DNA from: Methylobacterium sp. AMS5 | Lineage (GTDB): Bacteria > Pseudomonadota > Alphaproteobacteria > Rhizobiales > Beijerinckiaceae | Length of the DNA stretch: 64,000 nucleotides | Direction: 5' to 3' | Assembly: GCF_001542815.1 (NCBI RefSeq) | Contig: NZ_CP006992.1 | Location: 3,291,501 to 3,355,500, forward strand | Part shown: positions 1 through 64,000 of the stretch, in pieces | Position numbering within the stretch: position 1 is the stretch's first letter | How the letters are laid out: each line of letters starts with the position of its first letter | Notes under the pieces: generated by a model | Seen by the model: the letters and a program-made list of their open reading frames with translations, nothing else | Database searches by the model: none | Told to the model about the DNA's origin: nothing | Position numbers and translations under genes: made by a program

Positions 1-1710
1 CACCCGGCGGTGCCGGAGAAGCTGCGCGGCACCTATGCCGGCCTCGGCAACCCGGCGGTGCTCGACTACATCAAGAGCCTCGGCGTCACCTCGGTCGAGC
101 TGCTGCCGGTGCATTCCTTCGTGCAGGACGACTACCTGCAGCAGAAGGATCTCATCAATTACTGGGGCTACAACACCATCTCGTTCTTCACGCCCGCCCG
201 GCGCTACGCGGCGGTGCCGGATTTCGCCTTCTCCGAGTTCAAGGAGATGGTCGCCCGCATGCACGGCGCCGGCCTCGAAGTGATCCTCGACGTGGTCTAC
301 AACCACACGGCCGAGGGCAACGAGAAGGGCCCGACACTCTCGTTCAAGGGCGTCGACAACGCCTCCTACTACCGTCTGCTGCCGAACCAGCCGCGCTACT
401 ACATCAACGATACCGGCACCGGGAACACCTTCAACCTCTCGCATCCCCGCGTGCTGCAGCTCGTCACCGACAGCTTGCGATACTGGGCGACCGAGATGCG
501 GGTCGACGGCTTCCGCTTCGATCTGGCCACCATTCTCGGCCGCGAGCCCTACGGCTTCGACGAGGGCGGCGGCTTCCTCGATACCTGCCGTCAGGATCCC
601 GTCCTCAACGACGTGAAGCTCATCGCCGAGCCGTGGGATTGCGGCCCCGGCGGCTATCAGGTCGGCGGCTTCCCGCCGGGCTGGGCCGAGTGGAACGACC
701 GCTTCCGCGACGACGTGCGCGGCTACTGGAAGGGCGATGCCGGGCTGCTGCCGGGGCTCGCCTCGCGCATCACCGCCTCGGCCGACAAGTTCAACAAGCG
801 CGGACGCCGCCCTTGGGCCTCGGTGAACTTCATCACCGCCCATGACGGCTTCACGCTGAACGACACGGTCTCGTACAACGAGAAGCACAACGAGGCGAAC
901 GAAGAGGGCAATCGCGACGGGCACGGCCACAACCTCTCCTACAATTACGGCGTCGAGGGCCCGACCGACGATCCCGAGATCCGCTCGGTGCGTCTGCGCC
1001 AGATGCGCAACATGCTGGCGACCCTGTTCCTGTCGAAGGGCACGCCCATGCTGCTCGCCGGCGACGAGTTCGCCCGCACGCAGAAGGGCAACAACAACGC
1101 CTATTGCCAGGACAACGAGGTCAGTTGGGTCGATTGGGGCGCCATCGGCGAGGAGGAGCGGGATCTGGCCGAGTTCACGCAGCGCCTGATCCTGCTGCGC
1201 AATGCCCTGCCGATGCTGTCGCGCGGACGCTTCGTCACCGGGGCCTACGACGAGGAGTTCGGCGTCAAGGACGTGACCTGGCTCACGCCGACCGGCACCG
1301 AGATGAGCCCGGAGAACTGGAACGACGGCAACTCGCGAACCCTCGCCGTACTGCTCGACGGGCGCGCCCAGGCGAGCGGCATCCACAAGCGCGGCGGCGA
1401 TGCCACCCTGCTCTTGTTCTACAACGCCTATCACGACGTGGTGGACTTCACCTTCCCCGAGGCGCCGGGCGGCACCTCGTGGACGCGGCTACTCGATACC
1501 AACCTGCCCGACAGCCAGGAGGTGGAAAGCTTCGCCGTCGGCGAGAGCTACTCGGTCACGGGACGCTCGATGCTGATGTTCGTCCTCAAGCCCGTCGAGA
1601 ACGAGGACGAGGAGCACAGCGACATGGAGCGCTCCTACCAGTACGTGATGCAGGCCTTCGAGCGGGCAAATGTCGAGAGCGTGAGCTTCGGCATCGACGA
1701 GGAGGCCTGA
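1..1710 (+). CDS. glgX: Glycogen debranching enzyme GlgX (5'-truncated by window)
   Basis: The frame is open from base 1 and ends at 1710, giving the C-terminal 569 residues; the N-terminal carbohydrate-binding region lies outside the window. GlgX is a GH13 enzyme that hydrolyses alpha-1,6 branches of glycogen after phosphorylase trimming. The GH13 catalytic signatures are visible in order: the nucleophile region [12 protein letters not shown], the acid/base region LIAEPWDCG, and the transition-state Asp in [12 protein letters not shown]. The tail has the family's beta-sandwich character. The next gene starts about 170 bp downstream, after a hairpin, so glgX probably ends its operon. Confidence 0.95.
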
Positions 1711-1721
1711 TGGCGCGGGCG

Positions 1722-1748
1722 AGGGACCGCTCGCCGCAAGCGGTCCCT
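1722..1748 (+). terminator. Hairpin after glgX
   Basis: A perfect 10-bp stem (AGGGACCGCT / AGCGGTCCCT) with a 7-nt loop lies 11 bp after the glgX stop. It has no T-run, so it is a probable transcription end or mRNA-stabilising stem rather than a classic intrinsic terminator. Confidence 0.55.
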
Positions 1749-1882
1749 GCCGGTTTCGATGGGTTCCGGAGCCTCGGCGCTCCGGACCCTATTTTCTCCC
1801 CGCAGCCTTATCCTACGCGCTGCCTCGGGGATGCGCCGGCCGTGCCGGCGGCCTCACAAGACTTGTCACGCCGCGGGTTCGC

Positions 1883-3484
<1,602 letters not shown>

Positions 3485-3510
3485 CCGGCGCGACGGATCG
3501 GGAGAGCACC

Positions 3511-3828
3511 ATGGCTCAGGGTGACAAGTCGAAATACACCGACAAGCAGGTCCGCAAGGCGGAGCACATCGCCGAATCCTACGCGTCCCGCGGCGTGCCG
3601 GAGAAGGTAGCGGAGGCCCGCGCCTGGGCGACCGTCAACAAGGACGATGGCGGCGGCAAGAAGCCCGGCGGCTCGGGCCGCGGCAAGGCAACGGACCATC
3701 CCGCGGCACATAAAGGCGGTCGCACGGGCGGCACGGCCTCGGCTTCGCGCACGAAGGCGCAGCGTTCCGCCTCGGCCAAGAAGGCGGCCGAGACGCGCAA
3801 GCGGAATGCAGCAAAGAAGGCGGGCTGA
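3511..3828 (+). CDS. Small basic Lys/Gly/Ala-rich protein
   Basis: The start is ATG at 3511, preceded by GGGAGAGCACC. The 105-residue product begins MAQGDKSKYTDKQ, continues with a helical region (RKAEHIAESYASRGV... WATVNK), then Gly/Lys-rich linkers and a histone-H1-like tail rich in Lys, Ala and Ser. Homologues in rhizobia and methylobacteria are often labelled plasmid stabilization protein, without a demonstrated function as far as I know. The tail suggests nucleic-acid or other polyanion binding. It lies 26 bp after the LOV kinase on the same strand and may be co-transcribed. No enzymatic motif is visible. Confidence 0.85.
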   Translation: MAQGDKSKYTDKQVRKAEHIAESYASRGVPEKVAEARAWATVNKDDGGGKKPGGSGRGKATDHPAAHKGGRTGGTASASRTKAQRSASAKKAAETRKRNAAKKAG

Positions 3829-3838
3829 GGTTTCTCGA

Positions 3839-3864
3839 CCCTCCCCCCTTTTTCGGGGGGAGGG
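3839..3864. terminator. Bidirectional terminator between the small basic protein gene and icd
   Basis: A perfect 10-bp stem CCCTCCCCCC / GGGGGGAGGG encloses a TTTTTC loop. It sits between two convergent genes, 11 bp after one stop and 17 bp from the other, so it probably ends transcription from both sides. Confidence 0.7.
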
Positions 3865-3880
3865 CCGTTACGCTGCGGCC

Positions 3881-5095
3881 TCAGACGGCCATCGCCGTCT
3901 TCAGGTTCTCATCGACCTTGTCGAGGAAGCCGTCGGTGGTGAGCCACTTCTGGTCCGGGCCGACGAGGAGGGCGAGATCCTTCGTCATGTGGCCGGCCTC
4001 GACCGTATCGACGCAGACCTTCTCCAGGGTCGCGGCGAACGTCGCGAGATCGGCGTTGCCGTCGAGCTTGGCCCGGTGCGACAGGCCGCGGGTCCAGGCG
4101 AAGATCGAGGCGATCGAGTTGGTCGAGGTCGCCTTGCCCTTCTGGTGCTCGCGGTAGTGGCGCGTCACGGTGCCGTGGGCGGCCTCGGCCTCCACGGTCT
4201 GGCCGTCCGGCGTCATCAGCACCGAGGTCATCAGGCCGAGCGAGCCGAAGCCCTGCGCCGCCGTGTCCGACTGCACGTCGCCGTCGTAGTTCTTGCAGGC
4301 CCAGACGTAGCCGCCCGACCACTTGAGGCACGAGGCCACCATGTCGTCGATCAGGCGATGCTCGTAGACGAGGCCGAGCGACTGGAACTTCGACTTGAAC
4401 TCCTCGTCGAACACCTTCTGGAACAGATCCTTGAAGCGGCCGTCGTAGACCTTGAGGATGGTGTTCTTGGTCGACAGATAGACCGGGTACTTGCGGGCCA
4501 GACCGTAGTTGAACGAGGCCCGGGCGAAGTCGATGATCGACTGGTCGAGGTTGTACATCGACATCGCGACGCCGGCGTCGGGGAACTTGAACACTTCCTT
4601 CTCGATGACGGCGCCGTCGTCACCCTCGAACTTGATGGTGAGGCGGCCCTTGCCCGGCACCTTGAAGTCGGTGGCGCGATACTGGTCGCCGTAGGCGTGG
4701 CGGCCGATCACGAAGGGCTGGGTCCAGCCCGGCACGAGGCGCGGCACGTTCTTGCAGATGATCGGCTCGCGGAAGATGACGCCGCCGAGGATGTTGCGGA
4801 TCGTGCCGTTGGGCGAACGCCACATCTCCTTGAGCTTGAATTCCTCGACGCGGGCCTCGTCCGGCGTGATCGTGGCGCATTTCACGCCGACGCCGTGGCG
4901 CTTGATCGCCTCGGCGGCATCGATCGTCACCTGATCGTTCGTGGCGTCGCGGTGCTCGACACCGAGGTCGTAATAGTCGAGGTCGAGATCGAGGTAGGGG
5001 TGGATGAGCTTGTTCTTGATCTCCGCCCAGATGATCCGGGTCATCTCGTCGCCGTCGAGCTCGACGACCGGATTGGCCACCTTGATCTTCGCCAT
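3881..5095 (-). CDS. icd: NADP-dependent isocitrate dehydrogenase
   Basis: The 404-residue product is a eukaryotic-like homodimeric isocitrate dehydrogenase that converts isocitrate to 2-oxoglutarate and CO2 in the TCA cycle. The N-terminus [14 protein letters not shown] and the substrate-site segment [13 protein letters not shown] are characteristic, as are the metal-binding region [20 protein letters not shown] and the NADP-site stretch [18 protein letters not shown]. Length matches the family. It is monocistronic by position, convergent with the upstream small gene and about 145 bp downstream of a separate minus-strand gene. Confidence 0.97.
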
Positions 5096-5239
5096 GTCGG
5101 TCCCTCAGTTGCCCGGTGCCGTGCGCCCAGCCGATTGCCCGTCGCGCGTCTCCCCGGTACTCGGTCGCCGCCCCTATAACGCAGCGCAGCAAGGCGACAA
5201 AGCCGGGCTCCGAACGACGGTTTCGGATGCGCGAATCTG

Positions 5240-5752
5240 TTACCGGACCCTGCGGAACGGCAGCAGGCCGCGCAGGCGAATTCCGAGCCAGACGAGGATC
5301 ACCAGGGCGATCAGGTTCAGCGCCAGGGTAAAATCCTCCCGCGGGGCGAGGGACAGCGCGTAGCCGCTCTTGCGGGCCGCATCGAACTGCCAGCCGACCA
5401 CGAGCCCCCCTGCCGCGGGCGCGCGCAGGAACACGTCGGCGAGGAGCCAGCCGCTGGCCGAGATGCGGACGGTGAGCCCGGCGCTCACGAACCAGACCAC
5501 CTGCGCCAGCTGCACCGGCACGGAGAGGGTGTAGCCGAGGCGCCGATCCTGCCAGAGCGCGACCCCCGCGACCACGCTCGCCGCCAGAACCAGCACGATG
5601 AACAGGACGCCCGGCAGCAGGGTGAGCGGAACCGACGCGCCGGTCTGGATCAGGTCGTGCAGGAAGGCCCAGAGGCCCACCAGCCCGCCCTGGATCTCGA
5701 TCAGCGCCACGGCATAGCGCAGGCCGTCGCGGTCTCTCACGGCATCGGTCAT
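5240..5752 (-). CDS. Hypothetical inner-membrane protein
   Basis: The 170-residue product has about four hydrophobic segments: GGLVGLWAFLHDLI, LLPGVLFIVLVLAASVVAGVAL, the SVPVQLAQVVWFVSAGL region, and a C-terminal LALNLIALVILVWLG followed by a basic tail. I do not recognise the family with certainty. The gene is on the same strand as icd but 144 bp upstream, so co-transcription is possible but not obvious. The high GC at third codon positions and the membrane pattern support a real gene. No function can be assigned. Confidence 0.75.
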   Translation of the reverse strand: MTDAVRDRDGLRYAVALIEIQGGLVGLWAFLHDLIQTGASVPLTLLPGVLFIVLVLAASVVAGVALWQDRRLGYTLSVPVQLAQVVWFVSAGLTVRISASGWLLADVFLRAPAAGGLVVGWQFDAARKSGYALSLAPREDFTLALNLIALVILVWLGIRLRGLLPFRRVR

Positions 5753-5936
5753 GGGAGGCGGGCATAGACGAGGCGGCGCGGCGCGGCCACCCCGCCGGCG
5801 CGGTCACCGGCCAAAGCGCGTGTCGCTCCCGCATGAGCGCACGCCACGGCCGCGCTAAGCGGCCTGGACAAACCCGGCCGCCGCTGCGACGACCCGCGCG
5901 TCAAGACAAACGGCCGATCACGAGGAAGGACACACC

Positions 5937-6485
5937 ATGAGCGACCGCATCATCCTGCGCGCCGGCGAGGCCCTCGTCGCGGGCGGCCCGCCCAACACCG
6001 CGTCCGAGCCCGAGGTCATCATCGGCGAGCTCGACGGGCCGGTCGGCACCGCGCTCGCCACCCTCACCGGCGATCAGGTCGTCGGCCACAGCCGCGTCTT
6101 CGCGCTCCTGAACACCGACATCATGGTCCGCCCGGTGACGCTATGCGTCTCCAAGGTAAGCGTGACCGAGAACAAGTACACCTCGATCCTGATGGGCACG
6201 GTGCAGTACGCCATCGCCAACGGCGTGCTCGACGCGGTGCGGGCCGGCTACATCCCCAAGGAGAAGGCCAACGACCTCGGCATCATCTGCTCGGTCTGGC
6301 TCAGCCCGGGCGTGATCCAGGCCGAGAGCGTCGATCACAAGGCGCTGTTCGAGATCCAGCGCAAGGGCATGACCGAAGCGATCCGCAAGGCCATGACCAA
6401 CGAGCCCTCGATCGACTGGCTTCTCGAGAACCAGGACAAGATCGTGCACAAGTACTACCAGATGGGCCTCGACGGTAAGATCTGA
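5937..6485 (+). CDS. Formaldehyde-activating enzyme (Fae) family paralogue
   Basis: The 182-residue product matches the Fae fold: the N-terminal GEALVAGG..EVIIGELDGPVGTA aligns with the GEALVGDG..HIDLIIG region of canonical Fae, and the middle TLCVSKVSVTENKYTSILMG..QYAIANGVLDAV with its [28 protein letters not shown] segment. Canonical Fae condenses formaldehyde with tetrahydromethanopterin. In this hand alignment, from memory, the catalytic histidine of canonical Fae is replaced by Glu, and the length and C-terminus differ. It is therefore probably one of the Fae-like proteins (fae2/fae3 type) known alongside the true fae. ATG at 5937 follows GAGGAAGGACACACC, a good ribosome-binding site. 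Confidence 0.88.
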   Translation: MSDRIILRAGEALVAGGPPNTASEPEVIIGELDGPVGTALATLTGDQVVGHSRVFALLNTDIMVRPVTLCVSKVSVTENKYTSILMGTVQYAIANGVLDAVRAGYIPKEKANDLGIICSVWLSPGVIQAESVDHKALFEIQRKGMTEAIRKAMTNEPSIDWLLENQDKIVHKYYQMGLDGKI

Positions 6486-6498
6486 GACTTTTGGAAGA

Positions 6499-6527
6499 CC
6501 GCGCCATCGGCATTGCCGGCGGCGCGG
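6499..6527 (+). terminator. Hairpin after the fae-like gene
   Basis: The arms CCGCGCC / GGCGCGG plus an inner CGGC / GCCG stem with a 3-nt loop and a small symmetric bulge form an 11-bp hairpin 13 bp after the stop codon. It has no T-run. It is a likely transcript end for the fae-like gene. Confidence 0.5.
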
Positions 6528-6588
6528 CTCTGTCGGCGCCGCGAGCGATAACAGTCCTCCTCCCGCTTCCGCAGCGACGGGCGCATCG

Positions 6589-6846
6589 ATGATGCCGAGC
6601 AGCGCCGGCCTCGAAACCCGCCTCGAAAACGATGTCACATCGCTCTTGAAGGAGGGCCGCTACGGCTCCCGAACCGAGATTCTCCGCGAGGGTCTGCGCT
6701 TGGTCGAGGAGCGCGGGAAGCGCTTGTCTCTGCTCGGCGCGGCCCCGGCCCGTGAAGTCGCCGATGCCAACCGGGCGACGCCGGCCGAAGACGTCAAGGC
6801 ACGGTTGATCGCCAGAGACGAAAAGCTGTCCGGCCCGGTTGCATGA
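6589..6846 (+). CDS. parD: ParD-like type II antitoxin
   Basis: The 85-residue product carries the ribbon-helix-helix signature of ParD/CopG antitoxins, with LLKEGRYGSRTEILREGLRLVEE at about residues 20-43. The C-terminal half would wrap the toxin. Known family role: it neutralises ParE (a gyrase poison) and represses the operon. Two adjacent in-frame ATGs (6589 and 6592) are possible starts. The stop overlaps the ATG of the following parE reading frame in an ATGA, the usual translational coupling. Because that parE frame is broken, this antitoxin may be an orphan kept as a regulator or awaiting decay. Confidence 0.85.
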   Translation: MMPSSAGLETRLENDVTSLLKEGRYGSRTEILREGLRLVEERGKRLSLLGAAPAREVADANRATPAEDVKARLIARDEKLSGPVA

Positions 6847-7134
6847 TCGCCGTCTTCACCGCCGAGGCTGAAGCCGATCTGGCGTGCATCGGCGACTTCA
6901 TCGCCCGGGACAATCCACGCCGTCGGCTTCGTCACCGAACCGATCGAGCGGTGTCTGCAACTCGCCGAGTTTCCCGAAGGCTTCCCGCTGGTTACGCTTC
7001 ACGCCGAGAGCGGCGTCCGGCGGCGCTCCTACGGTTCCCACCTCATCTTCGACCGGGTGCGTAGCGAGCGGATCGAGAGCCTGCACGTCATGAACGGGGT
7101 GCGGGATTGGGAATCGCTGCTCTTCCCGGATTGA
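6843..7134 (+). pseudogene. parE: ParE-like toxin with frameshift
   Basis: The frame from ATG 6843 reads as a ParE/RelE-fold start (MIAVFTAEAEADLACIGDFIARDNP). After the Pro codon near 6917 the homology continues only in another frame: AVGFVTEPIERCLQLAEFP, then SYGSHLIFDRVRSERIESLHVMNG and WESLLFPD, stopping at 7134. The span is 292 nt, one more than a multiple of three, so a +1 insertion or a 2- or 5-nt deletion lies near 6917-6921. In the original frame translation runs on into unrelated Arg-rich sequence until 7064. The toxin is therefore presumably inactive. A sequencing error at this point is the alternative. Confidence 0.8.
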
Positions 7135-7165
7135 GGCTGTGATCGCGGCGTGCGAGAGGGCGGCC

Positions 7166-7903
7166 ATGAGCGCCCCCGTCGTCATCCTGGTCGAGCCGCA
7201 ACTTGCCGAGAATATCGGCATGACCGCCCGCGCCATGGCGAATTTCGGCCTGTCCGAGTTGCGCCTCGTGGCGCCCAAGAACGGTTGGCCGAAGAAGGGC
7301 GTGCGCGAGGCGGCCTCCGGCGCGACTTTCGTGCTCGATGGGGCCAAGGTCTACGCCACGCTGCCGGAGGCCATCGCCGACCTGCATTTTCTCCTCGCCA
7401 CCACCGCCCGCGAGCGCGGGCAGATGAAGCGGGTCTTCGCCCCCGAGGACGCCATGACGGCCAGCGCCGAACGGATCGGCCGCGGCGAGCGGATCGGGCT
7501 GATGTTCGGGCGCGAACGGGTGGGCTTGAGCAACGACGAGGTGTCGCTGGCCGACGCCATCGTCACCTTCCCGGTGACGGACGCGTTCCCCTCGCTCAAC
7601 CTCGCCCAGGCCGTGCTGCTGATGGGCTATGAGTGGCGCCGCGCCGCCGGCCTCGCCACCCTGCGCTTCTCCGGCGAAATGCTCTCGCCGCCCGCCACCC
7701 GCGATGCGATGCTCTCGCTGTTTGCAAACCTGGAGCAGACGTTGGCGGGGGCCGGCTTCTACCCGCCGGAGAAGCAGGAGATCATCGCCCGCAACATGCG
7801 CGACATGCTCCACCGCATGGCGATGACCGAGCAGGACGTGCGCACCTTTCGCGGGGCGCTGCGGGCGTTGAACCGAAAGGCTCGCAAGACCGACGAGGCG
7901 TAG
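7166..7903 (+). CDS. trmJ: tRNA (cytidine/uridine-2'-O-)-methyltransferase TrmJ
   Basis: The 245-residue product is a SPOUT-class (trefoil-knot) RNA methyltransferase of the TrmJ/LasT type. Signatures are the N-terminal VILVEPQLAENIGMTARAMANFG, the central GLMFGRERVGLSNDEV and the knot motif FPSLNLAQAVLLMGYEW. Family role: SAM-dependent 2'-O-methylation of tRNA position 32. I prefer the ATG at 7166, preceded by GAGAGGGCGG, over an in-frame GTG at 7139, which would add nine residues and start inside the spacer just after the parE remnant. Confidence 0.93.
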   Translation: MSAPVVILVEPQLAENIGMTARAMANFGLSELRLVAPKNGWPKKGVREAASGATFVLDGAKVYATLPEAIADLHFLLATTARERGQMKRVFAPEDAMTASAERIGRGERIGLMFGRERVGLSNDEVSLADAIVTFPVTDAFPSLNLAQAVLLMGYEWRRAAGLATLRFSGEMLSPPATRDAMLSLFANLEQTLAGAGFYPPEKQEIIARNMRDMLHRMAMTEQDVRTFRGALRALNRKARKTDEA

Positions 7904-7906
7904 GGC

Positions 7907-8248
7907 CTACCGCTGCACGAGTCCGAACCGCGTCAGGCAGACATGCTTGGCGAGCGACGCGGGTGCGATCGGCACCGCGGGCGTCGTCCCGTAGGGTTCT
8001 CCGGTGGCCGTGTCCTCGGGCGCGCGAAAGGCACCGGGGACGTAGCTGGTCTCGCACTGTTCGAACTTGTTGCAGACGGCGAGCTTGGTGCAGATCGTCT
8101 GGCCCGCCCGCTCGTAGACGTAGTAGGTCGCCCCGGAATAGGGCGGCCGGGGGAAGGACTCGGTCCGCACCGTCGTGACGTCCCCGGCGCTCGCCGCCAC
8201 CGGCGATACGAGCGCCGCGAGAAGTCCCCATCCGACCCCTGCGCGCAT
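7907..8248 (-). CDS. Small secreted hypothetical protein
   Basis: The 113-residue product has a signal peptide (hydrophobic GWGLLAALVSPVAASA, predicted cleavage after ASA). The mature part is about 90 residues with four Cys (ICTKLAVC, QCETSYV, KHVCLTRF), which suggests disulfides in the periplasm. I recognise no domain. An in-frame ATG at 8278 would add ten basic residues and overlap the stop of the upstream oxidoreductase gene (TGATG). I favour 8248 because GAAGAGG lies just upstream and the signal peptide starts there. Either way it looks translationally linked to the upstream gene. Confidence 0.7.
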   Translation of the reverse strand: MRAGVGWGLLAALVSPVAASAGDVTTVRTESFPRPPYSGATYYVYERAGQTICTKLAVCNKFEQCETSYVPGAFRAPEDTATGEPYGTTPAVPIAPASLAKHVCLTRFGLVQR

Positions 8249-8277
8249 CACCCGCCTCTTCCCCCGACGCCCGCGCA

Positions 8278-9291
8278 TCAACCGATCCGGATCACGATCT
8301 TGCCGACATGCCCTGCCTCGGCCAAGGCTTTGAGGGCCGCCGGCGCCGCGTCGAAACCGTAGACCCGGTCGATCACCGGCTTGATCCCGTGCAGGGCGAT
8401 CGAGCGGTTCATGTCCTCGAACATCTCCCGTGGGCCGACGGCGACGCCGCGCACGATGCAGCTCGCGCCGAGGATCGCCAGCGGGTCGAACGCCTCGCCC
8501 TGGGCCAGCAGGCCGATCAAGCCGATATGCCCACCGGGCCGGGCCGAGGCGATGGAGCGCGGGAGCGTCCCGGTGCCGCCGACCTCGACGACATGATCGA
8601 CGCCCGTTCCGCCCGTCAGCCGGCGCACCTCGCCCTCCCAATCGGGATGGGTGCGGTAGTTGATCGTGTCGTGTGCGCCGAGTGCGCGGGCCTTCTCCAG
8701 CTTGGCATCGCTCGACGAAGTGGCGATGACCCGCGCACCGGCCGCGTGGGCGAGCTGGATCGCGAAGATCGAGACGCCGCCGGTGCCGAGCGTCAGCACC
8801 GTCTCGCCGGCCCGCAGGGGCTTGAGCCCGTAGAGCGCGTTCCAGGCCGTCACCGCCGCACAGGGCAGCGTCGCCCCCTCCTCGAAACTGAGATGATCGG
8901 GCAGCCTGACCAGCCCGTCCTCGTCGAACACCTGATATTCGGTCAGCACCCCGTCGATGGCGCCGCCGAGCGCCGTCTGCCACGTGTCGGCCACCTGCGC
9001 ACCGCCGAGCCAGCTCTGCGAGAAGATTCCGGCAACCCGCTCGCCGCCGGTGAAGCGGCGCACGCCCGCGCCGAGCGCCACGATCTCACCGGCCCCATCG
9101 GAGAGAGGGATCAGCCGGTCGAGGTTGACCGCGAACGGGTAGCGGCCCTCGCAGATCAGCAGATCGCGATAGTTGAGGGAGGCGGCGCGCATCCGGACCA
9201 GGACCTGCCCGCGCCCCGGTTCGGGCGTCGGGCGCTCGGCACTCTTCCAACTGTCGAGGCCGGCGGCGGCGGACATCTCGTAGGCGCGCAT
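8278..9291 (-). CDS. Zinc-type alcohol dehydrogenase/quinone oxidoreductase family protein
   Basis: The 337-residue product is an MDR-superfamily NAD(P)-dependent oxidoreductase. The GroES-like half contains AASLNYRDLLICEGRYP and PLSDGAGEIVALG. The Rossmann half has VLTLGTGGVSIFAIQLAHAAGARVIATSS, a GTGGVS dinucleotide-binding loop. No structural-zinc Cys cluster is visible, so quinone-oxidoreductase-like chemistry is more likely than classical alcohol dehydrogenation; the substrate cannot be told. ATG 9291 with CACGGGAGA upstream is preferred over an in-frame ATG at 9399 that adds a poor-quality N-terminus. Confidence 0.88.
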   Translation of the reverse strand: MRAYEMSAAAGLDSWKSAERPTPEPGRGQVLVRMRAASLNYRDLLICEGRYPFAVNLDRLIPLSDGAGEIVALGAGVRRFTGGERVAGIFSQSWLGGAQVADTWQTALGGAIDGVLTEYQVFDEDGLVRLPDHLSFEEGATLPCAAVTAWNALYGLKPLRAGETVLTLGTGGVSIFAIQLAHAAGARVIATSSSDAKLEKARALGAHDTINYRTHPDWEGEVRRLTGGTGVDHVVEVGGTGTLPRSIASARPGGHIGLIGLLAQGEAFDPLAILGASCIVRGVAVGPREMFEDMNRSIALHGIKPVIDRVYGFDAAPAALKALAEAGHVGKIVIRIG

Positions 9292-9432
9292 GGCGGTCTC
9301 CCGTGGGGTTTCGCGTCCCGGCTGGACGCAGGCGCTCATGGCAGAAGCTCTTGCAGGCGCATATGGGAAGAGACCGCCCGAAGGCGACCTCTTCCTCACA
9401 ATTCCCCAATCGGTGCGCTGGGGCAGGTCTCG

Positions 9433-11118
9433 CTATGCCGCCCGCACGGTCGCGAGGAAGCGGCTCACCTCCGCCGAGAGCTGCTCGGACTGGCGCGACA
9501 ATTCGGAAGCCGCGTCGAGCACTTGGCCCGCCGCCGTGCCGGTCTCCTCGGACGCGCGGGCGACCCCGGCGATGTTGCTCGTCACCTCGGCCGTTCCGGT
9601 CGAGGCCTGGGCGACGTTGCGCACGATCTCCTGCGTCGCCGCACCTTGCTGCTCGACCGCCGCCGCGATACCGGCCGCGACGCCGTTGATCTCGCGGATG
9701 CGACCGGAAATGCCGCCGATGGCCGCGACCGCCTGATCCGTCGCGACCTGGATCGTGCCGATCTGCTGCGCGATCTCGCTGGTCGCCCTGGCGGTCTGGT
9801 TGGCCAGTTCCTTGACCTCGGCAGCGACCACAGCGAAGCCACGCCCGGCCTCCCCGGCACGCGCCGCCTCGATGGTGGCGTTGAGAGCCAGCAGGTTGGT
9901 CTGTCCGGCGATCGTCGAGATCATCGATACCACGTCGCCGATCTTGGCGGCCGCGCTCGACAGGTTCTGGACCAGCCCGGCGGTCTGGTCGGCTTCGCCG
10001 ACCGCGGCCTGAGCGAGCTCGGACGAATTGGCCACCTGCCGGCCGATCTCGTGCACGGAGGTGCCGAGTTCTTCCGCTGCGGCGGCGACGGTTCCCACAT
10101 TGGTCGCCGCCTCCTCGGCCGCAGACGCCACGGTGATCGATTGGGAAGCCGTCTCGTCGGCGGTCCCCGACATGGTCTGGGCCGTGGCCTGCAGCTCGGT
10201 GGCCGCCGACGTGACCGTGCCGATGATCCCGCCGACGGCGGCCTCGAAGCTGTCGGCCATCGACCGCATCGCCGCCTTCCGCTGCTCCTCGGCCGAAGCG
10301 CGGGCAAGCGCCGTCTCGGCTTCCAGGGCGCGGGTGCGGATCAGGTTGTCCTTGAACACTTGGACGGCGGCGGCCATCGCACCGATCTCGTCCCGGCGCT
10401 GCCGGTACGGCACGGGTGTCTCGACGTCACCCGCGGCGAGCGCGCCCATCATCCCGGTGATGCCGGTGATCGGCCGCGAGATCCGCTGGAAGCCGAACAG
10501 CATGGCACCGAGGGCGACGATCACGGCGACCGCCATCGCGACACTCGCGGCGATCGAAGCGGTCTCGACATTGTCGACCGCGGCGGACGCGTCGCGCGTG
10601 GAGCCGTCGCGATTGAGGGTAATCGCGCGGGCGATCAGGTCGCTCGATTGGCTGTACACGGAAAGCAGGCTGGGCCCGACCAGCTCCGCCATGGCCTCCC
10701 GCTGCCGGCCTTGCTCCATCATCACGAGGATATGGCGGCTCGCCTCATCGTAGCGGGACCACAGCTCCGAAAACTGCGTGTAGAGCGCACGTTCTTCCGG
10801 GGACGAGATCAGGGGCTCGTAGCGCTTGCGCGCCGCCGCCATGTCGGCCGTCGCCCGCTCGTAAAAGGTCCGGTTCGTAGCCAGCGTTCCGGAATCGGTG
10901 GATGTCGTGACGATCCGATACTGCCGCAGGCGCATCTGGCTTGCGGCCGTCCCCATCTCGTTGACGGCGATGACGGACGGAAGCCAGTTGGCGGCCACCT
11001 CACTGACACCGCGGCGGATCAACGACAGCTCTCTCAAGGATACGGCACCCTGGCCGATCGTGATGAGCATCACCCCACCGAACAGGGCGATGAGAGCCGT
11101 TTTAAGAGAGAAGCGCAT
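9433..11118 (-). CDS. Methyl-accepting chemotaxis protein with 4HB-type sensor
   Basis: The 561-residue protein has TM1 at about 4-27 ([15 protein letters not shown]), a periplasmic helical region of about 165 residues resembling the four-helix-bundle ligand domain, and TM2 ([20 protein letters not shown]). A HAMP domain ([13 protein letters not shown]...) and the cytoplasmic signalling hairpin follow, with the invariant tip [27 protein letters not shown]. Role: inner-membrane chemoreceptor coupling to CheA/CheW. It lacks a C-terminal CheR-tethering pentapeptide. Start 11118 gives a short basic N-terminus before TM1; an upstream ATG at 11184 would add 22 non-conserved residues. It stands alone, as accessory MCP genes often do. 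Confidence 0.93.
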
Positions 11119-11627
11119 CGGATAGGTGGGCGCGTAAGATGCCGAAGTGTCCGCCGCGCACGGATCACCCAGGTCTGCTGACAAAAAACTGATAGATTGA
11201 ACTTCTTAACGAGAAGATTAAGATAACCGTCCCGCGATTTGGCGTAAGACAATCTCCGCCGATCGGAGCTGCACTCAAGCCACAGCCTTCTTCTGACAGA
11301 GGCCGCGTCGGCAGAACCTGATTCTGAAATCCATCCCCATCGATCTTCGGAAACGCCCGATCTATGGGCTAATCTTCTTATCGCCTCGAACCAGCGCATC
11401 CGCTTTCGCTGGCCGTCGGGCCTCGAACGAAGGGGAGGACGAATTCTTCGAAGTCAGTTGAATCTACAACGCCTGCGGAGAAGGCAAATGCGCGCCGAAC
11501 GGTGGTCAACGCCGGGGATTTTTGAGCGCCGACATCCGGGCGAATGTGCTCTTCGACAGATGATCGTCGGCGCCGAGCGTCGATCCGTCTTGTCAGTCCG
11601 TCGTGCCGGCCGCGGACGCGGCGACGT
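11119..11627. other. Intergenic region upstream of the chemoreceptor gene
   Basis: About 510 bp hold no gene I can support. The part nearest the receptor gene (about 11180-11230) is AT-richer than its surroundings and includes a 5-bp inverted repeat, CTTCT / AGAAG at 11202-11216. It probably carries the receptor promoter. Open frames here have poor composition and no recognisable product. Confidence 0.5.
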
Positions 11628-12176
11628 TCAGGGCCTGATCTCGATGGGCGTGTCCAGATCGACGCGGGCGTAGATCGCCCGCATCTCGGCGTTGGTGACG
11701 CCGACGCAGCCCTGGGTCCAGTCCCTCAGCCGGTGCAGGCCACCGAGCCAGGAGAAGCCGTTCATCAGCCCGTGGATCATGATGTCGCCACCGGGCGAGT
11801 AGCCGCCGGCCCGCGCCGCCGCCGCGTCGGCCGGGGAGGGGTAGGATACCTTGAGGGAAAGATGGGCGACGCTGCGCGGATTGCGGAACGCGATCGCATA
11901 GATGCCTTCGGGCGTGCGCCCGTCGCCTTCGCGGACCTTGTGCCCTTCCGGCGCGAAGCCGAGGGAGATGGGGTAGGTCGCGAGCACACGGCCCTCGCGC
12001 AGCAGGGTCAGGCGGCGCGCCGCCTTCTCCACGAGGACGCGGTCGGCGCGCTCAGCCTCGGCCGCGAGCGGGGGCTCGGTGCGGCCGACTTGCAGGAAGT
12101 CGGCGAGCACGACGGCACCGGAGCCGAGGACGGCGAGGCCGCCGATCAATGCCGCGATGCGCCCGCGCCGTCTCAT
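11628..12176 (-). CDS. L,D-transpeptidase (YkuD domain) family protein
   Basis: The 182-residue product has an N-terminal signal-anchor (AALIGGLAVLGSGAVVLADFL) and a YkuD catalytic domain with GGDIMIHG and DWTQGCVGVTNAEM, supplying the His and the active-site Cys of the HX..SXGC-type motif (here TQGCVG). Family role: meso-diaminopimelate 3-3 cross-linking of peptidoglycan or attachment of proteins to it, in the periplasm. It starts 7 bp after the metY stop on the same strand, so the two are probably one transcript, though no functional link is evident. Confidence 0.9.
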   Translation of the reverse strand: MRRRGRIAALIGGLAVLGSGAVVLADFLQVGRTEPPLAAEAERADRVLVEKAARRLTLLREGRVLATYPISLGFAPEGHKVREGDGRTPEGIYAIAFRNPRSVAHLSLKVSYPSPADAAAARAGGYSPGGDIMIHGLMNGFSWLGGLHRLRDWTQGCVGVTNAEMRAIYARVDLDTPIEIRP

Positions 12177-12183
12177 CGCGGCG

Positions 12184-13479
12184 TTAGCCGACCTTGGCCA
12201 GGGCCTGCTCGATATCGGCGATGAGATCCTCGGGATCCTCCAGGCCGATCGAGAGACGCACGGTCTCGGGGCCGACGCAGGCCGCCGCGCGCTCCTCGGG
12301 GCGGAGCTGACGATGGGTCGTGGTGGCCGGGTGGATCACGAGCGACTTGATCTCGCCGATGTTCACGAGGTGCGAGACCAGTTCCAGGTTCGCGATGAAT
12401 TGCAGGGCCGCAGGCTCGCCGCCCTTCAGCGCGAAGGTGAAGATCGACCCCGGCCCCTGCGGCACGTAGCGGTTGGCCAAGGCCTCACCCTTCTGGCCGG
12501 GAAGGGCGGGATAACTCACCCACGCCACCGCCGGATGGTCCTTGAGATAGGCCGCGACCGTCTTGGCGTTCGCGCAGTGGCGCGCCATCCGCAGCGGCAG
12601 CGTCTCGATGCCGGTGAGCGTGAGGAAGGCATTCATCGGCGAGAGGCCGGGGCCGAGGTCGCGCAGGCCGAACAGGCGGCAAGCCACGGCGAAGCTGATC
12701 TCGGGGAAACGATCGCTGACGATCAGGCCGTCATAGTCCGGCCAGGGATCGTTGATGAGGTTGTAACGCGAGCCCTGCGCCTTCCAATCGAAGGTGCCGG
12801 CATCGCAGATCATGCCGCCGATCACCTGGCCCGAGCCGCCGAGGAACTTCGAGGTCGAGTGGACGACGATGTCGGCGCCGTACTCGATCGGGCGGATCAG
12901 CGCGGGCGAGGCCAGGGTGTTGTCGATGACGAGCGGCAGGCCGTGCCGCTTGGCGACCGCGGCGATGCCCTCGATATCCATCACCGTGGCGCAGGGATTG
13001 ACGATCGACTCGCAGATGATCGCCTTGGTCTGCGGCGTGATCGCGGCTTCGAACGCCTCCGGCGTCAGGTCCGCGGCGAAGTGCGGCTTCAGGTCGTAGC
13101 GCCCCTCCAGGCGGCGCATCAGGCCGAGCGAGCCGCCGAACAGGCGCGGCGAGGCGACGTAGGCATCGCCCGTCTGCATCAGCGTCATCATCACCAGCAG
13201 CACCGCCGACTGCCCGGACGAGACGGCAACCGCCGCCTTGGCGCCCTCCAATGCGGCGACCCGACGCTCCAGCGCGGCGACCGTCGGGTTCGAGCCGCGC
13301 GAGTAGGAGAAGCCGGTCTTGCGCATGGCGAAGATGTCGGCGGCCTGCTCCGTCGAGTCGAAGACGAAGCCGTTGGTGAAGTAGATCGGCTGCACCCGCG
13401 CACCGGTGGCCGGATCGGGCGCGGCGCCCGCATGGACCGCCTGTGTGGCGAAGCGGAGGGTTTTTGGCTCGGCGGTCAT
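12184..13479 (-). CDS. metY: O-acetylhomoserine sulfhydrylase (aminocarboxypropyltransferase)
   Basis: The 431-residue PLP enzyme of the Cys/Met metabolism family makes homocysteine from O-acetylhomoserine and sulfide. Visible are the N-terminal LRFATQAVHAGAAPDPATGA, the phosphate-binding segment YSRGSNPTVAALERRVAALEG, and VHSTSKFLGGSGQVIGG with the Schiff-base Lys. Length and the wide spacing in the middle fit MetY rather than the shorter cystathionine enzymes. About 140 bp upstream lies a separate gene. I looked there for a SAM-II-type riboswitch, common before metY-like genes in this class, and could not make one out. Confidence 0.93.
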   Translation of the reverse strand: MTAEPKTLRFATQAVHAGAAPDPATGARVQPIYFTNGFVFDSTEQAADIFAMRKTGFSYSRGSNPTVAALERRVAALEGAKAAVAVSSGQSAVLLVMMTLMQTGDAYVASPRLFGGSLGLMRRLEGRYDLKPHFAADLTPEAFEAAITPQTKAIICESIVNPCATVMDIEGIAAVAKRHGLPLVIDNTLASPALIRPIEYGADIVVHSTSKFLGGSGQVIGGMICDAGTFDWKAQGSRYNLINDPWPDYDGLIVSDRFPEISFAVACRLFGLRDLGPGLSPMNAFLTLTGIETLPLRMARHCANAKTVAAYLKDHPAVAWVSYPALPGQKGEALANRYVPQGPGSIFTFALKGGEPAALQFIANLELVSHLVNIGEIKSLVIHPATTTHRQLRPEERAAACVGPETVRLSIGLEDPEDLIADIEQALAKVG

Positions 13480-13622
13480 GGCGGGACCTGAACTGATCGG
13501 TCTGTCGGCGCGCGGGGCAGCGCGCCACTCTCACGCGCCTTCTGCCGTGAAACGAACCGCGGCGAAACCCGCGATTGGCCCCCGCGCGCATCGGCCATGC
13601 GCGCAACGTCTGCGGGAGGCCG

Positions 13623-14009
13623 TCAGGCCGCGCGCTTGAGGCAGGCCTTGAGGGTGCGCACCAGCATGGTCGGCGCGTACGGCTTCGGGATGAAGCGGGC
13701 ACCGTCCGGCATGTCGCCGGGGCCGGGCGTGCCCATGCCGGAGACGATCAGCACCGGGATTTCCGGCCAGCGGTGGGCGACGAGGCGGGCCAGGGCGAAG
13801 CCGTCCATCGAGCCCATCGGCATGTCGACGTCCGTCATCACGATCCCGACATCGGGCCGGCCTTCCAGCACGTCGAGCGCCTTGTCGGCATGGTGCGCTT
13901 CGAGGACGTTGAATCCGGCCTCGGCCAGTGTATCGGACGCTTCCATCAGTAGCAGACCGTCATCTTCGACGAGGAGGACGACGGGCGACTCTGTCGGGTT
14001 CTCTATCAT
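13623..14009 (-). CDS. Single-domain response regulator (CheY-like)
   Basis: The 128-residue protein is a bare receiver: acidic pair in LLVEDDGLLL, phospho-acceptor Asp in GIVMTDVDMPMG, conserved Ser in VLIVSGMG and Lys in RFIPKPYAP. There is no output domain, so it probably acts by protein-protein contact or phosphotransfer with a kinase encoded elsewhere; no kinase is adjacent. The receiver resembles those of hybrid HWE/HisKA kinases. It lies between metY and glcF, spaced over 100 bp from each, and looks monocistronic. Confidence 0.9.
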   Translation of the reverse strand: MIENPTESPVVLLVEDDGLLLMEASDTLAEAGFNVLEAHHADKALDVLEGRPDVGIVMTDVDMPMGSMDGFALARLVAHRWPEIPVLIVSGMGTPGPGDMPDGARFIPKPYAPTMLVRTLKACLKRAA

Positions 14010-14122
14010 AAGCCTGCAAACGATCTCGGGCCGACACTGGTTGCGGGCCTAATTCGCACCTGCAGCGAGGTCAAGGAAGGGACGACCCGCAATTGTGCAG
14101 AGCGGGAAATTCAATCTTGACC

Positions 14123-15520
14123 TTACGCGTGCGCTGGGACCGGCGTCCGACGTGCCTTCAAATGCGCCAGCGCCTCCGGCCGCGGCCCGCCGGTCGCCCA
14201 GTCGAGCAGCTCGACCGTGTGCAGGATCGGGATGTCGGTGCCCTTTCCGATCTGGGTGGCGCAGCCGATATTGCCGGTGGCGATGATGTCGGGCCGGACG
14301 CGCTCGATATTGGCGACCTTGCGATCACGCAGACGGGCGGCGATCTCCGGCTGAAGGATGTTGTAGGTTCCGGCCGAGCCGCAGCAGATATGGCCCTCCG
14401 GCACATCCTTCACCGTGAAGCCGGCCGTCTTGAGCAGGGTTTTCGGCTCGGTGCGGATGGCCTGCCCGTGCTGCATCGAGCAGGCGGAATGGTAGGCGAC
14501 CACGAGGTCGGTATCCTCGACCGGGGGAAGCAGGCCGATCTCGGCCATGTACTCGGTCACGTCCTTTGCGATACCCGAGACCCGCGCGGCCTTCTCGGCA
14601 TAGGCCGGGTCGTCGCGGAACATGAAACCGTAATCCTTGATCGTCGTGCCGCAGCCCGAGGCGGTGACGACGATGGCATCGAGGCCGGGCCCGTCCATCT
14701 CGGCGATCCAGGCGTCGATGGTGCGCTTGGCGTGACCGTGGGCGTTCTTCTCCTTGCCCATGTGATGGGTCAGTGCGCCGCAGCAGCCCTCGCCCTTGGG
14801 CAGGACCACCTCGACCCCATGGCGGTTGAGCAGACGGATCGCCGCCTCGTTGAAGTCCGGCCGCAGGACGCTCTGAGCGCAGCCGCGCAGCAGAGCGACC
14901 CGGCCGCGGCGCTGGGCCGGTGCCTTGTCCTCACCGGTCTGGAACAGGGCGCTGATCTCCTGCGCTGAGGGATCGGCGGGGAAGGTGCCGGGCCGGTCGG
15001 TGCGGTTGCGGTTCGGCAGTTGCGCCGGGGCGAGGTCGAGCATCGCCGCGAGCCGGTTGCCGACCCGCGGCAGACGGGCGACCAGCGGCCGGAACGGCGC
15101 CCCGATCTTGGCCGCCAGCAGCGCCACCCGGAACCGGTTCGGATAGGGCAGCACCAGGGCCAGCACCGCGCGCAGGAGCCGGTCGGAGAGCGGGCGCGCG
15201 TAGGTCTTCTCGATATGGGTGCGGGCGTGATCGACGAGGTGCATGTAATGCACGCCCGACGGACAGGTCGTCATGCAGGAGAGGCACGAGAGGCAGCGGT
15301 CGACATGCTTGACCACTTCGCGGCTCGCCGGCTTGCCGCCCTCCAGCATGTCCTTGATCAGGTAGATGCGTCCGCGCGGTGAATCGAGTTCGTCGCCGAG
15401 CAGGAGGTAGGTCGGGCAGGTCGCGGTACAGAATCCGCAATGCACGCAGGTGCGCAGGATCTTCTCCGAGGCCGCCATGGCGGGATCGGCGAGCTGCTCG
15501 GGGGCGAAATTGGTCTGCAC
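14123..15520 (-). CDS. glcF: Glycolate oxidase iron-sulfur subunit
   Basis: The 465-residue product has two 4Fe-4S ferredoxin motifs near the N-terminus (CVHCGFCTATCP and CLSCLSCMTTCP). Two C-terminal CCG domains follow (GEGCCGALTHHMG and GHICCGSAGTYNI). This is the GlcF architecture; with GlcD and GlcE it oxidises glycolate to glyoxylate and passes electrons to quinone. The glcD/glcE partners are not upstream in this window, so the subunits are either encoded elsewhere or downstream genes have been rearranged. Glyoxylate production would connect to the serine cycle in a methylotroph (inference). Confidence 0.94.
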   Translation of the reverse strand: MQTNFAPEQLADPAMAASEKILRTCVHCGFCTATCPTYLLLGDELDSPRGRIYLIKDMLEGGKPASREVVKHVDRCLSCLSCMTTCPSGVHYMHLVDHARTHIEKTYARPLSDRLLRAVLALVLPYPNRFRVALLAAKIGAPFRPLVARLPRVGNRLAAMLDLAPAQLPNRNRTDRPGTFPADPSAQEISALFQTGEDKAPAQRRGRVALLRGCAQSVLRPDFNEAAIRLLNRHGVEVVLPKGEGCCGALTHHMGKEKNAHGHAKRTIDAWIAEMDGPGLDAIVVTASGCGTTIKDYGFMFRDDPAYAEKAARVSGIAKDVTEYMAEIGLLPPVEDTDLVVAYHSACSMQHGQAIRTEPKTLLKTAGFTVKDVPEGHICCGSAGTYNILQPEIAARLRDRKVANIERVRPDIIATGNIGCATQIGKGTDIPILHTVELLDWATGGPRPEALAHLKARRTPVPAHA

Positions 15521-15558
15521 GACACGCCTCGATGCGGTTTCTTACTTCTGGTGCGTGT

Positions 15559-15602
15559 CTTAAAGCCGTTCGCGCGGGCGAGGCAATCGGAACGGTTCTA
15601 AG
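15559..15602. promoter_or_regulatory. Imperfect inverted repeat upstream of glcF
   Basis: CTTAAAGCCGTTC (15559-15571) and GAACGGTTCTAAG (15590-15602) are near-complementary arms (10-11 of 13 positions) separated by 18 bp, 39-82 bp upstream of the glcF start. This could be an operator for a dimeric regulator of glcF or a terminator stem for the gene ending at 15677. Confidence 0.4.
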
Positions 15603-15676
15603 CTGTTGCTGTGTCGCACGCCCTCACGATGACGGCCGCCGCGTCGGCCCGGACGGATCGACGCGGCGGTCAGACG

Positions 15677-16033
15677 TCACCGGTCCCGCGAGACGGTGAG
15701 CAGGCGGGCGATCAACCAGATCGGCACGACCACCACCGCACCCGCGAGGATCCAGCGGCCGAAATCGTGGAAGGTGTCGAGCCCGAGGTCAATCAGCGAC
15801 CGGGTGAAATCGTAGAGCTGCCAGAACAGCAGGCCCGGCGTCAGGCCGAACATCGCCATCACCGCGCCGACGAGCACGGACAGGAACAGCAGCTTCACGA
15901 ACACCGCCGCGGGCGAGCCGCCGAGAAAGCGGTTGAGGCCGGAGCGTCGGCGGGTCGCACCATGACGCGGATCGGCCGGATAAGCGTTGGAGTCGAGCGG
16001 GGTGCGGCGCCGCGATTCGTGATCGCCGATCAT
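15677..16033 (-). CDS. DUF6460-type membrane protein
   Basis: The 118-residue product has a basic, Arg/Pro-rich N-terminus, then RFLGGSPAAVFVKLLFLSVLVGAVMAMFG and a second hydrophobic segment near the C-terminus (WILAGAVVVVPIWLIARLL). The conserved FLGGSP..V..KL..LS..VG pattern matches my recollection of DUF6460 proteins of Hyphomicrobiales; function is unknown. ATG 16033 is chosen because the frame upstream is an antisense shadow of the hydrolase gene. It is divergent from that hydrolase gene (16241), with about 200 bp between. Confidence 0.78.
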   Translation of the reverse strand: MIGDHESRRRTPLDSNAYPADPRHGATRRRSGLNRFLGGSPAAVFVKLLFLSVLVGAVMAMFGLTPGLLFWQLYDFTRSLIDLGLDTFHDFGRWILAGAVVVVPIWLIARLLTVSRDR

Positions 16034-16240
16034 TCTGCCGATATCCTTGGTGTTCCGTGACACCCTCGCAACGGCGTTGCTGCTTCGCCACACTTCTGCG
16101 AAACCGGGACGCCGCAGCATCATTCGACGCATTCGGGGTAGCAGCCAGATGGCATCCTCGAACGTTCCGCTCAAGATGGCAGGCGGCATCCGGCCCTGCC
16201 GACTCCCGATGACCCCATAAAGCGCGACCTGATTAAGGCC

Positions 16241-17191
16241 ATGATCGACCACGCTCTGTTCGACCCGGCGACCATTGATGCCGAGACGAAGGCGCTCAAT
16301 ACCGAGATCGTGGCCGCCCACGCCGCGCAGGCCGACCCATGGTCGCTGCCGATCGAAGAGGTGCGCGCGCGCCGCCGGGCGGGCACGCAGGCCTCTCCTG
16401 CCATGCCGCGCAGCTCGCGCGCCGAGACCGTGACCATCAAGGGACCCGCCGGCCCGCTGGCGCTGCGGGTGATCCGCCCGCTGGGCAGGGCGCGGGGCGC
16501 CTACCTGCACATCCACCGCGGCGGCTGGGTCTGGGGCGCGGCCGACGAGCAGGATCCCTGGCTCGAACGCATCGCCGACACCTGCGGCTTCGTCTGCCTG
16601 TCGGTCGAGTACCGGCTGGCGCCGGAGCATCCCTATCCCGCCGCCCTCGAGGACTGCGAGGCGGCCGCCCTGTGGCTCGCCGGCCCCGGCAAGGCGGAGC
16701 TCGGCGTTCACGCCCTGACCATCGGCGGCGAATCCGTCGGCGCACATCTCGCGGTGATGACGCTTTTGCGCCTGCGCGACCGGCACAACCTGCCCCGCGC
16801 CTTCCGCGGCGCCAACCTCAATGCCGGCTTCTACGATCTCGGCCTGACCCCGAGCGTGCGGCTGTGGGGCGAGGAACGCCTCGTCATCAACACCACCGAC
16901 CTCAAGCGCTTCGCCGACGGTTACGTGCGCGAGGGCATCGACCGGCGCCGTCCTGATGTGTCGCCGCTCTATGCCGACCTGAAGGGCCTGCCGCCGGCCC
17001 TGTTCACCGTCGGCACCGCCGACCCGCTGCTCGACGACACGCTCTACATGTCGGCCCGCTGGGCGGCGGCCAACAATGGCGGCCACACCGCGGTCTATGC
17101 CGGCGGCTGCCACATCTTCGTGCGCTACCCCGGCGCGTTGACCGAGCGGGCCCTGGAGCTGATCGACCGCTTCCTGATGGCGCTGGCGTGA
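16241..17191 (+). CDS. Alpha/beta hydrolase (HSL/esterase family)
   Basis: The 316-residue product has the hormone-sensitive-lipase layout: an oxyanion-hole segment YLHIHRGGWVWGAADEQD, the nucleophile elbow IGGESVGAHLA (GxSxG with Ser), an Asp-containing late segment FTVGTADPLLDD and a C-terminal His in GGCHIFVRY. The usual HGGG is HRGG here. It probably acts on short acyl esters in the cytoplasm; the natural substrate is unknown. It lies 39 bp before the helicase gene on the same strand, so read-through is possible. Confidence 0.88.
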   Translation: MIDHALFDPATIDAETKALNTEIVAAHAAQADPWSLPIEEVRARRRAGTQASPAMPRSSRAETVTIKGPAGPLALRVIRPLGRARGAYLHIHRGGWVWGAADEQDPWLERIADTCGFVCLSVEYRLAPEHPYPAALEDCEAAALWLAGPGKAELGVHALTIGGESVGAHLAVMTLLRLRDRHNLPRAFRGANLNAGFYDLGLTPSVRLWGEERLVINTTDLKRFADGYVREGIDRRRPDVSPLYADLKGLPPALFTVGTADPLLDDTLYMSARWAAANNGGHTAVYAGGCHIFVRYPGALTERALELIDRFLMALA

Positions 17192-17230
17192 CGCGGTGAC
17201 GGCCCGCGGCCGACGTCCTACCTGAGCCGG

Positions 17231-19732
17231 GTGCCAGCGCCCCCAGACCTCCCGCCGCGCTTCTCCGCGTGGTTCGCCTCCCGCGGCTGGTCACCCCGCC
17301 CGCATCAGCTCGAACTGCTCGCGACCGTCCGGTCCGGACGCTCGGCGCTGCTCGTCGCCCCCACGGGCGCGGGCAAGACGCTGGCCGGCTTCCTGCCGAG
17401 CCTGGTCGAGCTGAGCGAGCGGCAAGGGACCAAGGGCAAGAAGACGGGACTGCACACCCTCTACGTCTCGCCGCTTAAGGCGCTCGCGGTCGACATCGCC
17501 CGCAACCTCGAAGCGCCGATCGAAGGCATGGAACTGCCCGTCACGGTCGAGACCCGCACCGGCGACACCCCGGCGCACAAGCGCGCGCGGCAGATCCAGC
17601 GCCCACCCGACATCCTGCTCACCACGCCCGAACAGCTCTCGCTGCTGCTCGCCCACCGGGAAGCGGAGGTCTTCTTCGCCGGGCTGAAGACGGTCGTGCT
17701 CGACGAGTTGCACGCCCTCGTCACCTCGAAGCGCGGCGATCTCCTCTCCCTCGCGCTCGCCCGCGTGCGCCGACTGGCACCGGAGGCCCGCGCCATCGGC
17801 CTCTCGGCCACCGTGCGCGAACCGGAGGAACTCCAAAAGTACCTCGTCGGGCAGGTGCCGGGCGAGGACCGCCGGGCCGACCTCGTCGTGGTGAAGGGCG
17901 GTGCCAAGCCCGACCTGCACATGCTCGAAGTGAACCGGACGCTCCCGCTCGCCGGCCACACCGCCTGGCACTCGATGCCGGCGATCTACGACCTGATCCG
18001 GGCGCACCGCATGGTGCTCGTCTTCGTCAACACCCGCCTCCAGGCCGAGTACACCTTCCAGGAACTGTGGCGGCTCAACGACGACACGCTGCCGATCGCC
18101 CTGCATCACGGCTCGCTCGACGCCACGCAGCGCCGCCGGGTCGAGGCGGCGATGGCGGCGGGGCAGTTGCGCGCCATCGTCTGCACCGCGACGCTCGATC
18201 TCGGCATCGACTGGGGCGACGTCGATCTCGTGGTCAATCTCGGCGCGCCGAAGGGCGCGAGCCGGATCATGCAGCGGATCGGCCGGGCCAACCACCGCAT
18301 GGACGAGCCGTCGAAGGCTTATCTCGTCCCCGGCAACCGCTTCGAGATGCTGGAATGCCGGGCCGCCCTCGACGCGGTGGAGGAGGCGGCCCAGGACACG
18401 CCGGACGCCCGCCTCGGCGCCCCCGACGTGCTCGCCCAGCATGTGCTGGGTATGGCCTGCGCCGACGCCTTCGATCCGCTCGAACTCTACGACGAGGTCA
18501 TCTCGGCGGCACCCTACGCCACCCTCTCGTGGGAGGATTTCGAGGCGGTGGTCGATTACGTCGCCACCGGCGGCTACGCGCTGCGCGCCTACGAACGCTT
18601 CGCCAAGATCCTGCGCGGGGCCGATGGGAAATGGAGGGTGCGCGACGCCCGGGTGGCGCAGCAATACCGCATGAACATCGGCACCATCGTCGAGTCGACG
18701 CACATCAAGGTGCGGATGGCCCGCAGCCTGCGCGCCAAGCCCGGCACCGTGCTGCCGAAGGGCGGGCGGACCCTCGGCGAGATCGAGGAGGATTTCGCCG
18801 AGACGCTCACCGTCGGCGATACCTTCCTGTTCGCGGGCGAGGTGCTGCGCTTCGAGGGGCTCGCCGAGGACGAGTGCCTCGTCACGCGCGCCGGCCCCGG
18901 CACCGATCCGGCGATTCCCTCCTATGCCGGCTCGAAGTTCCCGCTCTCGACCTTCCTCGCCGCGCGGGTGCGGGCGATCATCGCCGACCCGTTCGAGTGG
19001 GACCGCCTGCCGCGCCAGCTCTCGGACTACCTCGCGCAGCAGCGCCGCCACTCGGTCCTGCCCGGCGAGCGCGACCTCCTGGTCGAGACGTTTTCGCGCG
19101 CAGGGCGCCACTACCTCACCGCCTTCCCGTTCGAGGGGCGGCTCGCCCACCAGACGCTCGGCATGCTGCTAACCCGCCGTTTGGAACGCGCCCGGCTGCG
19201 CCCGCTCGGGTTCGCGGCCAACGATTACGGCATCGCCATCTGGTGCACGCGGGATCTGAGCGAGCGCGCCGCGCTCTCGCCGGACTTCATGGAGGCCCTG
19301 TTCGACGAGGACATGCTCGGCGACGACCTGGAGGCCTGGCTCGACGAGTCGGCGATGATGAAGCGCACCTTCCGGCAATGTGCGGTCATCGCCGGGTTGA
19401 TCGAGCGGCGCTTTCCCGGCCAGAAGAAGACCGGCCGGCAGGTCACGATCTCGACCGACCTGATCTACGACGTGCTGCGCCGCCACCAGCCCGACCACCT
19501 GCTCCTGCGCGCCGCGCGGCAGGATGCGGCAACCGGACTCCTCGACGTAACCCGCCTCGGCATGATGCTGAGGCGTATCCGGGGGCGAATCACCCACAGG
19601 GCGCTCGACCGGGTCTCGCCGCTCTCCGTGTCCGTCATGCTCGAAATCGGGCGCGAGCGGGTCTACGGGGAGGGGGCCGACGAGATCCTGGCTGAGGCCG
19701 AAGCCGAGCTTCTTCAAGAGGCGCTCGGCTGA
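17231..19732 (+). CDS. Ligase-associated DNA damage response DEXH-box helicase (Lhr-type)
   Basis: The 833-residue superfamily 2 helicase has Walker A APTGAGKT, DELH Walker B, SAT motif III, and motifs V/VI DLGIDWGDVD and QRIGRANHR. A long C-terminal Lhr-like region follows. It matches the short Lhr family that clusters with an ATP-dependent ligase, an exonuclease and the PdeM phosphoesterase in DNA-repair operons. Here only PdeM follows (43 bp downstream); the ligase and exonuclease are not adjacent. The start is GTG 17231 (MPAPPDLPPRFSAWFASRGW), which fits the family N-terminus. Confidence 0.92.
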   Translation: MPAPPDLPPRFSAWFASRGWSPRPHQLELLATVRSGRSALLVAPTGAGKTLAGFLPSLVELSERQGTKGKKTGLHTLYVSPLKALAVDIARNLEAPIEGMELPVTVETRTGDTPAHKRARQIQRPPDILLTTPEQLSLLLAHREAEVFFAGLKTVVLDELHALVTSKRGDLLSLALARVRRLAPEARAIGLSATVREPEELQKYLVGQVPGEDRRADLVVVKGGAKPDLHMLEVNRTLPLAGHTAWHSMPAIYDLIRAHRMVLVFVNTRLQAEYTFQELWRLNDDTLPIALHHGSLDATQRRRVEAAMAAGQLRAIVCTATLDLGIDWGDVDLVVNLGAPKGASRIMQRIGRANHRMDEPSKAYLVPGNRFEMLECRAALDAVEEAAQDTPDARLGAPDVLAQHVLGMACADAFDPLELYDEVISAAPYATLSWEDFEAVVDYVATGGYALRAYERFAKILRGADGKWRVRDARVAQQYRMNIGTIVESTHIKVRMARSLRAKPGTVLPKGGRTLGEIEEDFAETLTVGDTFLFAGEVLRFEGLAEDECLVTRAGPGTDPAIPSYAGSKFPLSTFLAARVRAIIADPFEWDRLPRQLSDYLAQQRRHSVLPGERDLLVETFSRAGRHYLTAFPFEGRLAHQTLGMLLTRRLERARLRPLGFAANDYGIAIWCTRDLSERAALSPDFMEALFDEDMLGDDLEAWLDESAMMKRTFRQCAVIAGLIERRFPGQKKTGRQVTISTDLIYDVLRRHQPDHLLLRAARQDAATGLLDVTRLGMMLRRIRGRITHRALDRVSPLSVSVMLEIGRERVYGEGADEILAEAEAELLQEALG

Positions 19733-19775
19733 CGCGGCCTGCCGCCTCCTCCGCGCGACACTGAGGACGATTACG

Positions 19776-20489
19776 TTGGCACTCGGCCAGAGACTCGAGA
19801 AGACCGTGAAGGGCACCGACCTTGCGCTTGCCGGCGAGGCCTTGAGCCTCGACCGCACCGGCGCCCTGTGGCTGCCTGAACACCGCACCCTGGTGGTGTC
19901 GGACCTCCATCTGGAGAAGGGCTCGTCGTTTGCCGCCCGCTCCGGCCAGTTCCTGCCGCCCTACGACACCCGCGAGACCCTGAGCCTTCTGCACGAGGTG
20001 ATCCAGCGGCTCGATCCGGCCTGCGTGGTCGCGCTCGGCGATTCCTTCCACGATGCCCGCGGCCCCGAGCGGATGGAGCCCGGCGACCGGGCAATGATCG
20101 CCGCGCTTCAAGAAGGCCGCGACTGGGTCTGGATCGCCGGCAACCACGATGCGGCGGTGAGCGAGGGCGTCGGTGGGCGCTACTGCCAGACGGTTTCCGT
20201 CGGCGGCCTGACGCTGCGCCACGAGCCGCTGGCGGGGTCCGAGGTGGGCGAGATCGCCGGCCATCTCCACCCCTGCGGCAAGGTCACCATGCGCGGCCGC
20301 TCCGTGCGCCGCCGCTGTTTCGTCGGCGACGGACATCGCCTCGTCATGCCGGCCTTCGGCGCCTACACGGGCGGCCTCAACGTGCGCGACGCCGCCTTCG
20401 AACCGCTCTTCCCCGAGGGGTTCACGGCCTACCTGCTCGGCGACGGACGCGTGTTCGCGATCGGCCGGACCATGCTCGGGCGGGATTGA
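19776..20489 (+). CDS. pdeM: Ligase-associated DNA damage response endonuclease PdeM
   Basis: The 237-residue metallophosphoesterase carries the full metal-site series VVSDLHLEKGS, ALGDSFHD, IAGNHD and GHLHP. It belongs to the PdeM group partnered with the upstream Lhr-type helicase. Known for the family: a calcineurin-like nuclease/phosphoesterase within a four-gene repair cassette. The start is TTG at 19776 (MALGQRLEK), with GAGGA 9-13 bp before it; no better ATG exists until well inside the conserved region. Confidence 0.9.
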   Translation: MALGQRLEKTVKGTDLALAGEALSLDRTGALWLPEHRTLVVSDLHLEKGSSFAARSGQFLPPYDTRETLSLLHEVIQRLDPACVVALGDSFHDARGPERMEPGDRAMIAALQEGRDWVWIAGNHDAAVSEGVGGRYCQTVSVGGLTLRHEPLAGSEVGEIAGHLHPCGKVTMRGRSVRRRCFVGDGHRLVMPAFGAYTGGLNVRDAAFEPLFPEGFTAYLLGDGRVFAIGRTMLGRD

Positions 20490-20572
20490 GGCGCACGCCC
20501 GTTCGGATTCGCTGACATGACGGGCTCATCGCTCCCCGAGCCGAAGCCGGGCCACAACACTCACAGGTCGTC

Positions 20573-20710
20573 ATGCTGCATTTCGTTAGACCCCGTGAGG
20601 ACGAGTTCCCGGAGAGAGCTGTCTGGCCTCACATCAGCATTGCGACCTTGGACAAGATGCCCGCCAATTACGAACTGGTGGAAAGCGAGACGTCGATCCA
20701 CGCCCTTTGA
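20573..20710 (+). CDS. Possible short ORF of 45 residues
   Basis: ATG 20573 opens a 45-codon frame (MLHFVRPREDEFPERAV... IHAL). Third-position GC, about 73% by count, is lower than in neighbouring genes but not random. No homologue is recognised and no clear ribosome-binding site precedes it. It may be a real small protein, a decayed gene fragment or chance. The remainder of 20490-20763 shows nothing else. Confidence 0.25.
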   Translation: MLHFVRPREDEFPERAVWPHISIATLDKMPANYELVESETSIHAL

Positions 20711-20763
20711 AACAGTCACGGTGCATCACCCCGAGAGCCGGCGGCCGCGTTCGGGGCGATCCC

Positions 20764-21201
20764 TTACGCCGCCACCAGCAGCGCCGCCCCGGCGACCGCC
20801 GACAGGGCGAGCCGCAGGCGGCCCATCCAGACCGGGACCATGCCGCGGCGGGGAAGATCCTGATCGACGATGCCCCACAGCAGCACGAGCGCGCCGAGGA
20901 TCCGGAGATCCCAGGGCGGCGGCGCGGCGAGCGCCGCCCAGGCGAGCAGCGACGGCACGATCGCGAGCCCGTAATCGCGCCAGCCCGCCTCCCGTGCCGC
21001 CGCCGCCCCCCAGCGGATACCGCCGAGGAACGAGGCGATCACCGCGCCGTAGGCCGAGAGGATGGTGCGCGGCGACAATCCGATGGTGCCGAGCCCGACA
21101 TCCGTGCCGCTGACCGAAAGGGCCGCAAAACCCACGAACGGAATCAGCCCCGCGATGCCGAGAAGGACCGCGCTCGCGGGTACCGTGGTCAGCCGCCCCA
21201 T
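20764..21201 (-). CDS. DUF3429 family membrane protein
   Basis: The 145-residue product has about five hydrophobic segments: VLLGIAGLIPFVGFAALSV, a middle segment AYGAVIASFLGGIRWG, LAIVPSLLAWAALAA, ILGALVLLWGIVDQ and a C-terminal ALSAVAGAALLVAA. The AVIASFLGGIRWG motif is characteristic of DUF3429 proteins, of unknown function. ATG 21201 (MGRLTTVPAS) is preferred; the frame extends upstream to 21297 without quality sequence. It is divergent from the ClC channel gene. Confidence 0.82.
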   Translation of the reverse strand: MGRLTTVPASAVLLGIAGLIPFVGFAALSVSGTDVGLGTIGLSPRTILSAYGAVIASFLGGIRWGAAAAREAGWRDYGLAIVPSLLAWAALAAPPPWDLRILGALVLLWGIVDQDLPRRGMVPVWMGRLRLALSAVAGAALLVAA

Positions 21202-21513
21202 GCCGTCTCCCTGGCTGATTGCCGCGTGGCCCGGGTCTGCCGGATCCACGCCTCGCCCGCGTCGACCGCCGGCCGTTCGAGACCCGGCATGGGTCACCGG
21301 CAGCCGGGGGTGTCATGAAGCATTCTAAACGCGCAGATCCTCATCCATCCCGCAACCGAGACCATTTGTTGCAGCGCCCGGCCTCACTCTCCACACCGGA
21401 AGGGACCTTCGCGCCGGATCATCGGGCCGCGGCGATGGCCCCGCGCCGATTTCGCCGCCAGGGTGCGGGCGACACGGCCCATCCCACGGTCCATCCCTCG
21501 CGTGATCCGCCCC
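21202..21513. other. Divergent intergenic region between the DUF3429 and clc genes
   Basis: About 310 bp between divergent starts presumably hold both promoters. An in-frame GTG at 21463 could extend the ClC protein by 17 residues. I see no repeat, RNA gene or recognisable operator. Confidence 0.4.
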
Positions 21514-22839
21514 ATGCCGCTGCGACCCACGGACCTGAGACCAGCCCTGTCGCGGCTGCGCGGTGCCTCCGGCGATGCGTGGACGACCTGGCGCAGGCGG
21601 AGCCTGTTCCTGGTGGGCGGCGTCTGCGTCGGCTTGGCCGCGGTGCTGATGGCGAAGGCGGCCGATGCGGCGCAGGAGCTTTTCCGGCACGGGCTCCGCG
21701 CCTGGCCGGCCCTGGCGCTTCTGCTGTGCCCGGCCGGCTTCGCGCTCGCCGCATGGCTCGCCCGCACCGTCTTTCCGAACGCGCAGGGCTCGGGCATCCC
21801 GCAGGTGATCGCCGCCCGCGCGCTGGATGCCGGGTCTGCGCGCCGTGCGCTGGTCTCGCTCAAGGTCGCGGCGGGCAAGATCGTCGTGATGTGCCTCGGG
21901 CTCCTGTGCGGCGCCTCGATCGGTCGCGAAGGGCCGACCGTGCAGGTCGGCGCGGCGATCATGGCCGCCTTCGGAACTTTGAGCCCGGAGCGGATGCGCG
22001 GCCTGCTGCTCGCGGGCGGCGCGGCCGGGGTGGCGGCGGCCTTCAACACGCCGCTGGCCGGCATCGTCTTCGGCATCGAGGAACTCGGCCGGGCCTATGA
22101 CAGCCGCGGCAGCGCGCTGATCGTCGCCACCATCATCGCCGCCGGCCTGACCTCGCTCGCGATCCTCGGCGACTACACGTATTTCGGCACGTCGGACGCG
22201 CGGCTCTCGCTGGCCGCCGGCTGGCTCGCGGTGCCGCTGCTCGGGGTAGCGGGCGGCTTTGCGGGCGGCCTGTTCAGCCGCATCGTCATCGCGTTCGGTC
22301 GCGGCCTGCCGGGACGGGTGGGCGGGATGATCGGGCGCCGTCCCGTCGTGTTCGCCGGCCTGTGCGGGCTCGGCGTCGCCCTGTGCGGGCTCGCCTCCGG
22401 CGGCACCGTCTACGGCACCGGCTACGAGGAGGCGCGGGCGCTCCTCCATGCCGGCAACGACCCTCGCTGGGATTTCGCCCCGCTCAAATTCCTGGCGACC
22501 GTTCTGTCCTCGATCAGCGGCATCCCCGGCGGTCTGTTCGCGCCATCGCTGGCCGTCGGCGCCGGGCTGGGCGCGGAGGCGAGCCTGTTCCTGCCGGACG
22601 TGCCCGTCGGCGCGCTGGTGCTGATCGGCATGACCGCCTACCTCACCGGCGTGCTTCAGGCGCCGATCACCTCCTTCGTCATCGTCACCGAGATGACCCA
22701 GAACCACGCGATGATGATTCCGCTGATGCTCGCGGCGCTGGTCGCGGATGCGGTCTCGAAGCTGGTCTGCCGCGGCGGCCTCTATCATAGCTTGGCGGAG
22801 GTGCTGGTGCGGCGGGCGGCCGGAGAACGACCCGCGTAA
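21514..22839 (+). CDS. ClC-family chloride channel/antiporter
   Basis: The 441-residue polytopic protein has the four selectivity signatures of ClC proteins: AQGSGIPQ (GSGIP), ASIGREGPTVQVG with the gating Glu, FNTPLAGIVFGIEEL, and SGIPGGLFAPSLAVGAGLG (GxFxP). There is no cytoplasmic CBS domain. Bacterial members of this type are usually Cl-/H+ exchangers involved in acid tolerance or charge balance, or fluoride/other anion carriers; the motifs here are of the chloride type. The start is ATG 21514 (MPLRPTDLRP), with an in-frame GTG at 21463 possible. Confidence 0.93.
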   Translation: MPLRPTDLRPALSRLRGASGDAWTTWRRRSLFLVGGVCVGLAAVLMAKAADAAQELFRHGLRAWPALALLLCPAGFALAAWLARTVFPNAQGSGIPQVIAARALDAGSARRALVSLKVAAGKIVVMCLGLLCGASIGREGPTVQVGAAIMAAFGTLSPERMRGLLLAGGAAGVAAAFNTPLAGIVFGIEELGRAYDSRGSALIVATIIAAGLTSLAILGDYTYFGTSDARLSLAAGWLAVPLLGVAGGFAGGLFSRIVIAFGRGLPGRVGGMIGRRPVVFAGLCGLGVALCGLASGGTVYGTGYEEARALLHAGNDPRWDFAPLKFLATVLSSISGIPGGLFAPSLAVGAGLGAEASLFLPDVPVGALVLIGMTAYLTGVLQAPITSFVIVTEMTQNHAMMIPLMLAALVADAVSKLVCRGGLYHSLAEVLVRRAAGERPA

Positions 22840-22912
22840 AGCGCGGACCGCGACGGAACGCCGCCACCTCGTTGGCCGTTACTGCTCCGCTTTTGTTTCG
22901 GAGTGAACTGCC

Positions 22913-23092
22913 ATGACGCTTCTCAAGTGGGCTGCTATCGCCTTCGTTATCTCGCTCGTCGCCGGCGGCCTCGGCTTCACCGGCATCGCCTCCGGCGCGA
23001 GTTCGATCGCCCGCATCCTGTTCGGCCTGTTCCTGGTGCTCGCCATCGTCATCGTAGTGATCGCGCTGGCCATCGGTCAGGCAGTGTTCTGA
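22913..23092 (+). CDS. DUF1328 small membrane protein
   Basis: A 59-residue protein with two hydrophobic segments: [22 protein letters not shown] then [23 protein letters not shown]. The MTLLKWA..FLVISLVAG pattern is the DUF1328/YtjA family, small inner-membrane proteins of unknown role often stress-induced. ATG 22913 is preceded by GGAGTGAACTGCC, a good ribosome-binding site. It stops 18 bp before the SDR gene start, so the two are probably co-transcribed. Confidence 0.88.
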
Positions 23093-23109
23093 GCCGCCGG
23101 CCCGGACCC

Positions 23110-23955
23110 GTGCGCCTCGACGGTCGCACCGCCCTCGTCACCGGCGCCTCCTCCGGGATCGGCGCCGAGACGGCCCTCGGGCTCGCCCGCCTTGGAGCGC
23201 GGGTCGGCCTGGTCGGGCGCGACCGCGAGCGTACGGAACGCGCCGCCGCGCATCTGCGCCGGGAGACCGGCGGCGCGGCGGACGTCTTTCTCGCCGACCT
23301 GTCGAGCCAAGCCGAGATCCGCCGCTTGGCGAGCGAGGTGCGGGCGCGCTACCCCGCCCTCGACCTCCTCGTGAACAATGCCGGCGCGATTTTCTCGGAG
23401 CGCCACGTCACGGCCGACGGGATCGAGCGAACCTGGGCCCTCGACCATCTCGCCTACGTGCTGCTGACGCACGAGCTGCGTCGCCCGCTCGAAGCCGCGC
23501 CCCGCGCCCGCATCGTCAACCTCGCCTCCGCCGCCCATACCCGCGGGCGCATCGACTTCGACAATCTCGGCGGCGAGCGCCGCTACGCGGCGATGAAGGC
23601 CTATGCCCAGGCCAAGCTCGGCAACGTGCTGTTCACCTATGCGCTCGCCCGGCGGCTGGCCGGAAGCGGCATCACCGTCAACGCGGTGCATCCGGGCGTC
23701 GTGGCGAGCGATTTCGCCAAGAACACGAAGGGCGGGCTCGGCTTCGCCTGGAGCCTGATCCGCCCGTTCCTGATCTCGACCGAGGCCGGCGCCAAGACCT
23801 CGCTCCACGTCGCCACGGCGCCCGAACTCGACGGCGTGAGCGGGCGCTACTTCGCCAAGAGCCGCGAGACCGCCTCGTCCGCCCGCAGCCGGGACGAGGC
23901 GTTGCAGGAGCGGGTCTGGGCCCTGAGCCGGCGCCAGACCGGAATCGAGGGATGA
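23110..23955 (+). CDS. Short-chain dehydrogenase/reductase (retinol-dehydrogenase-like)
   Basis: The 281-residue SDR has the cofactor motif TGASSGIG, LLVNNAGAI, the catalytic Ser in IVNLASAAHT and YxxxK as YAQAK. The later VHPGVVASDF is typical of the retinol-dehydrogenase/WW-oxidoreductase-like group. An Arg in VGRDRER after beta-2 suggests NADP preference. The start is GTG 23110 (MRLDGRTALVTG), 18 bp after the DUF1328 stop. Substrate unknown. A palindromic repeat follows 28 bp after the stop. Confidence 0.9.
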   Translation: MRLDGRTALVTGASSGIGAETALGLARLGARVGLVGRDRERTERAAAHLRRETGGAADVFLADLSSQAEIRRLASEVRARYPALDLLVNNAGAIFSERHVTADGIERTWALDHLAYVLLTHELRRPLEAAPRARIVNLASAAHTRGRIDFDNLGGERRYAAMKAYAQAKLGNVLFTYALARRLAGSGITVNAVHPGVVASDFAKNTKGGLGFAWSLIRPFLISTEAGAKTSLHVATAPELDGVSGRYFAKSRETASSARSRDEALQERVWALSRRQTGIEG

Positions 23956-23983
23956 CCCGGCTTCCGCTCGGTCGCCGTGGTGT

Positions 23984-24058
23984 CCCTCACAAAACTCTCG
24001 CCGCGCTGTCGTCGCCAGAGCGAGAACGGTCAGAGACCGGGAGTTTTGTGCGGCACTC
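23984..24058. repeat. Intergenic palindromic repeat, copy 1
   Basis: Perfect 10-bp outer arms CACAAAACTC (23988-23997) and GAGTTTTGTG (24041-24050) enclose a 43-bp core. The core segment 24001-24039 is 36/39 identical to 44845-44883 and 34/39 identical to the reverse complement of 30818-30856. It lies between two convergent genes, ending one base before the stop of the next, and could serve as a bidirectional terminator. It belongs to a repeat family in this genome. Confidence 0.85.
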
Positions 24059-24274
24059 TTACTCGGCACCCTTCTTCGCGTTGTTCTCCTTGCTCTTCTG
24101 CATGTGGGCGCGTCGGTTCTCTTCGAACTCATCGACGCTCGACGGATTGTTCGTCGCCGCGCTTGCAGGTTGAGCTTTGCTCCCCTTGGCGCTTTCGGCC
24201 TGTACGATCGTCGGCAGAGCCGCAGCCCCGGCAACGACGGCAGCAGCGATCAGGAGCTTGGAAACATGCATCAT
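24059..24274 (-). CDS. Small secreted hypothetical protein
   Basis: The 71-residue product has a clear signal peptide (basic start, then LLIAAAVVAGAAALPTIVQA, cleavage after QA). The mature peptide is about 45 residues, hydrophilic and charged (SVDEFEENRRAHMQKSKENNAKKGAE), probably helical or disordered, periplasmic. GGGAGG eight bases before the first of two ATGs supports start 24274. The upstream DNA is unusually AT-rich and carries an inverted repeat. No homologue recognised. Confidence 0.75.
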   Translation of the reverse strand: MMHVSKLLIAAAVVAGAAALPTIVQAESAKGSKAQPASAATNNPSSVDEFEENRRAHMQKSKENNAKKGAE

Positions 24275-24336
24275 CGTTGAAACCTCCCTTAGTTACCTAA
24301 ATATAATGCAGCATTTTCAGGTCGATGCAATATACG

Positions 24337-24390
24337 TCTGCACAATTCAGCTATTTATAAAAATATTATAATCTTATATTATTGTGCAGA
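24337..24390. promoter_or_regulatory. Inverted repeat around an A/T-rich core
   Basis: TCTGCACAAT (24337-24346) and its exact complement ATTGTGCAGA (24381-24390) flank 34 bp that are almost entirely A/T. A further TGTGCAGATT follows directly. The element is 63-116 bp upstream of the small secreted protein gene, in the promoter region, and about 90 bp after the thiL stop. In a roughly 70% GC genome such a core stands out. It could be an operator pair, a DNA-bending or nucleoid-protein site, or a terminator/promoter structure. Confidence 0.6.
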
Positions 24391-24476
24391 TGTGCAGATT
24401 TCGTGAAATATAGCATTCAGAACAGAACCGTGATCTCGAACTGAACGTTTCGGGCCGCCAAGGGGGAGATGCTGCT

Positions 24477-25454
24477 TCAGAAGTGGCTGAACGAGGCGCG
24501 CGCAAAGCCCATCTCGCGCCCGTGCGCATCGTGAAAGCGAGGCGGTCCGTCGCCGGCTTCCACGGTGCCGATCTCGGCAACGGGTATCCCGGCGGCCCGG
24601 GCCTCGGCCAGGAACGCACCCACGGAGCCGGGCGGCACCGCGCAGAGGATCTCGTAATCGTCCCCACCGGTCAGGGCCGTATCGAGTCGGCTGGCATCGC
24701 CGGAGATGGCCGCCTGCGCGGCCGGCGAGAGCGGCACCGCCGGCACGTCGATCCGGGCGGTCAGGCCGATGCCGGCGAACATCTTCGTCAGATCGCCCGC
24801 CAATCCGTCCGAGACGTCCATGGCCGCGCGGGCGTGGCGCCGCAGCACGGGGCCGAGCGCCAGCCGCGGGCGCGGGTGAAGGTAGCGATCGAGGAGCGCA
24901 TCGCGGTGGAGGGGGGCCAGCGCGGGATCGGGCGTCAGCCGCAGGGCGAGGCCCAAAGCCGCGTCGCCGATGGTGCCGCTGACGCAGAGCCGGTCGCCCG
25001 CCTGAGCCGCCTGCCGCCGCAGGATCCCGCCGGCCGGCACCTCGCCGAAGGCGGTCACGCCGATCAGCGCCGGGCCGCCGGAGCGCACGGTGTCACCGCC
25101 CAGCAGCGGGCAGCCATGGGCATGGCTTGCCGCGCCGAGTCCCTCGGCGAAACCCGCGAGCCACGCTTCGGTCCAATCGTCCGGCAGCGCGAGGGTCAGG
25201 AGGAAGCCGCGCGGGCGGGCGCCCTTGGCGGCGAGATCCGACAGGTTTACGCCGAGCGCCTTGTTGGCGATGGAGCCGGGCGGGTCATCGGGGAAGTAAT
25301 GCACGCCGGCCACGATGGCGTCGGCGGTCACCACGAGGTCGTGGCCGGGCGTCGGCGTCAGGCTCGCGGCGTCGTCGCGCAGGCCCTCGGCGCCGGGGCC
25401 GCTGAGCGGCGCGAAGTAGCGCGCGATCAGCGCCTCCTCGCCCGCGCGCGCCAT
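24477..25454 (-). CDS. thiL: Thiamine-monophosphate kinase
   Basis: The 325-residue product phosphorylates thiamine monophosphate to the active pyrophosphate. ThiL/PurM-family motifs are visible: EEALIARYFAPL at the N-terminus, LTPTPGHDLVVTADAIVAGVHYF, NLSDLAAKGARPRGFLLTLALP, PLLGGDTVRSGGP and AAMDVSDGLAGDLTKM, which form the Mg-ATP and substrate sites. The start lies 5 bp after the nusB stop, in the conserved alphaproteobacterial order ribH-nusB-thiL. Confidence 0.95.
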   Translation of the reverse strand: MARAGEEALIARYFAPLSGPGAEGLRDDAASLTPTPGHDLVVTADAIVAGVHYFPDDPPGSIANKALGVNLSDLAAKGARPRGFLLTLALPDDWTEAWLAGFAEGLGAASHAHGCPLLGGDTVRSGGPALIGVTAFGEVPAGGILRRQAAQAGDRLCVSGTIGDAALGLALRLTPDPALAPLHRDALLDRYLHPRPRLALGPVLRRHARAAMDVSDGLAGDLTKMFAGIGLTARIDVPAVPLSPAAQAAISGDASRLDTALTGGDDYEILCAVPPGSVGAFLAEARAAGIPVAEIGTVEAGDGPPRFHDAHGREMGFARASFSHF

Positions 25455-25459
25455 TCCGG

Positions 25460-25981
25460 TCAGCCCTTCTTCGCCGTCGCCGGGCCGGGAGCGGCCGGAA
25501 TGCCGAACTCGGTGGAGCGCACCTCGCGGCCGACCCGGTCGAGCACGGCGTTGACCATGCCCGGCTCGTCGCCGCCGTAGAAGCTGTAGGCGACCTCGAC
25601 ATATTGCGAGATCGCGGCGCGGGCCGGCACGTCGCGGCGGAACATCAGCTCATAGGCGCCCGCCCGCAGGATGGCGCGCAGCACCGCTTCCAGCCGGCGC
25701 AGCGGCCAGCCCTTCGCCAGCGCCGTGTCGAGCTTCGGGTCGATGGCGCGCTGTTCCTCCACGGCACCACGGAGCACGTCGCGGAAGAACGCGATCTCGG
25801 CCGGGGGGTGGACGACACCGTCGACCTCCTGACCGATCCAGAAGGCCTCGAACTCGGCCAGCGCCTCGATCACGCCCTTGTCCGAGATCTCCATCTCGTA
25901 GAGCGCCTGCACCACGGCGAGGCGGGCGCCGGTGCGGGCGTTCGGCTTCGGTTGGGCCGGTGTCGCGGCGGGGTCTGTCAT
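25460..25981 (-). CDS. nusB: Transcription antitermination factor NusB
   Basis: The 173-residue all-helical protein begins with [15 protein letters not shown] and ends with [22 protein letters not shown], both typical of NusB. With NusE (S10) it binds boxA to promote rRNA antitermination. The N-terminal 17 residues are a low-complexity Pro/Ala extension common in alphaproteobacteria. The gene overlaps ribH by 4 bp (ATGA), so the two are translationally coupled. Confidence 0.94.
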
Positions 25982-26511
25982 CGGGCGGGTTCCAGATTGG
26001 CGGCGCGCTTGATGGCGAGGAGGCTCAGGGCCGCCTCCGCTGCACCGCCGCCCTTGTTCATGTCGGAGACCCGGGCGCGGGCGAGCGCCTGCTCCATGGT
26101 CTCCACGGTGAGGATGCCGTTGCCGAGCGGCAGGTGCTCGGCCACGGAAAGGTCCATCAGCGCGCGGGCGCTCTCGCCCGCGACGATGTCGTAGTGGCCG
26201 GTCTCGCCGCGGATGACGCAGCCAAGCGCCACCGCCGCATCGTAGGGGCCGCCGGCCTTGCGGCCGGCATCCATCAGGATCGCGATGGCGGCGGGGATCT
26301 CGAGGGCGCCCGGCACCGTGAACACCCGCGCCTCGGCGCCGACCGCCTCGATCGCCGCGCGGGCACCCGCCAGCAATTCGTCGGCGATGTCGTCGTAGTA
26401 GCGCGCCTCGACCACCAGCACGCGGGTGCCGACGAGGCTTTCGAGGATGCTCTCAGGGCTGTCCTTGGGGCTGTCCTTGGGCGCGTCCGCGTCCCGGCGT
26501 TGGGAGACCAT
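25978..26511 (-). CDS. ribH: 6,7-dimethyl-8-ribityllumazine synthase
   Basis: The 177-residue product condenses ribulose-derived dihydroxybutanone phosphate with the pyrimidine intermediate in riboflavin synthesis. Signatures: [50 protein letters not shown] and [19 protein letters not shown]. The first 25 or so residues are a hydrophilic extension with a repeated KDSP. In related genomes ribE lies directly upstream; here 4.4 kb separates them. Confidence 0.95.
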
Positions 26512-26823
26512 GCGACTGTCGTTCCGGGGCGAGTTGACGAAAGTTCGGGGCGGGCCGGAGGGTTAGCCCAAGTGGCGCGGGCTCCACAAGCGGCACGGGG
26601 CGCGACGGGTGCACGACCGGGGCACATGTTCCGGCCCGGAGAAGCGTCGCCTTTCCGCCGGATCGAAAAGGTTTGATCAATCAAATCAGGCGGAAGTACC
26701 GCCGCCACAACCTGCGATGCCCCTTATTAACCGGACCGAAGTCGATCCCGGCAATAGACTGTCGAACGCAAATTTGCGGGCCCTCGACCATCGATCCCGC
26801 ACTGGAAACGGGAGTTATCCAGC
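26512..26823. other. Divergent intergenic region between ribH and the HAD-UbiA gene
   Basis: About 310 bp between divergent genes, with a less GC-rich patch around 26670-26770. It must contain the ribH-nusB-thiL promoter now that the operon is separated from ribE. I found no FMN riboswitch pattern and no RNA gene. Confidence 0.45.
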
Positions 26824-28350
26824 ATGGCGACGGCGCAGGCGCGAAGGGCAAAGACGGCCCCGGCCCGGACAGAGGACGCGGCCTCGGCACCGCGGCCGGT
26901 GCCGCTGGTGATCGACCTCGACGGCACGCTGCTGCGCACGGACCTTCTCCTGGAAGGAATCATCGCGCTGCTGCGGCGCAACCCGCTGATGCTGCTGGTG
27001 ATGCTGCTGTGGCTGCCGCGGGGACGCGCCTTCTTCAAGCGCCGCATCGCGGAAGGCGCCGTGCTCGACGTCACGTCCTTGCCGGTCAACGCGGCGCTGC
27101 TCGCCCATATCGAGGCGCAGAAGGCGGCGGGCCAGGCGATCGTGCTCGCCACCGCCGCCGACGAGTTGATGGCTCTGCGCGCCCTGAGGCGTTTTCCCGT
27201 CTTCGACCGGGTGGTGGCGAGCGACGGGGTGCGGAACCTCAAGGGGGAGACGAAGGCCGCGCAACTCCGGGCGCTCTACCCGCAGGGCTTCGACTATGCG
27301 GGCGATGCCAGGGCCGACCTTCCGGTCTGGGTCGCGGCACGGCGGGTGATCGTCGTGGGAGCCTCCGGTTCCGTACTCCGCGCGGCGCGGCGGCTCGGCA
27401 AGCCGGTCGAGGAATTTCCCGCCGCCTCGCGTTCGCGCGCACTGCTCAAGGCCCTGCGCCTGCACCAATGGGCCAAGAATGCCCTGGTCTTCGTGCCGCT
27501 CGTCCTCGGCGGCCGGGCCGGGGACGCGTTAGCCTGGGGGAGCGCAGGCCTGGCCTTCCTCGCGCTCGGCCTCGTCGCCTCGGCGAGCTACCTGCTGAAC
27601 GACCTCCTCGACCTCTCCCACGACCGGGCGCACTGGTCGAAGCGCGAGCGCCCCCTGGCGAGCGGCCGGCTTCCCATCGCCACCGGTCTGGCGGCGATGG
27701 TGCTCGGCCTCGTGGGCGGGCTGGCGGTCGCGGCCTGGGCGGGGGCGGCGGTGCTCACCGGCGTGCTCGCCTATCTCGTCCTGACGCTGACCTACTCCGC
27801 ATGGCTCAAGCGGGTGCCGATGCTCGATGCGCTGACGCTCGGGAGCCTGTTCTCGCTGCGCATCGCGGTCGGCGTCGCGGCGGTCGCGGTGGCGTGGTCG
27901 CCCTGGCTCCTGACCTTCTCGATGTTCCTGTTCACCTCGCTGTCCTTCGCCAAGCGCCACACGGAGCTGCGCGGGGCCGCGCGGCGCGGCCAGGCCGGCA
28001 CCATCGCCGGGCGCGGCTATGAGCCGGCGGACGAGCCGGTGGTGCTCGCCTTCGGCGTCGCCTCGGGGCTCGCCAGCGTCGTCATCTTCATCCTGTATCT
28101 CGCCAACGAGGCGTTCCGCCACGCCGTGCTCGCCGCGCCGCTGGCCCTGTGGAGCTTCCCGCTGATCCTCGTCCTGTTCATGAGCCGGATCTGGTTGCTG
28201 GCGGGCCGCGACGCGCTCCACGACGACCCGGTCGCCTTCGCGGTCAAGGACCGCCCGAGCCTCGTGCTCGCGGGTATGGCCGGTCTCGCCTTCGCGGTGG
28301 CGGCCTTCGGCCTGCCGCCCGGCCTCCTCCCAGGAGAGTTCGGGCTGTGA
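26824..28350 (+). CDS. HAD phosphatase-UbiA prenyltransferase fusion (DPPR-synthase-like)
   Basis: The 508-residue protein has two parts. Residues 26-205 are a HAD-type phosphatase: IDLDGTLLRTD with Asp31/Asp33, LATAA, LKGETKA and GDARADLPVW (motif IV). Residues 205-508 are a polytopic UbiA-fold prenyltransferase with LHQWAKNALVFVPLV, the Asp-rich NDLLDLSHDRAHWSKRERP (Asn259 to Arg276) and YSAWLKRVPMLDALTL. These match mycobacterial decaprenyl-phosphate phosphoribosyltransferase (Rv3806c type) better than quinone-synthesis UbiA. Inference: it transfers phosphoribose from PRPP to a polyprenyl phosphate and removes the 5-phosphate. It overlaps the GtrA gene by 1 bp (TGATG). Confidence 0.85.
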   Translation: MATAQARRAKTAPARTEDAASAPRPVPLVIDLDGTLLRTDLLLEGIIALLRRNPLMLLVMLLWLPRGRAFFKRRIAEGAVLDVTSLPVNAALLAHIEAQKAAGQAIVLATAADELMALRALRRFPVFDRVVASDGVRNLKGETKAAQLRALYPQGFDYAGDARADLPVWVAARRVIVVGASGSVLRAARRLGKPVEEFPAASRSRALLKALRLHQWAKNALVFVPLVLGGRAGDALAWGSAGLAFLALGLVASASYLLNDLLDLSHDRAHWSKRERPLASGRLPIATGLAAMVLGLVGGLAVAAWAGAAVLTGVLAYLVLTLTYSAWLKRVPMLDALTLGSLFSLRIAVGVAAVAVAWSPWLLTFSMFLFTSLSFAKRHTELRGAARRGQAGTIAGRGYEPADEPVVLAFGVASGLASVVIFILYLANEAFRHAVLAAPLALWSFPLILVLFMSRIWLLAGRDALHDDPVAFAVKDRPSLVLAGMAGLAFAVAAFGLPPGLLPGEFGL

Positions 28351-28775
28351 TGCGAAGCGAGGTCGTCCGGTTCCTGATCGCGGGCGGCTCGGCGGCGGCG
28401 ATCAACTGGCTCGCGCGGATCCTGCTCTCGTTGGTGATACCGTTCGAGGCGGCCCTGATCGTGGCCTACGGCATCGGCATGGCTGCCGGCTTCTGGCTCT
28501 ACCGCGCCTTCGTGTTCCGGGCGGCCTCGCACGGGTCGCTGCGCGGGCAACTCGCCCTGTTCCTCGCGGTCAACGCCGTCGGCGCGGCCGTGGTCCTCGC
28601 GGTCAGCACGCTGATGATCGACGGCCTGACCGGCCTGCTGCCGGATCTGAGCCCGGCCGTGGCGCAAGCCCTCGGCCACGGCGTCGGCATCGCCGTCGGC
28701 GCCGTGGCGAACTATCTCGGCCACCGGCTTCTCACCTTCGGCGCAACCCTGCGGCCTCAGCCTCAGAGCCGGTAG
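28350..28775 (+). CDS. GtrA-family membrane protein
   Basis: The 141-residue protein has four transmembrane helices (FLIAGGSAAAINWLARILL, ALIVAYGIGMAAGFWLYR, LALFLAVNAVGAAVVLAVS, GVGIAVGAVANYLGHRLLTF), with the family hallmarks at the first and last. GtrA proteins are proposed to flip or anchor polyprenyl-linked sugars; mycobacterial Rv3789, beside the DPPR pathway genes, is one. The coupling to the upstream HAD-UbiA gene (TGATG) supports a shared lipid-linked pentose function. Its last 13 bp overlap the convergent glycosyltransferase gene. Confidence 0.9.
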   Translation: MRSEVVRFLIAGGSAAAINWLARILLSLVIPFEAALIVAYGIGMAAGFWLYRAFVFRAASHGSLRGQLALFLAVNAVGAAVVLAVSTLMIDGLTGLLPDLSPAVAQALGHGVGIAVGAVANYLGHRLLTFGATLRPQPQSR

Positions 28776-29992
28776 AGGGTCAGCAGCGTCACCACGGCAA
28801 GGTTGGCGACGACCCCCCAGGTGACGAGGATCGGCAGGGCGGCGAAGGCCGGCGGGCGTTCACCGCGCACCATCAGCACGATCAGGATCGGCAGCCAGTC
28901 GAGGGCGTAGCGCTGGGTCGCGATCTGCTCGGCGCCGTTCGAGTGGTAGAACAGGGTGATCCCGGCGATGACCGCGATGGTCGCCGCCCCGGCGGCGAAG
29001 ACCCGGTCGAGCCGCGCGTAGAAGGCCAGCAGCAGCCACGGGCTTGCCACGAGGAGCGCCGTGCCGGCCTTGTCGAAGCCGACCAGTTCCGTCAGCCGGG
29101 GGCCGCCGAACTCGAAATGGATCCCCTGCAGGAACAGGTAGAGCGTGTTGAACAGCAGGTAGTCGCGCGAGAACAGGCCGCCCTCGGTGATGCGCCGCCA
29201 GATGAAGCTGTCCTGGCCGGGATTGTGGATGAAGGCGTAGCCGGTCTCGAACGGGCTTCCGAAGCGCGCGGCGTTGTAGGCGCAGTAGACGGCGAGGGCC
29301 GCCGCGACCGGCAGCCCCGCCAGCATCGCGGATTTCGCCACCGAGGCCGGGTTCGCCAGCAGCGGGCGCCCGCGGGGCAGGGCCAGAACCAGCAGGAACA
29401 GCGGATAGAAGATCGCCATCTGCCGGCACAGGAAAGCGAGGCCGACGAACAATCCGGCGAGCGGCAGCGAATTCCGGCAGATCACCGCCCACAGGCTCAA
29501 CGTCATCATCAGGAAGCCGACGGTCTGGGAGAAGAACCAGACGCCGTCCGACCGCAGCGTGACCTGATAGAGCGGGCTGGCTAAGGCGAGCGCGGCAAGC
29601 AGCCACAACGCGTGCCCGCGCTCGACCTCCAGCGCGCGGAAGATGCGGCTCCAGGCGAGCAGGCTCAGGGCCGACAGGCCCAGGCCCAGAAGCACGAAGC
29701 CCTTGAAACCGGGAAAGCCGAACAGGGCGACGAACGGCGTCAGCAGCAGTGCCGGCAGGGGCGGAAAGATGATGTAGGTGCGCCCCTCGAACACGGCGCA
29801 ATCGATCTCGGGGCAGCGCTCGACCCAGAGCCGGCCGTGCAGGAACGCGTCGGCCAGCGCCCCGTGCGAGTTGAAGCCGGCATCGCGCAGCGCGCCCCGT
29901 CCCAGAAGGAGGGCGAGGAGAAGGGCACCGCTCAGTGCGGTCAGCACCGCCAGCACCCTGTCGCGGCGTCCTGTAACCGTCATGGTGGCCAC
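28763..29992 (-). CDS. Polytopic membrane glycosyltransferase-like protein (GT-C fold, GT39-type)
   Basis: The 409-residue product has about ten hydrophobic segments from LTALSGALLLALLL at the N-terminus to ANLAVVTLLTLYRL at the end. Its first large loop is FNSHGALADAFLHGRLWVERC, then IIFPPLPALLLTPFVALFG. This layout is that of GT-C glycosyltransferases that use polyprenyl-phosphate sugars outside the membrane, but I cannot point to the usual acidic pair with certainty. It is convergent with GtrA, overlapping 13 bp. Inference: acceptor-side partner of the HAD-UbiA/GtrA pair. ATGs at 29992 and 29983 are both possible. Confidence 0.75.
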   Translation of the reverse strand: MATMTVTGRRDRVLAVLTALSGALLLALLLGRGALRDAGFNSHGALADAFLHGRLWVERCPEIDCAVFEGRTYIIFPPLPALLLTPFVALFGFPGFKGFVLLGLGLSALSLLAWSRIFRALEVERGHALWLLAALALASPLYQVTLRSDGVWFFSQTVGFLMMTLSLWAVICRNSLPLAGLFVGLAFLCRQMAIFYPLFLLVLALPRGRPLLANPASVAKSAMLAGLPVAAALAVYCAYNAARFGSPFETGYAFIHNPGQDSFIWRRITEGGLFSRDYLLFNTLYLFLQGIHFEFGGPRLTELVGFDKAGTALLVASPWLLLAFYARLDRVFAAGAATIAVIAGITLFYHSNGAEQIATQRYALDWLPILIVLMVRGERPPAFAALPILVTWGVVANLAVVTLLTLYRL

Positions 29993-30276
29993 CGCCCTTT
30001 CACGAAACGAAACCGAATCGACGCGGAAGATTCGATCGGAAGGGTTAAGTCTTCCTCACGAATTGGCCGGCGAGCCTCCTCACGAAAACTTGTCGAGCCG
30101 GAGAGGCATCCTGCGTTCACCCGGTGCGGGCCCCCATCGGCACGATTTCCGGGGCTCACCGTCTCGGGGAAAAGGTTTCTGTCGATTTGGGACGGCCGTG
30201 CATTGCCGATAGCCGGGACCGACGGCAAGTCTAGAGCCGGCTCGCTCACAAAGAGGCGGGCCGAGAGGGGATATTC

Positions 30277-30798
30277 ATGACGATCGGGTCGCCGAAATTC
30301 TTGGCCGGCGCGGCACTCGCCTTCTTTCTGCTGGCCGGCAGCGCCGCCGTTGCCAAGAAGGTCACGCTCGTCCCCGGAGATCGGCCGATCTCCGTCGACA
30401 TCCCGGCCGCGTGGACGGTGACCACGATCGACCGTGGCGTCCAGGCGCGGACCGCGGACGAGGAAATCTACCTCTGGTTCGAGAGCTACAAGCCGGCCCA
30501 GTTCAAGGCCCTGCTCGGCGAGCACAACGCCTACTTCACGGAACAAGGCGTCAAGATCACCGGCGAGGGCCAGTCGAAGGAGGTCGATTTCCCGACCTAC
30601 GCCCTCAAGGTCACCGAATATCCGGCGACCTACGAGGGCAAACCGACGGTGCTGCGCTACCTCTCGGTCGTGCCGAAAGCCGAGAGCCAGCGCCATCTGC
30701 TCGTGAGCTACTGGGCCTCGCCGGAGGGCGACAAGAAGTACGACGCCGAGACGAACCAGATCCTGAACAGTCTCGCCGCCTCCTACGACGGCCGTTAA
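30277..30798 (+). CDS. Secreted hypothetical protein
   Basis: The 173-residue product has a signal peptide (KFLAGAALAFFLLAGSAAVA, cleavage before KKVTL). The mature domain of about 145 residues starts with a beta-rich segment (VTLVPGDRPISVDIPAAWTVTTID) and continues as alternating strands with an amphipathic helix. This fold outline resembles PsbP/Mog1-like or DUF1795-type proteins, but I cannot assign a family. It is predicted periplasmic. A palindromic repeat follows immediately after the stop. Divergent from the GT-C gene with about 285 bp between. Confidence 0.8.
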   Translation: MTIGSPKFLAGAALAFFLLAGSAAVAKKVTLVPGDRPISVDIPAAWTVTTIDRGVQARTADEEIYLWFESYKPAQFKALLGEHNAYFTEQGVKITGEGQSKEVDFPTYALKVTEYPATYEGKPTVLRYLSVVPKAESQRHLLVSYWASPEGDKKYDAETNQILNSLAASYDGR

Positions 30799-30802
30799 GA
30801 GT

Positions 30803-30878
30803 GCCTCACGAAACTCCCGATCTCTGACCGTTCTCGCTTTGGCGAGGACGGCGCCGCGGGAGTTTTGCGAGAGCCACT
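30803..30878. repeat. Intergenic palindromic repeat, copy 2 (inverted)
   Basis: The arms AAACTCCCG (30811-30819) and CGGGAGTTT (30857-30865) are perfectly complementary. The element is the reverse complement of copies 1 and 3: 30818-30856 matches 24001-24039 at 34 of 39 positions. It fills the 95-bp gap between convergent genes (one stop at 30798, the other at 30894), again a position suited to bidirectional termination. Confidence 0.85.
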
Positions 30879-30893
30879 AAGCGGGGCCGCTCC

Positions 30894-31532
30894 TTACGCC
30901 GGCAACAACCCGCGCGTCTCGGCGAGGCGCGCGGCGTAGCGGGCCAGCAGATCGACCTCCAGATTGATCCGATCCCCCTCGCGGCGCTCCTCCCAGGTCG
31001 TGACCGAGAGGCTGTGCGGGATCAGCAGCACCGAGAAATCGCTGCCCGAGACCGCGTTGACGGTGAGCGAGGTGCCGTCGAGGCAGATCGAGCCCTTCTC
31101 CGCGATGAAGCCGGCAAGCGCGGCCGGTGCCCGCAGGGTGAAGCGCTCGCTCGCCCCCCAAGGATTGTCCTCGCCCGTCACCGTCTCGCGGGCGAGGATC
31201 TCGGCGATACCGTCGACATGGCCGGTGACGAGGTGGCCGCCGAGTTCGTCGCCGAGCTTGAGCGAGCGTTCGAGGTTGAGCCGCGTGCCCTCGCGCCACG
31301 TGCCCACGGTGGTGCGGGCGATGGTCTCGGCGGCGGCATCGACCGAAAAGCGGCAGCCCGCGCCATGCGGCTCCACCGCGACGGCGGTGAGGCAGGGGCC
31401 GGAGCAGGCGATCGAGGCGCCGAGCGCGATACCGGCAGGATCGTAGGCGCTTTCGATCACGATCCGGCGCAGGCGCTCCGAGCCCTCCACCGAGACGACG
31501 CGGCCGACATCGCTGACGAGTCCGGTGAACAT
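30894..31532 (-). CDS. ribE: Riboflavin synthase alpha subunit
   Basis: The 212-residue product dismutates two lumazine molecules to riboflavin. It starts MFTGLVSDVGRV and has the two tandem beta-barrel repeats expected: ASIACSGPCLTAVAV in the first and GSICLDGTSLTVNAV in the second, with LGDELGGHLVTGHVDG at the junction. Length is normal. It starts 1 bp after the ribD stop, within nrdR-ribD-ribE. The next expected gene, ribH, is displaced 4.4 kb. Confidence 0.95.
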   Translation of the reverse strand: MFTGLVSDVGRVVSVEGSERLRRIVIESAYDPAGIALGASIACSGPCLTAVAVEPHGAGCRFSVDAAAETIARTTVGTWREGTRLNLERSLKLGDELGGHLVTGHVDGIAEILARETVTGEDNPWGASERFTLRAPAALAGFIAEKGSICLDGTSLTVNAVSGSDFSVLLIPHSLSVTTWEERREGDRINLEVDLLARYAARLAETRGLLPA

Positions 31533-31533
31533 G

Positions 31534-32664
31534 TCAGATCCTCTCGTAGGTGACCGCCGTGTCGGGGCCGTAGTCGCGGGTCTCGATCACGCTCAGGGAG
31601 CCGTCGGCGAGGCGGCGGGCGAGGTTCGCCCCGAGTGCCGGCAAGCCGCCGGCCTCACCCAGCACCATGGGGCCGGTGATGAGCGTGCAGGCATCGATGA
31701 GATCGTGCGCCGCGAGCGCGTCGGCAAGCGCCGGCCCGCCCTCGCTGCAGATCCGGGTCAGGCCGCGCTCCGCCAGCGCGTTCAGCGCGGCGGGCAGATC
31801 AATGCGGCCCTGCGCGTCGGTCGAAACGAAGGCGATCTCGACACCGAAGGAGGCGAGCATCCGCCGAGCATGGGCCGGGGCGCCGCGCCCAGTGAGAACC
31901 AGGGTCGGCAGGTCGCGGGCCCCACGCACGAGGTGGCTCGCGGGGTTGAGGCGCAGCGTCGAGTCGAGCACGATCCGCAACGGCGAGCGCTCGGCGAGCC
32001 CCGGCAGCCGCACGGTCAGCGAGGGGTCGTCGGCGCGGGCGGTGCCGATGCCGACCATGATCGCGTCGGCATGGGCCCGCCACAGATGCACCGCCCCGTC
32101 GGCGATCGGACCGGTGATCTTCAGCCGCTCGCCGGTCGAAGGCGCCGCGAACCCGTCGCGGGTCCGGGCGAGCTTGAGGTGCAGGCTCGGGCGGCCGCGC
32201 ATCACGCGGGAGAAATGGCCGCGATGGTCGCGGGCGGCCTCCTCGCGCAGCAGGCCGGTTTCCACCGTGATCCCGGCCGCGCGCAAACCCGCATGGCCGC
32301 GCCCGGCGACGCGGGGATCGGGATCCTCGATCGCGGTGACCACGCGGGCGATCCCGGCGGCGATCGTCGCGTCGGTGCAAGGCGGCGTGCGGCCGTGATG
32401 CGAGCAGGGTTCGAGGGTGACGTAGAGCGTGGCGCCGCGCGCGGCCTCGCCGGCCATGGCGAGCGCCAGGGGCTCCGCGTGCGGGCGACCGCCGACCGCC
32501 GTCACCGCCTGACCGACGATACGGCCCTCGGCCACGACGACGGCGCCGACGCTCGGATTCGGCCAGGTCCGGCCGAGATTGCGCCGCCCCAGCGCGAGGG
32601 CGAGGCGCATGGCGCGCCGGTCGAGGGCTTCCTGCACGGACACGTCCACCGCTCGCCCCGTCAC
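31534..32664 (-). CDS. ribD: Bifunctional diaminohydroxyphosphoribosylaminopyrimidine deaminase/reductase
   Basis: The 376-residue product has an N-terminal cytidine-deaminase-like zinc domain (PHAEPLAL and [15 protein letters not shown], with His, Cys and Cys ligands) and a C-terminal reductase domain ([31 protein letters not shown]). It carries out two successive steps of riboflavin synthesis. It overlaps nrdR by 4 bp and is separated from ribE by one base, so all three are one operon. Confidence 0.95.
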
Positions 32665-33218
32665 GCCCGCTTCCGGGCCGGACGGCCGCGGCGCGGCGCG
32701 GCAACTGGCTCGTCGGGAGGGGCGGGCACAGCCTCCCCCTCTTCGGGCAGGACGCCTTCGCCCTCCAACCGCTCACCGAGGGTGCCGAGCAGATCCTGGA
32801 AGTCCTGCGCTTCGCGAAAATTCTTGTAAACCGACGCGAAGCGGACATAGGCGACGTCGTCGAGCCCCTTCAGGCCCTCCATCACCGCCTCGCCGATGGC
32901 CTCGCTGGTGACCTCGCCCTCGCCGCCGCTCTCCAGGCGCCGGGTGATGCCGTTGACGAGGCGCTCCACACGCTCGGGATCGACCGTGCGCTTGCGAAGC
33001 GCCACATCGATCGAGCGCTGGAGCTTGTCGCGGTCAAACGGCACGCGCTTGCCCGAGCGCTTGAGCACGACGAGTTCGCGCAACTGCACCCGCTCGAAGG
33101 TCGTGAAGCGTCCGCCGCAATCCGGGCAGACGCGGCGGCGGCGGATCGCCGAGGAATCCTCGCTCGGCCGCGAATCCTTCACCTGGGTGTCGGGACCTCC
33201 GCAGAACGGACACCGCAT
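32661..33218 (-). CDS. nrdR: Transcriptional repressor NrdR
   Basis: The 185-residue product has the N-terminal zinc ribbon (MRCPFCGG and VCPDCGGRF, four Cys) and then the ATP-cone domain ([22 protein letters not shown]). NrdR represses ribonucleotide reductase genes in response to dATP/ATP. The C-terminal 35 residues are an acidic then Pro/Arg-rich tail beyond the typical 150-residue core. Its place before ribD is conserved in alphaproteobacteria. Confidence 0.95.
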
Positions 33219-33281
33219 CGCGCGCTCACCACCTCGTCCCGGACGCTCATAAAAGCCGCCCCTCTCTGCCCCACCCGCCGC

Positions 33282-33836
33282 TCAATTGCCAGGAGTGGGA
33301 TCGGTCGGAACAGGCGTGTCGGGCGTCGCACCCCCGTCTCCCGGTTCGGCGCGAAACAGGGCGCGGAGTGCGGCTGCCGTCGGTCCAGCCACCACGTCGG
33401 CGAGGGTGAGGCGGTCGAGTTCGAGGAAGAACGCCTGCTCCGCCGCGTCGAAGGCCCATTTGAGGCGGCAGCGGCCCATGAGCGGGCAGGGGTCGCGCTT
33501 GCAATCGACCACTGTCCCGACCCCCTCCAGATCGGCGACGAGCCGTCCGAGCCGTATCTCGCGGGCGTCCCGTGCGAGACGCACGCCGCCGGAGCGGCCC
33601 TGCCTCGCCTCGACGATACCGGCCCGGACCAGCGTCTGGGCGATCTTCTGGAGGTGGTGCACCGAGATATCGAAGCGTTGCGCAACGGCCGGGGTCGCGA
33701 CCCAGGCTCCCCGCTCCGCCAGCGTCAGGTGCATGACCAGACGCAGGCCGTAATCCGTGTGAAGCGAGAGATGCAGGGTCGCCCTCCCGAGCGGTGCCGC
33801 GCAACCTTCAGGTGAAGGATGCTCAACCCACATCAT
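33282..33836 (-). CDS. Rrf2-family regulator, NsrR-like
   Basis: The 184-residue product contains a winged-helix domain (LSLHTDYGLRLVMHLTLAERG and RFDISVHHLQKIAQTLVRAGIVE). A cysteine cluster follows, C-x4-C-x5-C in VDCKRDPCPLMGRCRL, which matches the Fe-S ligands of NsrR, the nitric-oxide sensor. The family core normally begins at LHLSLHTDYG, so the 20 or so residues encoded from ATG 33836 are an N-terminal extension or the true start is a non-ATG codon near 33780. No NO-detoxification gene is adjacent. A GGATGCAAC segment just upstream resembles an NsrR half-site only loosely. Confidence 0.82.
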   Translation of the reverse strand: MMWVEHPSPEGCAAPLGRATLHLSLHTDYGLRLVMHLTLAERGAWVATPAVAQRFDISVHHLQKIAQTLVRAGIVEARQGRSGGVRLARDAREIRLGRLVADLEGVGTVVDCKRDPCPLMGRCRLKWAFDAAEQAFFLELDRLTLADVVAGPTAAALRALFRAEPGDGGATPDTPVPTDPTPGN

Positions 33837-33916
33837 TTCAAGGATGCAACGACGTGTACACTCCCCGGAACGACAAACCTGACATGGATTAACTCTGAGG
33901 CAGCCCCGAAACGACA

Positions 33917-33946
33917 GCGGCCGCGGATCGGGAGATCCGCGGCCGC
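33917..33946 (-). terminator. Hairpin terminator after glyA
   Basis: A perfect 13-bp stem GCGGCCGCGGATC / GATCCGCGGCCGC with a GGGA loop lies 39 bp beyond the glyA stop, between glyA and the Rrf2 gene start. There is no T-run, but stem stability makes it the likely end of glyA mRNA. Confidence 0.65.
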
Positions 33947-33985
33947 AACGTCCCGCATGACGGGCCGGACGTGTTTCGATCGGGC

Positions 33986-35290
33986 TTAGGCGTAGATCGG
34001 GAACCGATCGGTGAGGGCGTGGACCTTCTCCTTCACCGCCGCCTCGACCGCCGCGTCGCCGCCATCGCCCTTCTCGGCGATACCATCGAGCACCTGAACG
34101 ATCAGCGAGCCGACCTGCTTGAACTCGGCGACGCCGAAGCCGCGGGTGGTGCTGGCCGGCGTGCCCAGACGGATGCCGGAGGTGATCGTCGGCTTCTGCG
34201 GGTCGAACGGCACGCCGTTCTTGTTGCAGGTGATGTCGGCCCGGGAGAGCGCCGCCTCGGCCGCCTTGCCGGTCAGGCCCTTCTTCTGAAGGTCGACCAG
34301 CATCAGGTGGTTGTCGGTGCCGCCCGAGGTGATGTCGTAGCCGCCGGAGATGATGGTGTCGGCCAGCGCGCGGGCGTTGTCGATCACTTGGCGAGCGTAG
34401 ATCTTGAACTCGGGCTTCAGCGCCTCGCCGAAGGCCACCGCCTTGGCGGCGATGACGTGCATCAAGGGGCCGCCCTGGAGGCCGGGGAAGATCGCCGAGT
34501 TGAACTTCTTGGCCAGCGCCTCGTCGTTCGTCAGGATCATGCCGCCGCGCGGGCCGCGCAGGGTCTTGTGCGTCGTCGTGGTGGCGACGTGCGCGTGAGG
34601 GAACGGCGAAGGATGCAGGCCCGCGGCGACGAGGCCGGCGAAGTGGGCCATATCGACGAAGAAGTAGGCGCCGACGGAATCGGCGATCTCACGGAACTTC
34701 GCGAAGTCCCAGTGACGCGGGTAGCCCGAGCCGCCGGCGATGATCACCTTCGGTTTGTGCTCCTGGGCGAGGCGCTCGACCTGCTCCATGTCGATGCGCT
34801 GGTCCTCGCGGCGCACGGTGTAGGAGACCGGCTTGAACCACTTGCCCGAGACGTTCGGGGGCGCGCCGTGGGTGAGGTGGCCGCCGGCCGCGAGGTCGAG
34901 GCCGAGGAAGGTGTCGCCCGGCTGCATCAGGGCCATGAACACGCCCTGGTTCGCCTGCGAGCCGGAATTCGGCTGCACGTTGGCGAAGCCGCAGCCGAAC
35001 AGGCGCTTGGCCCGATCGATCGCCAGTTCCTCGGCGATGTCCACGAACTGGCAGCCGCCGTAGTAGCGCCGACCCGGATAGCCCTCGGCGTACTTGTTGG
35101 TCAGCACCGAGCCCTGCGCTTCGAGCACGGCGCGCGAGACGATGTTCTCAGACGCGATCAGCTCGATCTCGTGCTGCTGCCGGCCCAGCTCCTGCGAGAT
35201 GGCCTTGGCGATCTCAGGATCCGTTTCGGCAAGATGAGCCGAGAAGAAGGTGTCGAGGTCGGTGTTGTCGGTCGCAGTTCCGGCGCTCAT
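33986..35290 (-). CDS. glyA: Serine hydroxymethyltransferase
   Basis: The 434-residue PLP enzyme interconverts serine and glycine with tetrahydrofolate. In a serine-cycle methylotroph it is the step by which methylene-THF enters assimilation. The PLP lysine lies in [13 protein letters not shown], and the N-terminal [14 protein letters not shown] and [16 protein letters not shown] are family signatures. ATG 35290 (MSAGTATDN), preceded by AAAAGAGG, fits the genus better than an in-frame ATG at 35350. Confidence 0.96.
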
Positions 35291-35494
35291 GAGCGTAGCC
35301 TCTTTTCGTTGTTTACGGGCAAACCCACCCGTTCTCCCGTCGGCGTTCACGGGGGTGTTTTTCAGGCACTATTCGTACACGCCGCGGCACCACAGGCCAA
35401 GCACAGGTGATTTTTCGCCTGTCTTCAAAATTTTTAACGGGATCGGCCCCGCGATGCGGCACTGCGGCGCATCCGGCCGGTTCTACACGCGAAA

Positions 35495-35515
35495 ACACCC
35501 GGCAGGGCCGGGTGT
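35495..35515 (-). terminator. Intrinsic terminator downstream of the atp operon
   Basis: Read on the minus strand, a perfect 9-bp stem ACACCCGGC / GCCGGGTGT with a 3-nt loop is followed by TTTTC, the features of an intrinsic terminator. It lies about 140 bp after the atpF stop. Confidence 0.75.
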
Positions 35516-35609
35516 CGCAGGACCGATCAAGTCGTTGAGTGGCTGGCTCCGCGAGTGCGTCCGAGGACCTTAGCGGGTCCGATCGACGCCGCTTGCGGAT
35601 TTGCGCCGT

Positions 35610-35634
35610 GCCCTTGCCGAAACCCGGCAAGGGC
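35610..35634 (-). terminator. Hairpin 24 bp after atpF
   Basis: A perfect 10-bp stem GCCCTTGCCG / CGGCAAGGGC with a 5-nt loop and no T-run. It is probably a 3'-end protecting stem or the first of two tandem terminators of the atp operon. Confidence 0.6.
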
Positions 35635-35657
35635 CCGTTCGATCGGAGGTGTCGGAT

Positions 35658-36146
35658 TCAGGCCTGGAGGCGGCTCTTCACGTCGCCGAGGCTGGCCCGG
35701 AGGAGATCCTGCGCCGCCGCGCCCTGGAGGCGCTCACGCAGCAGGGTCTCGGAGACCTTCACGGCTGCGTCGGCCGCCGCGGCCCGAACCTGAGCGGAGG
35801 CCTGCGCCTCGGCCTGGGCAATCTTGGCCTCGGCGCTCTTGGTGCGGCGGGCCACGAAATCGTTGAGGCGGGCATGGCCTTCGGCGGCGATGCGCTCGGC
35901 ATCCTCGCGGGCACCGGCGATGATGGCCTCGGCCTCGCGCTCGGCCTCGGTGCGGCGGCGCTTGTAGTCGGCGAGCACGGCCGCGGCTTCTTCACGCAGG
36001 CGGCGGGCCTCGTCGAGCTCGTGGCGCACGCGCTTGGCGCGGCTGTCGAGGCCGTTGGTCATCATCGAGAAGCCGCCGACCCGCCAGACGATGACCAGGA
36101 ACGCCACGAAGGCGACGGCGACCCAGAATTCCGCGGTCAACAACAT
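35658..36146 (-). CDS. atpF: F0F1 ATP synthase subunit b
   Basis: The 162-residue protein has one N-terminal membrane helix ([16 protein letters not shown]) and a long charged coiled-coil stalk ([23 protein letters not shown]...). This is the peripheral stator subunit b. It is the last gene of the F0 operon, followed by two hairpins. The shorter length and position after b' fit the alphaproteobacterial b/b' pair. Confidence 0.93.
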
Positions 36147-36232
36147 GTCGGTTTCAAACCCTTGATCGGCCTTCCGCCCGGCGGGCCGGGCGGGGTCGGA
36201 TGGGAGGGGCCGGCAACGGGCCGGCCCTCGGA

Positions 36233-36838
36233 TCAGTGTACGGCGGGCGTCGCGTCGAGGGCGCGGTTCAGGCTCGCCTGGTCGGGGGCCTGGCCGGTCA
36301 GCCGCTCGACGATCGCCGAGGCGGTTTCGCCGGCAATCGCGCGGACATTGCCCATGGCTTCGTTCGTGCGCGTGCGGAGGGTCGCCTCGGAGGCGGCGAG
36401 CCGCTGGTTCAGCTCGGCTTCGAGCGTCTTGCGCTTGGCCTCAGCCTCGGCCGAGAGGGTGTTGCGGGTCTCCTGGGCGATGGCCTGCGCCTTCGCCTGC
36501 GCCTCGCGCAGAGACTTCTCGTAGGCCTCGCCGGCGGCGTCGGCCTCGGTCTTCATGCGCTGCGCCTCGGTCAGATCGGACGAGAGCCGGCCGGCGCGGT
36601 CGCCGAGGATCGCCTCGATGCGCGGCAGCGCAACCTTGGACATCAGGTAGTAGAGCAGGCCGAAGGCCAGCGCGAGCCAGATCAACTGCGAGAGGAAGGT
36701 GTGGCTCTCGAAGGGCGGAAAGGCGCCGCCATGGCCGCCGGAGGGCTGCTCGGTATGGGCGTGCGGGCTTCCCGCCGGGACGATCGTCGTGTCCGCGTTC
36801 GGGGAGGGGGTCGTGAGGGGATTCTTCTGCTCGGCCAT
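36233..36838 (-). CDS. atpF': F0F1 ATP synthase subunit b'
   Basis: The 201-residue second stator subunit has an N-terminal cytoplasm-like extension rich in Pro, Ser and His (about 45 residues), then [19 protein letters not shown], the membrane helix, and an Ala/Glu-rich coiled-coil ([26 protein letters not shown]). It lies between atpE and atpF with a palindromic element upstream. Confidence 0.93.
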
Positions 36839-36895
36839 GGCCCTGTCCGGTGACGTCGGAAGGCCGGCTCCGCGGGCGGAGCGGCCGGATCGGAG

Positions 36896-36979
36896 TCTCT
36901 CACGAAACCTCCGCTGCGCCGCCGTACGGAGGGACGGACGACCGAGCAGAGGAGGTTTCGCGAGGCGCTCTCAACGAGC
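36896..36979. repeat. Palindromic element between atpE and atpF' (diverged copy 4)
   Basis: Perfect arms CGAAACCTCC (36903-36912) and GGAGGTTTCG (36951-36960) surround a 38-bp core. The outer sequence CTCACGAAAC...GTTTCGCGAG resembles the outer frame of the three other repeats, but the core is different. It sits in the 197-bp gap within the atp operon, where it could stabilise the atpE mRNA or attenuate downstream expression. Confidence 0.65.
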
Positions 36980-37035
36980 GGGGGAGCGCGGGGCGGGCTC
37001 TCTAGCCGGCCCGCGCTCCCCCGATGAACGACGCG

Positions 37036-37263
37036 TCAGACGGCGAAGAGGAGCAGCAGCGCGACGAGCAGCGAGAAGATGCCGAGCGCCTCGGTGAGCG
37101 CGAAGCCCAGGAGGAGGTTGGTGCGCTGGCTATCGGCGGCCGACGGGTTGCGCAGGGCGCCCGCGTAGAACTGGCCGAACAGGTTGCCGAGGCCGATGCT
37201 GGCGCCCGCCATGCCGAGGCAGGCGAGACCGGCGCCGATGTACTTCGCAGCGACGGGATCCAT
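37036..37263 (-). CDS. atpE: F0F1 ATP synthase subunit c
   Basis: The 75-residue proteolipid has two membrane helices: [24 protein letters not shown] and [23 protein letters not shown]. Glu in ALTEALG is the proton-carrying carboxylate, as in other alphaproteobacteria. It forms the rotor ring. The 60-bp spacer from atpB contains its own ribosome-binding site (AGGAGTG), as expected for a highly translated gene. Confidence 0.96.
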
Positions 37264-37323
37264 GAAACACTCCTGAAGTTCGAACGGGGTTCGTTGAGGG
37301 CGGAAGGGTCCGGCCGGAAAGGA

Positions 37324-38079
37324 TCAGTGGCCGGGGTGGAGGGCGTCGGCGAGGTAGACCGCCGTCAGCGTCGCGAAGACGTAAGCCTGAAGGGCCGCGA
37401 CGAGGAACTCGAGAGCCGTCAGCGCGATGGTGAGCGCGAGCGGCAGGGGCGAGAGCACGCCCCAGGCGCCGGCAACCAGGAGCTGGACCACGAAGAAGGC
37501 GAAGATCTTCAGCGCGATGTGGCCGGCCAGGATGTTGGCGAAGAGACGAACCGAGAGGCTGATCGGACGCGACAGGAACGACACGATCTCGATCGGCACC
37601 ATGATGAGCAGCAGCGGCTTCGGCACGCCCGACGGCACGAACACGCCGAGGAAGTGGGTGCCGTGCTTGGCGACGCCGTAGATCACCACGGTCAGGATCA
37701 CGACCAGCGCGAGGCCGAAGGTGACGATGAGGTGGCTGGTCACCGCGAAGGCGTAGGGGATCATCCCGAGCAGGTTCAGGATGAGCACGAACATGAACAG
37801 GGAGAACACGAGCGGCAGGAAACGCTTGCCGTCCTCGCCGGTCGCCTGATGCACCGTATCGGCGATGAATTCGTAGAGCGTCTCGGCCAGCGCCTGGAGA
37901 CGGCCCGGAACCACGGAGCGCCCGGAGGTCGCCACGATGGTCAGCAGCGCGATGATGCCCACCGCGGCGAACATGTAGAGAGCCGATTGCGTGAACGCGA
38001 GCTGTTGGTTGCCGATGTGACCCAGCGAGACGAGCGGCTGCAGCTCGAACTGGTGGATCGGGTCGATACTGACCGCCAT
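37324..38079 (-). CDS. atpB: F0F1 ATP synthase subunit a
   Basis: The 251-residue polytopic stator contains the key Arg segment in RPISLSVRLFANILAGH, which faces the c-ring carboxylate, and typical flanks (NLLGMIPYAFAVTSHL, ALTALEFLVAALQAYVFATL). It lies between atpI and atpE in the F0 operon. Confidence 0.96.
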   Translation of the reverse strand: MAVSIDPIHQFELQPLVSLGHIGNQQLAFTQSALYMFAAVGIIALLTIVATSGRSVVPGRLQALAETLYEFIADTVHQATGEDGKRFLPLVFSLFMFVLILNLLGMIPYAFAVTSHLIVTFGLALVVILTVVIYGVAKHGTHFLGVFVPSGVPKPLLLIMVPIEIVSFLSRPISLSVRLFANILAGHIALKIFAFFVVQLLVAGAWGVLSPLPLALTIALTALEFLVAALQAYVFATLTAVYLADALHPGH

Positions 38080-38215
38080 GTGCCCGCTTCCGCCCCTTTG
38101 TGTGTCGCGCGAGGAAACCTTTGCGGCTCCCGTCTGTCGCGCGTCGCCCTTACACGATGCCGGGCGAGTCTCAAGACCCTTGAGGCGTCTTGGAGACCCA
38201 TACCGGCGATCTTTC

Positions 38216-38581
38216 TCAGTTTTTCTTGGCGCTGAAGCCGCTGACCCGCATGACGTTGTAGATCCCCGTCACGAAGCCCAGCATCAACAGCACGATCATG
38301 CCCCACGGCTTGGTGCCGAGGAGATGATCGACGATGTAGCCGAGGATTCCCCCGGCGATCACACCCGCGATGAACTCGGTCGAGAGCCGCATGGCCTGAC
38401 CGAGCGGGGCAGCCCCGCCGGACGAGCCGGTGCGCGCAAGCCTGTCGGGCGCGGCGTTGGGCCGCTTGCCTTCGAGCTGCGTCTCGAGACGCTTGAGCCT
38501 CGCGGAGAGATCGCCGTCGGCGGGAGCCTTTTCCGGCCCGCTCCCATCACCTGCCGGGCCGCCGCTCACGGGCGACCCCAC
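38216..38581 (-). CDS. atpI: ATP synthase assembly protein AtpI
   Basis: The 121-residue protein has a hydrophilic N-terminal half (coiled-coil-like ARLKRLETQLEG) and then two membrane helices (FIAGVIAGGILGYIVDHLLG and GMIVLLMLGFVTGIYNVMR) with the AtpI/Synexin-like pattern. AtpI helps assemble the c-ring. First gene of the operon, with a good promoter about 50 bp upstream. Confidence 0.92.
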   Translation of the reverse strand: MGSPVSGGPAGDGSGPEKAPADGDLSARLKRLETQLEGKRPNAAPDRLARTGSSGGAAPLGQAMRLSTEFIAGVIAGGILGYIVDHLLGTKPWGMIVLLMLGFVTGIYNVMRVSGFSAKKN

Positions 38582-38628
38582 ACGTCGTCGGGAGCGGAGG
38601 GAAAGGATTCACCCCCTCGGCGCGGCGC

Positions 38629-38657
38629 ACCATAGTTTCGCCAACCTTGAGTGTCAA
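38629..38657 (-). promoter_or_regulatory. Sigma-70-type promoter of the atp operon
   Basis: On the minus strand TTGACA (38657-38652) and TATGGT (38634-38629) are separated by exactly 17 bp, about 48 bp upstream of the atpI start. The -35 box is a perfect consensus and the spacing is ideal. This is the best promoter match I found in the window. Confidence 0.7.
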
Positions 38658-38732
38658 GGCGGCCAAACTGCCTATTAAGTTGTTGATGGAACAACATAAT
38701 TTTTGATTTTTCCACGGCTTTCGGAAGCCGGA

Positions 38733-39386
38733 TCAGGCCCCCAGGATCGGCTTGATGATCTTCTCCATTTCCTCGATCGAGAGGGCGCCGGCGCGCTTCT
38801 CGCCGTTGATGAAGAAGGTCGGCGTCGATTCAACTTTGAGGGTGTCGAGGCCGCGGGTCTTGACCGCGTTGATGGCGGCGTAGGTGTTCTGGTCCTTCAG
38901 GCAGGCCTCGAACTTCTCCTTCGAGAATCCGGCCTGACGCAGGAGCTGTTCCAGGGCATCGACGGGCGATTGCGGCTTACGCACGAAGGCCCAGTTCTGC
39001 TGCTGGTCGAACAGCAGATCGGTGATCGGGTAGTATTTCGCCTCGCCGTCGCAGCGGGCCAGCATGAAGGCGGCGGTGGCAAGCGGATCGAGCGGGAACT
39101 CGCGCAGGGTGAAGCGCACCTTGCCGGTGTCGATGTAGCGCTCCTTCAGCACCGGCCACGTCGTCGCGTGGAAGTGGGCGCAGTGCGAGCAGGTCATCGA
39201 AGCGTATTCGATGATCGTCACCTTGGCGTCCGCCGGCCCGAGCCAGACATCGCCGAGGGGGCCGGGCTGCATCAGCGCGGCCGTGTCAGCCGATTGCGCC
39301 AGCGCCTCGAAGGTCAGGCGGGGAAGCAGGGCGGCGGTGCCGAGGGCAAGGCCGGTCAGTTTCAGGGCGTCGCGCCGGGTGATCAT
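38733..39386 (-). CDS. DsbA-family thiol:disulfide oxidoreductase (Tat-like signal)
   Basis: The 217-residue protein starts MITRRDALKLTGLALGTAALLP, a twin-arginine-type export signal. The mature thioredoxin-fold domain has the active site MTCSHCAHFH (CSHC), the DsbA helical insert and the cis-Pro loop ESTPTFFING. It acts in periplasmic disulfide formation, in a group often found near a DciA-like gene and mutY in alphaproteobacteria, as here. ATG 39386 is chosen because the frame upstream to 39554 is poor. Confidence 0.9.
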   Translation of the reverse strand: MITRRDALKLTGLALGTAALLPRLTFEALAQSADTAALMQPGPLGDVWLGPADAKVTIIEYASMTCSHCAHFHATTWPVLKERYIDTGKVRFTLREFPLDPLATAAFMLARCDGEAKYYPITDLLFDQQQNWAFVRKPQSPVDALEQLLRQAGFSKEKFEACLKDQNTYAAINAVKTRGLDTLKVESTPTFFINGEKRAGALSIEEMEKIIKPILGA

Positions 39387-39597
39387 GGCAGGGGCGGGCT
39401 CCGTTCGCGGGCCGCATTCGGCCCGATACCGCGCAGGATAGGACGGAACGGCTCCGTCCGGCCGGGGGACGCGTCGCCGCACGGCCTTTCGCGAGCCGCT
39501 TATCACGCCGCGCCGCCGCCCGCACGTCCTTGCGTTGATGCGTCGCCAAAGCATCGTCCTGGATCAGGTATCCAGCAGGAGGCCCTGGCTCGCGTCG

Positions 39598-40074
39598 CTA
39601 TCGCCGCGCGACCACGGCGATGCCGAGCCGGTCGAGGGCGTCGCGCAGGCGCTCCTCCTCGATGCGCGCCACCGCCAGCGCCACCTCGCCGCGCCGCGCC
39701 GGGTCGAGGGCTATCTGCGGGGCGCGGCGGGTGGCCCGATGCACGCGGTCCTGGCGCATGACGATCTTGCCGATGCAGGCCCAGCCGTAATGCGCGTTGA
39801 CACGCTGGATCACGATCGGCGCGAGATGCTGGAGTTCGAGGGCGAAGGCGCCTTCGACCCTCACCACCAGGGTGCCGGGCTCCGGCCTGCCCTCCGCGTC
39901 GCGGCGGGCCCGGCGCGGCCATTCGAGCTTGACCGGCTGGCAGGCCTCGGAGAGCCGCGCGCCGACGATGTCCGGCCACGCGGCGAGGATGTCGGAGGAG
40001 GCGAAGCCCTGCGCGGCAAACGCCGGGCCGATGCAGCCCTCGATCAGTTCGCTCAGCGGTTTGACGCGCGCCAT
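39598..40074 (-). CDS. DUF721 (DciA-like) protein
   Basis: The 158-residue product starts MARVKPLSELIEGCIGPAF and has the core WPDIVGARLSEACQPVKLEWPRR, then GTLVVRVEGAFALELQHLAPIVIQRVNAHYG, the DUF721 signature. DciA proteins load the replicative helicase in bacteria without DnaC, so a replication role is likely. ATG 40074 is preferred to one at 40092 (MCSGVP). It is divergent from mutY across a small intervening gene. Confidence 0.87.
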   Translation of the reverse strand: MARVKPLSELIEGCIGPAFAAQGFASSDILAAWPDIVGARLSEACQPVKLEWPRRARRDAEGRPEPGTLVVRVEGAFALELQHLAPIVIQRVNAHYGWACIGKIVMRQDRVHRATRRAPQIALDPARRGEVALAVARIEEERLRDALDRLGIAVVARR

Positions 40075-40206
40075 CGGCACTCCGGAACACAAGGGCCGCT
40101 CGGTCAGCGCGTCCCTCCGGCGAACCTACCCGAAATGCGGTCCGCGCGGGAGTCGGAAGCGAGACTCCCGAGCCGGTGACATCAGCCCTCTCGGCCTGTC
40201 CCGGCA

Positions 40207-40530
40207 TCACGCATGAACCGGATCCCTGGAACGGCTTCGCTTGAGGACGTTCGCGATCGTCCAGGCGATGAAGGCGGAGAGAAAGGTCACGAATTCCAGG
40301 CAGAGCGCCATGAAATACCGAGGTCCCGTATCCGTTTCGGCCACGCCCGAGACGAGGCCCCAATGCGCAAGGCCGGCCGCACCGACGAGGAGCAGGACGG
40401 CGTAGATCCAGCGGACGGCATGTCGCCAAAGCATGATGGCGAAATCGGTGCCGATCGCCATGCGGCACAGGATCAGCAAGACGCCGGGACCGGCGACGAA
40501 CAGGAAGAGGATCAGGAGCGCCTGGATCAT
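40207..40530 (-). CDS. Hypothetical membrane protein
   Basis: The 107-residue product has three hydrophobic segments: ALLILFLFVAGPGVLLILCRM, AVRWIYAVLLLVGAAGLAHWGL and MALCLEFVTFLSAFIAWTIANVL, ending in a basic tail. The frame is open to an ATG at 40626, but the sequence between is not membrane-like. No family is recognised. It lies between the DciA-like gene and mutY, on the opposite strand to the latter. Confidence 0.65.
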   Translation of the reverse strand: MIQALLILFLFVAGPGVLLILCRMAIGTDFAIMLWRHAVRWIYAVLLLVGAAGLAHWGLVSGVAETDTGPRYFMALCLEFVTFLSAFIAWTIANVLKRSRSRDPVHA

Positions 40531-40676
40531 ACAGCCCAAGATAGCGGCCTTCGGCGCAGGCTGGAATGCGTTCAGGCCGGGCCGGCCTTCGGTGGGTGCG
40601 GAAGGCTCGGCGTTCAGCCGCGTCACATTTCGGCAAGGCGCTGTTTTCGCGGCCGCGCTCCCGCTATGGACAGGCC

Positions 40677-41891
40677 ATGCCCGCCGCCTCGGCCGCCGAC
40701 CTCCTCACCTGGTACGACCGCCACCGCCGGGCACTGCCTTGGCGGGCGCTGCCGGGTGAGACGGCCGACCCTTACCGGGTCTGGCTCTCGGAAGTGATGC
40801 TGCAGCAGACCACCGTCACGGCGGTCAAACCCTACTTCGAAAGATTCCTGACGCTGTTTCCCAGCGTCGCGGCGCTCGCGGCCGCGCCGGAAGAGGCGGT
40901 GATGTCGGCCTGGGCCGGGCTCGGCTACTATTCCCGCGCCCGCAACCTGCATGCCTGCGCCAAGTCGGTCGCGAGCGCCGGCGGGTTTCCCGACACCGAA
41001 GACGGCCTGCGCAAGCTTCCCGGCATCGGCGCCTACACGGCCGGCGCCATCGCCGCGATCGCCTTCGACCGGCCGGCGGCGGCGGTCGATGGCAATGTCG
41101 AGCGGGTGATGAGCCGTCTCCACGCCATCGAGACGCCGCTTCCCGCCGCCCGCGCCCAGATCCGCCTGTTCACCCAGGCCCTGGTGCCGGACCGGCGGCC
41201 GGGCGATTTCGCGCAGGCGCTGATGGATCTCGGCGCCACCCTGTGTACGCCGAAGCGCCCGGCCTGCGCCCTCTGCCCCTGGATGCTGCCCTGCCGCGCC
41301 CGCGCCGAGGGGTTGCAGGAGACGTTTCCGCGCAAGTTGAAGAAGGAGAAGGGGATCTTGCGAAAGGGCGCGGCCTTCGTCGCGCTACGGGCCGGAGACG
41401 AGGCGGTCCTGCTGCGCACGCGACCGCCGGAAGGCCTGCTCGGCGCCATGGCCGAACCGCCGACGAGCGATTGGCGGCCCGATTACGATCCGGCCAAGGG
41501 CCTGCTCGACGCGCCGCTCGATGCCCGCTGGAAGCGCCTGCCCGGCGTGGTGAAGCACGGCTTCACCCATTTCCCGCTCGAACTCACGGTGTTTCTCGCC
41601 CGCGTCGCGGCGGACACGAAGCCGCCGGAGGGCATGCGCTTCACCCCCCGCGACGCGCTCGAGACCGAGCCGCTGCCCGGTGCGATGAAGAAGGTGCTCG
41701 CCCACGCGCTCACCGGCCCGGTGCCCGTGGTGGCGCCGAAGCCGGTTCCGGTCCGCGAACCCGATCTCGCCACGCTTCCCGAGCCCGAGCCGCCGCCGCG
41801 GCGTGGGCCGATCCCGAAGCTCGCCTCGTCGCGGCCCTCGGATCTGGCGCGGATCGTCAAGAAGGCGCCGAAACCGGTTCGGACACGATAG
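40677..41891 (+). CDS. mutY: A/G-specific adenine glycosylase MutY
   Basis: The 404-residue repair enzyme removes adenine mispaired with 8-oxoguanine. The helix-hairpin-helix LPGIGAYTAGAIAAIAF contains the catalytic region, with VDGNVERV after it. The Fe-S ligands are C-x6-C-x2-C-x5-C in CTPKRPACALCPWMLPC, and a C-terminal NUDIX-like domain (LLRTRPPEGLLGAM...) recognises 8-oxoG. The last 60 residues are a Pro/Glu-rich tail. ATG 40677 (MPAASAADLLTWYDRHRR) fits the family; 40566 is an upstream in-frame alternative. Confidence 0.95.
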   Translation: MPAASAADLLTWYDRHRRALPWRALPGETADPYRVWLSEVMLQQTTVTAVKPYFERFLTLFPSVAALAAAPEEAVMSAWAGLGYYSRARNLHACAKSVASAGGFPDTEDGLRKLPGIGAYTAGAIAAIAFDRPAAAVDGNVERVMSRLHAIETPLPAARAQIRLFTQALVPDRRPGDFAQALMDLGATLCTPKRPACALCPWMLPCRARAEGLQETFPRKLKKEKGILRKGAAFVALRAGDEAVLLRTRPPEGLLGAMAEPPTSDWRPDYDPAKGLLDAPLDARWKRLPGVVKHGFTHFPLELTVFLARVAADTKPPEGMRFTPRDALETEPLPGAMKKVLAHALTGPVPVVAPKPVPVREPDLATLPEPEPPPRRGPIPKLASSRPSDLARIVKKAPKPVRTR

Positions 41892-41898
41892 GGAAAGA

Positions 41899-41941
41899 TG
41901 CAGGGCTCTGCCCTGCACCCGCGAAAGGACTTGTCCTTTCG
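41899..41941. terminator. Double hairpin between convergent mutY and ccrM
   Basis: Two adjacent stems: TGCAGGG / CCCTGCA (7 bp, 5-nt loop) and CGAAAGGAC / GTCCTTTCG (9 bp, tight loop), in the 65-bp gap between the two stops. I recall similar double hairpins as widespread intergenic repeats in alphaproteobacteria. A bidirectional terminator role is likely. Confidence 0.7.
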
Positions 41942-41956
41942 AAACCGAGACGAGCG

Positions 41957-43582
<1,626 letters not shown>

Positions 43583-43930
43583 ATGAAGGTTTCCAACAGG
43601 ACCGCTGCCGTCTGCCTCGCCACCGTCATCGGTGCCCTCTCGGCGCTGCCCGCTCAGGCCCAGGGTGGCCGGGCCTCCTGGTACGGAAGCGGCAAGAAGA
43701 CAGCCAATGGCGAGCGGTTCAACCCCAATGGTTACACCGCCGCCCACCGCAGCCTGCCCTTCGGTACCCGCGTCCGCGTCACGAACCGGTCCAACGGCCG
43801 CTCGGTCGTGGTGCGCATCAACGATCGCGGCCCGTTCGTCGGCGGCCGGGTGATCGATCTGGCCCGCGGCTCGGCCCGCGCCATCGGCATGTCGGGCGTC
43901 AGCTACGTCTCGCTCAACGTGGTGCGCTGA
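43583..43930 (+). CDS. rlpA: RlpA-family septal ring lytic transglycosylase (short form)
   Basis: The 115-residue product has a signal peptide ([20 protein letters not shown]) and then only the double-psi beta-barrel: [36 protein letters not shown] and [20 protein letters not shown]. RlpA cleaves denuded glycan strands at the septum. There is no lipobox Cys and no SPOR domain, so this is a minimal secreted form. An in-frame ATG at 43571 would add four residues. Confidence 0.87.
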
Positions 43931-44056
43931 GGCGGGCACCGCCTCCGTTCCATCCGGCGTTGCCGGGGAACCGCCCGCTTCCCATCTTCGTCTCAACGAG
44001 GACGCGCAGGCCCGGAACGCTTTTCGATCCGGGCTGCAAAGGGATGAGGAGCCGAG

Positions 44057-44374
44057 ATGGCGAAGCCGATGGTGGTCGAGATTCCGCATGAACTCGGCCG
44101 CGACGAGGCCCGGCGGCGCATCGACGAGGGCACCGTTCGCGTGCGCGAGGCGCTCGGCAAGAGCGGCATCGCCATCAACACCCTGACCTGGACCGGCGAC
44201 CGGCTCGACTACTCGGTCACGGCCATGGCCCAGACCGTGGACGGCCAGATCGATGTCGGCCAGGACGTGGTTCGCGTCGAGGTGCGCATGCCGCTGCTGC
44301 TCTCGATCTTCGCCCAGAAGATCCAGAAGATCGTCGGCAAGGAGGGCAACAAGCTCCTCCTGACGAAGAAATAG
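44057..44374 (+). CDS. Polyhydroxyalkanoic acid system family protein
   Basis: The 105-residue product matches the small PHA-granule-region family by its opening (VVEIPHELGRDEARRRI), the middle LTWTGDRLDYSVTAMAQTVDGQIDV and the end SIFAQKIQKIVGKEGNKLLLTKK. The family is linked by context to polyhydroxyalkanoate storage, but its biochemical role is unknown. No phasin or synthase genes are adjacent. Its ribosome-binding site, GGGATGAGGAGCCGAG, is good. Confidence 0.82.
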   Translation: MAKPMVVEIPHELGRDEARRRIDEGTVRVREALGKSGIAINTLTWTGDRLDYSVTAMAQTVDGQIDVGQDVVRVEVRMPLLLSIFAQKIQKIVGKEGNKLLLTKK

Positions 44375-44481
44375 CCGGGGCCGAGACATCGCGGGGAGCG
44401 GACTACGGGAACCCGCTCCGCGACGCCTCGTTGGCGTGACACGGCGGCACGGTGCCCGCCGCCAGCGAGGCTTCGACCCAT

Positions 44482-44703
44482 ATGGCCAATCCCGGATCGA
44501 TCCCGGAGACTCCCGTGCCCGGCCCCGAGACGCCTGGACCGGAGACGCCCGACTCCCCCCAGATCCCCGAGCCCGGTCCCGGCCCTGAAATCCCCGGCGG
44601 AACGCCCGCCGAGGCTCCCAGCACCACGCCGACCGAGATTCCCGTCGAGAGCCCCGGCCTTCCGGATTCAACGCCGACCGGCCCGGCCAACCCGACCGCC
44701 TGA
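44482..44703 (+). CDS. Proline-rich repetitive small protein
   Basis: The 73-residue product is over a third Pro and Gly, with recurring PETP and PGPE units (IPETPVPGPETPGPETP), almost no aromatic residues and one basic residue or fewer. It must be intrinsically disordered. An in-frame GTG at 44452 would add 10 residues. I have no functional assignment; it may be cytoplasmic as no signal peptide is evident. Composition-driven coding potential in GC-rich DNA calls for caution. Confidence 0.5.
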   Translation: MANPGSIPETPVPGPETPGPETPDSPQIPEPGPGPEIPGGTPAEAPSTTPTEIPVESPGLPDSTPTGPANPTA

Positions 44704-44825
44704 ACGCTTCACCCGAAGCGACGCCGGCTCCGCACGACGCGAAAGCCTGAATCCGCGGAGGCGGGCGCCGACAATCGGGGCCGGCAAAACACCAGGGCCC
44801 TCGGTTTCCGGCGATCGCCCTCAGC

Positions 44826-44905
44826 GTCTCTCATCAAACGCCCGCCGCGCTGTCATCGCCAGAACGAGAACGGCCAGAGACCGTGAGTTTTGCGAGTCGC
44901 TCTAA
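44826..44905. repeat. Intergenic palindromic repeat, copy 3
   Basis: The element runs from CGTCTCTCATCAAACG to GAGTTTTGCGAGTCGCTCTAAA. Its core 44845-44883 is 36/39 identical to copy 1 at 24001-24039 in the same orientation. The outer arms are partly degenerate here. It lies in the 255-bp gap between the Pro-rich gene and the ABC-F gene, which are on the same strand, so it cannot be only a convergent terminator. Confidence 0.85.
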
Positions 44906-44958
44906 AGGCGCGGCCCACTTGCGTTGTTCCGGAGTGCGGCTGCTGCCATAAGCCCGGC

Positions 44959-46782
44959 ATGGCCGCTCCCCCGCTTCTCACCCTTCAAGACGTCGCGCTC
45001 ACCTTCGGCGGAACCCCGCTGATCGAGCGCGCCGAGTTGACGATCGCACCCGGCGAGCGCGCCTGCCTCGTCGGCCGCAACGGCTCGGGCAAATCGACCC
45101 TGATGCGCATCGCCGCGGGCTTGGTGGAGCCGGATCGCGCCGTGCGCTTCGTGCAGCCCGGCACCACCATCCGCTACCTCGCGCAGGAGCCGGACTTTTC
45201 CGGCTTCGAGACGACGCTGGCCTTCGCGGAAGCCGGCCTCGCGCCGGGCGACGACGCGCATCGCGCCCGCTATCTCCTAGAGAGTCTGGGGCTCGACGGC
45301 ACGGAGAACCCCCAGCGCCTGTCGGGCGGCGAGGCGCGCCGGACCGCACTCGCCCAGGCGCTCGCGCCCGAGCCCGACATCCTGCTGCTCGACGAGCCCA
45401 CCAACCATCTCGATCTCCCCGCCATCGAGTGGCTGGAATCCGAGCTGAAACGCACGCGCTCGGCCCTCATCATCATCAGCCACGACCGGCGCTTTCTTTC
45501 GGCCCTGTCGCGATCCACCATCTGGCTCGACCGCGGCGTGACCCGCCGAATCGAGCAGGGCTTCTCGAGCTTCGAAGCGTGGCGCGACGCCTTCTTCGAG
45601 GAGGAGGAGCGCGACAAGCACAAGCTCGACCGCAAGATCGCCGACGAGGAACATTGGCTGCGCTACGGCGTGACCGCCCGGCGCAAGCGCAACGTGCGTC
45701 GCCTCTCCGACCTGCAGACCCTGCGCAAGCAGAGCCGCGACCACCGCCGCCCGGTGGGGCAGGCGGTGCTGACGGCGAGCGAGGGCGAGGCCTCCGGCAC
45801 GCTGATCGCGGAAGCCAGGCACGTCTCGAAATCCTACGGCGAGCGCCGGATCGTCCACGACCTGTCCCTGCGCGTGCTGCGCGGCGACCGGCTCGGCATC
45901 GTCGGCCCGAACGGGGCGGGCAAGACCACGCTGATCAACCTGCTGACCGGCGCGCTCGCGCCCGATTCGGGCGAGATGCGTCTCGGAACCAGCCTCAACA
46001 TGGTCCATCTCGATCAGGCCCGTGCCGTACTGGAGGGGAGCGCGACCGTCACGGAGGTGTTGACCGGCGGAAGCGGCGACAGCGTCACGGTGGGCGGGCG
46101 CAGCCGCCATGTCATCGGCTACCTCAAGGACTTCCTGTTCGCGCCCGAACAGGCGCGCACGCCCGTGAGCGTCCTCTCCGGCGGCGAGCGAAACCGGCTG
46201 CTGATCGCTCGAGCGCTCGCCCAGCCCTCCAACCTCCTCGTGCTCGACGAGCCCACCAACGACCTCGACCTCGAAACCCTGGACCTCCTCCAGGAGATGC
46301 TCGGCGACTATGCCGGCACTCTGATTCTGGTGAGCCACGACCGCGACTTCCTCGATCGGGTGGCCGGCACCGTGCTGGTCAGCGAGGGGGAGGGGCGCTG
46401 GGTCGAGTATGCCGGCGGCTATTCCGACATGCTGTCCCAGCGCGGGCGCGGCGTGGAGGCACGCAGCGACGGGCGGGAGAAGCCGGCCCGCGAACGGGCC
46501 GAGCCGCGGGAGAAGGCGACGCGAACGGAAACCGCTTCGGCGCGGAACAAGCTCGGCTTCAAGGAGCAGCACGAGCTGAAGACCCTGCCCGTCCGCATGG
46601 CCGAGTTGGAAACGGGAATCGCCAAACTGCGCGAGGTCCTGTCCGATCCCGGCTTGTATAGCCGCGATCCCGGCCGCTTTCAGAAGGCGACCGCCATGCT
46701 CGGTGCGGCGGAAGCCGAACTGGCCGCTGCCGAGGAGCGCTGGCTGACCCTGGAGATGCAGCGCGAGGCACAAGGCGGCTGA
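44959..46782 (+). CDS. ABC-F family ATPase (Uup-like)
   Basis: The 607-residue protein has two ABC domains and no membrane segments: Walker A VGRNGSGKS and VGPNGAGKT, signatures RLSGGEARR and VLSGGERNR, and Walker B LLLLDEPTNHLDLP and LVLDEPTNDLDLE. A charged C-terminal coiled-coil (ELKTLPVRMAELETGIAKLREV) resembles Uup. ABC-F proteins act on ribosomes or DNA intermediates rather than transport. ATG 44959 (MAAPPLLTLQDVAL) is preferred; an upstream in-frame start at 44890 lies inside the repeat. Confidence 0.93.
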   Translation: MAAPPLLTLQDVALTFGGTPLIERAELTIAPGERACLVGRNGSGKSTLMRIAAGLVEPDRAVRFVQPGTTIRYLAQEPDFSGFETTLAFAEAGLAPGDDAHRARYLLESLGLDGTENPQRLSGGEARRTALAQALAPEPDILLLDEPTNHLDLPAIEWLESELKRTRSALIIISHDRRFLSALSRSTIWLDRGVTRRIEQGFSSFEAWRDAFFEEEERDKHKLDRKIADEEHWLRYGVTARRKRNVRRLSDLQTLRKQSRDHRRPVGQAVLTASEGEASGTLIAEARHVSKSYGERRIVHDLSLRVLRGDRLGIVGPNGAGKTTLINLLTGALAPDSGEMRLGTSLNMVHLDQARAVLEGSATVTEVLTGGSGDSVTVGGRSRHVIGYLKDFLFAPEQARTPVSVLSGGERNRLLIARALAQPSNLLVLDEPTNDLDLETLDLLQEMLGDYAGTLILVSHDRDFLDRVAGTVLVSEGEGRWVEYAGGYSDMLSQRGRGVEARSDGREKPARERAEPREKATRTETASARNKLGFKEQHELKTLPVRMAELETGIAKLREVLSDPGLYSRDPGRFQKATAMLGAAEAELAAAEERWLTLEMQREAQGG

Positions 46783-47108
46783 CCGACCCTCGACGAACCC
46801 TGCACAACGCTTCGATCCGTGGAAAACTTTTGCTGGCGGACGGGGATTAAGTTGCGAGGCTGCAACAGAGTGCAGGGAAGCTGCTTTGTGTCAGCTCCGA
46901 GACAGTCATCTCTGTTGCTCGTACGGCCACGCTCGCTCATGGTGCCGCTGCGGACGGGATAACCCCGCTGCGGCTTGGCCGACACCCGGATGGGAAGGGC
47001 CAAGCTCCAAGGGAAAAAAGGACGGGCCGGAACGACCACGAGATGGTGGGCGCCCGGCTAGAACAGAAGTCCGATCCCGTGGGTCTCGAAACTTCTGGAG
47101 GGTATACC
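46783..47108. promoter_or_regulatory. Long leader/promoter region of the porin gene
   Basis: About 325 bp precede the porin. CTGGAGGGTATACC gives a strong ribosome-binding site just before the ATG. The remaining sequence contains several short GC stems but no structure I can name. A long 5' leader regulating porin mRNA is plausible, as with other bacterial porins, but is inference. Confidence 0.4.
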
Positions 47109-48770
47109 ATGAAGCTCGTGAAGAGCCTTCTCCTTGGATCGGCAGCGGGGCTGGCCGTCGTGGGTGGGGCTCAGGCCGCCGACCTTCCGGTGAAGAAGGC
47201 CGTTCCGATCGAGTACGTCCGCGTCTGCACCGCTTACGGAGCCGGCTTCTTCTACATTCCCGGTACCGATACCTGCCTGCGTGTCTCCGGCCGCGCCCGC
47301 GCCGAGTATGGCTATATCGGCAGCGACAACCGCGACATCCCCGGCGGCGGCGATATCTCGGGCTTCACGGGCCTTGCCCGCTTCAACTTCGATGCCCGTA
47401 CCCAGACCGGCTACGGCACCCTGCGCGCCTTCCTGCGCCTCGACGCCGCGAGCCGTACCGGCAACACGAAGTATTCCTCCGGCACGAACCTGCGCGGCGC
47501 CTACGCCTTCTCCGGCACCGGCCAGGACCAGCTCGGCCGCATTCAGAACTTCATCAACGTCGACAAGGCGTTCGTACAGTTCGCCGGCCTGACCGCCGGT
47601 CGCGCCTCCTCGTTCTTCGACTTCTACGCCCACGACTTCGAGATCATCGGTTCATCGCTGGGTTCCGACCTGCCGTCCACCAACCTGCTCGCCTATACCC
47701 AGAAGTTCGGCGAGGGCTGGTCCGTCACGCTGTCGATGGAAGACCCGAACTACCGCAAGAACCCGCTCTACTCCGACGCGGCCGGCAGCACGGGTCTCGT
47801 CCCCGGCCAGGCCGGTCTGAACAACGTGTTCACCACGGCCCCGACCCCGATCATCCTCGGCACCAACGCCGCCGGCAACGCCACCGCCGTGGCCTTCATC
47901 GACGCCGTGCAGCGCTCGCGCCTGCCCGACTTCGTCGGCTCGCTGCGCTACGACGCCGCCTGGGGCTCGGCCCAGTTCTCGGCCGCCGTCAAGGACATCA
48001 ACACCGGCGGCTTCATCGCGGGTTCCTCGATCGGCGTTCCCGGCACCGGCGCCGCGCTGGCCGGCAACACGGCGGCGGCCCTGGCGGCACGCGGCATCAA
48101 CGCCGGCGCGCAGACCGAGTACGGCTGGGCGATCCAGGGCGGCATGAAGTTCAACCTGCCCTTCATCGCCCCCGGCGACGGCCTCTACCTTCAGGGTGCC
48201 TACGGCGAGGGTGCCTCGTTCTACACCGGCATCAACCGCTTCACCGCCGGTTACCTGAGCAACGCCTCGGTCTACGCGGGCAACCCGTTCAACCAGTACC
48301 TCGCCGACGCGATCGTCAACCCGCTGACCGGCCGCATCGAGCTGTCCAACAGCTTCACGGCGGTGGCGTCCTACCTCCACTACTGGTCGCCGGAATGGCG
48401 CTCGGCCTTCTACGCCAGCTACGGTGAGATCTGGTTCTCGCAGGGCGCCCGCCAGGCGGTCAGCCAGGCAAACTCGGCAGTCGGCGCGGCCTCGACCGTG
48501 GCGCCTCCCTCCTACCTCACCAACGCCACCGGCTATAACCTCAGCCCCGCTCTGCGCGACACCTATCAGGTCGTCACCGGCGCGAGCCTGATCTGGTCGC
48601 CGGTCAAGGATCTCGATATCGGCGTCGAGGGCCAGTACATCAAAACGGGCGTCAAGAACGGTCGCGTCTCCGACAGCGACAAGGGCGCCTTCGTGAACAA
48701 CATCCCGACCCGCACCGTCAGCAGCGAGGACGTGTTCCAGGCCCGCTTCCGCGTGCAGCGCGACTTCTAA
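47109..48770 (+). CDS. Outer-membrane porin (alphaproteobacterial Omp2b/porin family)
   Basis: The 553-residue protein starts MKLVKSLLLGSAAGLAVVGGAQAADLPVKK, a signal peptide followed by the ADLPxKK motif of Hyphomicrobiales porins. The mature protein has alternating beta-strands: VCTAYGAGFFYIPGTDTCLRVSGRARAEYGY near the start, with the conserved Cys pair and GTDTCLRVSG, and a terminal FQARFRVQRDF ending in Phe for BAM recognition. It is a trimeric general porin. It is longer than typical (about 400), with extended Gly/Ala/Asn loops in the middle. A strong terminator follows. Confidence 0.94.
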   Translation: MKLVKSLLLGSAAGLAVVGGAQAADLPVKKAVPIEYVRVCTAYGAGFFYIPGTDTCLRVSGRARAEYGYIGSDNRDIPGGGDISGFTGLARFNFDARTQTGYGTLRAFLRLDAASRTGNTKYSSGTNLRGAYAFSGTGQDQLGRIQNFINVDKAFVQFAGLTAGRASSFFDFYAHDFEIIGSSLGSDLPSTNLLAYTQKFGEGWSVTLSMEDPNYRKNPLYSDAAGSTGLVPGQAGLNNVFTTAPTPIILGTNAAGNATAVAFIDAVQRSRLPDFVGSLRYDAAWGSAQFSAAVKDINTGGFIAGSSIGVPGTGAALAGNTAAALAARGINAGAQTEYGWAIQGGMKFNLPFIAPGDGLYLQGAYGEGASFYTGINRFTAGYLSNASVYAGNPFNQYLADAIVNPLTGRIELSNSFTAVASYLHYWSPEWRSAFYASYGEIWFSQGARQAVSQANSAVGAASTVAPPSYLTNATGYNLSPALRDTYQVVTGASLIWSPVKDLDIGVEGQYIKTGVKNGRVSDSDKGAFVNNIPTRTVSSEDVFQARFRVQRDF

Positions 48771-48823
48771 GCCGAACCGGCCCCCGCCCGCGCGGGAGCC
48801 GGACACGACGATCACCTTCCAGA

Positions 48824-48849
48824 CCCCGGCCTCGCGGCCGGGGTTTTTT
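48824..48849 (+). terminator. Intrinsic terminator of the porin gene
   Basis: A perfect 8-bp stem CCCCGGCC / GGCCGGGG with a TCGC loop is followed by six T residues. It lies 53 bp after the porin stop. This is the clearest classical terminator in the window. Confidence 0.92.
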
Positions 48850-48982
48850 GTTGCCCCAAGCGGGGGCGGACCACGGGCAGCACGCATCGCCGCCCGTCGG
48901 CGCGAAACAGACGCGGCCTTCAAAGCGCCCCGATAGGCCTGTCTTCTGGCCATCATCGCCGGCCGCCGAGGAGGTCGAGCCC

Positions 48983-50983
48983 ATGTCCACGCTGTCGTCC
49001 ACGCCTTCGCAAGTACCGCCGCACGGCCGCACATTCCGGTCTCGCCTGATTCGAGCCGGCTTAATCGCCGGCCTTCCGCTTCTCGCGCTGATCGCCGCAG
49101 CAACTTATTTCGGCATGCTGCGCGTCACGGAACGCCTCGAGCGGGAGGCGGCGGCGATCGCCGCCGCGACCGGAGAGGGGCAGCCCGAGCCCTGGCTAAG
49201 GGTCTCGGTGGCAGGCCGCGACCTGACCGCGACGGGCGAAGCGCCGGAGGCGTCCCAGCGCGAGGCGGTCGTCGGTCGGCTCGCCGCCATTGACGGCATC
49301 CGCCGCCTCACCGACCGGACCGGTGTGATCGAGGAAGTCTCTCCCTTCGTCTGGTCGGTGGAGCGCCCCGCCGCCGGCCGCGTCGAGGCCACCGGCAGCC
49401 GCCCGGCCGAGGTCGGCGCCTTCGAACTGGCCCAGCGCCTGAAGCCGGCCCTGCCGCGTGACGCCACCTTGAGCGACAACGCCCGGGCCGCACGGGGCGC
49501 ACCGCGCGACTTCCCCGATGCCGCAGCCTTCGCCGTGGAGCGGCTTCAGGATCTCACCACCGGCGCGGTCGCCACGCTCAACGACACCGTCATCTCGATT
49601 CGCGGCGAAGCAGCGAGTCTGGCCGCCTACGATGCCCTGCGCACGGCGCTGGCAACCCCGCCCCAGGGCTACACCCTCGGCACGATCGAGATCACGCCGC
49701 CGGTCGTCGGAGACTTCCGGTTCGGTGTCTCCCGCCGGCCGGACGGCAGCCTCGAACTGAACGGCCACGTCGCCTCGGAAAGCGCCCGCGAAGAGATCCG
49801 GGCAGCCGCCGCGGAGGCCGCGGAGGGGGCGGCCATCGACGACCGCCTGCGCGACGCCCGAGGCCTGCCGCCGGGTATCGATGGCCCGGCCCTGATGCGC
49901 TTCGTCTTCCAACTCGCGGGCCTCCTGCACGAGGGGCATGTCAGCTACGAGGGCGAGGTGGTCTCGATCGAGGGCAATGCGCTGGATGCCGGCGCGGTCG
50001 CCGAGGCGCAGACGCTGATGCGCGACGCCCGGCCTCCCGGAATCGCCGCGGGCCGCGTGGCACTCTCCGCCCGTCCCATCGTCCCCTACGTCCTACGCAT
50101 TCGCCGCGGCAGCGACAGCGTCACGGTGAGCGGCCATCTGCCGGATCGGGCGACGCGTGAGGCGCTGCTCGCCCGGCTCAACCCCCGATTCTTCCGCGAA
50201 TCGATCCACGATCGCACGCGGCTGGCCGATGGTGCACCGGCCGATCTGGGCGCGGCCCTTGCGGCAGCGGTCGATCCGCTCTCGACACTGGCAAGCGGCG
50301 AACTGACGATCACCGGCACCAGCCTGCGCCTGGCCGGCACCAGCCTCTATCCCGAGAGCGCTGCCCGCCTCGCTCGATCCCTGCCGAAGGCGATGCCGGC
50401 GGGCTGGAACGCCACGGTTGCCGTCACCTCCGACGCGGCCCCCTCGGCGACGGCCGATATGGGGCCGTGCGGCCAGCGCCTCGCCGAGCGCACCGCCGGG
50501 CATCCCCTGCGCTTTGCCCCGGGCAGCACGGCGCTCGCGCCCGAGTTCTATCCGGTGCTCGACGCGGTCGCGGCGCTGGCGCGTGCCTGTCCGGCGGAGC
50601 GAATCGAAGTTGTGGGTCATCTCGACCCGGTGGGCGTGAAGCCCAAAGCCCAGACCGACCCGGTTGCCGACGAAGCCGCGAAGGAGACGGCACCCAAGCC
50701 CGCCAAGGCGGACACCAAGAAGGACGCGAAGGCCAACAAGGGCAGCAAGGGCAAGGCCGAGACGAAGCAGGAGGCGGCCAAGCCAGAAACGAAGTCTGAA
50801 CCGAAGCCCGAGAAGACTGAAGCCGAGCGGGTGGAAGCCAGCGCCGACCTCGCGCGGGCACGGGCGCTCGCGGTGGTGGATTACCTCCAGAAGGCCGGTG
50901 TGCCGCTGGAACGCGCTGCCGCGCCGACGGGCGTCGCACCGCTCTCCGACCGCCAGGGAATCGGCCTCAGCCTGCGCTCGTGA
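48983..50983 (+). CDS. BON/OmpA-like envelope protein with inserted low-complexity linker
   Basis: The 666-residue protein has an N-terminal membrane anchor (LIRAGLIAGLPLLALIAAATYFGML). Several BON-like modules follow (e.g. VAGRDLTATGEAPEASQREAVV and LELNGHVASESAREEIRAAA), and an OmpA-C-like domain ends it (LRFAPGSTALAPEFYPVLDAVAALARACP, IEVVGHLDPVG, then SADLARARALAVVDYLQKAG). The OmpA half is interrupted by residues 552-619, a Lys/Ala/Glu-rich insert. It probably spans from inner membrane to peptidoglycan. ATG 48983 has GAGGAGG upstream. Confidence 0.85.
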   Translation: MSTLSSTPSQVPPHGRTFRSRLIRAGLIAGLPLLALIAAATYFGMLRVTERLEREAAAIAAATGEGQPEPWLRVSVAGRDLTATGEAPEASQREAVVGRLAAIDGIRRLTDRTGVIEEVSPFVWSVERPAAGRVEATGSRPAEVGAFELAQRLKPALPRDATLSDNARAARGAPRDFPDAAAFAVERLQDLTTGAVATLNDTVISIRGEAASLAAYDALRTALATPPQGYTLGTIEITPPVVGDFRFGVSRRPDGSLELNGHVASESAREEIRAAAAEAAEGAAIDDRLRDARGLPPGIDGPALMRFVFQLAGLLHEGHVSYEGEVVSIEGNALDAGAVAEAQTLMRDARPPGIAAGRVALSARPIVPYVLRIRRGSDSVTVSGHLPDRATREALLARLNPRFFRESIHDRTRLADGAPADLGAALAAAVDPLSTLASGELTITGTSLRLAGTSLYPESAARLARSLPKAMPAGWNATVAVTSDAAPSATADMGPCGQRLAERTAGHPLRFAPGSTALAPEFYPVLDAVAALARACPAERIEVVGHLDPVGVKPKAQTDPVADEAAKETAPKPAKADTKKDAKANKGSKGKAETKQEAAKPETKSEPKPEKTEAERVEASADLARARALAVVDYLQKAGVPLERAAAPTGVAPLSDRQGIGLSLRS

Positions 50984-51026
50984 CCTGCTCGTCGCCGCGC
51001 TGCGGGCAAGGCTCGGGCGCTCCGCC

Positions 51027-52262
51027 TCACGCCGCCCCCTCCGACGGACCGTCCGTTTCCGGGGCCAGCCCCCAGATCCGCTGCTTGCGCCCGACGCCGC
51101 GCAGGGCGAACTCGCCGACCGAGACGAGCGATGCCCCGCAACGTCGGGCGAAGGCATCGGAGAGGAGCAGCGACCGCTCCAAGCCGTCGCAGAGCCGCTC
51201 GATCCGGCTCGCCTCGTTGACCGCTCGGCCGATCACCGTGAAGTCGAGGCGCCGGTCGGTGCCGACATTGCCGGAGACGACACGCCCGTAATGCAGCACG
51301 ATGTCCGCCTCCAGGGGCGGCAGCCCACCATGGCGGCGGGACGCGTTCAGCCGGGCGTTGCGCGCCAGCGCCTCGCGCGCCGCATCGAGCGCGCCCCTAC
51401 AGGCCGGGCAGGCGAGGGCATCCGGCTCGGCGACGGGGAAGACGGCGAGAAAGCCGTCGCCGAGAAATTTCGAGATCTCGCCGCCATGGCGCTGCACCGG
51501 CTCGCCGAGCGCATCGAAATGCTCGTCGAGCCAGCCCACCACCTTCAGCGGGTCGTCGCGATCCGCCACCGCCGTGAAGCCGCGCAGGTCGGCGAGCAGA
51601 ATCGCGGCGTGGACCACCGTGCTCTGCCCGCGCCGCATCTCGCCCGCGAGAACCCGCGCCCCCGTCGCCGGTCCGAGATAGGTGCCGAGCATCTCGCGCA
51701 TCGTGTGCGACAGGCTGAGCTTGGCCGTGACCAGAGCGATCACCTGCACCAGGCCGGCCAAGGCCGCCTGCTCCGACCCGGTGAAGCCGCCGGACCGGTC
51801 GGTGGCGAACGAGATGCCGACGCCCTCCATGGCGCTGCCGGGGGCGAAGGCGGCGGCGTGGAGCAGGTAGTCGGTCGCACCCTGCTGCCTCAGCTCACTC
51901 AGGAGCGGTAGATCGGGACAGCCGTTCGAACGGTCGAGCCGCCAGCGCACGAAGGAAAGGTCGTTCGCCCGCAGCCAGCCGACGGGGCTGCGGAAGACCG
52001 TGTCCTCGCCCTCCGGTCCGTGCACCGTCGGAAACACCGCCGTGCCCTGTCCGCGCCGCCACGCGACGCTCACCCCGCGGAAGACGGGGTCGATGACCGG
52101 CACCGCCAAGCTGAAGCGCCAGAGCGGAAGGCCCGCCGCGGCCAGCGCCTCGCAGAGTTCCGCGATGATCGTTTCCGCCTCATCCGACTCGGTCGCGCGC
52201 GCGATCAGTCGGGTTTCGATGTCGCGGAGGGCAGAGGCTAAGATCGGGTCCGTGATGGCCAT
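51027..52262 (-). CDS. Adenylate/guanylate cyclase domain protein
   Basis: The 411-residue soluble protein has an N-terminal GAF-like region (about 1-190) and a class III nucleotide cyclase domain: HAAILLADLRGFTAVADRDDP with the metal Asp, EISKFLGDGFLAVFP with the second Asp, ADIVLHYGRVVSGNVGTDRRLDFTVIG and VNEASRIERL. The pattern is that of bacterial adenylate cyclases. It would make cAMP in response to an unknown signal. ATG 52262 (MAITDPILASAL) is chosen. Confidence 0.88.
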   Translation of the reverse strand: MAITDPILASALRDIETRLIARATESDEAETIIAELCEALAAAGLPLWRFSLAVPVIDPVFRGVSVAWRRGQGTAVFPTVHGPEGEDTVFRSPVGWLRANDLSFVRWRLDRSNGCPDLPLLSELRQQGATDYLLHAAAFAPGSAMEGVGISFATDRSGGFTGSEQAALAGLVQVIALVTAKLSLSHTMREMLGTYLGPATGARVLAGEMRRGQSTVVHAAILLADLRGFTAVADRDDPLKVVGWLDEHFDALGEPVQRHGGEISKFLGDGFLAVFPVAEPDALACPACRGALDAAREALARNARLNASRRHGGLPPLEADIVLHYGRVVSGNVGTDRRLDFTVIGRAVNEASRIERLCDGLERSLLLSDAFARRCGASLVSVGEFALRGVGRKQRIWGLAPETDGPSEGAA

Positions 52263-52401
52263 GGCGGCCCACTCTATCCGCGCCCCTGCGGCGATCCAAA
52301 AGCATCGGGCGGGCGATGCCTGTGGGAAATCGACGGCACAGCGGCCTTGCCCAGATGTTCGGAACCCTTCAACCGTGCCGCACGATGCCGGGAACAACGA
52401 C

Positions 52402-52995
52402 ATGGACGACGCTGCCGATATCGCGAGCCGATTCGCGTTCCTCGCGGAGATCGACGGGCTCAAGGCCGTGCTGCGCCAGAACCGGACCATCGGCGAGCGT
52501 CGGCGCGAGAACTCGGCCGAGCATTCGTGGCATCTGGCGATGTTCGCGCTCGTTCTCGGCGATCTCGCGCCCGGTCTCGACTTGAACCGCGTCGTCGCGA
52601 TGCTGCTGGTGCACGATATCGTCGAGGTCGATGCCGGCGATGTGCCGATCCATGGCGCCTATGACGCCGCCGCCCTGGCGCGGGTCGAGGAAGCTGCAGC
52701 CGCGCGGATCTTCGGCCTCCTGCCGGAACCGCAGCGGGACCGCTTCGTCGCGCTGTGGCGGGAATTCGAGGCGAGCGAGACGGCGGAGGCCCGGTTCGCC
52801 AAGGCGCTCGACCGGCTCCAGCCGCTGCTGCTCAATACGCTGACCGAGGGCGGCACCTGGGCCGAGAACGGCCTCAGCGAGGCGCAGGTAATGGCACGCT
52901 ACCAGCCGGTGATCGAGCGCGGCGTCCCCGGTCTCTGGCCCTTCGTGGAAGCGCTGGTCCGCCGCCACTACCAGGGTCACGCCACTACGGTGTGA
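52402..52995 (+). CDS. HD-domain hydrolase (YfbR/HDDC2 type)
   Basis: The 197-residue protein has the HD metal ligands in NSAEHSWHLAMFALVLGD, then VVAMLLVHDIVEVDAGD. Family members are 5'-nucleotidases with phosphohydrolase activity on deoxynucleoside monophosphates. ATG 52402 (MDDAADIASRFAFLAEID) is selected. It overlaps the convergent transglycosylase gene by 11 bp at its 3' end (52985-52995). Confidence 0.88.
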   Translation: MDDAADIASRFAFLAEIDGLKAVLRQNRTIGERRRENSAEHSWHLAMFALVLGDLAPGLDLNRVVAMLLVHDIVEVDAGDVPIHGAYDAAALARVEEAAAARIFGLLPEPQRDRFVALWREFEASETAEARFAKALDRLQPLLLNTLTEGGTWAENGLSEAQVMARYQPVIERGVPGLWPFVEALVRRHYQGHATTV

Positions 52996-55309
52996 CCGGC
53001 TGCGCTTCGGCGCTGATGGCGGTGCGGGCGCCGCGGGCGAGGTCGCGCTCGATCATGAGCGCGCTCTTGCCGTCGAGGCGGTTGCGGTAGACCTGCAGGT
53101 TCTCCATCACCCGCTGCACGTAGTTGCGCGTCTCGGTGAAGGGGATGCGCTCGACCCAATCGATCGGATCGACATCCGGCCGGCGCGGGTCGCCGTAGGC
53201 GTCGACCCATTTCTTCACGTTGCCGCCGCCCGCATTGTAGGAGGCGAAGGCGAGGATGTAAGAGCCCTTCCAGTCTTCCATCAGCTCGCCGAGATGGGCT
53301 TGGCCCAGCCGCGCGTTGTAGGCGGGGTCGCTGGTGAGGCGGTCCGTTTCATAAGAGGTCGAGACGCGCTTGGCGGTGCGCTGGGCGGTGGCCGGCATCA
53401 TCTGCATCAGCCCCCTGGCGCCGACGCCGGACTGGGCGCGGGGATCGAACTGGCTTTCCTGCCGGGCGATGGCGAAGACCATGGCGCGCTCGACCTGCGG
53501 CACCGCGGTGAAGGTCTCGTAATCGGGGATGCCGATGGTCGGGTAGGCATGGGTGTCCAGCGCCAGCCCCCGCTGCGTGGCGAGCTTGCCGATGGAGACC
53601 AGCGCCCGCGCGTCGCGCATCTCCACCGCGGCCTCGCCCAGCGCGTTGACCTGCGCCTCCTCGGTCAGCGAGCGGGCGGCATCGATGTAGAGCGGCAGCG
53701 CCAACTCCTTCATCTGAGCGGCGGCCAGAAGCTTCAGGCCGCGCACGAAGAGCCGGTCGTCGAAGGCGGCGCGCGCCGTCGGGCTCAATTCGGCGGCGCG
53801 GCGCAGGGGCAGGCTGTGCTGGCCGAGCCGGGCGCGGGCGAGCTGCCCGTAATAGGCGATCGGCTGAAGCGCGGCGCGCTCGTAGAAGCTCTTCGACTCG
53901 ATGGTCTTGCCCGCGGCTTCCGCCGCGCGGCCCTGCCAATAGGCGGCACGCGCCAGCGAGATCGGCGTCTCGGCGACACTCGCGGCTTGCGCGAAGTGCC
54001 GCTCGGCCGCGGCCGGATCGGCCATGAAGCGGAGCGCGATCCAGCCCGCGTGGAATTCGGCCTCGATCCGCTTCTCGGAGGTGCGGGCGGAATGCGCGGC
54101 GGCGACGGCGTAGGCAGTCTTGGTCTCGCCCGCATCCATCAGTTTGCGAGCGACGATGCGGCGCTCGACCCACCACGTGTCACCGTCGGCGAGCACCTCC
54201 GGGTTGGTCGGCGCGGCGAGCAGCACCTTGGCCGCCTCCGGCGCCTTGTCGGCGCGGCGGAAATACTGGGCGCGCGAGAGCAGGTAGGACGAATCGTTGC
54301 GCAGCGACGGCGGCACCGCCGCGAGTGCGGCCGCCGCCCCGGCTTTGCCCTGCACCGCCCGGCGGGCGCGCACGAGGCTGGCATAGGAGCCGCCGGCATA
54401 TTCGGCCGCGCGCGCGGCGGTGACCCAATCCTCCTTCAGGAGGGCGCGCTCCATCCGGTAGCGGTGGTCGATGACCGTGAGCACGCCGGGGAAAGCGTCG
54501 GTGACCTTGGCCTCAAGGCTGCGCCCGAAACTCTCCTCGCGCCACAGGTCATGCACGAGTTCGGCCGCATCCGCCTCGAGCCCGTCGGCGCGCAGGGCCA
54601 GGGCCAGGGCGAACTTGCCCGGCGCGCTCGCCGGCTTGGCGCTCGCGAAATAGGCGCGCACCACGCCTGGGCTCTTCTTCTCCGTGAGCAGCCGCTCCTC
54701 GGCCCGGCGGCGCAGCAGGGGGCCCGCCGGCCAATCGGGATTGGCGCGCGAGAAGGCGACGACCCGCTCGAAGCTGACGCCGGCACCCGCACGGATCGCG
54801 ACCCATTCGAGCAGCGCCCGCGCCGCCGGATCGGAGAAGCCTGCGGCGAGCCGGTCGCCGTCGGAGACCTTGCCCTTGCGGTAGAGGTCGATCGTCTCGC
54901 GGAGTTGGCCGAGATCGGTCTCGCCGAAGGCGACCGGCCGGGCCGGGTCCGGCACCTCAGGGGAGGGGGCGGCCGGAGATACGGCCGCATCCGGCAACGG
55001 GAAGGCGACAGGGCCATCCGCTTCGGTCGAGGCGTAGGAGGACGCCGCGGCGGGCAGGGGCTTGTCGGAGGCCGCTTCGCCGGCACTCGGATCGAGGCGC
55101 AGCGCGTCCGCCGCGACGGGATCCGAGGCGGGGCCCTGGCCGTCGCTCGGCTGCCCGGCGGGCGCGGTGGCATCGCTCGCGGGGGCGGCGGGGGCGGAGG
55201 CTGGCTGCGGGTTGCGGAGTTCGATGGCCCCGCCGCGCTGTGGTAGCACGGCCGTGCCGGACAGCAGCAGGCCGAGGAGCAGGGGCAGGGAGCGTGTGGG
55301 CAACGCCAT
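52985..55309 (-). CDS. Soluble lytic murein transglycosylase (Slt70-type)
   Basis: The 774-residue protein has a signal peptide (SLPLLLGLLLSGTAVLP), a low-complexity Pro/Ala linker (about 30-140) and then an all-helical superhelix with many TPR-like motifs. The C-terminal SLT domain has catalytic Glu in AIARQESQFDPRAQSGVGARGLMQMMPATA and NARLGQAHLGELM. It cleaves peptidoglycan with 1,6-anhydro ends in the periplasm. Start 55309 (MALPTRSL) is preferred over 55321. The 5' end is divergent from dapA. Confidence 0.93.
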   Translation of the reverse strand: MALPTRSLPLLLGLLLSGTAVLPQRGGAIELRNPQPASAPAAPASDATAPAGQPSDGQGPASDPVAADALRLDPSAGEAASDKPLPAAASSYASTEADGPVAFPLPDAAVSPAAPSPEVPDPARPVAFGETDLGQLRETIDLYRKGKVSDGDRLAAGFSDPAARALLEWVAIRAGAGVSFERVVAFSRANPDWPAGPLLRRRAEERLLTEKKSPGVVRAYFASAKPASAPGKFALALALRADGLEADAAELVHDLWREESFGRSLEAKVTDAFPGVLTVIDHRYRMERALLKEDWVTAARAAEYAGGSYASLVRARRAVQGKAGAAAALAAVPPSLRNDSSYLLSRAQYFRRADKAPEAAKVLLAAPTNPEVLADGDTWWVERRIVARKLMDAGETKTAYAVAAAHSARTSEKRIEAEFHAGWIALRFMADPAAAERHFAQAASVAETPISLARAAYWQGRAAEAAGKTIESKSFYERAALQPIAYYGQLARARLGQHSLPLRRAAELSPTARAAFDDRLFVRGLKLLAAAQMKELALPLYIDAARSLTEEAQVNALGEAAVEMRDARALVSIGKLATQRGLALDTHAYPTIGIPDYETFTAVPQVERAMVFAIARQESQFDPRAQSGVGARGLMQMMPATAQRTAKRVSTSYETDRLTSDPAYNARLGQAHLGELMEDWKGSYILAFASYNAGGGNVKKWVDAYGDPRRPDVDPIDWVERIPFTETRNYVQRVMENLQVYRNRLDGKSALMIERDLARGARTAISAEAQPVTP

Positions 55310-55508
55310 GATCTGAGACACCCCGACCGGAGGCCAAGCCTTAAGCTGGGCCCCGGTCCGTTAAGATGGCATTAACTGCGCAAGCGAAGCGTTTGCGCAC
55401 GGACGGGGGAGGGCCTATGTCTCGCGCGTCCCAAGCGCGGCCCGTACGCGGCCGCAGCCACCGGGGCACGCCAGGAAACAGGCAAGAAGAACGGCCGGGA
55501 ACGCCAGG

Positions 55509-56399
55509 ATGACCGATACCCACGCCCGCCTTCGCGGCTCGATGACCGCGCTCGCGACCCCGTTCCGCGACGGCGAGTTCGACGAGTTGGCCTTCCGGAA
55601 ATTCGTGAACTGGCAGATCGAGCATGGCACCCACGCCCTGGTGCCGACCGGCACGACCGGCGAGAGCCCGACGCTGAGCCACACCGAGCACGACCGCGTG
55701 GTCGAGGTCTGCGTCGCCGAGGCCGCCGGCCGGGTGCCGGTGATCGCGGGCGCCGGATCGAACTCGACGCGGGAGGCCGTCGCGCGGGCCCGTCATGCCG
55801 AGAGCGTCGGCGCGGATGCGGTGCTCACCGTCACGCCCTACTACAACAAGCCGACGCAGGAGGGGATGTACGCCCACTTCAAGGCGGTGAACGACGCCGT
55901 CGGCATCCCGATCATCATCTACAACATCCCCGGCCGGTCCGTGGTCGACATGAGCGTCGACACCATGAAGCGGCTGTTCGAACTGAAGAACATCGCCGGC
56001 GTGAAGGATGCCACGGCCAAGATCGACCGTGTCAGCCTCCAGCGACAGGCATTGGGAGAAGACTTCATCCAGCTTTCTGGCGAAGATGCGACGGCGCTCG
56101 GCTTCAACGCCCATGGTGGGGTCGGCTGCATCTCCGTGGTCTCGAATGTCGCACCCCGGCTCTGTGCTGATCTGCAGGAAGCGACACTGGCGGGCGACTA
56201 TGCCAAGGCCCTGAAGATCCAGGACCGGCTGATGCCGCTGCACGTGCAGATGTTCTACGAATCGAACCCGGTGCCGGCGAAATACGCTCTCTCGCGCCTC
56301 GGGCTGATGTCGGAGGAGGTGCGCCTGCCGCTGGTGCCGGCGACCGAGGGCTGCCGCCGGGCGGTCGATGCCGCGCTCGCTCATGCCGGCCTGATCTGA
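55509..56399 (+). CDS. dapA: 4-hydroxy-tetrahydrodipicolinate synthase
   Basis: The 296-residue TIM-barrel aldolase makes the first dedicated intermediate of the lysine/diaminopimelate pathway. Signatures: [14 protein letters not shown] (substrate pyruvate loop), [16 protein letters not shown] with the Tyr, and the Schiff-base Lys in [15 protein letters not shown]. Length is typical. smpB follows 120 bp downstream after a hairpin, so the two are probably separate transcripts or partly coupled. Confidence 0.96.
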
Positions 56400-56401
56400 C
56401 G

Positions 56402-56431
56402 CCGCCGGATTGATTCGACAAGATCCGGCGG
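56402..56431 (+). terminator. Hairpin directly after dapA
   Basis: A 9-bp perfect stem CCGCCGGAT / ATCCGGCGG with a 12-nt loop begins two bases after the dapA stop. No T-run. It may reduce read-through from dapA to smpB. Confidence 0.5.
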
Positions 56432-56519
56432 GAAGCCTCGCCGGAAAACGTGGCGGCCCCCATATCGGTGGCAATCCCCACACCGGTGGACTGTCGCCTG
56501 ATCACGAACCTGAAGACGA

Positions 56520-56993
56520 ATGGCACCCAAACCCGATCCCGGCCGGCGCGTCGTCGCCGACAACCGCTCCGCCCGCTACCACTACGCGATCGAGGACACG
56601 CTCGAGGCCGGCATCGCGCTGACCGGCACCGAGGTGAAATCGCTGCGCGGCGGCAAGGCGACGATCGGTGAGTCCTATGCCGGGCCGTCCGGCAACGACC
56701 TGATGCTGTTCAACGCCTACATCCCGGAATATCTGGAGGCGAACCGCTTCAACCACGACACCAAGCGGCCCCGCCGCCTGCTGCTGCACCGCCGCCAGAT
56801 CAACAAGCTGATCGGCGCGACCCAGCGCCAGGGCTATACGGTGATTCCGCTGAAGATCTACTTCAACGACAAGGGCCGGGCGAAGGTCGAGCTGGGCCTT
56901 GGCAAGGGCAAGCAGCTCCACGACAAGCGCGAGACCGTCAAGCAACGCGACTGGCAGCGCGACAAGGCTCGCCTGATGCGCGACAAGGGCTGA
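56520..56993 (+). CDS. smpB: SsrA-binding protein SmpB
   Basis: The 157-residue product has the SmpB beta-barrel with [19 protein letters not shown] near the N-terminus, [20 protein letters not shown], and a basic C-terminal tail ([25 protein letters not shown]). It carries tmRNA to stalled ribosomes for trans-translation. The partner ssrA gene is not in the window. Length and spacing are normal. Confidence 0.95.
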
Positions 56994-57213
56994 GTCCGGC
57001 CCTCGACGTTTCGGCGCCGGGACATGCCGGACCCGTCCGATCGGCGATGCCCCCCGAGCGAGCACCGACGCGCTCCGCCATCACCGCAAAATGACGCGAT
57101 CCGGAGCGCGTCTTCTCCGGATAGGGCAGGGCGCCGGATGAGTTCGGCGCGGCCTCACGATCGACGGCAACGGGTCTTCACCCGCCACCGCGATCCGAGC
57201 ATCAAAGCTCCGC

Positions 57214-57882
57214 TCAGCCTTCCGCTTCCTCGTCGGTCGCGCCGGGCCGGATGCCGTAGCGGCTCTCGAGACCGGGGTTGGGGCGGGGCGCGCGCTCGGC
57301 GAAGTCGCGGCGGGGGCTGTCACCGGGCGCGCGGGCGGTGCGCTCGCTCGGGTCACGGCCGATCCGGCTTGCGAGATGGGCGAGATCGATGAACTCGTCC
57401 GCCTGACGCCGCAGGTCGTCGGCGATCATCGCCGGCTGGGTCTGGATGGTGGAGACGACGGAGACGCGAACGCCGCGGCGCTGGATCGCTTCCACGAGCG
57501 AGCGGAAATCACCGTCGCCGGAGAACAGCACCATGTGGTCGATGTGGGGGGCCAGTTCGAGCGCGTCGATGGCGAGCTCGATATCCATGTTGCCCTTGAT
57601 CTTGCGGCGCCCGGCGGAGTCGGTGAATTCCTTCACCGGCTTGGTGACGACCCGATAGCCGTTATAGTCGAGCCAATCGATCAGCGGGCGAATCGAGGAA
57701 TACTCCTGATCCTCGATCATTGCCGTGTAATAGAAAGCACGAATAAGATTATCGCGGCTCTGGAAATCCTTGAGCAGCCGCTTGTAGTCAATGTCGAAAC
57801 CGAGCGCCTTCGTGGTCGCATACAAATTTGCACCATCGATAAAGACTGCGGTACGTTGCTTATCACTCATCGATTGACCCAT
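57214..57882 (-). CDS. NYN-domain (LabA/DUF88) protein
   Basis: The 222-residue product begins with a PIN-like NYN nuclease fold: RTAVFIDGANLYAT with the metal Asp, KGNMDIELAIDALEL and HMVLFSGDGDFRSLVEAIQRRG (GDGDF acidic motif). The C-terminal 50 residues are a disordered Arg/Pro-rich tail. The family is thought to include RNases and regulators such as LabA. ATGs at 57882 and 57870 are both possible. Confidence 0.9.
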   Translation of the reverse strand: MGQSMSDKQRTAVFIDGANLYATTKALGFDIDYKRLLKDFQSRDNLIRAFYYTAMIEDQEYSSIRPLIDWLDYNGYRVVTKPVKEFTDSAGRRKIKGNMDIELAIDALELAPHIDHMVLFSGDGDFRSLVEAIQRRGVRVSVVSTIQTQPAMIADDLRRQADEFIDLAHLASRIGRDPSERTARAPGDSPRRDFAERAPRPNPGLESRYGIRPGATDEEAEG

Positions 57883-58386
57883 GCTCTTGAGATGAAAGAG
57901 TTTGTTTTTAGAAATTCAGACATGAATGCAGTACATGAAACCGCGGATTCAATGCGCTGCCGAAGTCCGGCATCCCTGCACTCTCGACGCATAGCAATTT
58001 TTGCATTCCGAACCACGCTGTCCGTTCGGAAGGGCGTGATCCGGCCAACGGGATCGCAGTGTCGGAAAGGTGCAGGACTCGGAACAGCGTAGCAGAGTCC
58101 GGCCCGAATCCCCCCTTGTGGTGACCGAGCACGCAATTCCTGTCAAGCGCCAGAAAGAGTTAAGGCCGCCGGCGCCAAATCCAACCGAAGATGATTTTAC
58201 GCAACCCAGAGCGTATTCTATCAAATCATTTTCGTACTAGCGGTTGCGGCATAGCTTCCACAAGAATGAGCCGCGGTATTTACATACCTGAAGTTGCCGC
58301 AAAGAGCGAGTCGACATGAGTTGCCTGCCCAGAACCTTCGCGGTCGCCGCCGAACCGGCATCCGTCCCGTGCCGTCACGCCGCGGG
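57883..58386. other. Intergenic region between the NYN and pyrE genes
   Basis: About 500 bp, notably less GC-rich than the flanks at 57890-57960 and 58180-58300. It should hold the NYN gene promoter. Several short frames on both strands lack any recognisable product. No inverted repeat of note and no RNA gene were recognised. Confidence 0.45.
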
Positions 58387-58977
58387 TCAGGGCTTCGGCA
58401 AGGCCCGGCTGCCTGGCTTGACCGGGGGGATAGCGGCCAGCTCGGCGGGCAAGGCGTCCGGTGCGTAAGTCGGGATGTCGAGCGTGACCAGGGACAGGAG
58501 CGGCACGCCGATCTCGCCGCGTCCGCCCGAACGGTCGATCAGGCAGGCGGCACCCACCACCTCGCCCTCCTCATCCTTCAGCGAGGCGAGGCACTCCCGG
58601 GCCGAGAGGCCTGTCGTCACGATGTCCTCGACGATGACGGCACGGGTGCCGGCGGGGATCGAGAAGCCGCGGCGCAGGGTGAAGGGACCGCCGGGGTCGC
58701 GCTCGACGAAGATCGCCTTGGCGCCGAGATGGCGGGCGGTCTCGTAGCCGGGGATGATGCCGCCGATGGCCGGAGAGACCACGATGTCGATCCGGCCGAA
58801 GCGGGCTGTGATGATTTCGGCCAGCGCCCGGCACAGCCGCTCGGTGCGCGCGGGATCGGAGAAGATCGTCATCTTCTGCAGGAAGGTGGGCGAGCGCAGG
58901 CCGGAGCTGAGAATGAAGTGTCCCTGCAGCAGGGCCCCTGCGGAACGGAACTCTTCGAGAACGTCTTCCGGCGTCAT
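58387..58977 (-). CDS. pyrE: Orotate phosphoribosyltransferase
   Basis: The 196-residue type I phosphoribosyltransferase converts orotate and PRPP to OMP. The PRPP loop is [31 protein letters not shown] and [18 protein letters not shown] are further active-site parts. ATG 58977 ([17 protein letters not shown]) fits the family; a longer frame upstream is unsupported. Confidence 0.95.
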
Positions 58978-59127
58978 GATCACCTGCTCGCCAAACCGTG
59001 TTCCGCTGCTTCTTGCAGCGGCGCAAGCGGGGCGCAAGCCGAAGGCCAAATGCATCAACTGAGAGTGCATCGACCGCGACGACGGCCGCCGAACCGCCAT
59101 TCCCCTCGGTGGCGCGTCTCCGAGACT

Positions 59128-59478
59128 CTAGTTCCGCACGCGAAGTGGCTCCCGGCGCCGATCAGGACGGGTCTCGTAGGCGGGCGGGGGATAGGACGGA
59201 TCGTAGGCCGGCCCGTCAAAGTAGGGGTCGTAGGCCCGGGGCAGCAGCGCGCCGAGCTGCACCCCCTCGCTCCCGCCGCGCTGGATCATCGTGCGCATGC
59301 CCGGCTGCAGCTTGCTGTCATCCAGGTCGTCGGGATGGGCGGGAACGAGCGGCAGACCCTCGGTGCCGCCGCGCTGGATCATCGTCCGCATACCGGGCTG
59401 CAGACCCTGCGCGCCGGCCTCGTCAGTGAGCGGGATGCCGAGCGCGAGGATGACGGCGGTGACCAGGGAAAGCCTCAT
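59128..59478 (-). CDS. Secreted protein with two near-identical LQPGMRTMIQRGG repeats
   Basis: The 116-residue product has a signal peptide (LSLVTAVILALGIPL..AGAQ). The mature part carries LQPGMRTMIQRGGTEG (26-41) and LQPGMRTMIQRGGSEG (57-72), 15 of 16 residues identical and separated by 15 residues. A Pro/Tyr-rich tail follows (AYDPYFDGPAYDPSYPPPAYE). No known domain is recognised. Predicted periplasmic or secreted. ATG 59478 is selected for the signal peptide. The DNA of the repeats is about 90% identical, so the duplication is relatively recent or under constraint. Confidence 0.75.
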   Translation of the reverse strand: MRLSLVTAVILALGIPLTDEAGAQGLQPGMRTMIQRGGTEGLPLVPAHPDDLDDSKLQPGMRTMIQRGGSEGVQLGALLPRAYDPYFDGPAYDPSYPPPAYETRPDRRREPLRVRN

Positions 59479-59591
59479 GGTGGTCGCTCCGGAAAAGCGC
59501 GTCGCAAACCCAGCCGTCCATAGGCTGGTTCCGTGACGGAATGACCTGTCCCGGGATCGGTTCCGGCAAGCGGCGCCCACAGGATCGACCG

Positions 59592-61823
59592 TCAGCCGTT
59601 CACCCGCTCGACGCGGCTCACCGAGCGCTTGCCGCGCAGATCCGCGACGATGGCCGTGAGGTGCTTCAGATCCGGCACCGAGAGGTCGATGGAGATGTCG
59701 GTGAAGTCCTGCGTGCGACGCTTCATCGAAACATTGTCGATGTTGCCGTCATGCTCGGCGATCACCTGGGCGATCTGCGCCAGCGTGCCGGGCTCGTTGA
59801 TCGATTCGAGCGCGAGTTTGGCGGGGAAGCGCTCCTGCGAGCCTTCCACGTCCCAGCGCACGTCGAGCCAGCGCTCGGGCTCGTTGTCGAAGGCGGCGAG
59901 CGCGGCCGACTGAATCGGGTAGATCGTCACGCCGACGCCGGGGGTGAGGATGCCGACGATGCGGTCTCCCGGCAGGGCGCCGCCGTTCGGGGCGAAGCTC
60001 ACCGGCAGGTCGCCGGCGAGACCGCGAATCGGAATGCTGGCCAAGGCCGAGGCCCCCTCGGCATCACCCGAGAAGGTCAGCCGCATGGTCTGATCCTTGG
60101 AACGGGTAAGGCGCCCCGCCGCGCCATTGGCCGCCGGACCGCCGCTCGCCCCCGCGCGCCGCTCCTCCTTGAAATCGGGATAGACGGCCTTCACCACGTC
60201 GCCGGAGAACATCTCGCCGCGCCCGACGGCGGCGAACACGTCCTCGGTGCTCGCGCGGGCGAGTCGGGGCAGCGAGCCGCGCAGCTTCTCCTCGGAGAAG
60301 CTCTTGCCGGCCCGCTCGAAGGCGCGGTCGAGGATCTGGCGGCCGAGACCGGCATATTGGCGCCGCACGGCGGCGCGGGTCGCCCGCCGGATCGCCGAGC
60401 GCGCCTTGCCGGTGACGACGAGCGATTCCCACGCGGCCGGCGGCGAGGCGCCGTCGGAGCGGGCGATCTCGACCTCGTCGCCGTTGGCGAGTTCGTGCAG
60501 CAAGGGTGCGAGCCGTCCGTTGATCTTGGCACCCACCGCCGTGTTGCCGACATCGGTATGCACCGCGTAGGCGAAATCGATCGGCGTGGCGCCCCGCGGC
60601 AGGGCGATCAGGCGGCCCTTGGGCGTGAAGCAGAACACCTGATCCTGGAACAGCTCCAGCTTGGTGTGCTCCAGAAACTCTTCCGGCGAGTCGCCCTCGG
60701 CCAGAAGCTCGATGGTGCGGCGCAGCCATTGGTAGGCACCGCTCTCGGTGGCCAGGCGCGGGTGGATCTCGCCCTCGGCGCCCTCGTTGGAGGCCTCCTT
60801 GTAATGGGCGTGGGCGGCGATGCCGTACTCGGCGATCTCGTCCATCTCGGCGGTGCGGATCTGCAGCTCGACACGCTGGCGCTTCGGCCCGATCACCGTG
60901 GTGTGGATCGAGCGGTAGTCGTTCTGCTTGGGCGTCGAGATGTAGTCCTTGTAGCGGCCCGGCACCATCGGCCAGCTCGTATGCACGACGCCGAGCGCGG
61001 CGTAGCACTCGGCCAGGGTGCCGACGATGACGCGGAAGCCGACGATGTCGGAGAGCTGTTCGAAGGCGACCGACTTGCGCTCCATCTTCGACCAGATCGA
61101 GAACGGCTTCTTCAGCCGCCCTTTCACGTGAGCGGCGATGCCGCGCGCAGCGAGCCGGGCGGTGAGGTCGTGCTCGATGCTCTCGATCACGCTGCCGGAC
61201 TTGGCCGAGAGGTCTTCGAGCCGCTTGGTGATGGTGGCGTAGACCTCGGGCTTCAGCGTGCGGAACGAGAGGTCTTCCAGCTCGTCGCGCAGCTCCTGCA
61301 TGCCCATGCGGCCGGCGAGCGGCGCGTAGATGTCGAGGGTCTCCTCGGCGATCCGCGCCCGCTTGTCGTCGCGCATGAAGTGGAGCGTGCGCATGTTGTG
61401 CAGGCGGTCGGCGAGCTTCACCAGAAGCACCCGCACATCCTCGGCCACCGCCAGGAGGAGCTTACGGAAGTTCTCGCCCTGCACCGCCCGCTTCGAGACG
61501 AGGTCGAGGCGCTTGAGCTTGGTCAGCCCGTCCACCAGCGCGCCGATCTCAGGCCCGAAGATCTCGCGGATCTCGTCGAGCGTGGCGGCGGTGTCCTCGA
61601 CGGTGTCGTGCAGGACGGCCGCGACGATGGTCGCATCGTCGAGGCGCAGGTCGGTGAGGATCGCGGCGACTTCGAGGGGATGGGCGAAGAACGGATCGCC
61701 GGAGGCGCGCTTCTGCGTGCCGTGCGCCCGCATGGCGTAGACGTAGGCGCGGTTGAGAAGCGCCTCGTTCGTGGCGGGATTGTAGCGCTTGACCCGCTCG
61801 ACGAGTTCGTACTGGCGCATCAT
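59592..61823 (-). CDS. rsh: Bifunctional (p)ppGpp synthetase/hydrolase Rsh
   Basis: The 743-residue protein has the HD hydrolase (AAVLHDTVEDTAATLDEI), the synthetase domain (DIVGFRVIVGTLAECYAALG, DYISTPKQNDYRSIHTTVIG), TGS (VFCFTPKGRLIALPRGATPIDFAYAV) and a C-terminal ACT domain. This is the single long Rsh typical of alphaproteobacteria, controlling the stringent response. Start 61823 (MMRQYELVERVKRY) has AGGATCC upstream and matches rhizobial orthologues; 61853 is an in-frame alternative. rpoZ lies 223 bp upstream on the same strand, a conserved pairing. Confidence 0.95.
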   Translation of the reverse strand: MMRQYELVERVKRYNPATNEALLNRAYVYAMRAHGTQKRASGDPFFAHPLEVAAILTDLRLDDATIVAAVLHDTVEDTAATLDEIREIFGPEIGALVDGLTKLKRLDLVSKRAVQGENFRKLLLAVAEDVRVLLVKLADRLHNMRTLHFMRDDKRARIAEETLDIYAPLAGRMGMQELRDELEDLSFRTLKPEVYATITKRLEDLSAKSGSVIESIEHDLTARLAARGIAAHVKGRLKKPFSIWSKMERKSVAFEQLSDIVGFRVIVGTLAECYAALGVVHTSWPMVPGRYKDYISTPKQNDYRSIHTTVIGPKRQRVELQIRTAEMDEIAEYGIAAHAHYKEASNEGAEGEIHPRLATESGAYQWLRRTIELLAEGDSPEEFLEHTKLELFQDQVFCFTPKGRLIALPRGATPIDFAYAVHTDVGNTAVGAKINGRLAPLLHELANGDEVEIARSDGASPPAAWESLVVTGKARSAIRRATRAAVRRQYAGLGRQILDRAFERAGKSFSEEKLRGSLPRLARASTEDVFAAVGRGEMFSGDVVKAVYPDFKEERRAGASGGPAANGAAGRLTRSKDQTMRLTFSGDAEGASALASIPIRGLAGDLPVSFAPNGGALPGDRIVGILTPGVGVTIYPIQSAALAAFDNEPERWLDVRWDVEGSQERFPAKLALESINEPGTLAQIAQVIAEHDGNIDNVSMKRRTQDFTDISIDLSVPDLKHLTAIVADLRGKRSVSRVERVNG

Positions 61824-62046
61824 CCGCCGAAGGATCCTGCTCTCAATCTGCAAGGGGGCCCGGCCGGAAGGGCGCGGTCGATCGCATGATACATTCCTGC
61901 ATCGGCGGCCGTTGCGCCAGACCCATGGCGTCGCGGCGCGAGCGCGACTGTTGCGCCCACTCTGCGGGAGAGCGCGACATGAGAACGCCCGCCGCTCGGG
62001 GACCGAGGGCGGGCGTGAAACGCGCGGGCCGAATCGCCGAAAGGGC

Positions 62047-62457
62047 TTACTCGCCTTCGTCGTCGGTCTCGGTCGGGGGCGCGAGGTTCTCCAGGCCGCG
62101 GAGGAGATCCTCCTCGCTCATGAAGTCGAACTGCACGTTCTTGTCGTCCGAGGAGGACTGGGGTGCCACCGCGGCGGCGGCGGGCGAGCTCGACAGGAGT
62201 GGCACGGTCTCGGCCTCGGGCTCGTCCACCTCGACGTATTTCTGCATCGAGTGGATGAGCTGCTCCTTCAGATCCTCGGCCGTGATGGTCTCGTCGCCGA
62301 TCTCGCGAAGGGCCACGACGGGGTTCTTGTCGCGGTCGCGCTCCACGGTCAGCGGGGCGCCGGCGGCGAGCAGGCGCGCCCGGTGGCTGGCGAGCAGGAC
62401 CAGCTCGAAGCGGTTCTCGACCTTCTCGATGCAGTCTTCGACGGTGACGCGAGCCAT
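62047..62457 (-). CDS. rpoZ: RNA polymerase omega subunit
   Basis: The 136-residue product starts [28 protein letters not shown], the conserved omega core, followed by an acidic C-terminal extension ([27 protein letters not shown]). The extension is usual in alphaproteobacteria. Omega assists RNA polymerase assembly and in many bacteria forms a ppGpp site. Lies upstream of rsh. Start 62457 is chosen over 62580. Confidence 0.94.
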
Positions 62458-62660
62458 GCGAGGCGGCTCCTTCCTCAGGCGCGGATACGAACGATATGCG
62501 TGATGAACGGGCTTCCTACACCGGTTATCGCTGTCCAACAAGTCGCGGGAGCGGTTGAGAATCCGTCTCTCCCGGTCCACATGGAAAGCGGCGCCGGTCG
62601 ACCCCGGCGCCGATCCCGGCCGGCCTTGAACCGGCGCCAGCGGACCCGAGGATTCTTCAC

Positions 62661-63227
62661 ATGTTCATTCAGACCGAAGCCACGCCGAACCCCGCCACGC
62701 TCAAGTTCCTGCCCGGCCGCGTCGTGCTCACCGACGGGACCTTCGAGGCCCGCGACACCGCGACCGCCGAGCGCTCGCCGCTGGCCACCGCTCTGTTCGC
62801 GGTGCCCGGCGTCTCGGGCGTCTATTTCGGGCACGACTTCATCTCCGTCACCAAGGCCGACGGCGTCAACGAGTGGCCGCAGGTGAAGCCCGCCGTGCTC
62901 GGCGCGATCATGGACCACTTCCAGTCCGGCCGCCCGGTTCTGGCCGAGGGCACGGCGCTCGCCGAGGACGAGACGGAGGAGTTCTACGACGAGGCCGATC
63001 ACGACACCGTGGCCACCATCAAGGACCTGCTGGAGACCCGCGTGCGCCCGGCGGTGGCGGGCGACGGCGGCGACATCACCTTCCGCGGCTACCGCGACGG
63101 CATCGTCTACCTCGAGATGAAGGGCGCCTGCTCGGGCTGCCCGTCCTCCACCGCGACCCTGCGCCAGGGCGTGCAGAACCTGTTCCGCCACTTCCTGCCC
63201 TCCGTGCGGGAAGTCCAGGCGATCTAA
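62661..63227 (+). CDS. NifU-like Fe-S scaffold/carrier protein (NfuA-type)
   Basis: The 188-residue product has an N-terminal Nfu-N domain ([20 protein letters not shown]..) and a C-terminal NifU domain with the Fe-S site [14 protein letters not shown] (CSGC), [13 protein letters not shown] before it. It delivers Fe-S clusters to target proteins in the cytoplasm. Length and the two-domain form are those of the alphaproteobacterial/mitochondrial NFU1 type. tsaB starts about 160 bp downstream. Confidence 0.94.
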
Positions 63228-63385
63228 TCGGCGGCCCCGCCGCCCGGCTTCCCCTGGCATCGGCGCAACACCGCACCGCTTCCTTGGGGAGGTCGGCCGC
63301 GGATGCGCTGACGGGGAGGGCGGTTTTGTCCTATGATTAGCCCGAAGGCGGGCGCTTGCGGCCCGCCGCCGGATGGAATCGACGT

Positions 63386-64000
63386 TTGCGGATCCTTGCC
63401 ATCGATACGGCGCTCGAAGCCTGCGCTGCCTGCGTGGCCACCGACGACAGCGACGACCTGCTCGCCGAGGAGTCGATGCCGCTCGTGCGCGGGCACGCCG
63501 AAGCGCTCCTGCCGCTGATCGAGCGGGTCATGGCTCGGGTCGAGGGCGGCTTCGAAGGTCTCGACCGCGTCGCGGTCACGGTCGGGCCCGGCAGCTATAC
63601 GGGCTTGCGCGTCGGCCTCTCCGCCGCCCGCGCCATCGGGCTCGCCGCCGGCATTCCGGTCGTGGGCGTGACCACTCTGTCCGCCCTGCTCGCGCCGCAG
63701 CTCGCCCTCAACGGCGACGATACGGTGGCCGCCGCGATCGATGCGCGTCACGGCGCCGTCTACCTCCAGGCCATGAGCGTGAGGGAAGGCACGGTGATTC
63801 CGCCCCGGCACATCGCTTTGGAGGAGGCGGTGACCCTGCTCGGCAAGCGACGGGCGATCCTCACCGGCTCCGGCGCTCCCGCGCTCGCGGCGGCAGCCGC
63901 TGCCGCCGGCCTCTCCGTCGACGTCGCCGAGACCGGCGCGCCGCAGATCGCCTGGGTCGCCTCGCTCGGGCTCGTCGCCGATCCGGACCAGGCGCTGCCG
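63386..64000 (+). CDS. tsaB: tRNA threonylcarbamoyladenosine protein TsaB (3'-truncated by window)
   Basis: TTG 63386 opens a frame (MRILAIDTALEACAACV) that stays open to the window end (205 codons). The ASKHA-fold signatures IDTALEACA and VTVGPGSYTGLRVGLSAARAIGLA identify TsaB, the dimerisation partner of TsaD in the t6A modification of tRNA. No in-frame ATG precedes TTG 63386, so the rare start looks real. The C-terminal 15-20% is outside the window. Confidence 0.92.
   Translation, partial: MRILAIDTALEACAACVATDDSDDLLAEESMPLVRGHAEALLPLIERVMARVEGGFEGLDRVAVTVGPGSYTGLRVGLSAARAIGLAAGIPVVGVTTLSALLAPQLALNGDDTVAAAIDARHGAVYLQAMSVREGTVIPPRHIALEEAVTLLGKRRAILTGSGAPALAAAAAAAGLSVDVAETGAPQIAWVASLGLVADPDQALP

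Follow-up and report, generated by a model that had tools for sequence, protein, structure and literature searches.

A HAD-UbiA fusion, a GtrA protein and a GT-C-fold protein as a predicted pentofuranose-decoration cassette in Methylobacterium sp. AMS5

Three adjoining genes of Methylobacterium sp. AMS5 probably constitute a system for pentofuranose decoration, and we infer that the sugar is ribose and that the acceptor is an envelope glycan. The first gene encodes HAD-UbiA, a fusion protein predicted to be a polyprenyl phosphoribose synthase with its own 5'-phosphatase. By analogy to a relative that converts PRPP and polyprenyl phosphate to polyprenyl-phosphate-ribose, HAD-UbiA would make the ribosyl-lipid donor. 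GtrA may then help to bring the lipid-linked ribose to the periplasmic face, which is the weakest step, and the GT-C-fold enzyme would place ribofuranose on an envelope glycan, as its fold, linkage and co-occurrence suggest. Within the window (the whole 64,000-nucleotide stretch that was analyzed), the features are as follows:

25978-26511, minus strand: ribH, flanking gene
26598..30175, no strand: approximate cassette limits, the stretch missing from relative G045 (blastn)
26824..28350, plus strand: HAD-UbiA fusion, predicted polyprenyl phosphoribose synthase with its own 5'-phosphatase; 508 aa
26902..27423, plus strand: HAD phosphatase part of HAD-UbiA, about residues 27-200, nucleophile Asp31
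27430..28314, plus strand: UbiA-fold phosphoribosyltransferase part of HAD-UbiA, about residues 203-497
28350..28775, plus strand: GtrA, candidate flippase or partner for the lipid-linked pentose; 141 aa, Pfam GtrA_DPMS_TM
28763..28775, no strand: tail-to-tail 13-bp overlap of the GtrA and GT-C genes, identical in 10 of the 22 named loci with both
28763..29992, minus strand: GT-C-fold glycosyltransferase, unassigned family; 409 aa, alternative ATG start at 29983
30894-31532, minus strand: riboflavin synthase gene, flanking gene on the other side

This three-gene arrangement had been described in an earlier note on the same DNA, and all three genes lie where it placed them. The coupling it claimed between the HAD-UbiA and GtrA genes is seen in a TGATG overlap, in which the A of the GtrA start codon at 28350 also belongs to the HAD-UbiA stop, and the GtrA product matches Pfam GtrA_DPMS_TM (58 bits against a cut-off of 26.1, with the frame scanned from 28347). 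It is the sole GtrA match recognized in the genome (5.6 Mb, 4 contigs, rated 100% complete). The polytopic glycosyltransferase that the note set beside them is a 409-aa membrane protein with a predicted GT-C fold. Its reading frame opens at GTG 29992, although a start at ATG 29983 is also likely, as the seven nearest relatives (96-99% identity) have a length of 406 aa. No acceptor glycan locus adjoins the trio, which counts against the decoration reading. A 173-aa protein adjoining the cassette (30277-30798, plus strand) has no Pfam or NCBIfam match at E≤1; it probably lies outside the cassette because its region is kept in G045, a relative without the trio.

HAD-UbiA is a full member of NCBIfam NF006088 (PRK08238, "UbiA family prenyltransferase"), with a score of 638 bits where 351 are required. 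The name specifies no function, and the one given here for HAD-UbiA is one that we infer. Candidate relatives with E≤0.001 numbered 5199 of the 8000 scored, and the closest named one, from Methylorubrum extorquens, is at 95%, which suggests a methylotroph of the Methylorubrum type as host. An N-terminal HAD phosphatase with Asp31/Asp33, as claimed earlier, is supported by the motif DLDGTLL from residue 31 and by a predicted HAD fold, the Pfam HAD score itself being below cut-off. Further motifs are NDLLDLSHDRAH from residue 259 and KRHTEL from residue 377. For the UbiA half, family models, PDB sequences and the predicted fold all give decaprenyl-phosphate phosphoribosyltransferase (DPPR synthase) as the closest characterized UbiA family, in agreement with the earlier claim. 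The three DPPR synthase models, NF008976-NF008978, score 125, 122 and 86 bits, all below their curated cut-offs of 234, 207 and 474; HAD-UbiA is a relative, not a member, of these families. The comparison of DPPR synthases with quinone UbiA that had been suggested as a check came out on the DPPR side, with much lower scores from the models for ubiA (30 bits against a cut-off of 275), heme O synthase (26 against 210) and ChlG (19 against 313).

The residues point the same way. Nine of the 11 mapped PRPP/Mg-site residues of Rv3806c are identical in HAD-UbiA and invariant in 38 of 38 relatives, while Q135 and Y157 of Rv3806c correspond to T321 and F343 and are counted against the assignment. The genome encodes three more UbiA proteins, assigned to heme O, 4-hydroxybenzoate and bacteriochlorophyll; each passes a cut-off of its own, and none of them has K218 or K273. 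An ordinary role of the UbiA half in quinone, heme or chlorophyll prenylation is very improbable. HAD-UbiA does have the general UbiA fold, and some sources label its relatives 4-hydroxybenzoate polyprenyltransferase, but the model scores, the PDB and fold matches, the PRPP/Mg-site residues and the paralogue differences all oppose such a role. Its distribution speaks against such a role as well: HAD-UbiA scores over cut-off in 40 of the 89 genomes from the genus, a patchiness unlike that of a respiratory cofactor gene. Identity as a quinone, heme or BchG prenyltransferase was rejected on the model scores and the paralogue comparison.

The predicted biochemistry has a close published counterpart. 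According to Kelly et al. 2024 (PMC11127046), Citrobacter youngae ORF15, an N-terminal HAD joined to a DPPR-synthase-like UbiA domain, makes farnesyl-phosphate-ribofuranose from PRPP, and its D18A variant yields the 5'-phosphorylated lipid, with a small amount of ribosylated product left. In the same account, a MATE protein is put forward as the flippase, and sugar transfer is the work of a GT-C enzyme (GT136); in the O2 system a single SDR epimerase (ORF13) turns ribose into xylose; and DprE1/E2 homologues accompany arabinose systems, one phage system is mentioned and the strategy is termed widespread. ORF15, as described there, and HAD-UbiA share their domain order, their motifs (N, D, D, D in loop II; R, E in loop IV) and an N-to-R spacing of 119 residues. 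Like the three-component O1/O2 system outlined in that source (ORF15 PPPRS, ORF14 MATE, ORF12 GT136), the trio includes a flippase candidate and a GT-C enzyme, and its donor synthase and GT-C genes adjoin each other. The central prediction of the earlier note thus appears to be right, and for a HAD-UbiA fusion it had already been published. The two systems differ in that the described C. youngae cassette contains a MATE protein, whereas the trio has GtrA instead and no MATE. The C. youngae system is placed in an O-antigen locus, while the trio stands alone beside riboflavin genes and lacks an epimerase. The GT-C protein may also belong to a family other than GT136, as no similarity was detected to a transferase from L095 that is GT136-like by motif only.

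The mycobacterial decaprenyl-phosphate-arabinose pathway (Rv3806c, Rv3807c, DprE1/DprE2, Rv3789 GtrA, Emb/Aft) has in common with the trio a UbiA-type phosphoribosyltransferase, a GtrA protein and the GT-C fold. In contrast, the phosphatase of the trio is fused and of HAD type, and no DprE1 is recognized in this genome. The strain-variable gtrABC cassettes for O-antigen glucosylation in Shigella and Salmonella, described in part by Kelly et al. 2024, likewise combine a lipid-phosphate-sugar synthase with GtrA and a GT-C enzyme. The trio differs in having a UbiA-type synthase predicted to use PRPP rather than GtrB with UDP-glucose, and in its convergent GT-C gene.

Some members of the GT-C protein's family are named "hypothetical protein," and the family profile matched no PDB sequence at E≤1. 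Comparison of the GT-C alignment by hhalign with the L095 transferase, which is GT136-like by its D..EY motif only, gave nothing; GT87 was likewise without similarity to that transferase, and none was detectable between the GT-C protein and GT87. The three proteins had no match in PHROGs at E≤0.001, and none was found in phage records at E≤1e-10. In Yersinia thracica (L093) and Erwinia typographi (L095), HAD-UbiA is followed downstream by a membrane protein of 110-112 aa and then one of 527-535 aa. The larger proteins carry an N-terminal GDGxEY spaced as are residues D31, E34 and Y35 of GT136, and the arrangement is likely an enteric version with another type of flippase.

Linkage was examined in 79 named loci drawn from one HAD-UbiA query, among the matches listed, so that the proportions are not population frequencies. 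GtrA matches occur in 47 of these loci and GT-C matches in 24, some of them several kilobases from HAD-UbiA. All but two of the GT-C loci (22 of 24) also hold GtrA, and the two exceptions are from Bauldia, with GT-C directly behind HAD-UbiA. GtrA and GT-C adjoin HAD-UbiA in several genera with different flanks. DprE1 matches were found in 27 of the 79 loci, including the two Bauldia loci, where it lies 5.7-7 kb away. In a tree of 80 HAD-UbiA proteins, these labels cluster, with 4 changes compared to 18.1 when shuffled (as low in 0 of 200 shuffles, with near-copies contributing). Counted against the reading are three loci in which GT-C lies 1.8-3.4 kb from GtrA (L064-L066), five that have HAD-UbiA and GtrA but not GT-C, and the 30 of 79 listed loci with neither GT-C nor DprE1.

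Co-occurrence was assessed in 149 genomes, 89 of the genus and 60 of the order. HAD-UbiA is over cut-off in 54 of them, and GT-C was found in 21, of which 20 have HAD-UbiA over cut-off (Fisher p 1.6e-9, kinship ignored). The GT-C gene is broken in G066, and G020 holds adjoining fragments of both GT-C and HAD-UbiA. DprE1 scores 338-464 bits in 26 genomes, with the next match at 74; this count is set by the score gap, as none of the 149 reaches the 500-bit cut-off of the model. HAD-UbiA is over cut-off in 25 of these 26, and G125 has a partial 172-bit match at a contig edge beside DprE1. Sorted by partner, the 54 HAD-UbiA genomes comprise 16 with GT-C only, 21 with DprE1 only, 4 with both and 13 with neither. 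The surroundings were examined in 12 of these 13 (all except G073): GtrA lies near HAD-UbiA in seven (eight regions, two of them in G072), and the other five have no GtrA match near HAD-UbiA, which is counted against. Two of five large membrane proteins scanned from those regions are GT87 (L120, L128).

Several further observations concern the relatives of HAD-UbiA. Relatives, all below 60% identity, occur in 78 plasmid records, 36 of them from Rhizobium and 20 predicted to be conjugative. A sequence from Streptomyces sp. AcH 505 (L086) groups among Rhodopseudomonas in the tree and one labeled Leptospira interrogans (P0064) is listed among Bradyrhizobium-like sequences; both are probable contamination or mislabeling. 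Two full HAD-UbiA genes are present in each of G072 and G074, suggesting two separate decoration systems. In four Methylobacterium loci that carry the trio (L043, L044, L045, L047), genes clustering with hpnG and hpnH lie approximately 2-6 kb downstream of HAD-UbiA, with ispH in three; these names were assigned by models in L043 only. This nearness may be accidental or may reflect a connection with ribosyl hopanoids.

The sugar is most likely ribose rather than arabinose, because no DprE1 was recognized in this genome: the best NF053785 match has an E of 1.5e-11, and PF04030 gave no match while the Corynebacterium glutamicum control did. The DprE2 model gave 23 SDR-type matches, the best of them with 94 bits where the cut-off is 250. 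The genome search agrees with the earlier note, which saw no DprE1/DprE2 genes at this place and considered ribose possible, and the mycobacterial arabinose pathway was rejected for this genome on the NF053785 and PF04030 results.

Two alternatives accept the proposed donor but send it elsewhere. In one, an unlinked epimerase other than DprE1/DprE2 converts the donor, and xylofuranose or arabinofuranose is transferred. ORF13 of C. youngae O2 (Kelly et al., PMC11127046) offers a precedent, and SDR-type matches number at least 23 in this genome; against this, the cassette holds no epimerase gene, and the DprE1 and DprE2 searches gave the results above, making this route unlikely. We regard as more improbable still a second alternative, in which HAD-UbiA and GtrA handle a ribosyl lipid while the GT-C enzyme uses another lipid-linked sugar, the genes sharing mobility rather than a pathway, and the ribose serves GT87 or another enzyme. 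HAD-UbiA and GtrA do occur without GT-C in five loci (L035, L041, L046, L048, L050) and in G050, and no similarity of the GT-C protein to GT87 or to the GT136-like protein was detected. However, HAD-UbiA or its fragment is present in 21 of 21 GT-C genomes, and the two genes adjoin in several genera, with different flanks. Ribofuranose transfer by the trio remains our preferred reading.

A second candidate user of the donor lies outside the window. The lone GT87 of this genome sits between recR and def (G000 C1:1622207-1623478; L134:8204-9478). At this site, six relatives (G009, G018, G051, G066, G068, G078; loci L114-L119) carry GT87-DprE1-DprE2, whereas this genome, G005 and G048 carry GT87 without DprE1/DprE2 (recR, def and GT87 were named by models in L117 only). 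HAD-UbiA had no match in the 20 kb examined around the site in the six relatives, and all six carry it elsewhere in the genome. Of the six, G009, G051 and G078 have an intact GT-C and G066 a broken one; none was found in G018, and G068 is not among the 21 matches. This genome and G051 share flanks at 93-94% DNA identity, and protein identity is 100% for def and 97.5% for recR but only 67% for GT87, with no recognizable remnant of the two Dpr genes here. From these alignments, one transferase allele seems to have been exchanged for another, accompanied or not by its epimerases. GT87 is tied to the same donor because G046 and G058 have HAD-UbiA, DprE1 and a relative of GT87 (50-54% identical) together within approximately 4.5 kb. 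The lone GT87 may therefore draw on the donor made by HAD-UbiA, and that of the six relatives, if fed by the same donor, would use arabinose.

We speculate, at somewhat less than an even chance, that methylobacteria use a single ribofuranosyl-lipid donor, which HAD-UbiA makes and GtrA helps to flip, to supply several exchangeable transferases encoded at separate loci. These transferases would be the adjoining unassigned GT-C protein, founding a new ribofuranosyltransferase family, and the recR-def GT87, whose allele with or without DprE1/DprE2 would switch between ribose and arabinose and so diversify the surface glycan while leaving the backbone genes untouched.

The distribution of the cassette is consistent with such variation. 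G045, whose ribH is 94% identical, lacks HAD-UbiA; it aligns to window positions 24474-26597 and 30176-30792 with approximately 210 bp between them, compared to 3.58 kb here (blastn), and the trio is therefore missing there. G050 keeps HAD-UbiA and GtrA and lacks GT-C together with the sequence as far as 30906. A patchy, cassette-like pattern would be expected of a variable surface-polysaccharide decoration, and the presence or absence of genes and the exchange of alleles recall serotype-like variation in such a polysaccharide.

The biochemical core of this system is already known; what is new is that this core is paired with GtrA, that the GT-C protein belongs to an unassigned family and that the epimerases form a separable module. 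In the open-access literature we found no paper on ribofuranose in Methylobacterium lipopolysaccharide and, among the matches listed, nothing on point for UbiA in Methylobacterium extorquens or PRK08238. The reading proposed here would extend to a group of methylotrophs a pathway demonstrated in a single enteric genus, predicts ribofuranose in their envelope glycans and proposes a candidate role for a GT-C family with members labeled "hypothetical protein." Strains with and without DprE1/DprE2 at one locus would provide natural pairs for studying epimerases as a switch of sugar identity.
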